NCBI GenBank assembly: GCA_019751875.1
Contig: JAIEMV010000001.1
Location: forward strand, 213,991-277,990
Direction of reading: 5' to 3'
Length of the DNA stretch: 64,000 nt
Source: Hyphomicrobium sp.
GTDB lineage: Bacteria > Pseudomonadota > Alphaproteobacteria > Rhizobiales > Hyphomicrobiaceae
The notes under the pieces are model-generated. The model made no database searches. It was not told the origin of the DNA and was given only the letters and a program-made list of their open reading frames with translations. The position numbers were made by a program, and so were the translations under genes. This document shows, in pieces, positions 1 through 64,000 of this stretch. Positions within the stretch are counted from its first letter, which is position 1, and each line of letters starts with the position of its first letter.

Positions 1-1475
1 CGCTCGAAAAAGGGCGGCAGGCCCTGATTATGCTTCCCGAAATCGCGCTCACGTCACAGTTCATGGAACGGTTCAAGCGCCGGTTCGGCGCTGCGCCGGT
101 AGAGTGGCATTCGGCGCTTTCTGGCCCGGAGCGCGGGCGCATCTGGTGTGCGACGGCGACTGGTGAAGCGCGAATCGTGATTGGCGCTCGCTCGGCGCTG
201 TTTCTGCCGTTTGCCGACCTTGGGCTGATCGTTGTCGATGAGGAGCATGACGCCGGGTATAAGCAGGATGATCGCGTGCACTATCAGGCGCGCGACATGA
301 GCGTCGTCCGCGGCAGTCTGGGCAAGTTTCCCGTGGTGCTGGCATCAGCGACTCCGGCGATCGAAAGCCACGTCAATGCGCGCATCGGCCGGTATCGGCA
401 CGTCACCCTACCCGGGCGATACTCGGGAGCAGAACTTCCTGCCATTACGGCCATCGATTTGCGCGCCGAGCAGCCGGACAAGGGACGTTGGTTGGCGCCC
501 CGTTTGGTTTCTGCGATTGCCGAAACGATGGAAAAAGGCCAGCAATCTCTGCTGTTTCTCAATCGTCGCGGATACGCACCGCTCACGCTGTGCCGGAAGT
601 GCGGGCACCGTTTCGAATGCCCGCAATGCACGGCTTGGCTCGTCGAGCACCGCTTCAAAGGGAAGCTCAACTGTCACCATTGCGGCTACTCGATGCCTCC
701 TCCGTCGAAGTGCCCGAAATGCGGAGAGCCTGAGGCGCTGGTCGCGTGTGGACCCGGTGTGGAGCGCGTGGCGGAGGAAGTCAGCGAGCGCTTTCCTGAG
801 GCGCGGGTCGCCTTGTTGTCATCCGATCTCATTCCGGGCCTGACGGAGATGCGCGATGCCATTCACAGGATCGAAGCCGGAGAGACGGACATCATCATCG
901 GCACCCAGATCGTCGCGAAGGGTCACCACTTTCCGAATCTCACCCTTGTCGGTGTGGTAGACGGCGATCTCGGGCTCTCAATGGGGGCGGATCCAAGAGC
1001 GGGCGAACGCACCTTTCAGTTGCTGCATCAGGTGACAGGACGCGCCGGTCGCGCCTTCGCTGAAGGGCGCGGTTTCATCCAGACGCATCTGCCGGATCAT
1101 CCCGTCATGCAGGCGATCTTGTCGGGGGACCGCGAGGCGTTCCTGGCGCGCGAAATCGAGATGCGTCAGCGCGGTATGCTGCCGCCGTATGGCCGACTAG
1201 CGGCGATCATCGTGTCGGCACGCGACAAGGAATTGGCGGAGAGATATGCGCGCGATGTCGCGCGCCGTGCACCGGGGTCAGATCGCATCAGCGTGCTCGG
1301 TCCGGCGGAGGCGCCGATTTTCGTGGTGAGAGGACGGCATCGCTGGCGTCTGCTCGTCAAGGCCCCGCGGGAAGCGGACATTCAAGGATATCTGCGCGCG
1401 TGGCTTTCGATCACGCCGGAGCCCAAAGGCGATCTGCGGTTGTCCGTCGATGTCGATCCGTACAGCTTTTTGTAG
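1..1475 (+). CDS. priA: Primosomal protein N' (replication restart helicase PriA), 5' truncated by window edge
   Basis: PriA is a superfamily-2 DNA helicase that remodels stalled forks and loads the primosome. The reading frame is open from base 3, so the gene starts outside the window; about 490 C-terminal residues are present. Visible features are the Walker B/DEAH-type motif VDEEHDAG (about base 234), a cysteine-rich zinc-binding insert with four CxxC pairs (about bases 590-725), the helicase motifs GTQIVAKGHHFPN and QVTGRAGR, and the usual C-terminal ending DPYSFL. The 3'-5' helicase core beginning LPEIALT is intact. The stop lies seven bases from the stop of the convergent next gene. Confidence 0.96.
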   Translation, partial: LEKGRQALIMLPEIALTSQFMERFKRRFGAAPVEWHSALSGPERGRIWCATATGEARIVIGARSALFLPFADLGLIVVDEEHDAGYKQDDRVHYQARDMSVVRGSLGKFPVVLASATPAIESHVNARIGRYRHVTLPGRYSGAELPAITAIDLRAEQPDKGRWLAPRLVSAIAETMEKGQQSLLFLNRRGYAPLTLCRKCGHRFECPQCTAWLVEHRFKGKLNCHHCGYSMPPPSKCPKCGEPEALVACGPGVERVAEEVSERFPEARVALLSSDLIPGLTEMRDAIHRIEAGETDIIIGTQIVAKGHHFPNLTLVGVVDGDLGLSMGADPRAGERTFQLLHQVTGRAGRAFAEGRGFIQTHLPDHPVMQAILSGDREAFLAREIEMRQRGMLPPYGRLAAIIVSARDKELAERYARDVARRAPGSDRISVLGPAEAPIFVVRGRHRWRLLVKAPREADIQGYLRAWLSITPEPKGDLRLSVDVDPYSFL

Positions 1476-1482
1476 CGGAGGC

Positions 1483-1902
1483 TTACGGATGGCCCGAGTA
1501 GGCGCTCCACCAGGAGCCGGTGTTATTGCCCGCCATGAGGGCTAATCCCTCCAGGAGGAGCATTGTCGACAGCCAGCCGGTCATCACTGTCGCGGACAGC
1601 ACACCAGCGATGATCAAATTGGGAGCCAGTCCGATCTGGCCTTCTTTTCGAAGGCGGTCGGGGCTACGCCGTTCACGGCCGACCATGAGCGCGACATAGA
1701 CGCCAAGACCAGGGATGGGGACGCTTGCTCTGAAATCGATCCAGTGAGGCGAGCGTTGGGGAGTTAAAGCCTTGGCATAGGCTTGCAATTCATCGGGCGT
1801 GAGCCGCCGGGACATCGCCGTCGGCAAGCCATTCAGAAACCGCTTTAGCTCGGGTGTCAGCTGAAGCGCCGGTGTGACTGGCGGCGGAAGTGTATCAACC
1901 AC
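1483..1902 (-). CDS. Hypothetical small membrane protein
   Basis: I do not recognise this 139-residue protein. Its N-terminal 90 residues are soluble and proline- and arginine-rich. One hydrophobic stretch at about residues 94-122 (beginning PNLIIAGVL) would form one or two membrane passes, followed by a short tail ending WWSAYSGHP. The start is GTG at 1902, with AGAGGA about eight bases upstream on the minus strand, which supports expression. It is convergent with priA, and a 371-base gap separates it from the divergent ATP synthase operon. No function can be inferred. Confidence 0.65.
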   Translation of the reverse strand: MVDTLPPPVTPALQLTPELKRFLNGLPTAMSRRLTPDELQAYAKALTPQRSPHWIDFRASVPIPGLGVYVALMVGRERRSPDRLRKEGQIGLAPNLIIAGVLSATVMTGWLSTMLLLEGLALMAGNNTGSWWSAYSGHP

Positions 1903-2273
1903 AGGAGTATTCCTCTGACGTTTACACCCTAACGTTGTGCTATCGAGGTAAAAATAGCCTTTACGCTTAGCCTGTGACGTCCGCAGGATTGCGAGACCTT
2001 TAACCCCCCAGAGCGAGGTGGAAAGGGGGTGTTTTGACCTCAGAAGAGACTGCCCTGCACGCAGACCCTAGACCTCGATCATGCGGCATTCGTGCGCCCA
2101 TGCCACGGTTGATGCCTTTTGGGGCGCATGATACACGGAGCGCGCATTGCATGAGGGGGCCGCGCGGGGAAGACATTTCGCGCCCGCCTTTTGTAAGAAA
2201 AACCCACTGCAAATCAGGACGTTTTCGGTCGCTACAGGCCGGGGCGCCCCTTCAGCGCACGAGAGCGATCGAC
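1903..2273. other. Intergenic region upstream of the ATP synthase operon
   Basis: This 371-base divergent gap holds the likely promoter of atpH. A stem ACCCCC/GGGGGT (2003-2008 with 2025-2030) is followed by GTTTTG and could be an attenuator-like hairpin, though it is short. The plus-strand frame is open from a TTG at 2034 into atpH, but the peptide upstream of 2274 has no family similarity that I recognise. Confidence 0.5.
2109..2137 (+). promoter_or_regulatory. Candidate sigma-70 promoter for the atp operon
   Basis: TTGATG (2109-2114) and TACACG (2132-2137) are separated by 17 bases and lie about 140 bases before the atpH start. The match is modest and purely by eye; no other pair in the gap looked better. 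Confidence 0.3.
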
Positions 2274-2834
2274 GTGGCAACAGACGAACCCTTAATGGCG
2301 AGCGTGGCGGGGCGATACGCTTCTGCATTGTTCGAGCTGGCGACGGATGAGGGTAAGGTTGCTGAGGTAGAAGGGGACTTGGCGAAATTCCAGGCGCTTT
2401 CTGATGAGAGCCCGGATTTTGTTCGCGTTCTTCGCAGCCCTGTCATTTCGTCGGAAGAGCAAGAGAAAGCGATCAGCGCTGTTCTGTCGAAGGCCGGCGT
2501 GAGCGCGTTGACGATCAATTTTTTCAAGCTCCTTGCGAAGAACCGTCGTCTTTTCGCCGCCGACGATATTGCGCGGGACTTCCAGTCGTTCGCCGCCCGG
2601 GCTCGCGGTGAAGTGCGTGCGGAAGTGACGGCTGCGGCGCCTCTTGCCGACGCTCAAGTTGCGGATTTGAAGGCTGCTCTCAAGGCGTCGGTCGGAAAAG
2701 ACGTGACGCTTGTCCAGAAGGTCGATCCGTCGCTGCTCGGCGGGCTGGTCGTGAAGATGGGCAGCCGCATGGTGGACAGCTCACTAAAGACGAAGCTCGA
2801 AAGCATGAAGTTCGCTCTCAAGGGCAGCGCATAA
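2274..2834 (+). CDS. atpH: F1 ATP synthase delta subunit
   Basis: The delta subunit sits on top of the F1 hexamer and ties it to the peripheral stalk of the F0 sector. I chose GTG 2274 because it gives a 186-residue protein beginning VATDEPLMASVAGRYASAL, matching the usual alphaproteobacterial start and length. The open frame extends 80 codons further upstream but that part is not family sequence. The helical N-domain (GRYASALFELA) and the C-terminal GGLVVKMGSRMVDSSLKTKL segment are typical. First gene of atpHAGDC; the F0 genes are not in the window, as usual for this class. Confidence 0.92.
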   Translation: MATDEPLMASVAGRYASALFELATDEGKVAEVEGDLAKFQALSDESPDFVRVLRSPVISSEEQEKAISAVLSKAGVSALTINFFKLLAKNRRLFAADDIARDFQSFAARARGEVRAEVTAAAPLADAQVADLKAALKASVGKDVTLVQKVDPSLLGGLVVKMGSRMVDSSLKTKLESMKFALKGSA

Positions 2835-2851
2835 ACGACAATTTATCGAAG

Positions 2852-2881
2852 CCCGGCGCGCGACGAGCGAGGCCGGGTTTT
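2852..2881 (+). terminator. GC-rich hairpin followed by T-tract between atpH and atpA
   Basis: CCCGGC (2852-2857) pairs with GCCGGG (2872-2877) across a 14-base loop and is followed by TTTT. It resembles a weak intrinsic terminator or an mRNA-processing hairpin inside the operon. The stem is only six base pairs, so partial read-through or pure coincidence are both possible. Confidence 0.35.
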
Positions 2882-2972
2882 CGCTGAAAACAGAACCGAA
2901 AACGACGCGGGCCGCGCGCTTCATGCTGCGGATCGCGACAGGGACAACCGAGAAGGCAAGAGGTCGAGGTAC

Positions 2973-4502
2973 ATGGAAATCCGGGCCGCAGAGATCACGT
3001 CGATCCTGAAGGATCAGATCAAGAATTTCGGCAAGGAGGCCCAGGTCTCCGAGATTGGACAGGTGCTGTCAGTGGGTGACGGTATCGCCCGCGTTTACGG
3101 GCTCGACAACGTCCAGGCCGGCGAAATGGTGGAATTCCCGGGCGGTCTGCGCGGCATGGCGCTCAACCTTGAGTCTGACAACGTCGGCGTCGTGATCTTC
3201 GGTGACGACCGCGGGATCAAAGAGGGCGACACCGTCAAGCGGACTGGCTCCATCGTGGACGTGCCGGTTGGCAAGGGACTGCTGGGCCGCGTTGTCGACG
3301 GTCTCGGCAATCCAATCGACGGCAAGGGCCCGATCAAGTCGGACGTGCGCATGCGAGTCGACGTGAAGGCCCCGGGTATCCTGCCGCGCAAGTCGGTGCA
3401 CGAGCCGATGGCGACCGGTCTCAAGGCCGTCGACGCGCTGATCCCGATCGGCCGCGGCCAGCGCGAGCTCATCATCGGTGACCGCCAGACCGGCAAGACC
3501 GCTGTTATTCTGGACACCTTCCTCAATCAGAAGCCCGCGAACGAAGGGACAGACGAAAGCGCAAAGCTCTATTGCGTCTACGTCGCCATTGGCCAGAAGC
3601 GCTCAACCGTCGCTCAGTTCGTGAAGGTGCTGGAAGAGCGCGGCGCGCTGCCATACTCGATCATCGTCGCTGCTACCGCTTCGGATCCGGCGCCGATGCA
3701 GTACCTTGCTCCGTTTACCGGCTGCACCATGGGCGAATACTTCCGCGATAACGGCATGCATGCCGTGATCGCGTACGACGACCTGTCGAAGCAGGCCGTC
3801 GCCTACCGTCAGATGTCACTGCTGCTCCGCCGTCCTCCGGGACGCGAAGCTTATCCTGGTGACGTTTTCTATCTTCACTCTCGACTCCTCGAGCGCGCGG
3901 CGAAGATGGGCGATGCGGCTGGCAAGGGTTCGCTGACGGCGCTGCCGGTCATCGAAACGCAGGCGAACGACGTCTCGGCCTACATTCCCACGAACGTGAT
4001 CTCCATCACCGACGGTCAGATCTTTCTCGAGACGGACCTGTTCTATCAGGGCATCCGTCCGGCCGTGAACGTCGGTTTGTCGGTGTCGCGCGTGGGTTCG
4101 TCGGCACAGACCAAGGCGATGAAGCAGGTTGCTGGCAAGATCAAGGGCGAGCTGGCGCAGTATCGCGAAATGGCAGCATTCGCGCAGTTCGGTTCGGATC
4201 TCGATGCGGCCACCCAGAAGATGCTCGCCCGTGGCGCGCGGCTCACGGAACTCCTGAAGCAGCCGCAGTTTTCTCCGCTGAAGATGGAAGAGCAAGTGGC
4301 GGTGATCTTCGCCGGTACACGCGGGTATCTCGACACTTTGCCGGTCAGCGCCGTCGGCAAGTTCGAGCAGGCGCTGCTCACCGCGTTGCGCGATGAGAAG
4401 TCGATCCTGGCATCGATCGGCGCGGAGAAGGCCTTGTCGGGTGAGACGGAGAAAAAGCTCGTCGGGTTCCTCGACAAGTTCTCGAAGAACTTCGTCGCCT
4501 AA
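2973..4502 (+). CDS. atpA: F1 ATP synthase alpha subunit
   Basis: This non-catalytic nucleotide-binding subunit alternates with beta in the F1 hexamer. The 509-residue protein is full length, starting [13 protein letters not shown]. The Walker A segment GDRQTGKT is at residues 169-176, and the catalytic-interface segment around [13 protein letters not shown] is present. The C-terminal helical domain runs to the end. A purine-rich ribosome site (AGAGGTCGAGG) precedes ATG 2973. It lies 138 bases after atpH and 30 bases before atpG. Confidence 0.98.
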
Positions 4503-4532
4503 TATCCAGCTCGCGCTCAAGGAGACGGCTCC

Positions 4533-6876
<2,344 letters not shown>

Positions 6877-6924
6877 CGCACTGCCGCCTGATTTCGGTCC
6901 AGGCGTCTATTGAAGGAAGACGAG

Positions 6925-7185
6925 ATGTCTGGTGACGGGAAGACGTTCGGCAGTTGCTGCGTCGAACTCAAGGAGGCGATGAGCGGAGACGACTTCGAGC
7001 CGCTCATTACAGTGGGCGAGGGCGATATCCTCTACATGTCGGTCGGATTGATCGAGATGGAAGACGAAGAGCCGGGAATGATCGATCATCCAGTTTTCTT
7101 TTGCCCGTTCTGCGGGACGAAGTTGCAGACTGCGGACGAGGTTCGGGCCAAGTCCGGAGCGATCGAAGACGAGCAGACGAACTGA
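6925..7185 (+). CDS. Small hypothetical protein with CPFCG zinc-ribbon-like motif inside the atp operon
   Basis: This 86-residue acidic protein lies between atpD and atpC, where these two genes are normally adjacent. AAGGAAGA ends four bases before ATG 6925, and an in-frame TTG at 6910 is the alternative start. It contains an N-terminal CC pair (GSCCVELKEA) and a central FFCPFCGTKLQT motif of the CxxC zinc-ribbon type; only one CxxC is obvious, so a zinc site would need the N-terminal CC or a dimer. No membrane segment is seen. Position and strong ribosome site argue that it is made together with F1. I do not recognise the family, and any role in ATP synthase assembly or regulation is inference. 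Confidence 0.75.
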   Translation: MSGDGKTFGSCCVELKEAMSGDDFEPLITVGEGDILYMSVGLIEMEDEEPGMIDHPVFFCPFCGTKLQTADEVRAKSGAIEDEQTN

Positions 7186-7238
7186 TGGCGGGTGGCTGAA
7201 GCTATCCTCGCCTTTCATTTATTCAGGGACGACACGAT

Positions 7239-7637
7239 ATGGCCGGCACCTTCAAGTTCGAAATGGTTTCTCCCGAGCGAGTCCTTCTTTCGATCGATGC
7301 CGAACAGGCAATGGTTCCGGGCGTAGAAGGTGACTTCACTGTGTTCGCTGGGCATGCGCCTCTCATTTCGGCGCTTCGGCCCGGTCTGCTGGAGGTCACA
7401 TCGGCGGCCGGCAAGAGGCAGATCTTCGTCAAGTCGGGCTTCGCGGACGTGAACGCGGGTACGGTGACGGTGCTGGCTGAAACCGCCTTCGATGTGGCGG
7501 ATGTCTCATCTTCGCAGATTGCCGAGGAGATCGCTGGTGCTGAAGCTGATCTCGATGCGGCCAAGGATGACGATGAGCGGACTTTGGCGCAGACGGCCAT
7601 CGACAGGCTGCGCGCACTCGGGCCCAAGGCGGCGTAG
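7239..7637 (+). CDS. atpC: F1 ATP synthase epsilon subunit
   Basis: The epsilon subunit is part of the central stalk and an intrinsic inhibitor of ATP hydrolysis. The 132-residue protein starts MAGTFKFEMVSPERVLL and contains the beta-barrel core (PGVEGDFTVFAGHAPLISALRPG) followed by the two-helix C-terminal hairpin with the acidic DLDAAKDDDER segment. It is the last atp gene; a strong terminator follows 30 bases later. Confidence 0.97.
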   Translation: MAGTFKFEMVSPERVLLSIDAEQAMVPGVEGDFTVFAGHAPLISALRPGLLEVTSAAGKRQIFVKSGFADVNAGTVTVLAETAFDVADVSSSQIAEEIAGAEADLDAAKDDDERTLAQTAIDRLRALGPKAA

Positions 7638-7666
7638 GCACTCGTTCGGTGGCGACGGAAAAGCAC

Positions 7667-7695
7667 AAGGCCGGGACATGCCTCCCGGCCTTTTT
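7667..7695 (+). terminator. Intrinsic terminator of the atp operon
   Basis: GGCCGGGA (7669-7676) and TCCCGGCC (7683-7690) form a perfect 8-bp stem around CATGCC and are followed by five Ts. AA before the stem extends the pairing with TT. The A-rich left flank means that it can also serve the convergent rppH-like gene. Confidence 0.92.
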
Positions 7696-7720
7696 GATTT
7701 TCCAAGGTTCCGTCGCTGAC

Positions 7721-8251
7721 TTAGTCGACCGGACGGGCATACGGCGCAAAGACTGCCGCCAGTTGTTCGTAGACCGGTCGCTTGAACGCGATGACGATCT
7801 CAGGTAGTTCAGCGATCGGACGCCATTTCCAGCGGTCGAATTCAGCCTTGTGACCATTCCGGGCGCTGATGTCGATTTCACTGTCATCACCGAAGAAACG
7901 CATCGCGAACCAGCGCTGGCGCTGACCGCGATAACGCCCCTTCAGCGCCACGCCAATCAATTCCGGCGGCAGATCATATGTCGTCCAGGAATTGAGTTCG
8001 GCAATGAGCTCGGCGTTGCGCACGCCCGTTTCCTCTTCCAGCTCGCGATAAGCAGCATCGAGCGGGTCTTCACCTACCATGAGCCCACCCTGCGGCATCT
8101 GCCAGATAAAGTCTTGCCGGCGCCCGGCCCATTTGGGTAAGCGGCGGCCGGTCCAAACCAGTCCGCGATTGTTAAACAGCATGACGCCTACACCCACCCT
8201 GTAGGGGAGGTCGAGACGTTGGCTTTCACCAATGGGACGGTCGAGATTCAT
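7721..8251 (-). CDS. Nudix hydrolase, RppH-like RNA pyrophosphohydrolase (paralogue 1)
   Basis: RppH enzymes remove pyrophosphate from 5'-triphosphate RNA ends and so trigger mRNA decay. The 176-residue protein begins MNLDRPIGESQRLDLPYRVG. It has a complete Nudix box at residues 55-77 (GGLMVGE..., ending RELEEETGV), the QMPQGG lead-in typical of RppH, and TTYDLPPELIG and RGQRQRWFAMRF downstream. It is followed on the same strand by a second, diverged copy 125 bases upstream. Which of the two is the main RppH is not certain; an NTP-sanitising or dinucleoside polyphosphate activity is the alternative. Confidence 0.9.
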   Translation of the reverse strand: MNLDRPIGESQRLDLPYRVGVGVMLFNNRGLVWTGRRLPKWAGRRQDFIWQMPQGGLMVGEDPLDAAYRELEEETGVRNAELIAELNSWTTYDLPPELIGVALKGRYRGQRQRWFAMRFFGDDSEIDISARNGHKAEFDRWKWRPIAELPEIVIAFKRPVYEQLAAVFAPYARPVD

Positions 8252-8376
8252 GGGGCTCTATAGGCAAGGGAAATACGACAATAGAGTGACAGACGAATCA
8301 ATAGCTTACAACTTCTACGCTCCGGTGCGAATACCCACCTGGCGTTGCTCTCTTTGGCTGGGCCAACGTCGCAATC

Positions 8377-8904
8377 TCAAAGTTCAGGCCGAGCGAGCGG
8401 TCCAAGCTGTGCAACGACGGCTTCGTAGACCGTCCTCTTAAAAGGCACGATGAGGCGCACAAGTTCCGTGGCTGGCAACCATTGCCAGCTGATGAATTCA
8501 GGGTCGTGGCCAGGCGGTGCAGTAATATCGATCTCCGCGTCGTCGCCGTGGAAGCGTAGTGCGAACCACTTCTGCTTCTGGCCACGGAAACGGCCGCCCC
8601 ACGCCACGCCGATCAGGTGGGGTGGGAGATCGTATGTCAGCCAGCCGGAGGTTTGACCAAGGAGTGTGGCAGAGCGAACACTTGTTTCTTCGTAGAGTTC
8701 GCGAAACGCGGCTGCGAGGGGATCTTCACCTTCGTCGAGGCCGCCCTGCGGCATCTGCCACCAATTGCCTTTTCCCTCTGCTTCGCCCGGTGTGTCGGCG
8801 CGCTGGCCGACCCAGACCAGACCGGCGCGATTGATGAGCATGACGCCGACGCAAGGACGGTAATCGAGCTTGTCAGGGTCAACGGGGGGCTGCTGTTGGG
8901 TCAT
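8377..8904 (-). CDS. rppH: RNA pyrophosphohydrolase RppH (paralogue 2)
   Basis: This 175-residue Nudix protein has the RppH features [22 protein letters not shown] and [13 protein letters not shown]. Its Nudix box (residues 54-76) ends RELYEETSV, so the second glycine of the consensus is serine (S75), a substitution I recall from other alphaproteobacterial RppH/IalA proteins. The location just after ctpA on the same strand is the usual one for the class. Roughly half of its residues match the neighbouring paralogue by eye, which suggests an old tandem duplication. Confidence 0.93.
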
Positions 8905-8948
8905 CGATGGGGTCCCGGACGGCTAGCTTGGGGTACATCTGGATAACG

Positions 8949-8977
8949 CGAGAGGGGCGCTTTCGGCGCCCCTCTCG
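8949..8977 (-). terminator. Strong hairpin downstream of ctpA
   Basis: CGAGAGGGGCGC (8949-8960) pairs perfectly over 12 bases with GCGCCCCTCTCG (8966-8977) around a 5-base loop. It lies 23 bases after the ctpA stop and before rppH. The T-tract is poor on either strand, so it may be a terminator of moderate strength or an mRNA-stabilising structure. Confidence 0.55.
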
Positions 8978-9000
8978 TATTCTCAGCGATGGCGGACCGA

Positions 9001-10437
9001 TCAATTCGGAACGGGTGCGGCCTTTGCTGCGTCGCCCGCCGGCGGCGCGGGGGAGACCGCTGGCTTGGCCACGTTCGCTTCCGTCGCCGTGCCGCGCAAG
9101 AAGCGCAAGGCGTACTGGAGCTGGGTATCCTTTTCTGGCTCCTTGGGAACATAAGCGAGCGAGCCGCTTTCCTCCTTCGGCTCTTCCTTGGGAGCCTCGG
9201 CTCCCTCGGTGCCATCCTTGCCGGCTTCCGGATTTTTCAATGTCCCATCGGGATTCTTCAAATGGCCGCGCAGGCTTGCTTCACCGCGTGGTTTCTCGTT
9301 TGCGATCTTTTCCTTCAGGTCGTCAGGCAACTCTTGTTCGACGACGATGTCGGGATCAATTCCTTTGGCCTGGATCGAGCGGTTCGAGGGCGTGTAGTAG
9401 CGCGCCGTTGTGAGACGGATAGCGCCGTTGGTGGTGCCCAGCGGAATGATCGTTTGGACCGACCCCTTGCCGAACGAACGCGTGCCGATGATGGTCGCGC
9501 GCTTGTGGTCCTGCAGCGCGCCGGCCACAATTTCGGAGGCCGAGGCTGAACCGCCGTTGATCAAAACCACCACGGGTTTGCCGTCGGATGTATCCCCAGG
9601 GCGGGCCTGTGAACGCTGTGTTTCCTCGTTGTTGCGACCCTTGGTCAGAACGATGGCGCCCTGCTCCAGGAAATCGTCGCTGACCGAGATCGCCTGATCG
9701 AGAAGGCCGCCCGGGTTGTTGCGCAGATCGATAATATAGCCACGCAGCTTCGGCCCGATTTCCTTCTTCATCTGGTCCATCGACTTCACAAGCATGGCAT
9801 GCGTCTGTTCGTTGAAGGTAGAGACCTTGATGTAGGCAACATCGTCTTCTGCGCGCGCCTTTACGGGATTGATGCGGATGATGTCGCGCGTGACCTTTAT
9901 GTCGAAGGGTTCTTCGCGACCCTTCCGGATCACAGTCAGATTGATCGGCGTGTTGACCGGACCGCGCATTTTTTCAACGGCTTGCTCAAGCGTCAGACCG
10001 TTGATCTGCTCGTTGTCGAGATGGGTGATGAGGTCGTTGGCCAGGATGCCTGCCTTTGAGGCGGGTGTGTCGTCGATTGGCGACACGACTTTAATGACGC
10101 CATTTTCCATCGTGACCTCAATACCGAGGCCACCGAACTCGCCGCGCGTCTGAACCTGCATGTCCTTGAAGTTCTTGGGGCTCAGGTAGGACGAGTGCGG
10201 ATCCAGAGAACTCAACATGCCATTGATGGCATTCTCGATGAGCATCGTGTCATCGGGCTTTTCGACGTAGTCGGAGCGGACACGCTCAAACACGTCGCCG
10301 AACAGATCGAGTTGCCGGTAGACTTCGGCGTTGGGCGAGGTGGCGGAATTCCCATTGGTAACATTCAGAACCGTGGTGACGCCGGCCATGCCCGCCATCA
10401 TCAGAAATGTCCAGAACGCGAATTCAGTCTTGCGCAT
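9001..10437 (-). CDS. ctpA: Carboxy-terminal processing serine protease, S41 family
   Basis: CtpA cleaves C-termini of periplasmic proteins, often envelope and peptidoglycan-hydrolase factors, with a Ser/Lys dyad. The chosen start is the ATG at 10437 (MRKTEFAFWTFLMMAG), giving 478 residues with a signal anchor. A PDZ domain follows (ENGVIKVVSPIDDTPASKAG). The S41 core has LRNNPGGLLD, the nucleophile segment GGSASASEIVAGAL (about residues 295-308) and the lysine in SFGKGSVQ (K324). The C-terminal tail is proline/glutamate rich. Its ATG overlaps the stop of the upstream envC-like gene as TAATG, so the two are probably translationally coupled. Confidence 0.95.
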   Translation of the reverse strand: MRKTEFAFWTFLMMAGMAGVTTVLNVTNGNSATSPNAEVYRQLDLFGDVFERVRSDYVEKPDDTMLIENAINGMLSSLDPHSSYLSPKNFKDMQVQTRGEFGGLGIEVTMENGVIKVVSPIDDTPASKAGILANDLITHLDNEQINGLTLEQAVEKMRGPVNTPINLTVIRKGREEPFDIKVTRDIIRINPVKARAEDDVAYIKVSTFNEQTHAMLVKSMDQMKKEIGPKLRGYIIDLRNNPGGLLDQAISVSDDFLEQGAIVLTKGRNNEETQRSQARPGDTSDGKPVVVLINGGSASASEIVAGALQDHKRATIIGTRSFGKGSVQTIIPLGTTNGAIRLTTARYYTPSNRSIQAKGIDPDIVVEQELPDDLKEKIANEKPRGEASLRGHLKNPDGTLKNPEAGKDGTEGAEAPKEEPKEESGSLAYVPKEPEKDTQLQYALRFLRGTATEANVAKPAVSPAPPAGDAAKAAPVPN

Positions 10438-11912
10438 TAGCCTTGTGCCTTCTGAGGGACTGCGACCCACCAAGGGTCGGGATCGATGGGCTGCTTTTCC
10501 TTACGGAATTCTATGTAGAGTACCGGTGCACCGAACGCAGCGCCAGCCGGTTCTTTTTTCACGGTCATCATGGTGCCGACAGGCTCGGCGGCAAGGATGA
10601 ACTCGCCCGGCTGTACGTCGATTTGCGACAAGCCCGCTAATACAACATTGTATCCACCGCCCGCATCGATAATCAAGAGCTTGCCATAACTGCGGAACTC
10701 CCCAGCGTAGAGAACCCAACCGTCACAGGGGGATGTTACCTGAGCCGCGGACCTTGTTTCCATTACAAGTCCTTTAGATTGCGACCCGTACTGCGTCCGT
10801 TCGCCATAACTCAGGACGCGTTTTCCTGAGACGGGCAGCGGCAGCTTGCCCCTGGCCTGCTGGAACGGAATAGCCGGCTTGATGCGGCCTGGGTTTGACA
10901 TGACCGCGGCCGTTTCTACCGGCGCCATAACGACAACGTCAGTGGCTTCTCCTGCAGGCGAAGTGGATGTGCCGTTGGGGTCGGTAGGTGTCGTCAAAAC
11001 TGCCGGCGCGGGAGCGGGCGCTGCTTCGGCGGTGCGGACCTCGGCATCGTAAGCGCCGAGGCCGGTGTTGTCCTGCACCGTCTTTCCAAGTTGGGTGATC
11101 AGGTCGTTCAGGTCGGATACGCTCTTGGAAATGTCGTTGGCCGCGTCTCGGACCTGGCGCAGCTCATCCTGCCGCTCAAGTATGGAGCGGCGCTTCTCCT
11201 CCATGAAGCCTGCAAGTTGAGTCTTGAGATCGTTGAGACGCGCGTTTTCGGCTTTCTCCGTCTCCGCTTTGGCGCGGCTCTCGTCGACGACGCGCATGAG
11301 TTGACTGAGCTGATCGGCAAGTTCAAGTGCCTGGGTGCGCATACCAGGAAATGCTGATGCGAGCAGCATGGCGCTGCGCACCATCTCCAGCGCATCCTTG
11401 CGCTTCGTGACAATGACGGGTGGGGGATTGCGGCCCATGCGCTGGAGGGCTGCGAGCAAAGTTGAAATCTGGCCCTGGCGCTGCGCCAGAGAGCCACGGA
11501 TCATCTTCTCCTGGATTTCGAGTTCACCGAGGCGGTTCTCGATAACAGTCAGCCGCGACTCGCTTTCTTGAATCTGGAGAGCGGTCTCCTGCAGACGCTG
11601 GTTTATCTTGCCGCGTTCCTCGGCCAGCTTCGCCACGTCCTGTTCGATGGCTCCCGCTTTATCCAGGGTGGACTTGAGTTCGTCGCGACGCGCATCCAAA
11701 GCTTTTTTGACTTCGTCGGCTGTCGGGCGCGGCGTCTTCGCATCCCCGGGCGGCGCTGTCTGTGAAGGTGATTGGGCAAAGCCTGGTCCGGCAAAGGCAA
11801 CGGTGGCAGTCAAAAGGAGGGCCAGAACGGGAAGAGGCCCGCGAACGGCCCGTCCTGCCCGGCTCCTTTTCCGGACCGATCGATTGACTTCTGCCATCAC
11901 TTTAACTGTCAT
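10437..11912 (-). CDS. Murein hydrolase activator EnvC-like protein (degenerate LytM/M23 domain)
   Basis: EnvC-type proteins activate cell-division amidases rather than cut peptidoglycan themselves. After a signal peptide (ALLLTATVAFAGPGFAQ) come about 250 residues of coiled coil rich in E/Q/R/L, then a low-complexity Ala/Pro linker, then a C-terminal LytM fold (YGKLLIIDAGGGYNVVLAGLSQ). The zinc ligands of active M23 peptidases are missing: the usual DHG and HLS positions read DAG and GLS. That fits the non-catalytic EnvC class. The start is either ATG 11912 or ATG 11897; neither has a strong ribosome site. The gene is coupled to ctpA by a TAATG overlap. Confidence 0.88.
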   Translation of the reverse strand: MTVKVMAEVNRSVRKRSRAGRAVRGPLPVLALLLTATVAFAGPGFAQSPSQTAPPGDAKTPRPTADEVKKALDARRDELKSTLDKAGAIEQDVAKLAEERGKINQRLQETALQIQESESRLTVIENRLGELEIQEKMIRGSLAQRQGQISTLLAALQRMGRNPPPVIVTKRKDALEMVRSAMLLASAFPGMRTQALELADQLSQLMRVVDESRAKAETEKAENARLNDLKTQLAGFMEEKRRSILERQDELRQVRDAANDISKSVSDLNDLITQLGKTVQDNTGLGAYDAEVRTAEAAPAPAPAVLTTPTDPNGTSTSPAGEATDVVVMAPVETAAVMSNPGRIKPAIPFQQARGKLPLPVSGKRVLSYGERTQYGSQSKGLVMETRSAAQVTSPCDGWVLYAGEFRSYGKLLIIDAGGGYNVVLAGLSQIDVQPGEFILAAEPVGTMMTVKKEPAGAAFGAPVLYIEFRKEKQPIDPDPWWVAVPQKAQG

Positions 11913-12181
11913 CACCGTTGGGCGCCCCGTGTGCCAACCTGATGGGTCTCGCCAAAAGGCGACCTTTTGTGGACACACCGTCTTCGCCGACGCAGCGATT
12001 CGCCTCAGCACAGCCGGACCGCCGGCAGCGGGTTTTTTCTGGTCACGCGCTTTGGCATTTGCCGCCCTGGCCGCAGCATCCTATCCTGATCGCCAACATC
12101 CAACGAACTCTTACTGCGCCTTTCGGGCGGGCGCAGCGCTCTCGGTTCTGTCCATCCAGCTCATAAGGTTGCTCTCACCTG

Positions 12182-12382
12182 ATGCAAGGTTTTCTCTATC
12201 ATTTGACCACCGTGGCCGTGGTCGCGGTTTTCCTAGTGCTGTGCCTCGGGCTGTGGACGATGTCGCGCGGTACGACGCCCAACCTCAGCCAGAAATTGAT
12301 GCGCTGGCGGGTGGGGCTGCAGTTTGCCGCCATCGTCATCATCATGCTGTTCACGTATATCGCCAGACAGCAGGGCGGCTAA
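12182..12382 (+). CDS. Twin-transmembrane HIG1-domain protein
   Basis: This 66-residue protein consists of two membrane helices (about residues 7-27 and 45-62) joined by a short loop. The loop and second helix carry QKLMRWRVGLQ, which matches the HIG1 motif Q-x3-R-x-R-x3-Q. HIG1 proteins associate with respiratory supercomplexes (cytochrome c oxidase) in mitochondria and in some alphaproteobacteria. It lies 22 bases before the cobalamin adenosyltransferase start and is probably co-transcribed with it. Confidence 0.85.
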   Translation: MQGFLYHLTTVAVVAVFLVLCLGLWTMSRGTTPNLSQKLMRWRVGLQFAAIVIIMLFTYIARQQGG

Positions 12383-12404
12383 TCGCCCACAGCAGGACAT
12401 TCCC

Positions 12405-12986
12405 GTGGTCAAACTGAACAAGATTTACACGAAAACCGGTGATGCCGGGACAACCGGGCTGGGGACCGGCGAACGCGTCGCCAAGGACGCGTCGCGCATC
12501 GCCGCCTATGGTACGGTGGACGAGACCAATTCGGCGATCGGCATGGCGCGAATTCACCTGGGGGGCGGTCACCAGGGGCTCGACGCCAAGCTCGAGCGAA
12601 TTCAGAATGACTTATTCGATCTCGGCGCGGACCTTTGCGTTCCTGACCGCGGCGAGCCGCTGCCGTACGAGCCTTTGCGCATGAGCGAGGCGCAGGTCGA
12701 TCGTATGGAGGCGGAGATCGACGAGCTTAATTCCGAGTTGCAGCCTTTGAAGTCGTTCGTGCTCCCGGGTGGGTCGGCTGCCGCAGCGGCGCTCCATGTG
12801 GCGCGGACAGTCTGCCGGCGGGCCGAGCGGGAAATGGTGACACTTTCGATGCTGCCGGGGGAGACCGTCAGTCCGGCTGCGCTTAAGTATATCAATCGTC
12901 TATCCGATTTTCTGTTCGTTGCGAGCCGGTACGTGAACGATCGCGGGCGCAGCGACGTCTTATGGGTGCCGGGCCAAAATCGCTGA
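12405..12986 (+). CDS. Cob(I)alamin adenosyltransferase, PduO type
   Basis: This enzyme transfers adenosine from ATP to cob(I)alamin to make adenosylcobalamin. The GTG at 12405 (VVKLNKIYTKTGDAG) follows AGGA at a good distance and gives 193 residues. PduO hallmarks are TKTGDAGTTGL at the N-terminus, the KDASRIAAYGTVDETNS segment, and C-terminal CRRAEREMV and YINRLSDFLFVASRYVN. A longer frame extends upstream into the HIG1 gene and is not used. Downstream is a rhomboid gene with a 41-base gap. Confidence 0.95.
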   Translation: MVKLNKIYTKTGDAGTTGLGTGERVAKDASRIAAYGTVDETNSAIGMARIHLGGGHQGLDAKLERIQNDLFDLGADLCVPDRGEPLPYEPLRMSEAQVDRMEAEIDELNSELQPLKSFVLPGGSAAAAALHVARTVCRRAEREMVTLSMLPGETVSPAALKYINRLSDFLFVASRYVNDRGRSDVLWVPGQNR

Positions 12987-13027
12987 GCAGCGGCCGATGC
13001 GGCAGGAAAATACCGAGAGGACGCGCG

Positions 13028-13735
13028 ATGTTCGTGCCGCTGCATGACGAAAATGTACTGAAGTCGATCCGATTTCAGTACGTCACCACGGGTTTGATCG
13101 TCGCCAACCTGGTCGTTTTCCTGTTCGAAGTGCTGGGATTGCGGGAAGCTGTTATCGCCAGCTTTGCAATTATTCCCACCGAACTCGTTTCACCGGCCGA
13201 CATGCTCGAGCCTGGTGATGTCCCCGATCAGACTGTGGCTGTTCCGGAACGGCTGACGCTGGTTTCATACATGTTCTTCCACGGCGATATCTTGCACCTC
13301 GCCGGAAACATGCTCTTTCTTTGGGTTTTTGGCGACAACGTCGAAGATGCCATGGGGCATCTGAAATTCCTTATCTTTTATCTCGCGTGCGGGATCTTCG
13401 CAGGCCTTGCACACGCCTACATGATGCCAGACTCGCCCAATCCGCTGATTGGAGCCAGCGGAGCCGTGGCGGGTGTCATCGCGGCTTACCTGATGCTGCA
13501 TCCCCGGGTGCGGGTCTGGGTGCTGGCTTTTCAGTTCATTCCACTCCGGCTTTCGGCGGCGGTGGTCCTGGGCGTCTGGGTCGTCACCCAGTTCGTAATG
13601 ATCCTCTTGCCAGAGGTCGGCCCGGTTGCGTGGTGGGCGCACATCGGAGGATTGCTGGCGGGGGCGGTGCTCATCATCGTCATGAAGCGCCCCGACGTTC
13701 CACTTTTCGACAGGGGCTTAACGATAGGGGCTTAA
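13028..13735 (+). CDS. Rhomboid family intramembrane serine protease
   Basis: Rhomboids cleave membrane-spanning substrates within the lipid bilayer. The start ATG 13028 (MFVPLHDENVLKS) follows GAGAGGA by seven bases and gives 235 residues with about six hydrophobic segments. The catalytic serine motif GASGAVAG and the histidine in WWAHIGGLLAG are both present, as are the L1-loop-like region and FFHGDILHLAGNMLFLWVFG with the conserved H and N. It is therefore likely active. Substrates are unknown. Confidence 0.92.
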   Translation: MFVPLHDENVLKSIRFQYVTTGLIVANLVVFLFEVLGLREAVIASFAIIPTELVSPADMLEPGDVPDQTVAVPERLTLVSYMFFHGDILHLAGNMLFLWVFGDNVEDAMGHLKFLIFYLACGIFAGLAHAYMMPDSPNPLIGASGAVAGVIAAYLMLHPRVRVWVLAFQFIPLRLSAAVVLGVWVVTQFVMILLPEVGPVAWWAHIGGLLAGAVLIIVMKRPDVPLFDRGLTIGA

Positions 13736-13799
13736 CCAACGGTCTGAGGCATGGCAAATCGCCCAAGATGGTGACTACGGGGGCGCGGCGGGGTGACAA

Positions 13800-13828
13800 T
13801 TGACTCAGGTTTCCGCCACACTTACTGT
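13800..13828 (+). promoter_or_regulatory. Candidate sigma-70 promoter for etfBA
   Basis: TTGACT (13800-13805) and TACTGT (13823-13828) are spaced by 17 bases in the 247-base gap before etfB. This would give a leader of about 150 bases. The match is good by eye but untested. Confidence 0.45.
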
Positions 13829-13982
13829 GTGATTTCGCACTTGCGAAGACCTCAGCAGGTCGGCATCAAAATGCCGCCCCAGGGTTTCGCGTGGACGGGC
13901 CACTGCATGACGGACAAGCCCCGGGGCGTGTCGTCTCAACGAAACAACAATAAGCGCAGAACTGTTGGGGAGCACCTCAGGA

Positions 13983-14738
13983 ATGAAGATACTCGTCGCG
14001 GTGAAACGCGTCGTCGACTACGCCGTCAAAATTCGCGTCAAAGCTGATGGCTCCGGTATTGAACTGGCGAACGTCAAGATGTCTATGAACCCCTTCGACG
14101 AGATCGCCGTCGAGGAAGCCGTGCGTTTAAAAGAAAAAGGCACCGCAACTGAAGTCGTGGTGGTGTCGATCGGTTCCCCGAAGGCGCAGGAAACTTTAAG
14201 GACTGCGCTCGCCATAGGCGCGGACCGGGCGATCCTGGTTGAGACGGCCGACGGTGTGACTGTGGAGCCGCTAGCTGTGGCCAAACTGCTCAAGGGCATT
14301 GTCGAAGCCGAGCAGCCGCACATGGTGATCATGGGTAAGCAGGCGATCGATGATGACTGCAACCAGACGGGTCAGATGCTGGCCGCACTGCTCGGCTGGC
14401 CGCAGGGCACATTTGCATCGAAGATCGAACCGGCGGCCGACAATGTGAGCGTTACGCGGGAAGTCGATGGCGGGCTGGAGACGGTGAAACTCAAACTTCC
14501 AGCGATTGTGACGACGGACCTGCGCCTCAATGAGCCGCGCTATCCTTCACTACCCAACATCATGAAGGCGAAGAAAAAACCTCTTGAGGTCAAAAAGCCG
14601 GATGAGCTTGGCGTCGATATTGCGCCACGGTTGCAGGTGTTGAAGACGACAGAACCGGCGCAGCGCAAAGGCGGTGTCAAAGTCGCTGATGTTGCTGAAC
14701 TCGTGAAAAGGCTCAAAACCGAAGCGGGGGTTCTGTGA
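13983..14738 (+). CDS. etfB: Electron transfer flavoprotein beta subunit
   Basis: ETF accepts electrons from acyl-CoA and other dehydrogenases and passes them to ETF:ubiquinone oxidoreductase. The ATG at 13983 ([19 protein letters not shown]) gives 251 residues with GGGGAG upstream. Family segments include the [16 protein letters not shown] helix, [21 protein letters not shown], and the [20 protein letters not shown] signature. Its stop overlaps the etfA start (TGATG), so the two subunits are coupled. Confidence 0.97.
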
Positions 14739-15682
14739 TGGCTGTTCTGGTTTTGGCGGAGCATACGAATTCGGCCCTCGGTTCAGCGACGGCGAAGGCT
14801 GTGACTGCCGCGAAGCAGTTGGGCGGCGATGTCCATGTGCTCGTAGCCGGCAGTGGTGCGGCTCCTGCGGCTACCGAGGCGGCCAAACTCGAGGGCGTGG
14901 CAAAGGTGCTGGTAGCAGATGCGCCGCACCTCGCCAATGGACTGGCAGAAGAAGTCGCCGCTCTGGTGGTGCCGCTGATGAGTGGCTACGATGCCTTCAT
15001 TGCGCCTTCGACGGCGTCCGGCAAGAACATCGCCCCGCGCGTCGCTGCCCTGCTCGACGTGATGCAGGTGTCGGATATCACTAAAGTTCTGGCGCCCGAC
15101 ACGTTTGAACGACCCATCTATGCTGGAAACGCTATCCAGACCGTGAAGTCGGCCGAGGCGAAGAAAGTCATTACCGTACGAACGGCGAGCTTTGCGGCGG
15201 CAGGCTCTGGCGGTTCTGCGCCCGTTGAGACGATTTCGGCCCCGGCGGCTGTCGGGATCTCATCGTTCGAAAAAGCTGAGTTGTCGAAGTCGGACCGTCC
15301 GGAGTTGACCTCGGCGCGCATTATCATCTCGGGCGGCCGCGGGATCGGCAATGCCGATAACTTCAAGACATATATCGAGCCGCTCGCCGATAAGCTCGGC
15401 GCGGCGATGGGTGCCTCGCGCGCGGCTGTGGATGCCGGCTTTGCTCCCAACGATCTGCAGGTCGGCCAGACGGGTAAGGTCGTGGCCCCGGAACTCTATA
15501 TCGCGGTCGGCATCTCAGGGGCCATTCAGCACCTCGCCGGCATGAAAGATTCGAAGGTCATCGTCGCCATCAACAAGGATGGCGAAGCTCCGATCTTCCA
15601 AGTCGCTGACTATGGCCTCGTCGCCGATCTGTTCCAGGCCCTGCCGGAACTGGCGGACGAACTTGGCAAAACCGGCGGCTGA
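14738..15682 (+). CDS. etfA: Electron transfer flavoprotein alpha subunit
   Basis: The alpha subunit carries most of the FAD site of ETF. It has 314 residues starting [15 protein letters not shown]. The C-terminal FAD-binding domain shows [47 protein letters not shown] and the [17 protein letters not shown] end. The ATG overlaps the etfB stop. The next gene, a 3-hydroxyacyl-CoA dehydrogenase, starts 44 bases later, which fits a beta-oxidation/polyhydroxybutyrate cycle context. Confidence 0.97.
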
Positions 15683-15726
15683 GACACATCGATGGGCCGG
15701 CATGCCGGTCAAGGAAGGACGCAGCC

Positions 15727-16656
<930 letters not shown>

Positions 16657-16688
16657 GCCAAAGCAGAAGCGGATAGCCTGAGGCTCAT

Positions 16689-17441
16689 ATGGCGGTCACT
16701 CCGCGCGTTGCGGTCATCACAGGTGCAAGCAGCGGCATCGGTCGGGCAGTTGCCATCAAGCTCGCGCACAACGGCTATCAGGTCGCGCTGGCCGGCCGCC
16801 GGAAGGCGGAGCTTCAAAGGACAGCCGCGGACTGTCCCGACGGATCGACGCTGGTCGTGGCAACGGATGTCACCGAGCCGATCTCTGTCAAAGGGCTGTT
16901 CGCACGGACCAAAGACGCCTATGGGCGCCTTGATGTGCTGTTCAACAATGCCGGCATGTTCGCACCTCCCGCTGCATTCGAGGATTTGACCTACGAACAG
17001 TGGAAGGCCGTGGTGGACGTGAACCTGAATGGTGCGTTTCTGTGCGCGCAGGCGGCCGTCCGGATCATGAAGGCGCAGGAGCCGAAGGGTGGACGAATTA
17101 TCAACAATGGATCGATTTCGGCCAGCGTGCCGAGGCCGAACGCAGCGCCCTACACGGCCACGAAGCATGCGATCTCGGGATTGACCAAGTCCCTTGCTCT
17201 CGACGGACGGGCGCACAACATCGCCTGCTCGCAAATCGATATTGGCAATGCAGCAACAGAATTGGCGATGCCGATGGCGGCTGGAATCCAGCAGGCAGAC
17301 GGCTCAATCCGCCCGGAACCCGTCATGGATGTGGCGCATGTTGCCGACGCGGTGCTGTACATGGCAAACCTCCCTCTCGACGCCAACGTGTTGTTCATGA
17401 CACTTAAGGCGACGGCGATGCCTTACGAAGGTCGTGGCTGA
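16689..17441 (+). CDS. SDR family NAD(P)-dependent oxidoreductase
   Basis: This 250-residue classical short-chain dehydrogenase has the cofactor motif TGASSGIG (residues 11-18), NNAG, a catalytic serine in NNGSISA and the YxxxK pair Y155/K159. The substrate is not evident. It follows the 3-hydroxybutyryl-CoA dehydrogenase by 32 bases on the same strand, so it may act on a related hydroxy/keto metabolite, but that is inference. The C-terminal [17 protein letters not shown] region is typical for the class. Confidence 0.9.
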
Positions 17442-17530
17442 GCCCCAGCGGCTACTGTCAGGATTATTGAAGGCTGCTATATGAGTTCACGATAGTTCGG
17501 ACCGGCATGGGTGGTCCTAGAGGTGAAGCG

Positions 17531-17992
17531 ATGGCGCATATGGCTTATAGCATTGATGAGACGAGGCAATTCACGAGATTCGTGGCCGTGGGTCTGCTTC
17601 GGTCGGTGTGTCTTCTGGCTGTGGTGGCGCTCGGCGCTTCGGCTTCCGCCGCACCGGCTTGGGCCGATATGATGGCGCTTGACGGCGCGTGGAGCGGCGG
17701 CGGGTCAGTGAAATTTCCCTCTGGCGCGAAGGAATCCGCCCGGTGCCGCGCTAACTTTAAAAAACGCGGAGCGGAGAGTTATCAGGTCAGCGCGCGGTGC
17801 GCGAGCGCCTCTGGCAAAGTCGAGCAGTCGGCCCTGCTGACCTACGTTGGCGGCAATCAGTTCACCGGTAGCTTCTTCAACGAGGAGTACAAGGTCGACG
17901 GCACGATCACGGTGACGGTCAGTGGCAATGCCCAGAACGTTTCGATCTCCACGCCGGCCGGCAGTTCGGCGACGTTCAAACTTACCCGCTAA
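17531..17992 (+). CDS. Exported hypothetical protein
   Basis: I do not recognise a named family. The ATG at 17531 follows GAGGTGAAG closely and gives 153 residues. An N-terminal region with a hydrophobic core (SVCLLAVVALGASASAA) ending in PAWA looks like a signal peptide. The mature part is small, Ser/Gly/Thr-rich and beta-predicted (DGAWSGGGSVKF, YVGGNQFTGSF, DGTITVTVSG) with two cysteines. Its stop overlaps the stop of the convergent HAD gene by four bases. Confidence 0.7.
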   Translation: MAHMAYSIDETRQFTRFVAVGLLRSVCLLAVVALGASASAAPAWADMMALDGAWSGGGSVKFPSGAKESARCRANFKKRGAESYQVSARCASASGKVEQSALLTYVGGNQFTGSFFNEEYKVDGTITVTVSGNAQNVSISTPAGSSATFKLTR

Positions 17993-18753
17993 CCGCGTGC
18001 AGTTGAATCCAGCATTTCGTCATCCATTGTGATTGCTTCGAGAAAACCTGTCAGATCGTCTGTGAAGTGGTGGACGTGCTCGGGTAGCGCGGTCCAGTTT
18101 CGCATGCTGCGTTGAATGGGATGGTCCACGTAGGTGGAATGGACCAGTACAGTACTCATGCCCAGCTTGTGCGGCACCTCTAAGTTTTGCGGCATGTCCT
18201 CGAACATCGCAGCCTCAATCGCGGCGACCCCGTGGTGGCGGATCATCGCGTCGAAAGCGGCGGCGGCGGGTTTGGGTTCATAGCCGCACGAGGCGATATC
18301 AGAGATTCCCTCGAAGAGATCCAATACACCGAGCTTGGCCGCGACGCGTTCGGCATGGGCGCGCGAGCCGTTCGTGAAGATGAGCTTGCGGCCGGGGAGA
18401 CGATCGATGGCGGTCCGCAGCGCTGGTGCTTCAGGTACAACCGAGAGATCGATGTCGTGAACATAGTCGAGGAATGGCTCGGGCAGCATCTTGTGGACAC
18501 GCATGAGCCCGGCGAGCGTCGTGCCGAACTGTCGGTAGTAGCTCTTTTGCAGATGGCGCGCATACTCGAATGGAACTCCGAGATGATTGGCGATGAATTC
18601 TCCCATGCGCTGGTCCACCTGAGCGAAGAGGTTGCACTCCGCAGGGTAAAGCGTGTTGTCGAGGTCAAAAATCCAGATACGGTTGCGTCCCAGAACTCGG
18701 GTCGGCCCCACGCGAGCAATCTGCGAAGTGCCGGATCTGTGGGGAGCGTTCAT
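17989..18753 (-). CDS. HAD-superfamily pyrimidine 5'-nucleotidase-like hydrolase
   Basis: The 254-residue protein has the HAD nucleophile motif [12 protein letters not shown] (D30/D32), the second motif [13 protein letters not shown], and the acidic third motif MFEDMPQNL. This arrangement with LYPAE matches the pyrimidine 5'-nucleotidase subgroup, which dephosphorylates UMP/CMP-like nucleotides. Its ATG overlaps the argB stop (ATGA), so it is co-translated with argB; this pairing is familiar in alphaproteobacteria, though I know of no direct metabolic link. Confidence 0.88.
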
Positions 18754-19706
18754 TCCGCCGCCTTTTTGATCTTCGGCTTACGGCGCCCAACGAGCGTACC
18801 GGCACCGTGATCGGTGAGGAGTTCGAGCAGTACGCAGTGCGGTACCTTGCCGTTGATGATTACCACGGCTTCGACACCCGCTTCGACCACTTCAATGCAG
18901 CCTTCGATCTTCGGTATCATGCCGCCGCTGATAGTGCCGTCGCGGATCAGATCTTGAGCCTGTTCGATGCTCAATTCCTCGATGAGCTTGCCATTCTTGT
19001 CGAGAACGCCTTCGACGTCGGTGAGCAGAAGTAGACGCTTCGCTTTCAGCCGGGCTGCGAGCGCGGATGCGAAGCTATCCGCGTTGACATTCAAAGTCTC
19101 GCCGTCGCGGGAAAGAGCGACCGGGGCAATGACCGGGATGAGGTCTGATTTCGAGATCACTTCCACGATGTGCGGGTTGACCTGCAGTGGATCGCCAACA
19201 AATCCGAGGTTGACCTTCCCAACGACACCGGTCTTCGGATCTGGCATTTCGGTGATCTTGCGAGCGATCATCAAATTGGCATCCTTCCCGCAGATGCCTA
19301 CGGCCTTTCCGCCCTCGCGGTTGATGGCGGTGACGATCTCTTTGTTTATGGCCCCAGCCAACACCATCTCTACGATCTCGACGGTCGGCTGATCGGTGAC
19401 GCGCAGGCCGTTCACAAATTCCGACTTGATGTCGTGCTTCTTGAGCATCTGTGCGATTTGCGGACCACCGCCATGCACGACGATAGGGTTTACGCCGGAC
19501 TGCTTCAGATAAACGATGTCTTGCGCAAACGCGGCTGCGAGCGCAGCGTCTCCCATCGCGTGGCCGCCAAACTTCACGACGACCGTCTGCTCGTCATAGC
19601 GCAACATATTGGGCAGGGCTTCCGCGAGGATGCGGGCCTGGACGTGCGCGGTAATTGGGCCGGTTTCGCCGGTGACGCCATTCGACGGCATATCGGGAGA
19701 CTTCAT
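18750..19706 (-). CDS. argB: Acetylglutamate kinase
   Basis: ArgB phosphorylates N-acetylglutamate in arginine synthesis. Core motifs are [12 protein letters not shown] near the N-terminus, [43 protein letters not shown] and [15 protein letters not shown] chose ATG 19706 ([14 protein letters not shown]), giving 318 residues; ATG 19709 or 19691 are alternatives because no strong ribosome site is evident. The frame continues 15 codons upstream without family sequence. The downstream HAD gene overlaps by four bases. Confidence 0.96.
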
Positions 19707-19995
19707 CATCTGATTGGGATAACCCTGGCAAAGGTTTGACGCGCTGATCACCTCCAGAGGTGAGATGGGCGGCGCCGGGAGGGTTATATCCGTTGTTGTC
19801 CTTGCCTCAACGGAATTCCCTCACAATCGGCTGTTATCAGGTCTGTTGAAAGGCTGAAAATCGGGGTGGTTGTGCTGATTGGCGGCTTGCTCGCCAGGGG
19901 CAGATCACGTTCTATCCCAACGTGTTGGCCACAGGGGCGCGGCTCGCGGAGAGCTGTGACGCGATGTTTTGCGGTCGGAGGCATGGTTCGAGCGG

Positions 19996-21699
19996 ATGAT
20001 TGCTGATGATCTCGGGCGCATTCCCATGTCGCAGCACCTGGCTGCGACGCTTGCGCGCGCCGCCAGCTACGCAGATGCCCAGCAGCATCCGGAAGTGACG
20101 CTGGAGCACTTGCTGCTGGCGCTCGCCGAGGATAGCGATGCGGCCGGCGTGTTGCGCTCGTCAAACGTCGATTTAGCCCGTCTAGCAGGAGAAGTGTCGA
20201 CCCATATCGGTCAGATCGACGCTCGTCGAGATTCCAACGGGCCTGGCCAGGTCCTTATTTCACACGATCTGAAAAGAATTCTCGAAGCGGCCGCCGCGGC
20301 GGCGCGCCAGGGGCGACGTGCGGAGATCAACGGCGCTATCGTGCTGGCCGCGATCGTAGGCGATGGAAAGAGCACAGCGGCACATTTGCTGCGCGCGCAG
20401 GGGCTGACCTTCGAGCAGGCGATCCGCGCGCTACAGCGCGGTGCGGCGGCACCGCCCCGGTCGGATCCGTCGGCTCAGCCGCCGCCGCACGTACCAGCCG
20501 GCGCTCAGCAAGGATCGACGGAAGATATTCTCGCGAACGCTCGAGAGCGAGTGCAGTCCCGGTCGGTTCAAGGGCAGCCCAATCAAGGACCAGCGGTTCA
20601 ACAGGGGACACCCTCCGTCGCGCAGCCGGCGCCGATGCCGCCTGCGCCTTTCCAGCAGCCCGCACCGCCGTACAACGAGCCGTCCTCTCCACCACGGCCT
20701 GAATTCCGGCCGGAAACTCGGCCCGACTATTCGCCTGAACCCCAACAACGCGAGCCTGTTCAATCGCCAATTGCACCTCAGTGGGAGCCGGCAAGCCAAA
20801 TGCCGCCGATGCCGCCTCGCGAGGTGCCGGTGACGCAGCCAACGGCGCGACCGGGACCGCCGCCCGGTGGGCCGGTCCAACAGCCGCCGCCATATCAGAT
20901 GCCGCCACAGCAGCGCACACAGCCACCGGGGCTGCCACCTGTACCGCGGCAAGGCGGGCCGGCTCAGGGTGGGGGAATGATGCCTCCGCAGCAAATGCCG
21001 CATGGCGGGCCGCCGCCATCGCTCGGGCAGCCGCAGGGGCGCGGACAGGCGCCTATGCCGCCACAGCAGCGGCCGCCACAGGGCGGGGGGCCGCCAGGGC
21101 CCGGTGGGCCGCCGCCGCAACAGCGTCAGCGTTCAGGTGCCCCGGGCAACGTCCGTGTCGCATCAGGTCAGCTTGTCGAAAATATTCCGCGCAAAATGCG
21201 CATCGGCGTTTCGATGGTCGTCGAAGCTCGCGTGGCCCGGTCGGAAGTGAAGGCCATTGCGGAAGGATTGCAGGGTGGCGGAGCGGTCTATCGTCACGAG
21301 GTGACCGTGACGAAGGCCATGTCGGTGCGGCTGCGGTCGCCGGATGGTGGTTTCTTCATTGAGACATCGTCGCCGGAGACGCAGTGGATCGAGAACGTGC
21401 TCGGCTTGATGGCCGATGATTTTGCGAGTTGGCGCTGGACGGTTACGCCGCGTGAGCGCGGCAAGCAGCGGCTTCAGTTGTTGATCTCGGCGCGCACCGT
21501 TGGCGCGGATGGGTTGACGGCCGAAACGGCTCTTCCTGATCAGATGATCGAGGTGAAGGTCAGCGTCAACTATGCAAAGACGGCCGCGCGCTGGGCGGGC
21601 TGGATGACGGCCGCCGTGGCGGGCGGTGTTTTGGCGCGCTTTGGCGAAGGGCTCTTCGAGCCGCTCGTTTCGCTGCTGCGAGGAAGTGGCGGCGGTTGA
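19996..21699 (+). CDS. ClpA-type N-domain protein with proline-rich linker and C-terminal membrane domain, function unknown
   Basis: No named full-length family is recognised. With the ATG at 19996 (MIADDLGRIPMSQ; alternative 20026) the product has about 567 residues. Residues 12-150 look like a double Clp_N repeat (HPEVTLEHLLLALAED..., INGAIVLAAIVGDGKSTAAHLLRAQG), closest by eye to the ClpA N-domain that binds ClpS. No AAA+ ATPase follows. Residues about 150-386 are Pro/Gln/Gly-rich. Residues 391-528 form a compact probably beta-rich domain (MRIGVSMVVEARVARSEV, GGFFIETSSPETQWIENVL). A hydrophobic segment near 532-550 could anchor it to the membrane. It sits alone on the plus strand between argB and engB. 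A link to Clp adaptor control is inference. Confidence 0.82.
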   Translation: MIADDLGRIPMSQHLAATLARAASYADAQQHPEVTLEHLLLALAEDSDAAGVLRSSNVDLARLAGEVSTHIGQIDARRDSNGPGQVLISHDLKRILEAAAAAARQGRRAEINGAIVLAAIVGDGKSTAAHLLRAQGLTFEQAIRALQRGAAAPPRSDPSAQPPPHVPAGAQQGSTEDILANARERVQSRSVQGQPNQGPAVQQGTPSVAQPAPMPPAPFQQPAPPYNEPSSPPRPEFRPETRPDYSPEPQQREPVQSPIAPQWEPASQMPPMPPREVPVTQPTARPGPPPGGPVQQPPPYQMPPQQRTQPPGLPPVPRQGGPAQGGGMMPPQQMPHGGPPPSLGQPQGRGQAPMPPQQRPPQGGGPPGPGGPPPQQRQRSGAPGNVRVASGQLVENIPRKMRIGVSMVVEARVARSEVKAIAEGLQGGGAVYRHEVTVTKAMSVRLRSPDGGFFIETSSPETQWIENVLGLMADDFASWRWTVTPRERGKQRLQLLISARTVGADGLTAETALPDQMIEVKVSVNYAKTAARWAGWMTAAVAGGVLARFGEGLFEPLVSLLRGSGGG

Positions 21700-21727
21700 A
21701 TCGGCGCCATCTCATAGCCCGTCGCGA

Positions 21728-22390
21728 CTAGGAGTGCTGGCGCGTGACGAGGGCCGCCTGAGCGCGCAGATCATTGATCCCTTCTCCGGTTTCGGACGAC
21801 GTGGCAATGATGAGCGGGTAGGCCGCGGTATGCTGGGCGAGCGTCGCCTGCGTGCGCTTGAAAAGAGCATCGAGAGCGGTCGGCTTGATCTTGTCGGATT
21901 TGGTCAGGACGGCTTGATAGGAGACTGCGGCCTCGTCGAGCAGCTTCATGATGTCGGCGTCGACTTTCTTGATGCCGTGGCGCGCATCGATGAGCAGAAA
22001 GACGCGTGCGAGACGCTGACGGCCAGCGAGATAGTTTTTGACCAACGTCGTCCAGGCTTCGACCTTGTCTTTCGGGGCTTCGGCGAAGCCGTAGCCTGGC
22101 ATGTCGACGAGAAAGGGCGCACCTGATTCCGGAACGAAGTAGTTCAGTTCCTGCGTGCGCCCCGGCGTGTTGGACGTGCGAGCAAGGCCATTCTGGCGGA
22201 CCAGCGCGTTGATCAGGCTGGATTTGCCGACATTGGATCGTCCGGCGAACGCAATCTCGACGGGTCCACCAGGCGGCAAATGCTCAAGGCCGACGACGCC
22301 TTTGACGAACGTCCATCGCTGCTCGAACAGCGCGTTACCGGCTGCGTAATCTTCGGTGGTGAATGCGAACGGATCGGCCGCGTCCGTCAT
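21728..22390 (-). CDS. engB: Ribosome biogenesis GTPase EngB (YihA/YsxC)
   Basis: EngB is an essential GTPase needed for 50S ribosomal subunit assembly. Using ATG 22390 ([10 protein letters not shown]), which overlaps the yidC stop as ATGA, the protein has 220 residues. G1 is GRSNVGKS (residues 50-57), G2 is in [16 protein letters not shown]3 is [11 protein letters not shown], and G4 is TKSDKI. The longer upstream frame reads through yidC and is not used. Confidence 0.96.
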
Positions 22391-24231
22391 CCCTTCGACT
22401 CGCTGCCCATCCCGAATAGCCTGAGGACTGGACCGAAGGTGCGGCGGACGTTTGCGCCGAGGTGGATCTCGGCTCCCTGCTGTTTTGTGATGTACCACTG
22501 CTGGATGATCGAAAGCGTGTTGTTCCAGGCCCAGTAGATCACGAGGCCTGCCGGGAACGTGGCGAGCAGGAAGGTGAACATCAGCGGCATCCAACTGAAA
22601 ATCTGCTGCTGGATGGGATCAGGCTGCGGCGGGTTCAGCTGCATCTGAATCCACATTGTAATGCCCATGATGATCGGCCACACGCCCACGAGCAGGAAAG
22701 CCGGAACGCCAAACGGAAGCAAACCGAAAAGATTGAAAATCGAGGTCGGGTCGGGCGCGGAGAGATCTTGGATCCAGCCGATGAACGGCGCATGGCGCAT
22801 GTCGATCGACGTGTAGAGAACTTTATAAAGCGCAAAAAACACGGGGATCTGGACCAGGATAGGCAAGCACCCGGCGGCCGGATTGATCTTTTCTTTCTGG
22901 TAGAGCTGCATGAGCTCTTGCTGCATACGCGATTTATCATCCTTGAAGCGCTCGCGCAGAGCTTCCATCTGCGGCTGCAGCTTCTTCATCTTCGCCATCG
23001 AAACGTAAGATTTATTCGCGAGCGGGTAGAAAAGAAGCTTGACGATCACAGTCAGCGCCAGGATGGCGAAGCCGAAGTTTCCGAGAATGCCGTAGAGCCA
23101 TGTCAACGCGTGGTTCATCGGCTTGGTCAGGAAGTAAAACCAACCCCAATCGATCATCAGATCGAACTTCTCAATCCCCAAGTCCTCGCCGTACTTCTCG
23201 ATCAGCGAAGCCTTCTTTGCGCCGGCGTAGAGGTTGGTCTTCACCGAAGCGACGCTGCCCGCCGGCACGACCATGGGCACGGATTCGAACTCGGCAAGGA
23301 ACATCGGGAGTTGCTTGGCATCCTTCGGCGCTTCCCCTTCAAGGTTGGCATTGTAGGCAACCTTCTGGTCGGGAATGATGGCGGAAGCCCAGTACTTGTC
23401 GGTGATGCCGAGCCATCCGCCGGTCTTGCCGTCGAAGCGCGCCGGGGGTTCAGTCGTTGCATTGTGGAAAGTAATTTCTTGCAGGCCCGCGTCTCCGGGA
23501 ACTCCCAAAAGACCTTCGTGCTGAATCCAGACCGAGGGTGTCTTGGGTGCGCCGAACCGAAACAGACGTGCAAACGGTTTCAGTGCCACATCGCTGGTGC
23601 TCGTGTTCTCGACCTCGTCGTTGATCGAGAACATGAAGTTCTCGTCAACCGAAACAATGCGGCGGAAGATGAGCCCCTCACCGTTGGCCCACTCGAGTGT
23701 GACCGGCGAGTCCGGCTTTAGAGGGCCCGGCGTTTTCGCCGTCCAGAGCGTTTCACTATCTGGGACCTTTACGGGTTTACCGGACGAGGCCCAACCCAGG
23801 CGAGCGAAGTAGCCGCCGACCTCTGATAGTGGAGAGAACAGCACAATGTTGGGGCTCTTCGGGTCGACCGTCTCATGGTAATTCACCAGCGAGAGGTCGT
23901 CGAAGGCAGCTCCCTTGAGGGCGATTGAGCCCCTGAGAGATGGCGTTTCGATCGCGATGCGTGGTGAAGCTGCAATGGCCTGCTCACGTGTGGCAGGCTT
24001 GGTAGCAGCGATCGCAGCGGCGGGCGCTTGTGCTCCCGATGTTGCCGACGGTGCAGCTGCGGTGGGGATTGTCGACGGCGCGGATTTGGTTGCGGCGTCC
24101 CGTGCTTGACGTGCCTTCTCCGCCTCCATCTGAGGTGTGGCAAAGAAATAGCTCCAGCCCAACAGCACCGCCATGGAGAGAACGATCGCGATCAGGACGT
24201 TGACCTGGTTGTCGGGCTGCTGGCTCTTCAT
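22387..24231 (-). CDS. yidC: Membrane protein insertase YidC
   Basis: YidC inserts and folds inner-membrane proteins, alone or with SecYEG, and is notably required for F0 subunit c. The ATG at 24231 ([19 protein letters not shown]) gives 614 residues. It has an N-terminal membrane anchor, an Ala/Pro-rich stretch, a large periplasmic beta domain, and the five-helix core ([64 protein letters not shown]). Sits in the rpmH-rnpA-yidC-engB operon, with 177 bases between it and rnpA. Confidence 0.97.
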
Positions 24232-24408
24232 CGTGGCCTCAGTTCGGCGGTGGAGCGGCAAACGTGCCGCGCTCTCGTCTCATTCGATGCTTGGTGCTCA
24301 TGCGTGTCACAATTGCTGTGCCGGGGCAAAGGGGACATGCCGTCACTGTGCAGGTGATGTCGTGCTTCGGTCGCTAGCGGCCTTCTCAGATCGATCATCT
24401 CCGGCCAG

Positions 24409-24795
24409 TCATCTGTTTTTTGGCCGTGGCTTCTTTGCGGGGGCGTGATGCACGCGATGAAATGCGCGTTCAAGATCTTTCTTGAGTGCGTCGAAGGGGA
24501 TGTCGAGCGCGTCCTTGCGGGCGATGAGAACATAGTCCTGTCCAGGCCGCGCGGACGATGCGGCGATCGCGGTGACAGCAGCCTTCAGGCGGCGCCGGAT
24601 GCGATTGCGCTCGACGGCCCCGCCTATGGCCTTGGTCACGGTGAAGCCGAAGCGGGGGGGTGAGGTCGCGGCGGCTGGTTCAATTCGAGGTTTCGTTTCC
24701 AAAACGAACGGGGGCGTCGGGCATCTCGCCCCGCCCCGGATGCGCAGGAATTCCGATCGTTTTCTCAGGGTGGCGAGCTTCACGATCCCACCCAC
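24409..24795 (-). CDS. rnpA: Ribonuclease P protein component
   Basis: RnpA is the protein cofactor of RNase P, which matures tRNA 5' ends. The 128-residue basic protein contains LRKRSEFLRIRGGAR at the N-terminus and the RNR signature VERNRIRRRLKAAV. The start is either GTG 24795 or GTG 24783; both follow rpmH closely, 33 or more bases after its stop. The C-terminal tail is Lys/Pro-rich. The gene order rpmH-rnpA is nearly universal. Confidence 0.95.
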   Translation of the reverse strand: MGGIVKLATLRKRSEFLRIRGGARCPTPPFVLETKPRIEPAAATSPPRFGFTVTKAIGGAVERNRIRRRLKAAVTAIAASSARPGQDYVLIARKDALDIPFDALKKDLERAFHRVHHAPAKKPRPKNR

Positions 24796-24828
24796 GCTCG
24801 TTAGCCCGCAGCGGCGGCTGAGGCGCGA

Positions 24829-24963
24829 CTAGGCCGACAGGCGCTTGCGGCCCTTGGCCCGGCGGCGGGCGAGAACCCTCACGCCACCCGCGGTTTCCAT
24901 GCGCTTGCGAAAGCCATGCCGGCGCTTGCGCACAAGCTTGCTCGGTTGATACGTGCGCTTCAC
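24829..24963 (-). CDS. rpmH: 50S ribosomal protein L34
   Basis: This 44-residue protein is extremely basic and reads [17 protein letters not shown]..., ending KGRKRLSA, the canonical L34 sequence. It starts with GTG at 24963 preceded by GGAGAG and stops with TAG at 24829. It is the first gene of the rpmH-rnpA-yidC-engB transcription unit. Confidence 0.97.
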
Positions 24964-25530
24964 GGTACTCTCCGTCTCGTCGATGCGGCCGGCTGCTGAG
25001 GTCGTCTACGGACCGCGCCGGGCGATTTGGTTGCACTTTCAAAGGGCTGCCAGACACGTCCCGCAGAGCCGGCGCAATCGCGATCAGCTCTAGTCCTTTC
25101 CAGCAGGAATGGAAGAGGCAACTCTATAGGGGTGCCGCTTGACCAAGTCAATCGCTGCCGGTGACCACATCAGACCCGAAACTTCACGTACAAAGCACCG
25201 TATGCTGTCCGACGTACACTCATGCGCCCTGCCGATTTGTAGATGCACTAGAGGCGTCGTCGCTTACTTTCAACTCTTGTCCCAGTGCTCGGTGGCATCA
25301 TCCCAAAAAACGATCGCCTTCCACTTTGGAGTGCTGTGCTCGGCAGTGCCGTCGAGGCGCAGAATGCTGTGCATGCCACGTGTCTGCAACGAGCGGCGGG
25401 CGAGCCAAGCCTTTAGTGTCCCTATACCATGACGCGGGAGATCCCATCGCCAAAGAACTGGTGGCGGCGTTCGTCCTGACGCGGACTGGTCGCGCTGCTT
25501 TCGGTCGCAGCAATTTAACGGAGTGCACGA
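24964..25530. other. Gap between rpmH and the flavoprotein gene
   Basis: The left part holds the rpmH leader and promoter. In bases 25160-25530 I see no gene: overlapping frames on both strands are cysteine- and serine-rich, lack ribosome sites and match nothing I know. No tRNA or structured RNA was recognised. Confidence 0.5.
25123..25151 (-). promoter_or_regulatory. Sigma-70 promoter of the rpmH operon
   Basis: On the minus strand TTGACT (25151-25146) and TATAGA (25128-25123) are separated by exactly 17 bases, a near-consensus housekeeping promoter. Transcription would start about 150 bases before the rpmH GTG. This is the best promoter match in the window. Confidence 0.7.
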
Positions 25531-26997
25531 ATGCAGCCCGCTGAGGCGACGTCATCGTCCGACACCGCTTCTCCCACGACCCGGCTCGACGTGGATCTCT
25601 GCGTGATTGGCGCCGGCTCGGGCGGATTATCGGTAGCGGCGGGTGCCGCTGCATTCGGGCGCCGCGTCGCACTGATCGAAAAACACAAGATGGGCGGCGA
25701 TTGCCTCAACTACGGTTGCGTCCCGTCGAAGGCCTTTATTGCCGCTGCACGGCGGGCTCATTTCATGAGGACGGCGGCGCCGTTCGGCATCCAGCCCGTG
25801 GAACCCATTATTGATCATGCGGCTGTCAACAAGCATGTCCAGTCGGTGATTGTTGCGATTGCACCGAACGACAGCGTCGAGCGGTTTCAAGGCCTGGGTG
25901 TGCAGGTGATCCAGGCAGCAGGCCGCTTCATCGATGGGAAAACTGTAGCGGCGGGTGATTATCTCATCGCGGCGCGGCGATTTGTGATCGCAACCGGATC
26001 TTCACCCTTGGTGCCGCCGATACCCGGCCTCGACAGTATCGACTACTTCACCAACGAGTCGCTTTTTCAAAACACTGTGCGGCCGGAGCATCTCATCATC
26101 ATCGGCGGTGGGCCGATCGGAATCGAGATGGCGCAGGCGCATCGACGTCTGGGCAGCCGGGTGACGGTGATTGAAACTGCCAAGGCACTCGGCAAGGACG
26201 ATCCCGAACTGGCATCGCAATTGCTCGACTTGATCCGTGCGGAAGGCGTGGACGTGCGCGAGGGCACGTCCGCAACAGCCGTGTTGCGGACGGAGGCGGG
26301 CGTGCGCGTCGAGCTCAAAGGGACTAGCGGTGGAGATTTCGTCGATGGTTCGCACCTTTTGCTCGCTGTCGGACGGCGGCCGAACATCGGCGATCTCAAT
26401 CTGACGGCGGCAGGGGTCCGGTTCGAGAAGAGCGGGATCATCGTCGATCGCAGTCTGCGCACCAGCAACCGGAAGATCTTTGCAATCGGTGATGTTGCGG
26501 GCGGCCCCCAATTTACACATGTCGCCAATTACCACGCGGGCATCGTGCTGCGGCGGGCTCTGTTTCGCATTCCAGCGAAGGTTCAGGCGGGGCATATTCC
26601 TTGGGTGACGTTCACGGAGCCGGAGCTGGCGCACGTCGGACTCAGCGAGGCCGATGCGCTGACTAACAAGCTGAAGGTACGGGTGCTGCGCTGGCCCTTC
26701 CATGAGAACGACCGGGCTCAGGCCGAGGGCGAGACGCATGGACACGTCAAGGTCGTTACCGATGCGAGGGGCCGCATTCTTGGCGCGACTATCCTTGGAG
26801 CGCAGGCCGGCGAGCTGATCCAGATGTGGTCGCTCGCCATCTCCCAAGGCCTGGGTATTCGAGCCATGACTGGCTGGATTAGCCCCTACCCAACGCTGGG
26901 CGAGGCGAACAAGCGTGCCGCGTACAGGTTCTTCGTGGATTCCGCAGGCAGTCCATTGCTGCGGCGCATCATTGGCTGGCTGGCAAAGCTTGGTTGA
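25531..26997 (+). CDS. FAD-dependent pyridine nucleotide-disulfide oxidoreductase (mercuric reductase/dihydrolipoamide dehydrogenase-like)
   Basis: The 488-residue protein has FAD Rossmann motif VIGAGSGGLSVAAGAAAFG, the redox-active disulfide GGDCLNYGCVPSK (C58/C63), an NAD(P) motif IIGGGPIGIEMAQAHRRLG, and the second FAD motif KIFAIGDVAGG. The C-terminal dimer-interface motif that is HPT-x2-E in lipoamide dehydrogenase and mercuric reductase reads YPTLGE here (Y453), so the catalytic histidine is absent. There is no N-terminal HMA domain or Cys pair for mercury. The true substrate is unknown. CGGAG precedes ATG 25531 by about six bases. Confidence 0.88.
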   Translation: MQPAEATSSSDTASPTTRLDVDLCVIGAGSGGLSVAAGAAAFGRRVALIEKHKMGGDCLNYGCVPSKAFIAAARRAHFMRTAAPFGIQPVEPIIDHAAVNKHVQSVIVAIAPNDSVERFQGLGVQVIQAAGRFIDGKTVAAGDYLIAARRFVIATGSSPLVPPIPGLDSIDYFTNESLFQNTVRPEHLIIIGGGPIGIEMAQAHRRLGSRVTVIETAKALGKDDPELASQLLDLIRAEGVDVREGTSATAVLRTEAGVRVELKGTSGGDFVDGSHLLLAVGRRPNIGDLNLTAAGVRFEKSGIIVDRSLRTSNRKIFAIGDVAGGPQFTHVANYHAGIVLRRALFRIPAKVQAGHIPWVTFTEPELAHVGLSEADALTNKLKVRVLRWPFHENDRAQAEGETHGHVKVVTDARGRILGATILGAQAGELIQMWSLAISQGLGIRAMTGWISPYPTLGEANKRAAYRFFVDSAGSPLLRRIIGWLAKLG

Positions 26998-27121
26998 GTA
27001 TCCGGTTAAGCAAAACTTGGCGATGTCCGCATCAGTGCCTATGTATTGTTCGTGAAAACCGCTTAGGGCACCACCGGGCGAGCGGCTGACAAGTTGCTCT
27101 CGAAGTGTCACATTCCCGGCC

Positions 27122-28687
27122 GTGACGGGAAGAGGCCCTGACGACGTGCTGCAGGATTTGGAACGCCAGAAATCCGCCGATGGCCAGGGTCAACCCCGGC
27201 CAGAGGAGACGGTTGTCCAGCGCGTGATTGGAAGAGTCGGGGGGGCATGGCGTGGGCTTCGATCGCGGGTGCGGTTTGGGCTGCCAGCCAAGCTGCTCGT
27301 CATCACCGGCGTGTTCGTCATGATCGCCCAGGTTTTGATCTTCCTGCCCGCGCTCGCAAGCTTCCGCGTCAATTGGCTGAATGATCGAATCAACACTGCG
27401 CTGGTTTCGGCGCTGGCAGCCGACGCCGTACCCGGGCGAGAAGTTCCGCCTGCCCTTCGTAACGAGTTGCTGCGAACGGCGCTGGTGCGCGCCATTGCCA
27501 TCCGCCGTGGCGGCGCGCGCCGTGTGATCCTTCCGCCTGTGCAGGAAATCAGCATCGACGTGACGTACGATATGCGCCAGCTGGCGCGAACGACATTCTC
27601 AGAACAAGTCGGGCAGCGGCTCGTTCACATCGGCGATGCACTCGATGTCATGCGCTCTGATGGCGATCGCACGATGCGAGTGATCGGCTTGGTGGGCCCG
27701 CGCTTCGATGATGTGATCGAAGTTGTCATGCCGGAAGAGCCGCTGCAGCGCGCAATGTACCGGTACGGCACGGAGATCTTCTGGCTCTCGTTGTTCGTAG
27801 CGGTTGCGACGGCAGCCCTCGTTTACATCGTCATAAGTCAATTGCTGGTGAAACCCATCCGCAAGCTTTCGCGCAATATTGTGGACTATAGCGGCAATCC
27901 AGAGGATCCGTCGCGGGTTGTCGTGCCGTCGGGACGAGCGGATGAGATTGGCCGCGCGGAAGAAGAGCTGGCGCAGATGCAGCGGCAGCTGTCACAACTC
28001 CTAAAACAGAAGACTCGGCTTGCGCAGCTAGGACTTGCGGTATCGAAGATCAATCATGACCTGCGCAACATGCTCGCGAATGCACAGCTGATCTCTGATC
28101 GGTTGACGGATAGTGCTGATCCGACGGTGCAGCGTGTGGCGCCCAAACTGATCGCATCCCTCGACCGAGCCATCAATTTCTGCAACGAGACGCTGCGCTT
28201 CGGACGCACGGAAGAGACGGTGCAGCGCCGCGAGGTGTTCGCACTCCGACCGCTCGTCGAGGATGTGGTGGAGACGCTCAATCTCGGTCGCGACGATTCC
28301 ATCGCGCTTATTCTTGATGTGGATCCCGCGCTGCAGGTGGATGCAGACCGCGGGCATCTGTTCCGGATTTTTTCCAACGTTTGCCGCAACGCGGTGCAGG
28401 CGATCGAAGGGCGGGACGAGGGTCCCGCAGGCGGGCGGATCGAGATCCGCAGTTGGCGGGAAGACCACACGGTCTGCGTTGTCGTCAGCGATAATGGACC
28501 GGGCGTGCCCGCTAAATCTCGTGACAAGCTGTTCCAGCCGTTTCAAGGCTCGACACGGCGCGGCGGAACGGGGCTGGGATTGCCAATCTCCGCGGAACTT
28601 GCCCAGGCCCACGGTGGTAGCCTACGGCTGATCGAGACGCTCTCTGGGGCGGCATTCGAACTCCGGATTCCCGATCGGCAGGCGTAA
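27122..28687 (+). CDS. HAMP-domain sensor histidine kinase (orphan)
   Basis: This 521-residue membrane kinase begins at GTG 27122. A first membrane helix lies at about residues 56-80, followed by a periplasmic sensor of about 140 residues, a second helix at about 219-242, then HAMP. The phosphoacceptor is H312 in KINHDLRNML, and the ATPase domain shows the N-box VCRNAVQAIE, DNGPGVP and GTGLGLPIS. No response regulator is adjacent, so its partner is encoded elsewhere. The signal is unknown. Confidence 0.92.
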   Translation: MTGRGPDDVLQDLERQKSADGQGQPRPEETVVQRVIGRVGGAWRGLRSRVRFGLPAKLLVITGVFVMIAQVLIFLPALASFRVNWLNDRINTALVSALAADAVPGREVPPALRNELLRTALVRAIAIRRGGARRVILPPVQEISIDVTYDMRQLARTTFSEQVGQRLVHIGDALDVMRSDGDRTMRVIGLVGPRFDDVIEVVMPEEPLQRAMYRYGTEIFWLSLFVAVATAALVYIVISQLLVKPIRKLSRNIVDYSGNPEDPSRVVVPSGRADEIGRAEEELAQMQRQLSQLLKQKTRLAQLGLAVSKINHDLRNMLANAQLISDRLTDSADPTVQRVAPKLIASLDRAINFCNETLRFGRTEETVQRREVFALRPLVEDVVETLNLGRDDSIALILDVDPALQVDADRGHLFRIFSNVCRNAVQAIEGRDEGPAGGRIEIRSWREDHTVCVVVSDNGPGVPAKSRDKLFQPFQGSTRRGGTGLGLPISAELAQAHGGSLRLIETLSGAAFELRIPDRQA

Positions 28688-28877
28688 TGCGTGGGCCGCC
28701 GGCTGTGCTCCGACGATGGTTTGCGCGCATAGAGGATATTGGCTGCCGGCGCGACCAACAGCCTCGCTGCCCCCCTTGCGCCCGGGGAACTCTACCAGTA
28801 GAAGGGGCCCTCTTGCCGCTGAGGTGCTGGCTGGGTCGTCAACCCGTCGCTGGTCTCAGGATCCCTTAGCAAGACAA

Positions 28878-28954
28878 GCGCCCGTAGCTCAGCTGGATAG
28901 AGCACCAGACTACGAATCTGGGGGTCAGAGGTTCGAATCCTTTCGGGCGCGCCA
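28878..28954 (+). tRNA. tRNA-Arg (anticodon ACG)
   Basis: The 77-base cloverleaf has acceptor stem GCGCCCG/CGGGCGC, D-arm AGCTCAGCTGGATAGAGC, anticodon stem CCAGA/TCTGG with loop CTACGAA (anticodon ACG at 28912-28914), T-loop GTTCGAATC and an encoded CCA end. A34 would be edited to inosine to read CGU/CGC/CGA. Six Ts follow immediately and can terminate transcription. Confidence 0.98.
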
Positions 28955-29157
28955 TTTTTTTCACGTACGAGAAACTTCTCCGACAGGCGTTCGCTCGCCG
29001 CCGTGCGTTGTCAGCACCTTTGGCCGCGCGTGACGTAGTCGCGGCGAACTGAAATCCCGCGCACTAGAGCCAACCCGAGCCCAGTTGCCGGGTGAAAGGC
29101 ACTTCGGATCGCGACCGCCGTGGTGGGCGGACGAAACCCGGCCTTGGGTGCCAGCAA

Positions 29158-30255
29158 CTATCGACGGGACATGGGTAACGTTGTCGTCGAGTCGGTACTG
29201 GTCGGCGTCTCCCGTTGTTGGGGCTGTGGAGTTTCAACCGTTGAACCGCCCGATTGTGACAGCGGTGGCGTACCGGGAGGCAGGTCATTCATCAGGCGCC
29301 AAATCTCGAACCAGAGAGGCACGCGGTTCATCTGCACCCAGCCGCGAGCGCGCACGCCTTGCCGTAACTGTTGTGGCGTCGGCCAAGTAGCGCCCTCCTT
29401 CCGCTTCACAATCAATCGAAAACGGCCCCGGCCATCGTCGGACGGGTCAATAAAATTGACGGTTCCAAGAAACGTTCCGGTGGAGATTTCCGGCAGCCCT
29501 GAAAACTGCAGAACGGGCCATCCTTCGAACTGCAGGCGGACGTCCTGTCCAACTCGGAGGAAGGGCAGATCCACGCCATTGACGTAGATTTCAACTGTCC
29601 TGTCGTCTGTTTCGGGAACAATATGCGCGATCGGGACACCAGATTTCAGCAGGCCGCTGTTCTCTCCAGCGAGAATACTTTGCACGATCCCATCTCGCGG
29701 TGCCCGAATTTCCAGCGTCATTTGCCGAGCGATTTGTGTGTCGAGCCGCGCGAGACGTCCCTCGGCATCCGCAAGATCTTTTTGTGCCCGCGCTTCGGCA
29801 ATACGTGCCTGTTCGACACTGAACTCCGTCGAGAATTCTTTCTTCTGAAGCGCTTTCTGGCGTTCCCGATTTTTGTTGGCCAGTTCTACGGATAGTTCGA
29901 GCGCGGTGATCTCTCGCGCGAGCGCTTCGCGTTCTTTTTTGAGGCGGGCCAAGATGTCGGGGTCGTTGTCTGCCATGCGTGCAACAACATCACCCTTTTT
30001 GACTCGATCTCCTTCGCGGACGAACCACTTCTCGATGTTGCCATCCAGGTTAGCCGTAATGATCTGGAGCCGCTCGGCTGGATCGAAGGCGATCACGCGG
30101 CCGTCGCCTACAGCTGTTTGCTGCCAGGGAATAAAGAGCATCGCCAGAATGATGAGCGCCGCTGTTGCCAAGATAATGCGGATCGATCTGCGGATCGCCC
30201 ACGGGGTGCTGAGCATCCGGTATGCCAGGGATTGCGAAAGGTCAGCCGGAGTCAT
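29158..30255 (-). CDS. HlyD-family membrane fusion/adaptor protein
   Basis: Adaptors of this family bridge an inner-membrane exporter to the periplasm or outer membrane. The 365-residue protein has a membrane helix at about residues 25-43, a split lipoyl domain (ITANLDGNIEKWFVREGDRV and IRAPRDGIVQSIL), a coiled-coil hairpin between them (about 100-190) and a beta-barrel domain. The last 40 residues are Ser/Thr/Pro/Gln-rich. Its ATG overlaps the stop of the ABC gene upstream (ATGA), so the two are made together. No outer-membrane TolC-type gene is nearby. Confidence 0.9.
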   Translation of the reverse strand: MTPADLSQSLAYRMLSTPWAIRRSIRIILATAALIILAMLFIPWQQTAVGDGRVIAFDPAERLQIITANLDGNIEKWFVREGDRVKKGDVVARMADNDPDILARLKKEREALAREITALELSVELANKNRERQKALQKKEFSTEFSVEQARIAEARAQKDLADAEGRLARLDTQIARQMTLEIRAPRDGIVQSILAGENSGLLKSGVPIAHIVPETDDRTVEIYVNGVDLPFLRVGQDVRLQFEGWPVLQFSGLPEISTGTFLGTVNFIDPSDDGRGRFRLIVKRKEGATWPTPQQLRQGVRARGWVQMNRVPLWFEIWRLMNDLPPGTPPLSQSGGSTVETPQPQQRETPTSTDSTTTLPMSRR

Positions 30256-31871
30256 GCGTCGGTCCCTCGGATCTTCACAGCGCGCGTGATGTAGGGATCA
30301 ATTGCGGTGTCGAACGAATTGATCATCAAGATGCGGTCGGGGAAGCGAGCTTTGAACTCGCGGATAAACGTAATCTGGTCGTCCGCCTCCATGAGGTTGA
30401 AGAACATATCGATGAGTACGACCGGACGGTTACTCATGAATGTTCTGGCGACTGCGTAGCGCGCGCGATCGGAGATACTCATCTCAACGTCGTTGAGCAC
30501 ATGGTCGGCATCTGTCTTTTCGGACGGGCGCAACAGTGGGTTGTCGAGAACGGTCGATCGAGCTGCATTCAGCGTATCCGCATCGCTCAGCAAAGAAAGA
30601 TTTTCTGCCAACGTCATACGTAGGACAGCAGGACGGGCCAAAAACAGAACTTGGTCTGGCGCAGTTTCGCGGCTGATCGAAGCGTCGCTATTCCATTTCA
30701 GCGTAACATCGTCAAGGCGATCCGAAGCTGCGATTCGCTGAAGAAAGACACTGCAGTTCCGGCGCGAGGGTCCGCGCAAGGCTATGACCTCCCCGCTTTT
30801 AAGCTCCAGGGGTTCCCACAGCAATCCGGACGTTAGCGTAAGTCCGCGAATCACGGCGGGTTTCGACGCAGCTACTCGCTCGGGCTCACCCGCATTGGCT
30901 TCGGTCAGCTGGCTAATCTTGCCTGCGGCAACGACCGTTTCATAAAAGCTGTCCAGGTAGAAATAAAAGCGCGTCAGCGCCGCCATGTTGGACAAGACGA
31001 TGATTTCGGCGGCAACCAATTGTCCGAGGCTGAGCTGACCATTGATGACCAGCCACCCACCCACGCCGAAAAAGGCCGCGCTTGCGAAAGCCTGGATCAG
31101 GAAAAGCGCGCCGCCCTGCCACAACAACAGGCGCAGATAGTCGAAGTAGGTGCGGACATACTCGGTCGAAAGGTCGTCCGTCATCGAATGGACAATGCGA
31201 TTGTTATCGCTCTGGCGCAGCATCGACCGGTTTTCGGCAACCTGTGACAGCCAGAACGCCACGCGGTACTTCTCGGTGGATCTCCGGGTCCCGCGCTTCA
31301 CGCCTTGCTTGGCCGAAAAGCCGATGATCAACATGCAGGTCAGCGCCACCACGATGCTGAACGAAAAGAACAGCGGATGGTAGAACGCGAGGATCGCGAT
31401 GCCGACCAGACTAACGACAAACACGCCCAAGACTTCGGAAGCCAATACCGAGAAAGCGGCTTGGAACGTCATGACATCGAAGAAGCGATTGGCAACTTCA
31501 CGATCGTCGAACTCGTAGGCTTGCGAGGGACTATCCAGCAGAGCACGCGTGCCTTCGAGCGCCGTTCGAACAAAAGTTCTTTTGGCGATCAAGGCCGCGA
31601 CGCGGATCTGGAACAGCCGGATAAAGGTGCCAACGAGGAGAACACCAAGCACAATCACCGACAATGCGAGGATCGGAGGTGCTGCGCCGGTAAAGGCCGC
31701 TTGGTTGACGAGGATCTGCGAGGCGAGCGGCACAGCCGCCGCAACGAGGCCAAGCGCAATCGTATAGACGAGCAGGATGAAGATTTCCCGTCCGTCGAGG
31801 CTGACCATGCGGATCGCAGGTCGAACGATTTCGCTCCAAGTGCGCTGGTCTTGGTCCGGTCGATATGGCAT
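30252..31871 (-). CDS. ABC exporter subunit with degenerate nucleotide-binding domain
   Basis: The N-terminal part (about residues 15-310 from ATG 31871; ATG 31925 is an alternative start) is an ABC type-1 exporter membrane domain with around six helices. The C-terminal part aligns in order with an ABC ATPase, but every catalytic motif is broken: Walker A reads GPSRRNCSV instead of GPSGSGKST, the LSGGQ signature reads MSISD, the Walker B glutamate is methionine (VVLIDMF), and the switch histidine position reads NSF. The frame is otherwise intact at 539 residues, so this is not a decayed gene by stop codons or frameshifts. It is coupled to the HlyD gene. It may use another ATPase or act as a non-hydrolytic scaffold; both are inference. 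Confidence 0.85.
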   Translation of the reverse strand: MPYRPDQDQRTWSEIVRPAIRMVSLDGREIFILLVYTIALGLVAAAVPLASQILVNQAAFTGAAPPILALSVIVLGVLLVGTFIRLFQIRVAALIAKRTFVRTALEGTRALLDSPSQAYEFDDREVANRFFDVMTFQAAFSVLASEVLGVFVVSLVGIAILAFYHPLFFSFSIVVALTCMLIIGFSAKQGVKRGTRRSTEKYRVAFWLSQVAENRSMLRQSDNNRIVHSMTDDLSTEYVRTYFDYLRLLLWQGGALFLIQAFASAAFFGVGGWLVINGQLSLGQLVAAEIIVLSNMAALTRFYFYLDSFYETVVAAGKISQLTEANAGEPERVAASKPAVIRGLTLTSGLLWEPLELKSGEVIALRGPSRRNCSVFLQRIAASDRLDDVTLKWNSDASISRETAPDQVLFLARPAVLRMTLAENLSLLSDADTLNAARSTVLDNPLLRPSEKTDADHVLNDVEMSISDRARYAVARTFMSNRPVVLIDMFFNLMEADDQITFIREFKARFPDRILMINSFDTAIDPYITRAVKIRGTDA

Positions 31872-32421
31872 CGAGTTCCGCTGTTGGCTCTGAGAGATAG
31901 GTAAGGTGGGCCGCCAAGCGCTCATGTGGGTGTATTTGGCGCGCTGGCAGTGAGCCGACACATGGGAGCGATCGGTCGCTCATCAAGCACGTCGTTCATT
32001 CCCGCTGTGTTTGAGGTGCGGTCCTCGATACCCATCAATGCGCGGCAAAATTATGATTCTCTTACTATTTTAGGCCTAAGCGAAGTTGGCTTTATCCCAT
32101 TTGGTGATCGATATATGCGATCGAGCCGCACGGCGACCCGGATGTTTCCGATCATTGCTCCTCCGACGGGCTCTACGAGCGTTCTCATCTGGACGCCAGT
32201 AAATCTAGTGGACGCCAGTAAATCTAGAAAGTTCAACGGGAAGCAGCAGATTGCAGACCTGAAAAGGCGCAACTTTTTGTCTCTACGAAGTAGTAAGTCG
32301 TGTTCTCTATCGGTTGCAACGTGGTGCTACGTCGCCGCGCACCCTGATTGTTGGCGCGCATCCGGCTCCCAATATAGGACCATGGGACTGTACACGGATA
32401 GGCGATGAAGAGGGGGCCTGC
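31872..32421. other. Divergent intergenic region with a 19-bp tandem duplication
   Basis: This 550-base gap separates the ABC gene from the LysR-type regulator and is noticeably more AT-rich than its surroundings (for example 32045-32080). It holds the tandem repeat listed separately. A frame of about 160 codons on the plus strand has no ribosome site and no recognisable sequence, so I do not call a gene. Promoters for both flanking genes presumably lie here. Confidence 0.5.
32190..32227 (+). repeat. Perfect 19-bp tandem direct repeat
   Basis: The unit TGGACGCCAGTAAATCTAG occurs twice head to tail (32190-32208 and 32209-32227) with no mismatch. It lies about 195 bases before the regulator start. 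It may be a recent slippage duplication or a doubled protein-binding site. Confidence 0.9.
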
Positions 32422-33345
32422 GTGCCAAACTTAAGGCAACTCGAGTATCTTGTTGCGCTTGCTGATACACAGCATTTTAGGAGAGCGGCGGAGCGGACCA
32501 ATACGACCCAGCCGACTCTCAGCGAACAGCTTAAGGCACTAGAGGAGCGTCTCGGGTTTCAACTTGTCGAGCGGTCCTCGTCCGGGGCCATTCTTACCCC
32601 AGCAGGGGTTCAGGTGGTCGAAATCGCCCGCCGAATGTTGCGGGACGCAAATGAAATCCGGGCGATTGCCAGCTTCCAGAACAACAAACTTTCGGGCTAC
32701 CTGAGGCTCGCCGTACCATCGACGATCGGCCCGTACCTTTTCAAATATGCCGCACCTCGCCTCCATCGCGCCTATCCGCAACTTCGACTGCATGTGCGCG
32801 AAGACTTGCCGGGTAATCTCTTCAAGACACTTTCAGATAGCCAGGATGACTTGATCATCACATTGTCGGCTTCTCAGTCGAGCGATATTGCGGCCATTCC
32901 GCTCTTCCGCGAGCCGCTGAACCTGGTCGTGGGCGCTGATGATCCGCTGGCGAAATCAGGCAAAGTGTCGCTTGCTGATCTGAAAGGCCGGGACTTGCTC
33001 ACGCTTGGTCCAGCTCACAAGCTTCATGACGGTGTCCTGCCCCTCTGCGAGGAAGTTGGCGCCAAACTTCGATTTGACTTCGAGGGAACCAGCCTCGACA
33101 TGCTTCGCGAAATGGTGATCATGGGGCTTGGCGTTACGTTCATGCCGGGGCTCTACACGAACCGTGAACTTGTCAGCGACCTCGATGTGGCGGTGCTCGG
33201 TCTGGAAGACCGTCAAATTTATCGGACCATCTATTTGGCACGGCGCAAGGCCACGCTTCGCGCCGGTTCCTATGAAAAACTTGTCGATTTCTTCAAGAGG
33301 CTCCCAAGCGAAGTGCCGGAAATGAAGTGTCTCGAGCCAGCTTAA
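32422..33345 (+). CDS. LysR-family transcriptional regulator, OxyR-like but lacking the peroxidatic cysteine
   Basis: The GTG at 32422 (VPNLRQLEYLVALADTQHF) follows AGAGGGGG and gives 307 residues. The N-terminal helix-turn-helix (FRRAAERTNTTQPTLSEQLKALEERLG) is typical LysR. The regulatory domain aligns with OxyR: E. coli GHCLRDQAMGFC corresponds to AHKLHDGVLPLC here, so Cys199 is replaced by K200 while the resolving cysteine is kept as C209, and the following TSLDMLREMV and GLGVTFMPG match. It therefore cannot form the OxyR disulfide. Its regulon and ligand are unknown; the divergent ABC/HlyD operon is a candidate target. Confidence 0.85.
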   Translation: MPNLRQLEYLVALADTQHFRRAAERTNTTQPTLSEQLKALEERLGFQLVERSSSGAILTPAGVQVVEIARRMLRDANEIRAIASFQNNKLSGYLRLAVPSTIGPYLFKYAAPRLHRAYPQLRLHVREDLPGNLFKTLSDSQDDLIITLSASQSSDIAAIPLFREPLNLVVGADDPLAKSGKVSLADLKGRDLLTLGPAHKLHDGVLPLCEEVGAKLRFDFEGTSLDMLREMVIMGLGVTFMPGLYTNRELVSDLDVAVLGLEDRQIYRTIYLARRKATLRAGSYEKLVDFFKRLPSEVPEMKCLEPA

Positions 33346-33443
33346 AGCAACGCGATTGATGCCAGCCTCGGTGCGACAAGCGGCGCCACGCGACCGGCGC
33401 TTTATGAAGGTCAGTGTGTTAAAGCCGCGATACGGCAAAAGGC

Positions 33444-33635
33444 TTAGTTCAGGTCCGGTTTGATCGAAGCGGCTGGATGACGAGCATCGCCGCGGCGGTT
33501 CATCGGGCGAACATAGGTGATGCTCGCATCGGGATGTTCAATCTTGACTTTTTGTGCGGCAGCCAGTGCGTCATGACCTTCGGCGGTGACGTGCCGCGCG
33601 CGACCGTTGAGTTTCAGGCCTACGGTGAACTGCAT
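33444..33635 (-). CDS. Small hypothetical protein
   Basis: I do not recognise this 63-residue protein, which has no membrane segment. ATG 33635 is preceded on the minus strand by GGAGGG at about seven bases, a strong ribosome site, so it is probably translated. The sequence contains a compact amphipathic core (VTAEGHDALAAAQKVKIEHPDASITYV) and a basic, proline-containing tail. It stands alone, convergent with the LysR gene. Confidence 0.6.
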   Translation of the reverse strand: MQFTVGLKLNGRARHVTAEGHDALAAAQKVKIEHPDASITYVRPMNRRGDARHPAASIKPDLN

Positions 33636-33795
33636 AGATGGCCCTCCGTATCTTGCTCAGCTCTCAAGTGTAGCACGAGTGACCATCAGTAACGACGATG
33701 GAATTGCCCCCAGGCTTAGCTGCAGGCGAAACTGCCAGAGCGGAGCCAGACGACAGCAACGCTCCACCACCGCACCAGTTCCGATAGCACGCTGA

Positions 33796-35013
33796 TCATT
33801 CGGACCTCGCATGAGCGAGGAAGAAGCGGAGCATTTCGGTGGTGGCATCGGGGCCGCTTGGATCGGTAAACGAGCCCGCCGGGCTGCCGCCCGACCAAGC
33901 GTGGCCTGCCCCGTGGATAACCCAATCCTCAATGACGCTTTGGCCCCCTTCGTTGCGCTGGATGGAGCGGGTGAAGCTTCTGCCCCCGGGCGAGATGCCG
34001 CGCTCGACCTCGCGGGGATACGTGTTGCCGGCAGCCGCCCCGGCCACGACATCAGCGCCGTTTCGTGGATGCACCGTTTTGTCCGCATCGCCATGGAAGA
34101 CGATGGTCGGAATGAGCGACTCGCGTGTGGAGGTGTAAAGGCCGTGCCGTCCCTGCATGGCCGCGAAGGCCGAAGGCATATCGCGCGCAACGCCGCAGGC
34201 CAGCCCTGAATGCACGCCGGCAGCGGCGAAGATATCAGGATAGGCCTCAGCGACGACGCTGGCCGCCGCGCCACCTGCCGAGAGACCAGCGATATAGACC
34301 CGTCGCGGATCGATGTTGTGATCCTTCATGATCTGCTCAGCGATGCCGGCAATCAGCGATGGTTCACCCCGGCCGCGCGATTGATGCTTGGTTTCGAACC
34401 AGTTCCAGCACTTCGAGGTGTTCGCGGCAGCGATCTGTTCGGGGTAGGCGACAAAGCAGCCGTTCCCTTCAGCGGCAAAATTCATGCGTGTGCCGGCGGC
34501 GAAGTCATCGGCCGATTGGGTGCAGCCGTGAAGCATAATGATGAGGGGGCGCGGCTCGTGCGGAGAGCGACTGGCCACGCTCGGGATATAGAGCTTGTAG
34601 TCGCGCTTGCCGGCGGCGTTGCTCAAGGATTTCGTGATGAACGCGCCGGCTGCGGGCGCCAAGTCGGACGGCGCCGCATGCTTCGCCTTCTTTAATCCGG
34701 CCGGAAGGGATTGCAGCCCTTCAAAGATGCGAGCGGAGCCGTGCTGCGATGATGGGTCAGGCTTGGGTGGGGCGGGGCTCGGTGCCGGCTCAAGCGGTGT
34801 CGCACTCGTCTCGTGTGATGCTGATGCCGTGATGTCGACGGCCATGACATCGATCGTCAGCGGCGAACGTGTTTGACCAGTGGTCTCGTCACTCGGACTG
34901 GGCGAGGGCCGACCCCGCAGCAGACGCTGTATGAAATCCGTCGCCTCGCTCAGACGGCCCGATCGCGTGAGGCGAACCGCCTGCACCATCTCGTCCGGTA
35001 TCGGCTTTGTCAT
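33796..35013 (-). CDS. PHB depolymerase family esterase
   Basis: This alpha/beta-hydrolase family cleaves short-chain polyhydroxyalkanoates or other esters such as feruloyl/acetyl esters. The protein has 405 residues. The lipase box GLSAGG holds the nucleophile, preceded by LIIMLHGCTQSADDFAAGTRMN, the oxyanion region typical of the family; FHGDADKTVHP and GAGHAWSG supply the aspartate and histidine. The first ~130 residues (MTKPIPDEMVQAVRLTRSGRL and a Pro/Ser-rich linker) are not a classical signal peptide, suggesting an intracellular enzyme. It lies directly downstream of the ribbon-helix-helix gene, probably as one operon. Confidence 0.88.
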   Translation of the reverse strand: MTKPIPDEMVQAVRLTRSGRLSEATDFIQRLLRGRPSPSPSDETTGQTRSPLTIDVMAVDITASASHETSATPLEPAPSPAPPKPDPSSQHGSARIFEGLQSLPAGLKKAKHAAPSDLAPAAGAFITKSLSNAAGKRDYKLYIPSVASRSPHEPRPLIIMLHGCTQSADDFAAGTRMNFAAEGNGCFVAYPEQIAAANTSKCWNWFETKHQSRGRGEPSLIAGIAEQIMKDHNIDPRRVYIAGLSAGGAAASVVAEAYPDIFAAAGVHSGLACGVARDMPSAFAAMQGRHGLYTSTRESLIPTIVFHGDADKTVHPRNGADVVAGAAAGNTYPREVERGISPGGRSFTRSIQRNEGGQSVIEDWVIHGAGHAWSGGSPAGSFTDPSGPDATTEMLRFFLAHARSE

Positions 35014-35095
35014 CGCGGAGAGTCCTCTTCGACACTGTTGATCTGGCGGGCGGACGAGGTCCGGCCGCTGCGACGGGCGACGTTTCGTTGAAGGG

Positions 35096-35518
35096 TCACC
35101 GCATGCGTTCCGCCAGGGCGGATTTCACGTCGGCGCTCGCATGCAGGGCGCCGAGAACGGCAATCGAGGCGATCGTTTCGCGGGCAAGTTCGGGAGAGAC
35201 GTCGGCGGCGATGCTGACAAGGCCCAACACGTTGATCTCAAGCTGGTGTCCCGCTGCCCGAGCAGTTTCCAGTTCCTGCCTCGTGATGTGCCGAAGTCCG
35301 AGATCAAGGGATTGGCGGACAATGCTCTTTTTCAGAACGTCGTCGTGCCGGTCGAGCTGGTTACGGATCGCTGTCCGGATCAGGTCGGTCCGGTTGGCAT
35401 AGAAGCCGTCCTTAACCAGCAGGTCGATCTGACCCAGATCGACAAAGCCCAGGTTAAGGGTGATTTTCTCGCTGTCCGTTCGTGGTCGAACCACCTGGTT
35501 CATGGCCGCGTTCACCAT
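35096..35518 (-). CDS. Ribbon-helix-helix (CopG-like) transcriptional regulator
   Basis: Using ATG 35518 (MVNAAMNQVVRPR) the protein has 140 residues; ATG 35503 is an alternative. The segment EKITLNLGFVDLGQIDLLVKDGFYANRTDLIRTAIRNQL is a typical beta-strand plus two-helix RHH fold. The C-terminal half is helical and has no domain I can name. A perfect 12-bp inverted repeat abuts the start codon, which suggests autoregulation. Eighty-two bases downstream begins the PHB-depolymerase-type esterase gene, the likely co-regulated partner. No toxin gene is adjacent, so an antitoxin role is unlikely. Confidence 0.82.
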   Translation of the reverse strand: MVNAAMNQVVRPRTDSEKITLNLGFVDLGQIDLLVKDGFYANRTDLIRTAIRNQLDRHDDVLKKSIVRQSLDLGLRHITRQELETARAAGHQLEINVLGLVSIAADVSPELARETIASIAVLGALHASADVKSALAERMR

Positions 35519-35548
35519 CCATATACCATCTAAGTGGATGGTATATGG
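35519..35548. promoter_or_regulatory. Perfect inverted repeat at the RHH regulator start (candidate operator)
   Basis: CCATATACCATC (35519-35530) and GATGGTATATGG (35537-35548) are exact reverse complements with a 6-base spacer. The repeat ends at the base before the regulator ATG on the minus strand. Ribbon-helix-helix proteins bind such palindromes as dimers of dimers, so this is a probable autoregulatory operator; an mRNA hairpin covering the ribosome site is the alternative. Confidence 0.75.
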
Positions 35549-35592
35549 AGTCGCTTGGGCGGAAAACAAGGCTTCTGAAGTCGTCCACAGCC

Positions 35593-36063
35593 TCAGGTCG
35601 AGTTAACCGCCATGCGCGCAGCGCGCAGGAACGCGATCTTTTCGTCGGCGTAAGGCTCGAGATCCGGGCGCAAGACGACGCTTTCCTGTTCGTTGGGATC
35701 GGTGCGGGAGATGACCGCAGACGTCGGCTCGTCGCTGATATTCACGGGCAGATGCGGCACGCCCGCAGGAATATAGACGAGGTCGCCCTTGCGGGTGTGG
35801 ATGTGGTGCTGGAGGCGGTCGCCATAGAGGGTGACGGCTTCGCCATCGAGAACATAGATCGCCGTTTCGTGATTTTCGTGGAGGTGGGCCTTGGCTCGGC
35901 CACCGGGCGGAACCGTGAGCAAGTGCATGCAGATGCCCTTGGAGCCGACTGTTTCGGCGGCGATGCCGCAGACGTACGTGAGGCCTTGCTTCCCATCGTA
36001 GGTGTCGGTTGCGCGGATAACGCGGCAGGCGTTGGGTGAGGGGTCTTGCACTGATGATGCCAT
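35593..36063 (-). CDS. Cupin-domain protein
   Basis: This 156-residue single-cupin protein has the first motif HLHENHETAIYVLDGEA (metal-ligand H, H and E) and the second motif GDLVYIPAGVPHLPVN. AGGAGA lies nine bases before ATG 36063. The metal-binding residues are intact, but the substrate cannot be read from the sequence. It is transcribed on the minus strand just upstream of the RHH regulator, separated from it by 74 bases. Confidence 0.88.
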   Translation of the reverse strand: MASSVQDPSPNACRVIRATDTYDGKQGLTYVCGIAAETVGSKGICMHLLTVPPGGRAKAHLHENHETAIYVLDGEAVTLYGDRLQHHIHTRKGDLVYIPAGVPHLPVNISDEPTSAVISRTDPNEQESVVLRPDLEPYADEKIAFLRAARMAVNST

Positions 36064-36166
36064 GGGCAGGTCTCCTGTTGCTTCGACAGCGAGGCTGAAC
36101 GCTGCTTTTGCCGTGCGAGGGTTTGATGCCTATATAAGGTTTGGCTGCCTTTTATGGAGGTGCAGG

Positions 36167-36667
36167 ATGCGTTTCGCCGTGATGATCATCGCCGCTGTCG
36201 CCGTGGCCGCGGGATCTGCCCTGCCTGCGAGCGCTCAGGACACTGTGCCTGCGCCCGCGCCTCCGCCAGCGGTGGGGGAACCCACTCCCGTGCCGTCCGG
36301 TGAGCCGGATGACGTGGACAAAAGCGTCGACGAGACCACCGCCGCGATCGAAGAAGCCAAGAAGGCGGCCGTAGAAGCGATCGAGAAGGCCCGCGATGCG
36401 TTCAAGAAGGCGTTGAGCGTGGCGAAGCAGAATGCGGGTCCTGCGATCGACAAGGCCAAGGAAGCAACAATCGACGCACTGGAGAAAGCCAAGCAGGCGA
36501 CCAGCGAAGTTCTCGACAAAGCCAAGCAGGCGACTGAAGAGGCCTTGGAAGCGGCCGAAGGCGAGAGCAAGGGCGGTGAACCTGCGACGCCGGAAGCCAA
36601 GCCGGCTCCGCAGCCTGAAGCTGCACCGGATGCTGCGCCGGACCCCAATGCTCCCCGCGAAATGTGA
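36167..36667 (+). CDS. Exported protein with 11-residue amphipathic (LEA/apolipoprotein-like) repeats
   Basis: ATG 36167 follows GGAGG by six bases. The 166-residue product has a signal peptide (MRFAVMIIAAVAVAAGSALPASA), a Pro-rich stretch, then a lysine/alanine/glutamate helix at residues 53-131 with an 11-residue period. Three units read AKEATIDALEK, AKQATSEVLDK and AKQATEEALEA (residues 97-129). The tail is again Pro/Ala-rich. Such repeats make long amphipathic helices, as in LEA-type or apolipoprotein-like proteins. A periplasmic membrane- or protein-protecting role is only a guess. Confidence 0.78.
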   Translation: MRFAVMIIAAVAVAAGSALPASAQDTVPAPAPPPAVGEPTPVPSGEPDDVDKSVDETTAAIEEAKKAAVEAIEKARDAFKKALSVAKQNAGPAIDKAKEATIDALEKAKQATSEVLDKAKQATEEALEAAEGESKGGEPATPEAKPAPQPEAAPDAAPDPNAPREM

Positions 36668-36679
36668 TCTTGAAGCCGG

Positions 36680-37333
36680 CTACTTGCCCTGCCAGTCCAA
36701 TTTGACCTCTTCGCACTTGGCGGTGACGAAGTCGTTCATGTCGTCCACGATCATGGAGCCCAGGACATTGACTGTGTTGTCTGTGGCCGTGGCTGTCCAC
36801 ATCATGCCCTTGACGAGTGTCGGGCCTTCGACCTTGCCCCAATTCATGACCGCTTTCGTGGCTTTGCCCTTTTCAAAGGTGACTTCAGGGGTCATTTCTG
36901 CGGTGATCTTCGAGGGTGCTTCGCCTTCGTGGTCGATGATGCAAGTGACTTTGTGAGGTGCGAATTTGACGACCTGATTATCGGTGGTCAGCGCCTTGGA
37001 AAGAACATCGCGGTCGGCCTTCAGATCGGTGTTGCAGACGACGCGACCCCACGGCCATGAGACCTTGGCTTTGGAAACGATCTTTTGCAGCTGTTCCTTG
37101 CGGAAGCTCTTCTTGACGGCACAGGCGACATTCTGGCCGTTCGCAGGATTGTGGAAGGCGGCACAGAATGCGGCCTTGCAAGCACGGCGGCCCTCGCGTT
37201 CGGCGGCCTCCTCGGGCGTGAGATCGATTTTCGTCGACGACAGCGTCGCTTTGTCATCAGCTGGGGCATCAGCCAAAGCCGGAGCCGCCCACAATACGGC
37301 GAAAACGAGCGGATAAACCATCAAACGCAGCAT
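36680..37333 (-). CDS. Exported hypothetical protein with conserved-looking cysteines
   Basis: I do not recognise this family. From ATG 37333 (MLRLMVYPLVFAVLWAAPALADA, a signal peptide) the protein has 217 residues. Six cysteines lie in the mature part (ACKAAFCAAFHN, VACAVKK, VVCNTD, VTCIID, AKCEEV), which suggests disulfides in the periplasm. The C-terminal half is beta-predicted. A long frame extends upstream antisense to hsp20 and is rejected. It is divergent from hsp20 with a 189-base intergenic region. Confidence 0.7.
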   Translation of the reverse strand: MLRLMVYPLVFAVLWAAPALADAPADDKATLSSTKIDLTPEEAAEREGRRACKAAFCAAFHNPANGQNVACAVKKSFRKEQLQKIVSKAKVSWPWGRVVCNTDLKADRDVLSKALTTDNQVVKFAPHKVTCIIDHEGEAPSKITAEMTPEVTFEKGKATKAVMNWGKVEGPTLVKGMMWTATATDNTVNVLGSMIVDDMNDFVTAKCEEVKLDWQGK

Positions 37334-37423
37334 GTTAGCAGATGTCCTTTCGAACCGAATAGCCATCCCTATATGGCAAGTGTCGCTGAACTTGGGCGCG
37401 ATCGTTAAGCTTGTGTAAGACGG

Positions 37424-37454
37424 CTTGAAGCCGGATCCTTCCCGACCCATATCT
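37424..37454 (+). promoter_or_regulatory. Sigma-32 (RpoH)-type heat-shock promoter of hsp20
   Basis: CTTGAA (37424-37429) is followed after 16 bases by CCCATATCT (37446-37454), matching the heat-shock consensus CTTGAA...CCCATnT. It lies about 70 bases before the hsp20 start, leaving a leader of about 60 bases that contains the ROSE-like hairpin. Confidence 0.72.
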
Positions 37455-37493
37455 CGCTTACTGCGGTGCCGCACAGGCGGGCCGTACACAACC

Positions 37494-37514
37494 GGTCGCT
37501 TCTTGAAAAGGACC
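37494..37514 (+). promoter_or_regulatory. ROSE-like RNA thermometer hairpin at the hsp20 ribosome site
   Basis: GGTCGCTT (37494-37501) pairs with AAGGACC (37508-37514) around the loop CTTGAA, leaving G37498 bulged. The sequence TCGCT matches the ROSE core U(U/C)GCU, which pairs with the Shine-Dalgarno AAGGA through a bulged G. ATG 37523 lies ten bases after AAGGA. ROSE elements are the usual thermometers of rhizobial small heat-shock genes. Confidence 0.78.
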
Positions 37515-37522
37515 AACGACGA

Positions 37523-37960
37523 ATGACCAGAATGACCCTGCTCTCGAACCCCTTGCTGTTGGGCTTTGAAGAGATCGAGCGGATGATCGAGCGTGCCGGC
37601 AAGAGTGCCGGTGGCGGTTACCCTCCCTACAACATCGAGCGCATCGCCGGTGACGGTAGCAAGCCTGAAGCCCTTCGCATTACTCTGGCTGTCGCAGGTT
37701 TCACGCGGGACGACCTGGACGTGAGCGTCGAGGACAAGCAGCTTATTGTGCGGGGTAAGGCCCAGGACGATAAAGAGCGTGATTTCCTCTACCGCGGAAT
37801 TGCAGCCCGTCAGTTCAGCAAGGCTTTTCTGCTTGCAGACGGCATAGAAGTGCGGGCAGCCGATCTGCAAAATGGCCTGCTGTTTATCGATCTCGTGCGG
37901 CACGAGCCTGAACGATTTGTGCGGAAGATCGAGATCGGGGCCGAGAAAAAGCCGCGATAG
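37523..37960 (+). CDS. Small heat-shock protein, Hsp20 family
   Basis: This 145-residue chaperone (MTRMTLLSNPLLLGFEEIERMIER) has the alpha-crystallin domain: PPYNIERIAGDGSKPEALRITLAVAGFTRDDL, then LIVRGKAQDD, FLYRGIAARQFSKAF, and GLLFIDLVRHEPE. It holds unfolding proteins in a refoldable state. I chose ATG 37523 because AAGGA precedes it within the thermometer; ATG 37532 is an alternative. Heat control at both transcription and translation is indicated. The DUF1150 gene follows 154 bases downstream. Confidence 0.95.
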   Translation: MTRMTLLSNPLLLGFEEIERMIERAGKSAGGGYPPYNIERIAGDGSKPEALRITLAVAGFTRDDLDVSVEDKQLIVRGKAQDDKERDFLYRGIAARQFSKAFLLADGIEVRAADLQNGLLFIDLVRHEPERFVRKIEIGAEKKPR

Positions 37961-38028
37961 ATGCTGTGCCGCTACAGCCAAGCCGTTTGAATCGTAGGAC
38001 GATCAAAGAACTGCGTGAACTTCGACGT

Positions 38029-38049
38029 CTTTTGGGGGTTTCCCAAAAG
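38029..38049. repeat. Inverted repeat between hsp20 and the DUF1150 gene
   Basis: CTTTTGGG (38029-38036) pairs with CCCAAAAG (38042-38049) over a 5-base loop, with flanking GACG/CGTC partly extending it. There is no T-tract on the plus strand, so it may mark processing or partial termination between the two genes. Confidence 0.4.
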
Positions 38050-38114
38050 AGCGTCATGGAAAACGCACCCTCACGTGACGTCCTACCAGCTCTCCTCGAG
38101 GAGGATTGTGCGTC

Positions 38115-38408
38115 ATGAATAATGCACCCGAAAAGAAGACGAAGTCGCGGCCGTCCGCGACAGCCGCGCCGCCTGTGATGAGCGAGATCGAACTCGCCCG
38201 GCTCGGTGGCGGTGAGGTGGCCTACATTAAAGTTCTCGATGTCGAGGAAGCCCGTCAGCTGTTCCCAGCGATCGAAGGGTTGCCGGCCGGGGTGCGATTG
38301 TTCGCTCTGCACGCGGCAGACGGAACGCCAATCGCGCTGACGGATTCGCGTCAGGCGGCGCTCAGCCATGCGATGGATGGTGAACTGGCGATTGCCAGCG
38401 TTCACTAA
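38115..38408 (+). CDS. DUF1150 family protein
   Basis: The 97-residue protein starts at ATG 38115 (MNNAPEKKTKSRPSA), with GAGGAGG eleven bases upstream; the GTG/TTG at 38106 is less likely. The core LARLGGGEVAYIKVLDVEEARQLFP and the ending ADGTPIALTDSRQAALSHA, with VH at the terminus, match DUF1150. This family is commonly encoded next to Hsp20 in alphaproteobacteria, as here. Function is unknown; a link with heat stress follows from position only. Confidence 0.9.
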   Translation: MNNAPEKKTKSRPSATAAPPVMSEIELARLGGGEVAYIKVLDVEEARQLFPAIEGLPAGVRLFALHAADGTPIALTDSRQAALSHAMDGELAIASVH

Positions 38409-38432
38409 TCGACAGATCAAGTTTGTTTGGGG

Positions 38433-38462
38433 AAGCCCTGGCCGGAAGGTCAGGGCTTTTTT
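38433..38462 (+). terminator. Intrinsic terminator of the hsp20-DUF1150 unit
   Basis: AAGCCCTG (38433-38440) and CAGGGCTT (38451-38458) form an 8-bp stem with a 10-base loop and are followed by a run of six Ts. It lies between convergent genes. Confidence 0.9.
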
Positions 38463-38481
38463 GCCAGGGCGCTCGGCTCGC

Positions 38482-39465
38482 TCAGCCACGATACGAGGCG
38501 TACTGACCCTTTGGCTTGAAGCGCTCGAGGTAGGAGGGGACGATCGACGCGACCGAGTGCGGATGCAGGATGCCCAGGCCTGCGAGCGTGCGGCCATCGT
38601 CGAGCGCGGTTTTGCTGACGACATTGTCTCGCTGGAGAAGTCGGATCTGATCGAGCGTGACGGGGCGGAGCGCATTGGGGAGAGGCGAGGTGGCGATGGC
38701 CTGGAGCTTTGCGGCCCAAAACGGCAGGCCGAGATAGAAACGATTGCGGCCGGCATATTCAAGAGTGCGATCGAGCAACTCGCGGAAGGACAGCACTTCC
38801 GGGCCACCCAATTCGTAGATCGTGCCGGGTTTGGCTTTTCCATCGACCACGGCTTTGACGGCGGCGGCAACGTCGCCGACGTAGACGGGCTGGAACTTTG
38901 TCTTGCCGCCGCCGATCAGCGGCAGGAACGGCGACATCCGCGCCATTGCGGCGAAGCGATTGAAGAACTCGTCCTCGGGGCCGAATACGATGGACGGGCG
39001 AAGGATGACGGCACCGGGGAACTCCTCGAGGACCGCGAGTTCGCCCTCGGCCTTGGAGCGAGCGTATTTGGAGTTCGACTGCGCGTCAGCACCGATCGCG
39101 GAGATGTGGACGAACGTGCGGGCGCCGGCCGCCTTGGCGGCTTTGGCGACGGTGCGAGCCCCCTCGTCGTGAATCGTGTCGAACGTCTGCTTGCCTGTGG
39201 AGGCGAGGACGCCGACCGAATTGATCACGACATCGGCGCCTTTGACGGCTTCTGCGACAGAGGCCGGATAGCGGAGATTGGCTTGGACCGCGTGGATTTG
39301 GCCGACGACGCCCATCGGCTGGAGGTATCCGGCGAGGTCAGGACGGCGGGTCGCGGAACGGACCCGCCAGCCATCCTGGGCGAGGGCGCGAACCGTATGG
39401 CGTCCGACAAAGCCGGAGCCGCCGAAGATGGTAACGAGACCAGTTGCGCTCGGTGCCTGAGCCAT
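38482..39465 (-). CDS. Complex I NDUFA9-like NAD(P)-binding protein
   Basis: The 327-residue protein is an atypical SDR with the cofactor motif TIFGGSGFVGRHTVRALAQ near the N-terminus, VINSVGVL, FVHISAIGAD, YARSKAEGE and ILRPSIVFGPEDEF. This combination marks the NDUFA9/39-kDa complex I subunit-like family of alphaproteobacteria. Whether it associates with complex I in this organism is not shown by the sequence. It is a single gene convergent with the DUF1150 unit and upstream of tRNA-Leu in opposite orientation. Confidence 0.9.
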   Translation of the reverse strand: MAQAPSATGLVTIFGGSGFVGRHTVRALAQDGWRVRSATRRPDLAGYLQPMGVVGQIHAVQANLRYPASVAEAVKGADVVINSVGVLASTGKQTFDTIHDEGARTVAKAAKAAGARTFVHISAIGADAQSNSKYARSKAEGELAVLEEFPGAVILRPSIVFGPEDEFFNRFAAMARMSPFLPLIGGGKTKFQPVYVGDVAAAVKAVVDGKAKPGTIYELGGPEVLSFRELLDRTLEYAGRNRFYLGLPFWAAKLQAIATSPLPNALRPVTLDQIRLLQRDNVVSKTALDDGRTLAGLGILHPHSVASIVPSYLERFKPKGQYASYRG

Positions 39466-39597
39466 GGCGTTAAGTGCCCTTATGGTGTGTCACCGGCGCT
39501 GACCTCGATCGGTGCGGCGGCGTCGTTGTTTAGTCGGCGCAGGCGCAATTGACAACGTGTCCAGGTGCCACTAAACGCCATGCTCCTGCCGAACGTT

Positions 39598-39682
<85 letters not shown>

Positions 39683-39786
39683 CTTTCGTTTGCACCCTTT
39701 CTATACGGTGCGCCGCGGCATCAGATCGGTGACCGCTGCGGAGCCGGTGCCGGCGGAGGCAACCCGCCCGCAACATGAGGCCTCCG

Positions 39787-40407
39787 ATGAGCGCTCCCGT
39801 CATCAAGCTGCACAAAGGTGATCTGGCTGCGAACGTCGGTTTCGGCCCGGCGGTGGCTGTCGATACCGAGACGATGGGGCTCAACCCGCACCGGGATCGG
39901 TTGTGCGTCGTGCAGCTGTCGGCGGGCGACGGGACGGCCCATATCGTTCAGATCCTAAAGGGGGGGCCGGAGCCGGTGCGATTGAAGGCGCTGCTGGCCG
40001 ATGAGAGCGTCTTGAAGATCTTCCACTATGCACGGTTCGACATTGCGGCGCTGTACAACGCGCTGGGCGTGATGACGGCGCCCGTCTATTGCACGAAGAT
40101 CGCGTCGAAACTGGCGCGGACCTATACGGATCGGCACGGGCTGAAGGAATTGGCGCACGAGATCCTGGGGGTGGAGCTGTCAAAGCACCAGCAGAGTTCG
40201 GATTGGGGGGCCGCGGAACTGACCCAGCAGCAGTTGGCGTACGCGGCGCATGACGTGCTGCATCTGCATGCCATCAAGGATCGGCTGGATGCGATGCTGG
40301 CGCGTGAGGGGCGGACGGAGTTCGCGCAGGCGGCATTCAAGTTCCTGCCGGTACGGGCGCGGCTCGATCTCACAGGATTTCCCGAGGACGACATCTTCGC
40401 ACATTAG
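39787..40407 (+). CDS. nrnC: NrnC-type nanoRNase (DEDDy 3'-5' exoribonuclease)
   Basis: NrnC degrades very short RNAs (2-5 nt) and pGpG in alphaproteobacteria lacking Orn. The 206-residue protein has the RNase D exonuclease domain only, without HRDC. The acidic residues are D26 and E28 (VDTETMGL), a third Asp in FHYARFDIAAL, and the Tyr/Asp motif YAAHDVLHLHAIKD. The segment CTKIASKLARTYTDRHGLKEL and the ending FPEDDIFAH closely match the Bartonella NrnC I recall. ATG 39787 has GAGG upstream; ATG 39775 is an alternative. Confidence 0.9.
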   Translation: MSAPVIKLHKGDLAANVGFGPAVAVDTETMGLNPHRDRLCVVQLSAGDGTAHIVQILKGGPEPVRLKALLADESVLKIFHYARFDIAALYNALGVMTAPVYCTKIASKLARTYTDRHGLKELAHEILGVELSKHQQSSDWGAAELTQQQLAYAAHDVLHLHAIKDRLDAMLAREGRTEFAQAAFKFLPVRARLDLTGFPEDDIFAH

Positions 40408-40581
40408 GTGTTGCCGTGGCGTCCCCAATGCCCCGATGTGTCTGTCTTGGTTCAATTTTCAGGGCGTGGCGAACGGTTTGCCGCGGGTGTCTGGCTTGAG
40501 CCTAGTCCCAATCTCACCCAAATTGGCGGCGAGGGTGCATCGTAGCGCTCTCCCACCCCAGTTGCGGACCGTTCCATTTCC

Positions 40582-42567
40582 ATGGTGATGACCTTCGAGG
40601 CCGATCGCACGCAGGGCTCGCCGATGAGCGGCGGCCGCGCGAGCGGCTCGGGAATCGTGCTGGCCACAGATCGCAGCGACGGATTCCGCAAGGCACGGCG
40701 CCACACCAAGGTGGTGAAGGTTCTGCGGCTGGCGTTGCCGATCGTGGGCGCGGTGATGTGCGTGATTTATGTCGGCGCGCTCGTCGGATCAGGCGGTTTC
40801 ATGAATAGGATCCCGGATGTGGCGATCCCGCGGATCACGCCGCAGGATCTGTCCATGCAGAACCCCAAGTATGATGGCGTGACGGAGGATGGCGGGACCT
40901 ACCGTGTGGCGGCGGCGCGCGCGCGGCAGAACTTCGACCGCACCGATCTCATCGAACTCGAAAGCATCACGGGCGATCTTGTTGCTAAGGATAAAACTAC
41001 AACAAAACTGACGGCCGTGGCCGGTGTTTTCAATCACAAGGAAAACGTGCTCGACTTGAAGGAGAAGATCGAGATCCGGTCGGACAACGGGTTTTCGGCG
41101 GATCTAACAAGCGCAGTCGTGCGCACGCGGGAAGGACGTATCAATAGCGATGATCCCGTTCGTGTCGGCTTTCCTGCCGGATCGGTGACGGCAAAACGGC
41201 TCGAGATCCGGCAGAAGCTTCGCGAAGTGACGTTCGTCGAGGAGGTCGTCGCGCGGCTCGTGCCGTCAACGAAAGCGCCCGCAAATCCAAGCGAAGCAAA
41301 GCCGAAGGGTACCGCGGCGCTGCTCGGCAGTTCGGATGGTCCGGTCGAAATTACATCGGCACGTCTCGATATCCAGGATCTCGACAAACGCGCGATTTTT
41401 ACCGGGAATGTGCGCGCAGCCCAGGCTGGCGCGACGCTGGAAACGCCTGAGATCACGGCATTCTACGAAGGTGGATCGGGCATGCCGGGCGCTCAATCCG
41501 CCTCGGGTGATTCTGGCGGAAAGCTGACGCGGATCGTCGCCAAGGGGCCGTTCGTGATGACGCGGGACAATGGCGATCGCGTCACCGGAGACGGAGCTCT
41601 TTTCGATGCGCAGGCCGAGACGGGTCTGCTCGAGGGCAGCATCGTCATGACGTCGGGCCCCGATCGCCGTGTAACGGCGGAGCGCGTTGAACTCGATCAG
41701 GCAAAGGATAGCGCGGTACTGACCGGCGAGGTCGTCGTGGTCAACGGAGAGACGGTTTTGAGGGGCCGCCGACTCTCCATTGATCGCCCGGCCGGGCGAT
41801 CGTCTCTTACCGCACCGCCGATGGCAGGGAGTGGACCGGGACGGATCACCGCGCGATTCGTCCAAAAGGATACGGGAACGAAAAAGCCGGCTGACACAGA
41901 GACCAAGGGCGCCGCGGGACTTGCCCAGTTCAAGACATCACCGGGAGCGCCGCTCGATGTGGAGGCGGACTCGCTCGATGTGGATGATACGGCGCGATTG
42001 GCGATCTTTCGCGGCGATGTTGTCACCAAGCAAGGTGAGGTGACGATGCGGTCACCGCAAATCCGGGCCAGCTATACGGGATCGGCGCGTTTAGCGGATA
42101 TGAATGCCGGCGCTGACGAGCCGTCGGGCAGCGGCGGCAGCAGTCAACTCGAGCGCATCGAGGCCGACGGCGGGGTGGTCGTGACCACGGCCGACGGGCG
42201 AAAGGTCACCGGCACCACGGCACGTTATGAGGCGAAGACAAACAGCGTCGCGGTGACGGGTGACGTCGAGCTCTCGCAACAAGGGACTGTTGTGCGTGGC
42301 AACCGTCTCGTGATCGACATGGCATCAGGCAAGGCGACAATCGATACGTCCGCCGTCAAGGCTTTGGCCAAGCCGTCCGACGGTTGGTCAAGCGAAGTCC
42401 AAGGCCGCTCGACCGGTGGCCGGCCGAGCGCTATCTTTTTTCCCGACGAGTTACGCAAGGCTCAGGGCTCAAGCCAGAAGTCATCGAAAGCCGCACCGAG
42501 GGTGCAGCCCGGCACTGAGGCTTCGGGCTGGAGTTCCGAGACGTTGCCAGCAGCCCCACGGCCGTGA
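40582..42567 (+). CDS. LptC-LptA-LptA fusion, periplasmic LPS transport bridge
   Basis: The 661-residue protein joins parts that are usually separate genes. Residues 36-230 are LptC-like: a membrane helix (about 46-70), then PDVAIPRITPQDLSMQNPKYDGV and NHKENVLDL. Residues about 254-404 and 456-592 are two LptA/OstA domains, each with a 'convert lipid-facing strands' pattern (ITSARLDIQDLDKRAIFTG...; LDVEADSLDVDDTARLAIFRG...; ARYEAKTNSVAVTGDVEL). Ala/Pro/Lys-rich linkers separate them, and the C-terminus is Pro/Ser-rich. It would carry LPS from the LptB2FG complex across the periplasm. lptB follows 33 bases later. The start could also be ATG 40624. Confidence 0.88.
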   Translation: MVMTFEADRTQGSPMSGGRASGSGIVLATDRSDGFRKARRHTKVVKVLRLALPIVGAVMCVIYVGALVGSGGFMNRIPDVAIPRITPQDLSMQNPKYDGVTEDGGTYRVAAARARQNFDRTDLIELESITGDLVAKDKTTTKLTAVAGVFNHKENVLDLKEKIEIRSDNGFSADLTSAVVRTREGRINSDDPVRVGFPAGSVTAKRLEIRQKLREVTFVEEVVARLVPSTKAPANPSEAKPKGTAALLGSSDGPVEITSARLDIQDLDKRAIFTGNVRAAQAGATLETPEITAFYEGGSGMPGAQSASGDSGGKLTRIVAKGPFVMTRDNGDRVTGDGALFDAQAETGLLEGSIVMTSGPDRRVTAERVELDQAKDSAVLTGEVVVVNGETVLRGRRLSIDRPAGRSSLTAPPMAGSGPGRITARFVQKDTGTKKPADTETKGAAGLAQFKTSPGAPLDVEADSLDVDDTARLAIFRGDVVTKQGEVTMRSPQIRASYTGSARLADMNAGADEPSGSGGSSQLERIEADGGVVVTTADGRKVTGTTARYEAKTNSVAVTGDVELSQQGTVVRGNRLVIDMASGKATIDTSAVKALAKPSDGWSSEVQGRSTGGRPSAIFFPDELRKAQGSSQKSSKAAPRVQPGTEASGWSSETLPAAPRP

Positions 42568-42600
42568 GCGCAGGCAAAGACCACCAACAGGATTCTTTTC

Positions 42601-43482
42601 GTGAAGATCACGTCGCTCACAGGATTGTTCAAAGCGCAGGTGCGGGGGCGGCGTGCGACGGACGGCATCCAGAATGGATTTTCAGACGCACACGCCGAAA
42701 CGTATGGCCGGCATGACCCTGATGCAGAAGCTGTCGATCCGTCGATTGGGGGCGAAGGCTGGCTGACGGTCGTCGAGGTCAAGAAAGCCTATCGGAAGCG
42801 GCAAGTTGTGAAGGGCGTGAGCCTCGCCGTCGGGCGTGGGGAATCCGTAGGGCTGCTCGGACCGAACGGTGCGGGCAAGACGACGGTTTTCTATATGATC
42901 ACTGGGCTTGTTCCCGCGGATGACGGACGGATCACAATCGACGGCCGGGACGTGACACGGCTACCCATGTACCGCCGGGCGCGCCTTGGCATCGGCTATC
43001 TGCCGCAGGAAGCCTCCATCTTTCGCGGGCTCTCGGTCGAAGACAACATCATGGCGGTTCTCGAACTCGTCGAGCCCGACAAGCGCCGCCGAAAAGAACA
43101 GCTCGATAGCCTCCTGGAAGAGTTCCGCATCACGCGGCTTCGTAAGTCGCCCTCGATTGCACTGTCCGGCGGTGAGCGGCGGCGATGCGAGATTGCTCGC
43201 GCCCTGGCGTCACGGCCCTCGTTCATCCTTCTGGATGAGCCGTTTGCGGGTATCGATCCCATTGCCGTGGGCGATATTCAGGAGCTCGTTCGGCACTTGA
43301 CGGACCGTGGCATCGGGGTCCTGATCACGGATCATAATGTGCGCGAGACACTGAGCCTTATCGACAGAGCCTACATCATCTACGATGGTCAAGTTCTGAC
43401 ACACGGTAAGCCTTCGGAAATCATAGAGAACGAGGACGTCCGGAAAGTGTATCTGGGAGATATGTTCGTTAACGGGCGTTGA
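42601..43482 (+). CDS. lptB: LPS export ABC transporter ATP-binding protein
   Basis: LptB powers LPS extraction from the inner membrane. The 293-residue protein (GTG start) has a 54-residue N-terminal extension before the usual LptB start (TVVEVKKAYRKRQVV). ATPase motifs are intact: Walker A GPNGAGKTT (residues 87-95), Q-loop GYLPQEASIFRGL, signature LSGGERRR, Walker B ILLDEPFAGID, and H-loop ITDHNV. It is part of the LptCA-LptB-RpoN block. Confidence 0.96.
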   Translation: MKITSLTGLFKAQVRGRRATDGIQNGFSDAHAETYGRHDPDAEAVDPSIGGEGWLTVVEVKKAYRKRQVVKGVSLAVGRGESVGLLGPNGAGKTTVFYMITGLVPADDGRITIDGRDVTRLPMYRRARLGIGYLPQEASIFRGLSVEDNIMAVLELVEPDKRRRKEQLDSLLEEFRITRLRKSPSIALSGGERRRCEIARALASRPSFILLDEPFAGIDPIAVGDIQELVRHLTDRGIGVLITDHNVRETLSLIDRAYIIYDGQVLTHGKPSEIIENEDVRKVYLGDMFVNGR

Positions 43483-43527
43483 TTATAGATCGCGACGCGC
43501 GTTTCGTAGTGGTGCCTCGAAGAAGTC

Positions 43528-45078
43528 ATGGCGATCTCGACAAAATTAGAGATGCGGCAAGGCCAGCAGCTGGTGATGACACCCCAGTTGCAGCAAGCCA
43601 TCCGGCTGCTTCAATACTCGAATCTGGAACTTAGCCAGTACATCGAAGGCGAACTGGAACGCAATCCGCTGCTTGAAATCGAAGATGCGGCCACTGATGC
43701 CCCGGCCGGTCCGGAACATGACGGGCGCGAGAGCGCTGGCGACGTGGTCGATGCCGCCGCTCACAGCGACAGCGGTGAGAGCGACGACTGGCTCGACCTT
43801 GAGAAGCCGAGCGCAGCGGATGCCACCGACAGTTTCGATACCGAGTTCGAAAATGTCTATCCGGACGCGGCGCCGTCCGACGGGCCCGATCCCAACGGCT
43901 CACAATGGTCGCAGGTCAAGCAGCGGGGCTCATCGTTCGAGGGCGACGATAGCAATCTTGAAGCCTATGCAACGGCCGACATCTCGCTGCGGGAGTACCT
44001 CGTCGAGCAGGCGGCGCTGGCTATCCGCGATCCCGCCGAGCGGTTGGTGGCGCAGTATCTGATCGATACCGTCGACGAGGCCGGCTATCTGCATGCCGAT
44101 CTTCGAGACATCGCTGGGAAGCTTGCCGCGCCTGAAGGCATGGTCGAGCGGGTGCTGGGCGTTTTGCAGAGCTTCGAGCCTGTCGGCGTGTGTGCGCGTT
44201 CGCTCGCAGAGTGTCTGGCACTGCAGCTGAAAGAGCAGAACCGGTACGACCCCCAAATCGCAGCGCTCCTTGATAATCTCACACTGCTTGCAACGCACAA
44301 CTTCGCGGCGCTGCGGCGCGCCGTCGGCGTCGATGCCGACGAACTGGCCGAGATGATCGGCGAAATCAAAACGCTCAACCCAAAACCGGGACTGAAGTTT
44401 GGATCCGTGCAGATGCAGCCGGTGGTGCCCGACATACTCGTTCGGGCGGGGAATGACGGTAGTTGGCTGATCGAGCTCAATTCCGACACGCTGCCGCGCG
44501 TGCTCGTCAACCGCGTTTATTATGCCAAGGTCTCAAAGACGGCTCGCACCGAGAAGGACAAGGGGTACCTTCTGGAGTGTCTGCAGACGGCGAACTGGCT
44601 CGTGAAGAGCCTCGATCAACGCGCGCGCACTATTCTAAGGGTGGCCGAAGAGATCGTGCGCCAACAGGACGCGTTCTTCACCCATGGCGTGCAGTACCTG
44701 CGGCCGATGAACTTGAAGACCGTGGCCGATGCGATCTCGATGCACGAATCGACCGTGTCGCGTGTCACCTCGAACAAGTACATAGCGACGCCACGGGGAA
44801 TCCTGGAGCTGAAGTACTTCTTCACGTCCTCCATCGCATCCGCGGATGGGGAGGGCGAGGCGCATTCGTCGGAGGCCGTCCGGCACCGGATCAAGCAGTT
44901 GATCGACGGGGAAGTGCCGAACTTGATCCTGTCCGACGACATGATCGTCGAGAGGTTGAAGAGTGATGGTGTCGATATCGCCCGGCGGACGGTCGCCAAG
45001 TACCGGGAGGCGATGCGCATCCCGTCGTCCGTGCAGCGGCGCCGCGACAAGCGGATGGAGCGCGCTGCTCGCGCCTGA
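43528..45078 (+). CDS. rpoN: RNA polymerase sigma-54 factor
   Basis: Sigma-54 directs transcription of nitrogen, motility and other genes that need an enhancer-binding activator. The 516-residue protein has the Gln-rich region I (QLVMTPQLQQAIRLLQYSNLEL), an acidic region II (residues about 55-135), the core-binding region III (VGVCARSLAECLALQ, LKTLNPKPG) and the RpoN box ARRTVAKYRE at residues 485-494. It is preceded by lptB and followed by ptsN after a 542-base gap. Confidence 0.98.
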   Translation: MAISTKLEMRQGQQLVMTPQLQQAIRLLQYSNLELSQYIEGELERNPLLEIEDAATDAPAGPEHDGRESAGDVVDAAAHSDSGESDDWLDLEKPSAADATDSFDTEFENVYPDAAPSDGPDPNGSQWSQVKQRGSSFEGDDSNLEAYATADISLREYLVEQAALAIRDPAERLVAQYLIDTVDEAGYLHADLRDIAGKLAAPEGMVERVLGVLQSFEPVGVCARSLAECLALQLKEQNRYDPQIAALLDNLTLLATHNFAALRRAVGVDADELAEMIGEIKTLNPKPGLKFGSVQMQPVVPDILVRAGNDGSWLIELNSDTLPRVLVNRVYYAKVSKTARTEKDKGYLLECLQTANWLVKSLDQRARTILRVAEEIVRQQDAFFTHGVQYLRPMNLKTVADAISMHESTVSRVTSNKYIATPRGILELKYFFTSSIASADGEGEAHSSEAVRHRIKQLIDGEVPNLILSDDMIVERLKSDGVDIARRTVAKYREAMRIPSSVQRRRDKRMERAARA

Positions 45079-45620
45079 GGGCCCACGGATGGCGGATCAC
45101 CTCGGCAGGGGGTGATCCTTGTGCGGTGCACAAGGTTGTACACTCGACAAAGGTTTGACAGATGGCGCGACACAGACTAGCGTTCGGGGATGTTGGGTGT
45201 CGCGACGGGCGTGCGCGTAACCTATTATAATTGCTACTTTTCGTGCGACTTCGTGGGGGAGCGAAGTTGGCCAGCGGGTGGGTGGCGTAGAGACAACTTA
45301 AACCTTGATGTGGTAGCGGCGGGTCCTTAAGGGATCGTGCTGGTCAGCGTATTTACGCAGCTGCGTGCAAACGCTGACGGCTCGACGCAGGGAACTGGTA
45401 TGATCAAGCAGCCGTTGGTATCGGACCATGCCCGTATGGCAGAGTTCGAAGGCAAATGCGGGTGCGAGGCGAGCATGAGTCCGGCGGTGGTATCGCCGGG
45501 CAAAAAACTTGGCGCGCGGGATATGGGCATCCCCGGGCAGGTCAGCATCAAACGAGGCTTCGGGGAGGATCGGCGCGCGTCACAACAGCAGCGGCCGCAC
45601 CCCATTGAAAGAACCCAAAC
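45079..45620. other. Gap between rpoN and ptsN, position normally holding hpf
   Basis: In most proteobacteria a hibernation factor gene (hpf/raiA) lies here; I find no frame resembling it. A perfect hairpin CCTTGTGC/GCACAAGG (45117-45124 with 45128-45135) lies shortly after rpoN. A TATAAT hexamer is at 45226-45231 without a convincing -35. Open frames such as 45337-45630 read as non-family sequence. Confidence 0.55.
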
Positions 45621-46085
45621 ATGGATTTGACAGACATTCTGTCCGCCGATGCGATCATTCCTTCGCTTGACGTGACCTGCAAGAAGCAGGCGCTCAATGA
45701 GCTTTCCATGAAGGCCGCACTCATCACAGGGCTCGAACAGCGCGATATCTTCGATGCGCTGCTGCAACGCGAGCGCCTAGGGTCGACGGGTCTGGGTCGC
45801 GGGATCGCCATTCCCCACGTCAAGTTCAAGGCGCTGACGCGGATCGTGTGCATCTTTGCGCGGCTTTCGAGGCCCATTCCGTTCGACAGCCAGGACGATC
45901 AGGACGTGGACCTGATCTTTCTTTTGCTCGCGCCAGAACACGCGAGTGGCGATCATCTGAAAGCGCTGGCGCGGATTTCGCGTTTAGTGCGGGAGCCTGC
46001 AACGCTGGAACAGCTCCGCAGCGCGCCGGATGGTGACATGCTATGGCGGCTACTTTCGGGCACTGTGGCTTCGCATGCGGCCTGA
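45621..46085 (+). CDS. ptsN: Nitrogen-PTS EIIA protein
   Basis: PtsN (EIIA-Ntr) is the terminal phosphoacceptor of the nitrogen phosphotransferase system and regulates potassium uptake and metabolism rather than sugar transport. The 154-residue protein shows the phosphorylation site GIAIPHVKF (H66) and FFLLLAPE-like core (VDLIFLLLAPEHASGDHLKALARIS). It lies downstream of rpoN as in most proteobacteria. Confidence 0.95.
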   Translation: MDLTDILSADAIIPSLDVTCKKQALNELSMKAALITGLEQRDIFDALLQRERLGSTGLGRGIAIPHVKFKALTRIVCIFARLSRPIPFDSQDDQDVDLIFLLLAPEHASGDHLKALARISRLVREPATLEQLRSAPDGDMLWRLLSGTVASHAA

Positions 46086-46100
46086 GCCAGGCGCCGAGGC

Positions 46101-46898
46101 CTAATGGCTCGCGTAGAGCGCCGCTAGGCCGACGGTTCCAACGATGATGCGCCACCATCCGAACGGCGCATATCCGTGGCGGCTGACGAACTCAAGCAGG
46201 ACGCGGACGACAGTCAGCGCGGCAATAAAGGCGGTGATGAAGCCGACCACAATCGGGGTCGTGTTCGAGAGGTCCAAAGTCGTCCAGTTCTTGTAGAGAT
46301 CGAAAGCAAAGGCGCCGGCCATCGTCGGCATGGCGAGGAAAAAGCTGAATTCGGCCGCCGAGCGCTTGTCTGCTCCGAGTAGCAGTCCTCCAACGATCGT
46401 GGCGCCGGAGCGTGAGACACCGGGAATCATGGCGAGCGTCTGAAACAGGCCGATCTTGAGGGCCAGGCCCGGCGGGAACGCCATGGCATCGTTGTAGCGC
46501 GGCGTCACGGCGAAGCGATCGACGGCGAGGAGCACGAAGCCACCCAGGATCAGCATGATGCAGATCAGACCCGGCGATTCGAACAGGACGCTCTTGATGA
46601 AGCCGTGCAGCGCAGCGCCGACGATCGCGGCGGGCAGGAAGGCGATCAAAACTGAGAGCGCGAAGCTGCGGGCCTGGGCCTTGTAGGGCAGGGCTGCGGC
46701 CGTGGCCCAGAGGCGGCCGAAGTAAACGGCCAGAATGGCAAGAATTGCACCGAGCTGGATCAGCACCTCGAAGGCGCGCCCTGGGGAGTGGACGCCCAGA
46801 AAGTGGCCTGCGAGCAGGACGTGACCGGTCGAAGAGACGGGAATGAATTCGGTCAAGCCTTCGAGAATGCCGAGCAAAACGGCTTGCCACGTTTCCAT
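46101..46898 (-). CDS. uppP: Undecaprenyl-diphosphatase
   Basis: UppP recycles the undecaprenyl carrier for peptidoglycan and other wall polymers and confers bacitracin resistance. The 265-residue membrane protein has several hydrophobic helices, the [19 protein letters not shown] motif with catalytic glutamates and serine at the N-terminus, and [17 protein letters not shown]. It is convergent with ptsN and separated from it by 15 bases. Confidence 0.96.
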
Positions 46899-47105
46899 CC
46901 CTGTGCTCAGCCTCCGGCCTTTGCCTTACGCATGGCGACTCACGTACCGGTGAGCCGGCCGCTTTCCGCTACGGTGTATCCCTACGCTCAAGCGGCAGCG
47001 TAAAGCGCTGCTTCCGGTGCCGCAGGGCCAATAAACACGACAAGTGTTGCGGATTCGCGTAGATGCAGGGGACCTGTCAACTCAAGGCTTGGTCGAATTG
47101 CGGCG

Positions 47106-47801
47106 ATGACTGTACTCGTCCATTACCCGTTCTGCCCACGCAGCCGGGCCGTTCGGATCGCGCTGGCCGAACTGGGTCAGGATGTGGACTTGGAGGACGA
47201 ACTCCCCTGGGCGTGGAGCGAGAGCCTGCTGGCCGTCAATCCCGCTGGGGAACTGCCAGTACTCGTCACATCGCAGGGCGGGGTCGTGGCCGGCGCTTAT
47301 GCCATTTCCGAGTATCTCGACGAGCAGGGGCTGGCGCAGACCAGCGATGCCGGACATGGCGGACTGTTTCCGGGTACGCCAGCAGAGCGCGCGGAGGTTC
47401 GCCGGCTCGTCGATTGGTTCGTCAACAAGTTCGACCGAGAGGTGTCGCGCGAGTTGATCGACGTGAAAATCATCAGTTTGCAGGCGCCGGGGAAGGCCGC
47501 GCCGCCGGATGCGGAAACATTGCGCGCCGTGCGGCACAATTTGCGATACCACCTGCGCTACATCGATCATCTGGCGCTGAACCGCGACTGGCTGGCAGGG
47601 CCGCGATTGAGCTTTGCCGACATGGCGGCGGCCGGTCATTTGTCGGTGCTGGATTATCTCGGCGATATCGATTGGGAGCAGCATCCGTCGGCCAAGTCCT
47701 GGTATATGCGACTGAAGTCGCGGCCGGCTTTTCGGAGTTTGCTGAGCGACCGGCTCACGGGGCTGCCGCCGCACCGAACCTACGTCGATCTCGATTTCTG
47801 A
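47106..47801 (+). CDS. Glutathione S-transferase family protein
   Basis: The 231-residue protein has a thioredoxin-like N-domain ([24 protein letters not shown], with the active-site-region PFCPRS) with the cis-proline segment GELPVLV, and an all-helical C-domain ([37 protein letters not shown]). Its exact substrate is unknown. It is immediately followed (one base) by queG, suggesting co-translation. Confidence 0.9.
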
Positions 47802-47802
47802 T

Positions 47803-48960
47803 GTGAAACGCTTGCACACATCTCGCTCCGTTGTCGAACCGCATATCCAAGTCGAGCAGCGCATTCGCGCAATGGCGGTGGAGCTTGGCTTCGATGCCGT
47901 GGGAATTGCGCGGCTTACGGCGGGCGGTGCACAGGGGGAGCGGCTGCGCGCGTTTCTGGCGGCCGGCCGGCATGGCGACATGGACTGGATGGAAACCCGC
48001 GCGCAGCAGCGCGGCGATCCCCTGGCGCTGTGGCCACAAGCCAAGAGCGTGGTGATGGTGGCGATGAGCTACGCGCCGCCGACTGACCCGCTCGAAGTGT
48101 TGCAGATGCGGGAGCGTGGCGCGATCTCGGTCTATGCGCAAGGCAAAGACTACCATGAGATCCTCAAGCCGAAACTCAAGCAGTTGGCGCGCGATTTGGT
48201 GTCGGCGACGGGTGCAGATGCGAAAGTGTTCGTCGATACCGCCCCGCTGATGGAGAAACCGCTGGCTGCGCTGGCGGGTCTCGGCTGGCAGGGCAAGCAT
48301 ACCAACCTCGTCTCGCGCACGCACGGCTCGTGGCTGTTTCTTGGTGCGCTGCTGACGACCGCCGAACTTGTACCGGATGAGGCGGAGGCCGATCACTGCG
48401 GATCGTGTCGCCGGTGCCTCGATGTCTGCCCGACGGCGGCGTTCCCCGCACCCTATCAACTCGATGCGCGGCGGTGCATCGCGTATCTGACGATTGAACA
48501 CAAAGGGCAGATCGCGCGGGAGTTTCGCGCCGCGATCGGCAATCGCATCTATGGCTGCGACGATTGTCTGGCGGTCTGCCCTTGGAACAAATTTGCTGAA
48601 GCATCGCGGGAGATGCGCTTTTCGGCCCGCGCGGAGACGGATAACCCGCCACTGGGTGAATTGCTGGGCCTGGACGACATGACATTTCGGGCGCGGTTTG
48701 CGGGTACGCCCGTCAAGCGGACCGGGAGGGACCGATTTATACGCAATGTGCTCGTGGCCGCCGGCAATTCGGGTGATCCCAGGTTAATTGAGAGCGTTCG
48801 GCGCCTGCTCGACGACGCATCACCCCTGGTGCGGGGTATGGCGGTTTGGGCGTTGGCGCGGCTCACAACCGAGAGTGAGTTGCGCGCCGAGTTCAAGCGA
48901 TATTTCGAGGACGAACGCGATGAGAGCGTGCGTTCAGAATGGATGATGGAGTTGATGTGA
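47803..48960 (+). CDS. queG: Epoxyqueuosine reductase
   Basis: QueG carries out the last step of queuosine synthesis in tRNA, reducing epoxyqueuosine with cobalamin and iron-sulfur clusters. The 385-residue protein starts at GTG 47803. It has the N-terminal cobalamin-binding domain ([20 protein letters not shown]) and two [4Fe-4S] motifs, [12 protein letters not shown] and [10 protein letters not shown], then a C-terminal HEAT-like helical region. The B12 link fits the adenosyltransferase in this window only loosely. Confidence 0.95.
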
Positions 48961-49844
48961 TGCCGACGCTTTTTTGTTTTGGATTGGGCTATAGCGCGCG
49001 GCATCTGGCGGCGAAACTCGAGGATGAGGGCTGGCACATTGCCGGAACTGCGCGTTCGGACGATGGCGTGGAACGCATTCACGATCTCGGCTACACCGGC
49101 TTCATCTTTGACGGACTGAGCCCGAGCAAAGGGGCAGGGCCAAGTCAAGGTGCAGGGCCGGCAGTGCGGCGGGCCTCGCACGTGTTGATTTCGGCGCCGC
49201 CTGATGCCGACGGCGATCCGGTTCTGCGGCACCACGGAGACGATATCGCGCAATCGAATGCGGAATGGGTCGGGTATCTCTCGACAATAGGTGTCTATGG
49301 AGATCATGGCGGAGGGTGGGTCGATGAGACGACGCCCGCCACGCCATCATCGGAGCGGTCGCGGCGGCGTGCGCTTGCGGAACAGCAGTGGCTCGACTTC
49401 GCAAAAGCGTCTGGCAAGCGCGTTGAGATTTTTCGGCTGGCTGGAATCTACGGACCTGGCAGCAGCGCCATCGACGGGCTGAAGGCGGGCACCACGCGGT
49501 CGGTTGTGAAGAAAGGTCAGGTGTTCAATCGCATCCACGTCGAGGACATTGCGCGGACCTTGATTGCGGCGTTCTCCCGGCCGCACCTGCACGCGATCTA
49601 CAACGTAACTGATGACGAGCCGGCACCGCCGCAGGACGTCAATGCCTACGCGGCTCAACTTCTGAACCTGCCGCCGCCGAATGAAATAGCTTACGAGGAG
49701 GCCCAGCTTTCAGAAATGGGTCGGAGCTTTTATTCAGAAAACAAGCGCGTTCACAATGATCGGATCAAAAACGATCTTGGCGTGAAACTCGCTTTTCCCA
49801 CCTATCGAGAAGGTCTTGCGGCGATCGCCAAAGGTGCCGTCTAA
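48960..49844 (+). CDS. NAD-dependent epimerase/dehydratase-like SDR
   Basis: The ATG at 48960 overlaps the queG stop (TGATG). The 294-residue protein has FGLGYSARHLAAKLEDEGW as its dinucleotide-binding motif, a short ISAPPDADGDP loop, YLSTIGVYGDHGGGWVDE and IFRLAGIYGPGSSAIDGL, which are features of the extended SDR group (YeeZ-like). The product substrate is not evident. The overlap with queG implies shared translation. Confidence 0.87.
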   Translation: MPTLFCFGLGYSARHLAAKLEDEGWHIAGTARSDDGVERIHDLGYTGFIFDGLSPSKGAGPSQGAGPAVRRASHVLISAPPDADGDPVLRHHGDDIAQSNAEWVGYLSTIGVYGDHGGGWVDETTPATPSSERSRRRALAEQQWLDFAKASGKRVEIFRLAGIYGPGSSAIDGLKAGTTRSVVKKGQVFNRIHVEDIARTLIAAFSRPHLHAIYNVTDDEPAPPQDVNAYAAQLLNLPPPNEIAYEEAQLSEMGRSFYSENKRVHNDRIKNDLGVKLAFPTYREGLAAIAKGAV

Positions 49845-49936
49845 ACGACGTCGCTGTCCGTTCAGCCGACATTCAGGAACCATCCGCTTTCCTGCCAGAA
49901 TTGGATGGGAATTTAGAGCTCTGTTTGCAGGGGCGG

Positions 49937-51097
49937 ATGGTCGAGATGCGCGTGTCGCCAATTGCACATTTTGGTTTGGCGGGTCTGATCGCCCTTATTG
50001 CTGCGATGCCGGTGAGAGCTGAGAACGCAGCCCATGACATCGCCAATAAATTTTCGGAAGCATCTTCGAAGGCGGCCGAACCGCAAGATGATCTGCGACG
50101 CAAAACTTACGAGGCCGAGATGCTGGAGCGCGCGCGGCAGGAAGCCCGCGAGCGCGCAGAAGCTGAATTGCGGGCCGCGGCTGAGGCGGAAATGCGGCGC
50201 AAGGAGATGGAGGCGCAGCGCGAGGCTGAGTCTCTTGCCCTTGCAGACAAGCTGAAGCGGGCGCAAGAGGCTCGCAAGGCCAAGGCGGCGGACGCATCGG
50301 AAGAAAAACCGTTCAAGCCAGCGCTAACGAACACGGATAAGGCGGCAGTGAAGCCCGCAACGGGAACTGTTGCGGCACCGATCGTGGTCACGCCGCCGAT
50401 GGCGCCCACGCAGCCAGCAGATGTCGCGCGTGAGAGTGCTCCTGCTCCGGCAGCTCCTGCTCTTGCGCCACCGGTCGCCGCTCCTCTAGCAGAGCCTGCA
50501 ACGGAGATTGCGAGCGAGCCCGCGCAAGTCCTGCCGCCGCCCATGGCGCTCGGTCGTCCGGTTCCATCTTTGCCGCCGATTGCGGCTGTGCCGGCCGATC
50601 CGCGAGTTACAATTCTGCTTGTGATGGAGCCTGGAACCAAGGGCATCCGGCGCTTCAACAAGACGGCTGATCCCGTGATCTGCGAAGGGACGTCGTGTTT
50701 TGTTTCGAACGGGGCCGGCGCGCCCGCGCGCGTGATGGCGCTGCGCAAAGCGCTCGGTCCGGGCAACACGTTCGGCAAGCGGGCGGGAGCATGTCGTGGA
50801 AAGCTTGCCTGCGTCTTTCGCGGTGTGACGCTGACGGGTGCCGCGCCGACGATACAGCCGGTGGATCTCAAAGTTCTAGTGCATGACCGCCGGGAGGCGC
50901 GGACAGTTTCCGGAGACGCCTCGTGCCGGGTGATCGCGACCCGCCTTGCGTGTGGACGCACCGTGGTGGCGCAGGGGTATCGCGCGTGGATCGTGCCGGA
51001 GAGTGTCGCGGAAGTGGCAGGCCCGGCGGCACTGGAGGCCGCTGTATTGCGTGGTCTGGTTGCGAACCCGATGCGGGAGGCTGCCATCAATCGATGA
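49937..51097 (+). CDS. Exported hypothetical protein with coiled-coil and Cys-rich C-terminal domain
   Basis: I do not recognise this family. Starting at ATG 49937 (MVEMRVSPIAHFG, alternative 49946) it has about 386 residues: a signal peptide (GLIALIAAMPVRA), a charged coiled coil (residues about 45-125, rich in E/R/A), an Ala/Pro-rich linker, and a C-terminal domain with cysteines in ICEGTSCFVS, GACRGKLACVFRG and SCRVIATRLACG. The six cysteines are paired in spacing, which suggests disulfides in the periplasm. Its 3' end overlaps the convergent hydrolase by 11 bases. Confidence 0.75.
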   Translation: MVEMRVSPIAHFGLAGLIALIAAMPVRAENAAHDIANKFSEASSKAAEPQDDLRRKTYEAEMLERARQEARERAEAELRAAAEAEMRRKEMEAQREAESLALADKLKRAQEARKAKAADASEEKPFKPALTNTDKAAVKPATGTVAAPIVVTPPMAPTQPADVARESAPAPAAPALAPPVAAPLAEPATEIASEPAQVLPPPMALGRPVPSLPPIAAVPADPRVTILLVMEPGTKGIRRFNKTADPVICEGTSCFVSNGAGAPARVMALRKALGPGNTFGKRAGACRGKLACVFRGVTLTGAAPTIQPVDLKVLVHDRREARTVSGDASCRVIATRLACGRTVVAQGYRAWIVPESVAEVAGPAALEAAVLRGLVANPMREAAINR

Positions 51098-51890
51098 GGG
51101 CTCGTGTCGACGCCTCTTCGATCAACTGAAGGAGCAGGGCGAGGTCCTGGGGTCGGGACAATCGATGATCGCCGTCGGCGACTTCGGTAATGCGAACGTG
51201 GCCGCCGTCGAGAAGGGTCTCCAGTCCGCGAACATGCTCTGCGGGGACCACGTCATCTTGCAAACCTTGCAGAATGAGAATGGGCCGTCCGGGGTTAAAG
51301 GTTTGGCCGACGAGCTGATGCTTGCGGCCCTCCTCGATGAACTGACGCGTGATCGTATAAGGTTCGCCGTAATCCGACGGCTTGAGATAGCGTCCGTTGG
51401 TGAGAATGGCCTGACGGGCGTCTTCGGAAAATCGTTTCCACATCAATTGCTCGGTGAGGTCCCAAGCGGGCGCGATCAAGACGAGTGCCATGATCCGCCG
51501 GGCTTCGGCGGGGTCGTTCTCCAAAAGGTACTTCAGCAACAAGAGAGCAACATAGCCGCCGGTACTCGAGCCGACGATGATCCGAGGACCCGGCGCGATT
51601 GTCCGGAAGATCGTGACGGCTTCTTCAAGCCACCGTCCAATCGTTCCTTCTTCGAACGGCCCGCTTGAGAGCCCATGTCCGGAGTAATCGAAGCGGACAC
51701 AGTCAACTCCGGCTTTTGCGGCGTAATCCGCCAGCGTTGACGCCTTGGTGCTGGCCATATCCGATTTCAGACCGGCCAGCCATAATAAGCCGGGACGGGG
51801 CGAACCGGAGCGCGTCTCGCGCCGGTAGGCGATGCGTCGGCGGGCGTCGCCGGTTCCGATGTCGATGAATTGCGGTTCTGTGCCGGTCAT
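51087..51890 (-). CDS. Alpha/beta hydrolase
   Basis: The start ATG 51890 (MTGTEPQFIDIGTGDARRRIAY) gives 267 residues; ATG 51908 is an alternative. Catalytic features are the nucleophile elbow GSSTGGYVALLL, an aspartate in LQGLQDDVVP and a histidine in DGDHRLS, preceded by FDYSGHGLSSG. The family is broad, so esterase, lipase or thioesterase activity all remain possible. Its start is only 7 bases from the start of the divergent glycosyltransferase gene. The longer upstream frame runs antisense to that gene. Confidence 0.88.
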   Translation of the reverse strand: MTGTEPQFIDIGTGDARRRIAYRRETRSGSPRPGLLWLAGLKSDMASTKASTLADYAAKAGVDCVRFDYSGHGLSSGPFEEGTIGRWLEEAVTIFRTIAPGPRIIVGSSTGGYVALLLLKYLLENDPAEARRIMALVLIAPAWDLTEQLMWKRFSEDARQAILTNGRYLKPSDYGEPYTITRQFIEEGRKHQLVGQTFNPGRPILILQGLQDDVVPAEHVRGLETLLDGGHVRITEVADGDHRLSRPQDLALLLQLIEEASTRALID

Positions 51891-51897
51891 CCTATGA

Positions 51898-53157
51898 GTG
51901 CCTATCATTTCGCAAGTGTGCGTTACACCGGAGCTGCCGCCCTTGGCCGATCGTGCCACAACCATATTGCAGATTATCCCCCAACTCGACACGGGAGGCG
52001 CAGAGCTCTCGACGATAGAGATCGCGGAGGCCGTGATCGTGGCCGGCGGGCGGGCGATCGTGTTGACCGAAGGCGGACGCATGCTGGACCGGCTGAAAGC
52101 CACCGGCGCTGATGTGAGGATCTTTCCCGCGGCCACGAAGAACCCGGCCAAGCTACTGGCGAACGCCGCGGCCATCGCAAGAATGATCGAGGCGGACGGC
52201 ATCGATCTGGTCCACGCGCGCAGCCGGGCCCCGGCGTGGAGTGCACTGCGCGCGGCGCGGGTCACAAAACGGCCGTTCGTGACAACCTATCACGGCGCGT
52301 ACAACGAAAACTCGGCGCCGAAGCGGCTCTACAACAGCGTGATGGCGCGTGGCGATCTGGTGATCGCGAACTCTGGATATACGCGCGATCTGATCCGCTC
52401 GCGATACGGCACGCCGGACGCGAAGATCCGGGTCATTCATCGTGGGGTGGACGGCGCGACGTTCGATCCGGAGAAGGTGTCAGCCGATCGGGTGGAGCGG
52501 CTCAGGTCGGCATGGGGTGTGGCGCCGGGCCAGCGTGTCATTTTGCAGGCGGCCCGGTTGACCAACTGGAAGGGTCAGCATGTCGTCGTGGAGGCGGCGC
52601 GGCGGCTGCACGCAGACGGGCGGCTCGACGGGATCGTTGTACTCGCGGGTGACGCGCAGGGGCGGGATGCCTATGCCGAGGGGCTGAGAGAGGCCATCAA
52701 GGCCGGAGGACTCGAAGGGCGGGTGCGGCTCGTCGGGCATGTGGATGACATGCCGGCCGCGTATTTGGCGGCGGACGCATCGATCGTAGCATCGATCGAG
52801 CCGGAGGCTTTCGGGCGGACGGCGGTGGAAAGTCAGGCGATGGGATGTCCCGTCATCGCAACCCGGATCGGGGCGCCGCCGGAGACGGTGCTGTCGCCGC
52901 CGGAGCACGGGCCGCGCTCGATGACCGGCTGGCTGGTGCCGCCGGGGGACGCGACGGCGCTGGCGGAAGCCCTGCTTGCAGCGCTCAGTCTCGATCAGGT
53001 GGCGAGGGCGCAACTGAGCCTCAAGGCGCGGGCGCATGCGGCCGGCACGTTTTCGCTGCGGCAGATGCGGCTGAAGACCCTCCAGGTGTATGACGAGATC
53101 CTCGGGACGGGGCTGGCTGCTCGATACGTGGCCGTACGTCCACAAAACGATGGTTAA
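51898..53157 (+). CDS. Glycosyltransferase, GT4 family
   Basis: The 419-residue protein (GTG 51898; a GTG at 51916 is possible) has a GT-B fold: N-terminal ILQIIPQLDTGGAELSTIEIAEA acceptor-binding motif, VHARSRAPAWSALRAARV, and the C-terminal sugar-nucleotide domain with the E-x7-E motif EPEAFGRTAVE and GCPVIAT. It retains the donor site and is likely active. It may add sugars to LPS or another envelope glycan; the nearest carbohydrate gene is the GDP-mannose enzyme 1.5 kb away. A direct start with 7 bases to a divergent gene is unusual. Confidence 0.9.
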   Translation: MPIISQVCVTPELPPLADRATTILQIIPQLDTGGAELSTIEIAEAVIVAGGRAIVLTEGGRMLDRLKATGADVRIFPAATKNPAKLLANAAAIARMIEADGIDLVHARSRAPAWSALRAARVTKRPFVTTYHGAYNENSAPKRLYNSVMARGDLVIANSGYTRDLIRSRYGTPDAKIRVIHRGVDGATFDPEKVSADRVERLRSAWGVAPGQRVILQAARLTNWKGQHVVVEAARRLHADGRLDGIVVLAGDAQGRDAYAEGLREAIKAGGLEGRVRLVGHVDDMPAAYLAADASIVASIEPEAFGRTAVESQAMGCPVIATRIGAPPETVLSPPEHGPRSMTGWLVPPGDATALAEALLAALSLDQVARAQLSLKARAHAAGTFSLRQMRLKTLQVYDEILGTGLAARYVAVRPQNDG

Positions 53158-53183
53158 GTCGGGTTGTAGGGTCCCGTGACGGC

Positions 53184-53212
53184 TTGACTTGAAACCTTTT
53201 CTTCTCGATTCT
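53184..53212 (+). promoter_or_regulatory. Candidate sigma-70 promoter of infC
   Basis: TTGACT (53184-53189) and GATTCT (53207-53212) are spaced by 17 bases. The transcript would have a leader of about 80 bases that contains the palindrome CCGTCTAGACGG (53261-53272). The -10 is imperfect. Confidence 0.4.
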
Positions 53213-53301
53213 CTCTATTCATTGCCGGAATGGGGTATTCAGCCAGCCGGCAGGATGTAACCGTCTAGACGGGCATTGAAACAGCAAGAGGAGTTCGACC
53301 C

Positions 53302-53841
53302 ATCCGCAAACCAATGCGAGCCGCGCCTACGCGCGAGCAATCCGGGCCCAAGATCAACGACCAGATCCGGGCCCGCGAAGTACGACTGATCGACGAGACC
53401 GGACAGAACGTCGGAGTCGTCGGCAAACTCGAGGCCCTGCAACGGGCGACCGACGCGGGTCTCGACCTCGTCGAGATTTCACCCGACGCGGAACCGCCGG
53501 TCTGCAAGATCCTGGACTACGGTAAGTTCAAGTACCAGGAACAGAAAAAGCAGGCCGAAGCGCGCAAAAACCAGAAGATCGTCGAAATCAAAGAGATCAA
53601 GATGCGGCCGGGCATCGATGATCACGACTACGACGTAAAGATGCGGGCGATCCGACGCTTCTTCGAAGATGGTGATAAAGTCAAAATCACGCTGCGGTTC
53701 CGCGGGCGTGAAATGGCGCATCAGCACTTAGGGATGGACGTATTGAATCGGGTCAAGACCGAGACCGAAACGGTCGCGAAGGTCGAGAGTGAACCTCGGT
53801 TCGAGGGTCGCCAGATGGTGATGGTGCTGGCGCCGAAATAG
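53302..53841 (+). CDS. infC: Translation initiation factor IF-3 (ATC start)
   Basis: IF-3 keeps ribosomal subunits apart and checks initiator tRNA and start codon. The best start is ATC 53302 (then CGC AAA CCA ATG...), nine bases after the AGAGGAG ribosome site at 53286-53292; ATG 53314 is 21 bases away and unlikely. The 179-residue protein contains [14 protein letters not shown], the linker [20 protein letters not shown] and the C-domain [17 protein letters not shown]. Rare start codons in infC let IF-3 repress its own synthesis. A terminator follows 33 bases after the stop. Confidence 0.95.
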
Positions 53842-53874
53842 GCCGCTCGCCCAGCGTCGCAGCCGATGTGAACG

Positions 53875-53909
53875 AAAGGACGCTCGCTCTCAGTTGCGGC
53901 GTCCTTTTT
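53875..53909 (+). terminator. Intrinsic terminator after infC
   Basis: AAAGGACGC (53875-53883) pairs with GCGTCCTTT (53899-53907) across a 15-base loop, followed by further Ts to 53909. It separates infC from creA. Confidence 0.88.
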
Positions 53910-54088
53910 GTTTGGTCGGTTTGTGTTTCGGTGGCGGAGATCGGGCGTTCGAGGGGTTCTGTCGCACCGGATGTTGACGGAACCCGGCGGGGTCACCATG
54001 TGTTTTTCAAATCGACCCGCGCGTGGCGCTCCGGATTGTCCGGGGCGCTTTCGTGTCTCGGGCCTGGGATCGGAAAGGAACTCGCACG

Positions 54089-54607
54089 ATGTCAGTTCGT
54101 TCGCATGTGGGCGCCGCCGTGGCGGCGCTGCTGGTGCTGGCGGCCGTTCCAGCCAAGGCCGACGGGCCGGATCTGATCTTCAAGAAGACGACGGTGTGGA
54201 AGCTGTTATCGCCGGATGCGAAACTCGCAACGTTTGCGATCGACGATCCGGAGGTGGAGGGCGTGACGTGCTACTTCACGACGCCGGAGAAGGGCGGTTG
54301 GGCCGGATGGGCTGGGCTGGCGGAAGAACTGTCCAATGTTTCGCTGTCGTGCCGCCAAGTTGGTCCGATCAAGTTCAAGCGCAAGCTGGAACAGGGCGAA
54401 GAGGCGTTCAGCCAGCGCCGATCGATCTTGTTCAAGCGGATGCAGATCGTGCGCGGATGCGATTATAAGCGCAACGTGCTCGTTTATCTCGTCTACACGG
54501 ACAAGATTATCGAAGGCAGCCCGGAGAACTCGACCTCAAGCGTTCCGATCGCGCCGTGGGGTGAGGCCACACCGCCGCAGAAGTGCAGCGATTACATTTC
54601 CGGCTAA
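54089..54607 (+). CDS. creA: CreA-family exported protein
   Basis: CreA is a conserved periplasmic protein of unknown biochemical function. From ATG 54089 (AAAGGAA upstream) the protein has 172 residues with signal peptide AALLVLAAVPAKA. The diagnostic segments DPEVEGVTCYFTTPEKGG, AEELSNVSLSCRQVGPI and RGCDYKRNVLVYLVYTDKIIEGSPENS are present, including the conserved cysteines. A longer frame upstream is not used. Confidence 0.92.
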   Translation: MSVRSHVGAAVAALLVLAAVPAKADGPDLIFKKTTVWKLLSPDAKLATFAIDDPEVEGVTCYFTTPEKGGWAGWAGLAEELSNVSLSCRQVGPIKFKRKLEQGEEAFSQRRSILFKRMQIVRGCDYKRNVLVYLVYTDKIIEGSPENSTSSVPIAPWGEATPPQKCSDYISG

Positions 54608-54611
54608 GGCG

Positions 54612-54643
54612 ACCAATCGCCGACTGATGAGCCGGCGATTGGT
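54612..54643. terminator. Bidirectional hairpin between creA and the mannose gene
   Basis: ACCAATCGCCG (54612-54622) pairs with CGGCGATTGGT (54633-54643) over a 10-base loop, right after the creA stop and before the convergent gene's stop. There is no clear T-tract on either strand, but position between convergent stops favours a terminator. Confidence 0.45.
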
Positions 54644-54646
54644 TGG

Positions 54647-56092
54647 TCATTTCGTCTCTTCCGGGGCGCGGCGATAGACGTCGTCAGTCCGGATAATGTC
54701 GTCTTCGCCGAGGTAAGTGCCGATCTGGACCTCGATCAATTCGAGAGGAACCTTGCCGGGGTTCTCAAGGCGGTGCCACTGTGTGGCGATGATGTAGACG
54801 CTCTCGTTTTCGCGCACGAGCTGTTCGGTTTCTCCGATCACGACCTTGGCCGTGCCTTGCACGACGATCCAGTGCTCTGATCGGTGGTGGTGCATCTGCA
54901 GGGACAGCTTACCGCCGGGCTTGACGTGCAAGAGCTTGACCTGGAAGCGCGGACCGATGTTGAGCGTTTCGAAGTACCCCCACGGACGGTAGTTGCGAAG
55001 GTGCTGTTCCTGTTCTTTGCGATTGGTGCGCTTCAGGGTGGCGACGATTTTTCCGACGTCCTGCGCGCGGGATTTATCGGCGACGAGAAGTGCGTCGGGC
55101 GTGTCGACGATGATGAGATCCTTAACGCCAATGGTCGCGACGAGCCCGCGTTCTGAATGCACGTAGCAGCCCGACGTGTCTTCGAGCACGCTGTCGCCTT
55201 GCGCGTGGTTGCCGTGGGCGTCTTTTGGCGCGATCTCCCATAGGGACGACCAGGAGCCGACGTCATTCCAGCCGACATCGATCGGGAGCATCGCGGCGGC
55301 TTTGGTCTTTTCCATGACCGCGTAATCGACGGAGATGTTCGGGCTAGCGGCAAAGGAGTCGCGGTCGAGGCGCAAGAAGCCGAGGTCATCGGTGGCGAGT
55401 GCAAGTGAAGCACGAGCGGCTTTCAAAACCTGAGGATCGAGCGCTGCGATCTCGTCAAGGAACGTGTGAGCGTTGAGAACGAAGATGCCGCTGTTCCAGA
55501 AGTAGTCGCCTTCGGCGAGGTAATTCGCGGCGGTCTTTGCGTCCGGCTTCTCGCAAAACTTGTCGACCATGAAGGCTTGGCCCTTAACGACACCTATGCC
55601 ATCGCCCCGCTTGATGTAGCCGTAGCCGGTGTGGGGACTGTCGGGCGTGATGCCGAACAGAACGAGTTTTCCCGTGGCTGCTACTTCGGCGGCATTTCGG
55701 ACAGCTTCTACGAAACGGGCTTCGTTCTTGACCGCGTGATCGGATGGCATCACGACGAGAACAGCGTTGGGCTGTTCGCGAACAGCCGCGAGCGCTGCGA
55801 CTGTGATGGCTGCCGCGGTGTTGCGCGCGACGGGCTCCAGGATGATGGCTTTCGCCGACTGGCCGGCGCGATCAAGCTCTTCCTTCACCAGGAAACGATG
55901 GTCGTTGTTGCACAGGATGATGGGTGGAGCGAACCCGGCATCGGGTGTGAGGCGGCGCAATGTGGCGCCGAGCAACGTCGTGCTGCCACCGTTGAAGAAG
56001 TTAATGAACTGTTTTGGAAACATCGAACGCGACAAGGGCCAGAGGCGCGTTCCGGATCCACCCGAGAGGATGACGGGAATAATGGGGAGCAT
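54647..56092 (-). CDS. Mannose-1-phosphate guanylyltransferase / mannose-6-phosphate isomerase
   Basis: This bifunctional enzyme makes GDP-mannose from fructose-6-phosphate via mannose-1-phosphate. The 481-residue protein has the nucleotidyltransferase motif ILSGGSGTRLWPLSRSMFPKQF, VMPSDH and FCEKPD, and a C-terminal cupin phosphomannose isomerase domain (RPWGYFETLNIG, LQMHHHRSEHWIVVQGTAKV). GDP-mannose feeds LPS and exopolysaccharide synthesis; the window's GT4 enzyme is a possible consumer. Confidence 0.96.
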   Translation of the reverse strand: MLPIIPVILSGGSGTRLWPLSRSMFPKQFINFFNGGSTTLLGATLRRLTPDAGFAPPIILCNNDHRFLVKEELDRAGQSAKAIILEPVARNTAAAITVAALAAVREQPNAVLVVMPSDHAVKNEARFVEAVRNAAEVAATGKLVLFGITPDSPHTGYGYIKRGDGIGVVKGQAFMVDKFCEKPDAKTAANYLAEGDYFWNSGIFVLNAHTFLDEIAALDPQVLKAARASLALATDDLGFLRLDRDSFAASPNISVDYAVMEKTKAAAMLPIDVGWNDVGSWSSLWEIAPKDAHGNHAQGDSVLEDTSGCYVHSERGLVATIGVKDLIIVDTPDALLVADKSRAQDVGKIVATLKRTNRKEQEQHLRNYRPWGYFETLNIGPRFQVKLLHVKPGGKLSLQMHHHRSEHWIVVQGTAKVVIGETEQLVRENESVYIIATQWHRLENPGKVPLELIEVQIGTYLGEDDIIRTDDVYRRAPEETK

Positions 56093-56199
56093 GTAAATAC
56101 CTCGTTAGCGGCCGCGAGGCTGGAAACTCTGTTTACGCGCGCTCGCCGTCCCAGGCGCGAACAGGTTGGCCTTTGTCCCACTAAACAGTGAAAATGCGA

Positions 56200-56244
56200 A
56201 GCGGCGGTGGCCGCTAGTCGTTAAGACAATCACCCACCGCCGCT
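56200..56244. repeat. Inverted repeat in the gap upstream of the mannose gene
   Basis: AGCGGCGGTGG (56200-56210) and CCACCGCCGCT (56234-56244) are perfect 11-base complements with a 23-base spacer. They lie 108 bases from the mannose gene start and 89 bases after the end of the SDR gene. It could be a terminator of the SDR gene or a protein site; there is no T-run. Confidence 0.4.
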
Positions 56245-56332
56245 ACGGCATCCGGATACGCGGTACAAAAAACCGGCTGCTTCGACCATATGAACGTCAA
56301 ATCGTTTCAAAGCTGCAAACGAGATGCGAAAA

Positions 56333-57253
56333 TCAGAGCTGCGGCGACGATTTATCTTCGTCGGAGCGTAGAGCTGGCCGTCCGGTATCGAGAAGCCAGT
56401 TCACGATGGGAACAGAAACGGCATGGGGCAGAATTCGCAGAAAGGGCACCGCCACGGTCGGCACGAAGCCTGGTGCGATCACACGCCGGCCAAGACGGTA
56501 ACTGCGTACGGACAGAGCGGCGACACGCTCGGGCGTCGCTGCTGCAAGAAGGTGACGATAGAGCGAGCCTTCGGCGTCCATGCGCGCATGGAATCGCGTC
56601 TCCACAGGTCCCGGTAGAACAACGGCAATGCGGACGCCCCGGCCGGCTGCCTCCGATGCGATGGCTTCGGTGAGGGAGAGTGCAAAGGCCTTGCTGGCAT
56701 AATAAGCCGCTTGGTGAGGTCCCGGAATAAGTGCGCCCAATGATGATATGGTGAGAATTCCACCGCGTCCGCGCGCAATCATGGCTGGAAGCACGGCGCG
56801 TGTGAGGCGAGCCACTGCGGCCACGTTCGTTGCGATGAGCGCTTCGAGTCTCGCGGTCGGCGCAGCCGAAAATGGGCCGGAATGTCCGATCGCGGCGTTG
56901 TTGACAAGCACATCGCAGTAGAGGCGTCGTTCTGCAAGCCAGGAACTTAATGCGTCGATCGCTTCTGGGCTGCTTATGTCGAGACTCAGTTGTTCAACAC
57001 GCACATTGGGATGCCGCTGACCAATTTCTAAGACAGCGGCTTCAAGACGACTAGGCGTCCGTGCAATCAGGACGATGGCTTGCGAATGGCGTGCAAATTG
57101 ATGAGCAAGTGCCAACCCGATGCCGCTCGAGCCACCTGTTACGACCACGGCGGGGGTGAGATCGCGCGTCGCTTCGACCGCGTCGAAGCGGGGCTCGGCC
57201 CACCGACCGATCCAGCGTGTCGCGAGAGATTCAAGACCGTCCATCATCGGCAT
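56333..57253 (-). CDS. SDR family NAD(P)-dependent oxidoreductase
   Basis: The 306-residue protein is a classical short-chain dehydrogenase: TGGSSGIGLALAHQF, NNAAIGH, the catalytic SSLGAL serine, YYASKAFALSL (YxxxK) and LPGPVETRF. A roughly 30-residue N-terminal extension precedes the cofactor motif, and a hydrophobic C-terminal stretch (VPTVAVPFLRILPHAV) may associate with the membrane. The substrate is unknown. ATG 57253 is used; alternatives lie 6-9 bases inward. Confidence 0.88.
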   Translation of the reverse strand: MPMMDGLESLATRWIGRWAEPRFDAVEATRDLTPAVVVTGGSSGIGLALAHQFARHSQAIVLIARTPSRLEAAVLEIGQRHPNVRVEQLSLDISSPEAIDALSSWLAERRLYCDVLVNNAAIGHSGPFSAAPTARLEALIATNVAAVARLTRAVLPAMIARGRGGILTISSLGALIPGPHQAAYYASKAFALSLTEAIASEAAGRGVRIAVVLPGPVETRFHARMDAEGSLYRHLLAAATPERVAALSVRSYRLGRRVIAPGFVPTVAVPFLRILPHAVSVPIVNWLLDTGRPALRSDEDKSSPQL

Positions 57254-57310
57254 CTAATGTGCCGATGAGGGCTGTGGGATACAACCCTGTCTTTGGGCCT
57301 CGTTTCGTGA

Positions 57311-57691
57311 TCATAAGTAACGGACGCTCGTGACATCGCGGCGGGCGCGGTTGCGCGGGCGGCGTTCCCAAGATAAGGGACGCACGTGTTCAAAGTCGGT
57401 TTGGGTAACCTGCCACAGATCGTATTGCATCTGGAGCGCCAGCCAGTAGTGGGCCCCTTGGCCGAGTGCGCGGCCCAGCCGCTGCGCAATATCTGGCGTG
57501 ATCGAGATGCGTTCTGCGAGCAAGCGATCGAGAACCGCTCGCGGAAGTCCAAGGTGCGCTGCGAGCTCCCCCGGTGTCATGGACAAATAGGGGAGCATAT
57601 CCACCCGTAGAATTTCGCCCGGATGGAGAGGGGCTGCGTCGGTGCTGCTCAAGGATCTGTACATTGGCCCATGCTGTTCGGTTGCGGACAT
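57311..57691 (-). CDS. HigA-like XRE-family DNA-binding protein, solitary
   Basis: From ATG 57691 (MSATEQHGPMYRSL; alternative 57664) the protein has 126 residues. The segment LHPGEILRVDMLPYLSMTPGELAAHLGLPRAVLDRLL is the start of a HigA-type helix-turn-helix, with AQRLGRALGQGAHYWLALQMQYDL after it. HigA acts as antitoxin to the RNase HigB, which normally lies directly upstream; no such gene is here, since hemY is upstream. It may be an orphan antitoxin or an independent regulator. The basic C-terminal tail (RRPRNRARRD) is unusual. Confidence 0.8.
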   Translation of the reverse strand: MSATEQHGPMYRSLSSTDAAPLHPGEILRVDMLPYLSMTPGELAAHLGLPRAVLDRLLAERISITPDIAQRLGRALGQGAHYWLALQMQYDLWQVTQTDFEHVRPLSWERRPRNRARRDVTSVRYL

Positions 57692-57813
57692 TTGCGGCAC
57701 GCACGATGCGCGACGTGGTCCGTTGTGAACAGCACAGAGATTCACCTGTTATTTCGACGGCTTTTAGGCTGACGATTTGTTCAGAAACGCGACTGCTGAG
57801 CGCCGCAATTTCG

Positions 57814-59316
57814 TCACGACGGCGGCGTGGGGGTGGAGGTCTTGACCTCAGTCGTGATGTCCTCGATGGCATTGTCCGGATTGTCTTCGGGCGCTGTGCG
57901 GGCCGCTGAGGGCAACGGTCCGCCTCCGTTCGTGCTGCCAGACCTGGTGGCTTCAATCAGCTTCGCGTCGTCGAGATCCACGGCCAGAAGATCGGCGATT
58001 TCGGCGGCAAGCGTTTCAGCGTCGCCATCGGGTCCCTTCATGGGCGGGCGCCACTCCACCGCGTCGAGCGTTCCTTTCGGCGAAACGGGCGACCACGCAT
58101 CGAGTATGATGCCGTCGGCTGTCCATACGGGATCGCGTTCGGCAGTGGCGGCGCGGGTAATCCACTCACGGACGCGGCCTGCATCGTTCTTGTCGGCAAG
58201 CTCGACGCGCGCCATGAGACGTGCGACCCGGCGAGTGAGTTTGTTTTTCAGAAATGGCTGCAATGCGTGGCGGGCGACACCGAACTCGCGTGCTTCAATG
58301 GCAGCCGTCGCCCACGCAACACCGCTTTCGACATCGTGCGGCTTGAGGAGCGCCAGCTGCTTAATGCGGTCGAGGCGATCGCGTGGGCTGTCGCCAATGC
58401 GGGCGTAGGCGTACGCGGTCGCCAGATCAGGATGCGGAGACTTGGACCAGGTGCGCTGAATGATCTTCGCGGCTTTGGCCGTCTGGCCACGTGCTGCAAG
58501 GATACGTCCCGCCACGGCGGCGGCGGGGATGAGATCGGGGGCGAGCGTATGGGCTTCACTGGCGAACGCGAGGGCTTTGTCGGGATCTGCGTCTTCGATC
58601 TTTTGGGCCTGCGCTGCGAGCATCAAGGCGCGGCGGCGATCGGCAACGTGACGGTCCAGATGTCCATGGCGCTTGGCGAGTGACGTCGTCTCGGCGGCGC
58701 CGGCCCAGTCGCCAACTTTCAGCTGCATTTCAAATTGCGCTTCCAGCGGCCAGCCAAGTCGTGGGTTCAGCCGAGCCGCGCGTTCGGAGAACTGCATGGC
58801 GGCTTCGGCTTCGCCTTCGCGACGGGCTTCGAGGTACAGGCCGCGAAGTCCGAGTTGTTCGGTATCGGGCGAGGCGAGCATGGCTTCGAAGATCCGCCGG
58901 GCCGTGGCGCGGTCGCCGGTCAACTGGGCGGCCTGCGCCCGCAGCAGATGAGTGAGAGGTTCGTTCGGGATCGCCTTACGGGCCTGGATCGCGGCGCGGC
59001 TGGCGGACGCGCGATCGCCCGCGCCAATTGCGATCATGCCGCTCGACAGCGCATCGAGACCGCGCTGCTGGCGGCGACGGGTCAGTTGTCGGCTGATCAT
59101 GGCGGGGCTCGACCAGATCTGGCGCAGGAGCGACCATGAAGCGATCGCTGCGCCTACGAGGAGTGTGAGAATGACGATGGCGCGGAACACGCTCGTCTCG
59201 ATCTCGTAGCCTTCCCAGGTGACGAGCAGATTGCCGGGGCGGTCTGCGAGCCAAGCGAGGCCGGAGGCAAGAAGAAGGACCACCACGAAAAATAAAACAA
59301 GCCGCACCATACCCAC
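57814..59316 (-). CDS. hemY: HemY-like membrane protein with TPR repeats
   Basis: This is the heme-operon HemY (not the oxidase of that name), a membrane protein with tetratricopeptide repeats whose biochemical role is unclear. The 500-residue product has two N-terminal membrane helices (LVLFFVVVLLLASGLAWLA and VFRAIVILTLLVGAAIAS), then helical repeats. The last ~100 residues are Pro/Thr-rich. It is the last gene of hemC-hemD-mitofilin-hemY, seven bases after the mitofilin stop. Confidence 0.9.
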   Translation of the reverse strand: MGMVRLVLFFVVVLLLASGLAWLADRPGNLLVTWEGYEIETSVFRAIVILTLLVGAAIASWSLLRQIWSSPAMISRQLTRRRQQRGLDALSSGMIAIGAGDRASASRAAIQARKAIPNEPLTHLLRAQAAQLTGDRATARRIFEAMLASPDTEQLGLRGLYLEARREGEAEAAMQFSERAARLNPRLGWPLEAQFEMQLKVGDWAGAAETTSLAKRHGHLDRHVADRRRALMLAAQAQKIEDADPDKALAFASEAHTLAPDLIPAAAVAGRILAARGQTAKAAKIIQRTWSKSPHPDLATAYAYARIGDSPRDRLDRIKQLALLKPHDVESGVAWATAAIEAREFGVARHALQPFLKNKLTRRVARLMARVELADKNDAGRVREWITRAATAERDPVWTADGIILDAWSPVSPKGTLDAVEWRPPMKGPDGDAETLAAEIADLLAVDLDDAKLIEATRSGSTNGGGPLPSAARTAPEDNPDNAIEDITTEVKTSTPTPPS

Positions 59317-59322
59317 TCGCTC

Positions 59323-60939
59323 CTACTCGTTGGGGGCTGCGGGCGATGCCGCGGCCGGCGCCGTGAGCGCAGCTTTCAGTTCATTTTCCACGGTGGCGAT
59401 GGCGTCGTCGACGCTGTTGCGGGCCGCGACTTCTTTTTGCCACTGCCCGAGTTTGCTGGCGGACTCCGGCGGCAGGTTCTTGATCTCGGCGAGGACCTCT
59501 GGAAGGCGGTTTTCGTTCAATGCTTTTTCGATTCTGGCGATGGTGGCTTCGAGGCCATTGTCATCTTCGGGAGCGTCGATTCTGCGGATGCGAACGACGG
59601 ACTTTGCGCTGGTGAGCAGGCGATCCCAGACGGAGGCTTGGGGGTCAACCGATCCGGCGTCGAGTGCCGCGAGGAGGGCAGGGCGAGCGCGCTCCTTCAG
59701 GTCTGTCAGAGATGGCACGCCGGTGGTTTTGAACTGCTCGAGCGGGCTAAGGTCGAGGCGTCCGTCGGACGAGGCGTTGACCGCGTCGAGTTCCTTTGCG
59801 AAGTCCTTGCCGCTTTCGATGGCACGCTTGAGGTTGCCGAGTTCAAGGGCGGTCACGATGCGCTCAGTGTTCGATTGGCGCTCCTGTTCCTTCTGGAGGA
59901 CGCCTTCGACGCTGCCTTCGATCTTCGAGATGAGGCCGGTGACGGGAGTGATGGCGGCCGCCACCTCATCCTTCTTGGCGAAGGTCGTGTCTTGCTGCTC
60001 GATGGTGGACCGCAAATCGCCGATGCTGCTGGCGACGCGGCCGGTCTCTTCCTGGGCCGCCTGCACCGACTTATCCAGCCGCTCTTGATCGGCCTTCAAC
60101 TTTTCGACGGATTGAGTGAGACGCGCGAGATCCGCTTTTGCACTGTCTTCGCGGGCGGCGAGGCGCTGGTCGATCTCGACGGCGAGTCTGTCGCGAATAG
60201 CATTGGCTTCCGCTGATACGCGCGCTTCGGATTCGGCAATGCGGGACGTGACGGCGGCGATATCCGAGATGCGGTTTCCGCCCGTATCGGAGGCGGCGGC
60301 GGCAGACAATGTCTTCAGCTGATCTTCGAGGGCGGCGATCCGTGCGTCGACGGCTGCAAGTCCTTGGGCACCTCCCATGGATGTGGCGAGGCTCTCGGCC
60401 TTTTCAGCAAGTTTTGTCTGGTCGCCGCGCAAGGCTTCAAGGTCGGTTGCGAGCTGATCGACTTTGCCGAGGCGGGTTTCGGCCGAATGCAGGAGATCAT
60501 AAGCGTCGGACTTGGGAGCGGCTTCAAGTGCCGCGATGCGCTTGTCGAGGTCGGTCGCGACCTGGTCCAAGCGGGCGGCGGGCGTGGGGGTGCCGGTCAA
60601 CTCTGCGATGCGATCACCACCGAAGAGGACGAGCGCGCCGCCTGCAACACCGGCGGCCAGATGGGTCACGAGGCGGGTGAAGGCGGAGGGGGAGCGCGCG
60701 GCAGGTGCGGTGGCAGTGGCTGGCTTTTGCGGTTCGGTTTTTTTTGAATCGCTCGGTTTCGACGCGGGGGCAGCAGGACCAGGTGCGGCATTCGCCGTGC
60801 CGGTGTTTTTCGCACTTTCCTTGCCGGCATCCGGCTTGAGTTCCGTTGCCTTCAGATCGAGTGTCGCGTGCGGACGCTTGGGGTCTGTCGGGGGCTGATC
60901 TTTCTTGTCGTTCGGTTTGTCGTTCGATTTTTCGGTCAT
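59323..60939 (-). CDS. Mitofilin/Mic60-like inner-membrane protein
   Basis: Alphaproteobacterial Mic60 homologues shape intracytoplasmic membranes and are ancestors of the mitochondrial crista protein. From ATG 60939 (MTEKSNDKPNDKKDQ) the protein has 538 residues: a long Lys/Pro/Ala-rich cytoplasmic stretch, one membrane helix (about residues 95-115, beginning LVTHLAAGVAGGALV), a large coiled coil (about 130-350) and a C-terminal mitofilin-signature helical part. It lies within the heme operon, the usual location in this class. Confidence 0.9.
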   Translation of the reverse strand: MTEKSNDKPNDKKDQPPTDPKRPHATLDLKATELKPDAGKESAKNTGTANAAPGPAAPASKPSDSKKTEPQKPATATAPAARSPSAFTRLVTHLAAGVAGGALVLFGGDRIAELTGTPTPAARLDQVATDLDKRIAALEAAPKSDAYDLLHSAETRLGKVDQLATDLEALRGDQTKLAEKAESLATSMGGAQGLAAVDARIAALEDQLKTLSAAAASDTGGNRISDIAAVTSRIAESEARVSAEANAIRDRLAVEIDQRLAAREDSAKADLARLTQSVEKLKADQERLDKSVQAAQEETGRVASSIGDLRSTIEQQDTTFAKKDEVAAAITPVTGLISKIEGSVEGVLQKEQERQSNTERIVTALELGNLKRAIESGKDFAKELDAVNASSDGRLDLSPLEQFKTTGVPSLTDLKERARPALLAALDAGSVDPQASVWDRLLTSAKSVVRIRRIDAPEDDNGLEATIARIEKALNENRLPEVLAEIKNLPPESASKLGQWQKEVAARNSVDDAIATVENELKAALTAPAAASPAAPNE

Positions 60940-61033
60940 AGGATCAGCCTCGGGGCGGCAGGAGCGCGGACGGTGCTTCAGAAGGTTATGGCTCACGTGC
61001 CGCAAAGCCGGAAAATACTTGGATTGTCCGGAG

Positions 61034-61771
61034 TTAGCGACTATCGGCCGAACTTGACGATAAGCGGGCGACGAGGGCAAGCATTTCTTCCTCGTTGGGC
61101 TTAACGGCGATTTCGATGCGTGACGGGTTGAGGGACCCGAGAGCATCGGCAACGCCGGTGGACAAGCAGAGATGCACGAGGCTTTGCGCTTTTTCGCCGA
61201 GGCGGGCAGCATCGACGAGGGCGCACCACGCGGTGGCGGTGCGGGGGGACATCAACAGTACTGCGTCGAGATCGCCCGCGCGCAAGGATGCAGAAACGGC
61301 TGAAGGCAGCGCTTTGGTGGGACGGCTGCTGTAGACCACCGCGCGGCGGACCGTGAAGCCTGCGGGCGCCAGAGCCTGTTCGAGATCGAAGGCGATGGCT
61401 TCGCCGCTGATGTGGAGAAGGGCGCCAGCGCTGGGGTCTAGATCGTTTGCGATTCTTGTGGCCAGGTCCGCGCCGCCGGCATTGCCCTCGAGCGCGACCC
61501 GGAAGCCCGCATCGCCGGCGGCGGCGGCGGTGCTTTTGCCAACGGCGAGAACGGGCAGCGCGGTGAGTTCGTCAGTCTGCGGGTGGGCTGCCAACGCATG
61601 GACCGCATTGCGGCTCGTGATGACCAGCGCCTGCACGCCCGACACATCCAAGGGCGGGGTTTGTGTCACGATTTCGAGAAGCGGCGCGATCGTGACGCGG
61701 TGGCCCATCGCTTCGAGCTTGCGCGTTGTCCTCGGCGCTTCCGTCTCCGGTCTCGTGACGAGGATGTGCAT
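61034..61771 (-). CDS. hemD: Uroporphyrinogen-III synthase
   Basis: HemD closes and inverts the last ring of hydroxymethylbilane to form uroporphyrinogen III. The 245-residue protein has the two-lobed fold with the N-terminal HILVTRPETEAPRTTRKLEAMG and VITSRNAVHALA segments, typical but weakly conserved as in this family. It is four bases after hemC, and the C-terminal GDLDAVLLMSPRTATAW segment fits the family. The downstream mitofilin gene is 94 bases away. Confidence 0.93.
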   Translation of the reverse strand: MHILVTRPETEAPRTTRKLEAMGHRVTIAPLLEIVTQTPPLDVSGVQALVITSRNAVHALAAHPQTDELTALPVLAVGKSTAAAAGDAGFRVALEGNAGGADLATRIANDLDPSAGALLHISGEAIAFDLEQALAPAGFTVRRAVVYSSRPTKALPSAVSASLRAGDLDAVLLMSPRTATAWCALVDAARLGEKAQSLVHLCLSTGVADALGSLNPSRIEIAVKPNEEEMLALVARLSSSSADSR

Positions 61772-61775
61772 CGCG

Positions 61776-62699
61776 CTAGCCCTGCAGGACCTCCCTGCCG
61801 CCGCGGCTCAGGATGTCGTCGGCGACGGTGACGCCGAGATCAGCTGCGGCGCTGGCCGAACCTGTCTTCGTGCTGACGACTTGCAGGCGACCGTCGGGTG
61901 AGAGCGTTTCGCCTTTGAACGTGAGCGTGCCGCCTTTGAGCCGCGCCAAGCCGGCAATGGGTGTGCGGCAGGAGCCTTCAAGCGTGGCGAGAAACGCACG
62001 CTCGGCGGTGACGCACAGCGCGGTCGTTTCGTCGTTCATCGGCGCGATGAGAGCGGCTGTGTCCTCGTCGTCGGTGCGGATCTCGATGCCGATGGCGCCT
62101 TGCGCAACGGCGGGCAACATACTCTCGACCGGCACGGCTGCGGTGATGTGATCGGCAAGTCCGAGACGGCGCAGACCGGCGCAGGCGAGGAACGTCGCTT
62201 CGGCGACTTCATCGCGCAGCTTGGTCAGACGGGTCTGCACGTTGCCGCGGAACCCGACGATCTGAAGATCGGGGCGAATGCGCTTGATCTGCGCCTGCCG
62301 ACGGAGTGATGAGGTGCCGACGACGGCACCTTCAGGAAGACTGTCGAAGCTCTTGTGTTTTAGGCTGATGAAGGCATCGCGCACATCTTCTCGCGGCAGC
62401 GTGGCGCCAATTGTCAGTCCGTCGGGGAGTGCCGTCTGCATGTCCTTCATGGAGTGGACGGCCAAGTCGATGCGCCTTTCGAAAAGGGCGTCTTCGATTT
62501 CTTTGGTGAACAGACCTTTGCCCCCGACTTCCGCGAGCGGGCGGTCGAGGATCATGTCGCCGGTCGTCTTGATGACGACGATCTCGAATGCGGTCTCGGG
62601 TAGGCCATGGGCAGCCATGAGGCGGGCGCGGACTTCATGGGCCTGGGCGAGCGCGAGGGCGGAACCGCGCGTTCCAATGCGGACGTGGCGCTCTTGCAA
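61776..62699 (-). CDS. hemC: Hydroxymethylbilane synthase (porphobilinogen deaminase)
   Basis: HemC polymerises four porphobilinogen units into hydroxymethylbilane for heme and other tetrapyrroles. The 307-residue protein starts MQERHVRIGTRGSALALAQA and contains KDMQTALPDGL, VVGTSSLRRQAQ, GFRGNVQTRL and the cofactor-binding Cys C244 in EGSCRTPIAGL. First gene of hemC-hemD-mitofilin-hemY and divergent from tsaD with a 123-base gap. Confidence 0.97.
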   Translation of the reverse strand: MQERHVRIGTRGSALALAQAHEVRARLMAAHGLPETAFEIVVIKTTGDMILDRPLAEVGGKGLFTKEIEDALFERRIDLAVHSMKDMQTALPDGLTIGATLPREDVRDAFISLKHKSFDSLPEGAVVGTSSLRRQAQIKRIRPDLQIVGFRGNVQTRLTKLRDEVAEATFLACAGLRRLGLADHITAAVPVESMLPAVAQGAIGIEIRTDDEDTAALIAPMNDETTALCVTAERAFLATLEGSCRTPIAGLARLKGGTLTFKGETLSPDGRLQVVSTKTGSASAAADLGVTVADDILSRGGREVLQG

Positions 62700-62822
62700 G
62701 GATGTTTCTCCAGGTGGTAGGCGAGGCAGGTCGTCTCAAGGACGGCTTGGCCGCCTTTCTAGACCTGCCTTCGCTTCATTTGCAAACCCGCCGAAGGGCT
62801 TGGATCAAGGATCCGCAAATCC

Positions 62823-63926
62823 GTGTCGCCCAACACTCCGCCTCCGGGATTGCCGCTGACCGTGCTCGGCATCGAAACGAGCTGCGACGAGACAGCAGCG
62901 GCAGTGGTCCAACGGGCTGCGGACGGGACCGGCACGCTGCTCTCAAACGTGGTCCGCTCGCAATGGGATGAGCACCGCAAGTATGGCGGGGTCGTGCCGG
63001 AAATCGCCGCCAGGGCGCATGTCTCCTGTCTCGACCGTTTGATTGAAGAAGCCCTGCAAATTAGCGGAAAATCGTTGTCCGACATGTCCGCCATAGCCGC
63101 AACGGCAGGGCCGGGACTCGTCGGCGGTCTGGTTGTCGGCATGGTGACCGGCAAGGCGCTTGCGCTTGCCGCGGGGCAGCCGTTTCTCGCCATCAACCAT
63201 CTCGAGGCCCATGCTCTCACCGTCGGGCTGACGGAGGGGCTGCGTCCGCCGTATCTGCTGCTGCTGGCGTCTGGTGGGCATACGCAACTTCTTTTGGTGC
63301 GCGGAGTCGGGCTCTACGAGCGGTTGGGCACCACCATCGACGACGCGCTCGGCGAGGCGTTCGACAAGACAGCCAAGCTTTTGGGACTGGAGCAGCCCGG
63401 CGGACCGGCGGTGGAGCGGCTGGCGGCGGGCGGTGATCCCCGTCGGTTCGCTTTTCCTCGGCCTTTGGCGGGGCGAGCGGAGGCACATTTCTCGTTCGCA
63501 GGTTTGAAAACCGCCGTGCGGCGCAAGGCGATGGATCTGGTCCCATTAAAGGACGGTGACGTGGCCGATCTGTGCGCCTCGTTTCAAGCGGCTGCCATGG
63601 ATGCGGTCGCCGATCGCGTGGCGCGCGCCATGACGATCGCCGAGGAGCGGCTCGGGCCGGACGCGCCGCGACGGCTCGTTGTGGCGGGCGGGGTGGCCGC
63701 CAACAAGACGCTGCGCGCACGGCTCGATGCGCTGGTGGCTTCCCGCGGATACTCGCACCACATCCCTCCCGCGCAGCTGTGCACCGACAATGCCGCAATG
63801 ATCGCCTGGGCGGGAGCTGAGCGGCTTGCGCTCGGCGGCATCGACGACCTCTCCGCGCCGGCGCGTCCCCGATGGCCGCTCGACGGTCACGCGCCGGCGG
63901 CGATCGGCGCGGGTGTAAAGGCTTGA
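62823..63926 (+). CDS. tsaD: tRNA N6-adenosine threonylcarbamoyltransferase
   Basis: TsaD transfers the threonylcarbamoyl group to A37 of ANN-reading tRNAs. From GTG 62823 the 367-residue protein has [16 protein letters not shown], the metal-binding [10 protein letters not shown] (HxxxH), [12 protein letters not shown], the [13 protein letters not shown] motif and [13 protein letters not shown]. The window ends with a purine-rich GAAGGGGGAGAC, likely the ribosome site of the next gene outside the window. Divergent from hemC. Confidence 0.96.
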
Positions 63927-64000
63927 TCCATCGATCCGGAAACGGCGGACTGGAAGCGGGCGGGCTGGCCACGTAAAGTCGCATCCGCGAAGGGGGAGAC

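Follow-up and report, generated by a model that had tools for sequence, protein, structure and literature searches.

A conserved motorless ClpA-type N-domain protein of Hyphomicrobiaceae with a disordered linker, a predicted Ig-like domain and a probable tail anchor

It was found that a 567-aa ORF, located in a 64,000-nucleotide stretch of Hyphomicrobium sp. DNA (the window), encodes a conserved protein in which a ClpA-type N-domain is followed by a long disordered linker with a conserved motif, a predicted Ig-like beta sandwich and a long C-terminal helix. Taken together, these features suggest a tail-anchored cytoplasmic scaffold or decoy that presents the ClpA-type N-domain and a second binding helix, a reading which is proposed tentatively and held with somewhat less than even confidence. 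The features were located as follows:

19996..21699, + strand: the whole ORF (567 aa, ATG start); the 61 named loci share the C-terminal domain, and 56 of them have it fused to Clp_N
20029..20448, + strand: ClpA-type N-domain with two Clp_N repeats, residues 12-151 (Pfam, NCBIfam, AlphaFold2, Foldseek)
20449..21159, + strand: disordered Pro/Gln/Gly-rich linker, residues 152-388 (low AlphaFold2 confidence, variable spacing)
20515..20562, + strand: linker motif STEDILANARERVQSR, 16 residues (174-189), with a predicted helix at 175-188 (leave-one-out PSSM, PopZ comparison, AlphaFold2)
21160..21564, + strand: predicted all-beta Ig-like domain without an accepted family, residues 389-523 (AlphaFold2, Foldseek)
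21571..21684, + strand: C-terminal helix, residues 526-563, probable tail anchor (AlphaFold2; hydropathy weak in the window protein)
18750..19751, - strand: argB, usual neighbour (TIGR00761, 256.6 bits, above cut-off)
21728..22417, - strand: engB, ribosome biogenesis GTPase YsxC/EngB, usual neighbour (TIGR03598, 207.1 bits, above cut-off)

An in-frame TTG upstream at 19969 was a possible alternative start of the ORF, and the engB frame could alternatively span 21728..22594, from an upstream TTG. The AlphaFold2 (AF2) model of the full protein, built with 56 relatives, showed high confidence in the N-domain and low confidence in the linker, where a single helix stood isolated; a beta domain and one long C-terminal helix followed. 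Clp_N was the sole family matched by Pfam (45.2 bits, cut-off 20.7, E 1.1e-11, in two stretches). No AAA+ family was detected by the Pfam scan, and the NCBIfam Clp models matched through their N-terminal parts only. The absence of an AAA+ module and the Pro/Gln/Gly linker of about 235 residues, both described earlier in a sequence-only reading, were thus borne out, the linker being Pro-rich and ~237 residues long.

The N-domain was compared with the individual Clp families. The best NCBIfam match was the ClpA model TIGR02639 (52.1 bits, E 3.1e-14) and a second ClpA model scored 46.8 bits, when the ClpB, ClpV, ClpK and ClpG models reached 33.0, 28.5, 23.7 and 14.3 bits, respectively; all of these scores came from N-terminal model parts and were under the whole-protein cut-offs. 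The PDB sequence search gave 42-45 bits for ClpA chains and about 20-22 bits for ClpC or ClpB chains. The best ClpA N-domain scored higher than the best ClpB N-domain in 27 of the 28 family members chosen for the test, L163 being the exception. The 10-residue AF2 means within the domain were mostly 92-98, and the first six rows of the Foldseek search with the model were E. coli ClpA entries, including the ClpS complexes 1mg9, 1lzw and 1r6o at an rmsd of 1.2-1.4 Å. The deviations from the ClpA N-domain chains 1mg9, 1lzw, 1r6o and 1k6k were 1.2-1.6 Å, with TM scores (by target) of 0.89-0.93. It was concluded that the N-domain is of the ClpA type by profile, sequence and fold, in agreement with the double ClpA-like repeat noticed from the letters alone, and the HMM comparison placed ClpA ahead of ClpB. 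The origin of the family N-domain was not resolved by the N-domain tree, in the second run of which the ClpA group had a support of 24, the family together with ClpA had a support of 28, and the family did not form one clade; this run left out L228, a short ClpB fragment present in the first run. The Clp_N fold began at residue 12-13 in the AF2 model. Because only about 11 residues precede it, no signal or membrane segment would fit before the fold, and the head of the modeled protein is likely cytoplasmic.

A ClpA-type head could make the protein a membrane-tethered ClpS sequestrator, which would bind ClpS, lower the amount of free ClpS available to ClpA and tune N-degron degradation. This explanation was considered unlikely; the ClpS-ClpA entries 1mg9, 1lzw and 1r6o among the top fold matches agree with it, as does the single ClpS gene of the genome, found beside clpA. 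The contacts of E. coli ClpA to ClpS are listed in the excerpted text of PMC12493166 as Glu23, Glu28, Thr81 and Arg86, and the ClpA of the same genome kept all four residues. Among the 57 family members, position 28 was occupied by Glu in 50 and by Asp in 6, position 86 by Arg in 49, and position 81 by Ser in 48 and by Thr in none. However, Glu23 was absent in 57 of 57 and replaced by Arg (14), Pro (10), Ala (8) and others, Arg or Lys being found in 17. The ClpB of the same genome had Gln, Asp, Ala and Arg at positions 23, 28, 81 and 86, respectively. Arg86 is therefore not specific for ClpS, and two of the positions (Asp at 28 and Arg at 86 in ClpB) were perhaps kept for the fold. Judged by these residues, three positions of the ClpS interface would fit or nearly fit and one would not, with at least Arg86 being non-specific. 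Of the ClpS interface residues, whose lack was named earlier as a refutation of the adaptor idea, Glu28 and Arg86 were mostly kept, Thr81 was mostly replaced by Ser, and Glu23 was lost. The ClpS-adaptor idea seems weakened but not killed, and the capture of ClpS by the N-domain would be possible.

The linker had 10-residue AF2 means of 43-60 outside the short helix, and the spacing between the Clp_N and C-terminal domain matches varied from 139 to 532 residues in the 56 relatives. The conserved helix within the linker is a new finding of this analysis. One copy of the 16-residue motif was recovered in 54 of 57 linkers by an iterated leave-one-out PSSM, scoring above the best of 1140 shuffled linkers, and the motif was missing or decayed in L042, L048 and L083. 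A strict regular expression caught it in only 20 of 56 linkers, hence the PSSM was used instead. In the AF2 model the motif formed the isolated helix 175-188 with a mean pLDDT of 60-68. The motif STEDILANARERVQSR resembles helix 1 of PopZ. The genome has two PopZ-like genes, and this helix reads IEEILASVRRII in one of them. The likeness of the sequences may also have arisen by convergence.

The resemblance was assayed in both directions. The linker-derived PSSM (52 copies, 36 unique) scored 26 of 26 PopZ proteins above all 495 background ORFs, the 26 being a selected set, namely those of the 31 loci examined in which the helix-1 core had been found beforehand by pattern. The original background of 499 ORFs held four family fragments, and one ORF of it outscored all 26 PopZ proteins; the fragments were left out in the 495-ORF repeat of both tests. 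Scored with the PopZ-derived PSSM, the linker sites of 19 of the 57 members surpassed every background ORF, the window protein among them, and those of 28 surpassed the 99th percentile of the background. The other 38 members did not exceed all background, and the window protein passed by a marginal score only, 14.4 when the highest background value was 13.6. Closer PopZ-like copies, each above all 499 background ORFs, were found in the divergent members L086, L209, L211 and L169; the divergent L163, L207, L210, L212, L213 and L215 did not exceed the background. At the position aligned with PopZ Arg19, the 54 motif members had Glu in 38 (including the window protein), Ala in 5, Gln in 4, Ser, Asn and Arg in 2 each, and Gly in 1. 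The Ile located two residues ahead of Arg19 in PopZ was replaced by Ala in 52 of the 54.

A polar hub component was the other explanation of comparable, low probability. The linker helix would bind PopZ clients or, at a second site, take the place of the PopZ helix, and ClpA ligands would be brought there by the head. Such a role is consistent with the PSSM results in both directions and with the closer copies in the four divergent members. In the passages available from the PopZ literature, helix 1 is described as binding clients (PMC9926476), and the N-terminal domain is described as binding at least eleven clients, the ClpXP adaptors CpdR and RcdA binding PopZ directly (PMC11519897). However, the PopZ variant E12K/R19E/S22P is described, in the excerpt of PMC5182065, with inactivated client sites, and Glu is the residue that most motif members carry at the position aligned with Arg19. 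The Ala in place of Ile, the marginal score of the window protein, the 38 members not above all background, the six divergent members at background level and the three linkers without the motif count against the hub as well. Furthermore, the genomes G013, G019, G030, G043 and G052 (completeness 84-99%) carry the gene, and DUF2497 was not found in them.

The two PopZ-like (DUF2497) genes of the genome lie in tandem on contig C11 (L095:1782-2969 and 3130-4236) and both have the helix-1 motif; several relatives also have two DUF2497 matches. The genome also encodes a protein of PF07323, which we take to be RcdA.

The C-terminal domain, which had been singled out from the letters as the part most likely to be undescribed, indeed gave no accepted match in the libraries searched. 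Pfam matched nothing in it, NCBIfam matched only below the cut-off (11.6 of the 45 bits required), and the search of PDB sequences brought no meaningful similarity, hence a known family was rejected as its explanation. The C-terminal part alone, modeled by AF2 with 62 sequences, gave a beta sandwich of 10-11 predicted strands followed by a helix, with a mean pLDDT of 77. Foldseek returned generic Ig-like folds only, with a best E of 1.0e-3 among the matches listed and TM scores by query of 0.48 or less among the 50 listed. According to these models, residues 389-523 are predicted to form an Ig-like beta sandwich, which is what the proposed structure prediction of this domain yielded.

A widened profile (A3) detected the beta domain in other architectures as well. 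Proteins of 306 and 300 aa with N- and C-terminal hydrophobic segments were encoded at L090 and L091, both of which were themselves part of the profile, and further architectures were found at L202, L204-L206 and L208. A 761-aa protein with a lipoprotein-like start (L203:1417-3699) combined the beta-domain match (weak, E 6.3e-6) with a following C14 caspase domain; the matches of L203, L204 and L205 were all weak, with E of about 1e-5 to 1e-6. Since relatives occur in other architectures, the beta domain is probably a wider module, nameless in the libraries searched, and its relatives in other membrane proteins make it of interest beyond the present family.

These very different partners, one of them (by the weak match) a caspase, are what an explanation as a peptide- or aggregate-sensing membrane protein would draw on. 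In that case the head would bind exposed peptides independently of the Clp machinery and the Ig-like domain would signal or multimerise. We regarded it as quite improbable, because the head is specifically ClpA-like and no catalytic or signalling domain was detected in the protein by Pfam or NCBIfam.

Two further arrangements of the beta domain were recorded. One genome has two beta-domain proteins, a Clp_N fusion (L207:1623-4145) and a 317-aa protein (L206:811-1761). In the latter, basic residues come after a hydrophobic segment at the N-terminus, an arrangement that would leave its beta domain in the cytoplasm. At L164 (2571-3371 and 3605-4593), a beta-domain gene that reaches a contig end is followed by a separate Clp_N protein of 266 aa, which may represent a paralogue or else the fusion in split form.

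The C-terminal membrane segment described by the sequence-only reading was retained in part. The best C-terminal 19-residue hydropathy of the window protein was 1.07, lower than that of its Clp_N stretch (1.31). Over 57 members the median was 1.45, and 16 of them reached 1.6 or more. The long helix looked like a true membrane segment in L086 (2.31) and, by eye, in L163 and L169. Membrane anchoring by the C-terminal helix is considered likely, though the signal is weak in the window protein.

Searching with a C-terminal-domain profile yielded 61 named loci, labeled as Hyphomicrobium, Filomicrobium, Hyphomicrobiaceae, Hyphomicrobiales or Rhizobiales, and Alphaproteobacteria or Proteobacteria; H. 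facile DSM 1565 is among the carriers (L071). Clp_N and the C-terminal domain shared one frame in 56 of them. Only the C-terminal part was present in the other five, where the frames ran into the contig end (L035, L051, L052 and L085) or closed 15 bases from it (L067). Of 297 genomes drawn evenly from the order, 45 had the beta domain at E 0.001 or better, two of them (G595 and G481) weakly and in other proteins; the architecture of the rest was partly checked. Among 398 genomes of the phylum it was detected in 7 at E 0.01, one being a short match with a stop.

The order argB(-), gene(+), engB(-) was present in 50 of the 61 loci, and both neighbours in the window scored above their cut-offs, in line with the earlier description of a gene on the opposite strand between them. 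Six loci were cut on one side and agreed on the other (L035, L038, L048, L051, L052 and L085). Another gene took the place of argB in L045 and L047, and engB was absent from L067, L080 and L082. Since the visible flank of these five carries another gene, the gene or its neighbour has moved there. The four divergent carriers examined for the locus differed: L156 and L169 kept the place, though with other genes beside engB in L169, and the gene of L163 and L164 was elsewhere. Genomes lacking the gene served as the outgroup, and 14 of their stretches downstream of engB were compared. The frame ends of argB and engB were within about 31 bases in five of them (L158, L165, L166, L167 and L175) and within 266 bases in one (L173), argB was 1.1-2.2 kb away in three (L157, L159 and L160), and no argB was present in the stretch in five (L161, L168, L170, L172 and L174). 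The word "inserted", used for the gene earlier, is apt relative to part of the outgroup but not within the clade, where the place is mostly ancestral. The gene is inferred to have entered between argB and engB once or nearly once, and to have been inherited since then with a few moves. The gene is an old, mostly vertically inherited one of Hyphomicrobiaceae and nearby families, and from the fusion in 56 and both neighbours in 50 of the 61 loci it follows that the combination was kept by selection.

Several other origins were rejected. A chance ORF was ruled out by the conservation across 61 named loci, and a recent mobile insertion by the two usual neighbours in 50 of them. A defence gene was rejected, as PADLOC gave no match for the window protein. 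A phage origin was likewise rejected, PHROG having given one strong match, annotated as an ATP-dependent protease and obtained through the N-domain, and a second at E 0.086. A degenerate, functionless ClpA remnant would explain the lost ATPase but is already contradicted by conservation, namely by the 67% mean column identity in the C-terminal domain (62 sequences), the fusion and the usual locus, and, with an intact clpA elsewhere in the same genome, its probability is negligible.

It was proposed that the protein acts as a scaffold or decoy in the following way. The C-terminal helix would fix it at the inner membrane, where the Ig-like domain would sit, and on its long disordered linker the motorless N-domain would be free to sweep the nearby cytoplasm. 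The N-domain would bind a ligand normal for the ClpA N-domain, presumably ClpS or a ClpA substrate or regulator. Since there is no ATPase, binding would either withhold the ligand from ClpAP or concentrate it at one place for hand-over, so that the protein may catch or deliver ClpA helpers at the membrane. The conserved linker helix would provide another site of binding, whose partner is probably similar to those recruited by PopZ helix 1. In favour of this reading are the ClpA-like head without AAA+, the conserved fusion and usual locus, the linker helix with its PopZ likeness, and the presence of ClpS, two PopZ-like genes and RcdA in the genome; the sponge role of ClpC2 offers a precedent. 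The loss of Glu23 in 57 of 57 and the weak hydropathy of the helix would count against the scaffold or decoy, as would the lack of Clp-system genes among the labeled neighbours, the labels covering homologues of eight window proteins only.

A more specific form of the proposal, in which the protein is a membrane or polar hub joining two proteolysis logics in a single chain, was considered rather unlikely. The motorless head would receive ClpS or clients of ClpA, and the PopZ-type helix would recognise partners of the polar hub. If true, a dedicated tethered decoy would localise or gate N-degron proteolysis. A tethered ClpA head conserved across a bacterial family would offer a direct handle on the site of action of ClpAP in the cell and on the sharing of its adaptor. 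Judging from the linker motif, recognition helices of the PopZ type may be in use outside PopZ as well.

The protein was also compared with known systems. The N-domain of E. coli ClpA (1k6k, 1r6o, 1mg9 and 1lzw) has the same two-repeat helical fold and was the best match by profile, sequence and fold. Unlike the window protein, ClpA contains two AAA+ modules; the long tether, the beta domain and the C-terminal helix are additions, and Glu23 of the ClpS interface is absent in the family. PopZ has a short helix of similar pattern beside a Pro-rich disordered region. However, the PopZ helix is N-terminal, when that of the family is internal and mostly has Glu in place of Arg19, and PopZ contains a DUF2497 domain, of which the Pfam scan found no match in the window protein. 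The protein belongs to the motorless Clp_N proteins, a kind already known from ClpC2 and ClpT. Plant ClpT proteins are small soluble partners of the ClpPR core. They share the Clp_N fold without an ATPase (4y0c was among the Foldseek matches listed), but are not known to have the tether or the anchor, the latter being probable in the window protein. We know of no ATPase, Pro-rich tether, beta domain or anchor in mycobacterial ClpC2. In the excerpted text of PMC10030653, ClpC2 is likewise a partial homologue of a Clp unfoldase, namely ClpC1, acts as a molecular sponge, has an N-terminal dimerising domain and represses its own promoter. ClpC2 is thus of the ClpC type with N-terminal dimerisation, whereas Clp_N of the window protein starts at residue 12-13 with no extra N-terminal domain. 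ClpN repeats fused to vWA in FtsH ternary conflict systems, as described in the part of PMC7159879 available, similarly place Clp_N outside an Hsp100 protein; those fusions belong to a multi-gene conflict system, and the window protein had no vWA or MoxR part by Pfam. No record of the tether, helix, beta domain and anchor in combination, and no title on the protein, appeared among the literature matches listed. The genome itself encodes a second motorless Clp_N-like protein of 669 aa on contig C19 (L005:1030-3036), in which Clp_N scored 19.0 bits, just under the cut-off of 20.7, and a long region after it looked coiled-coil-like by eye.
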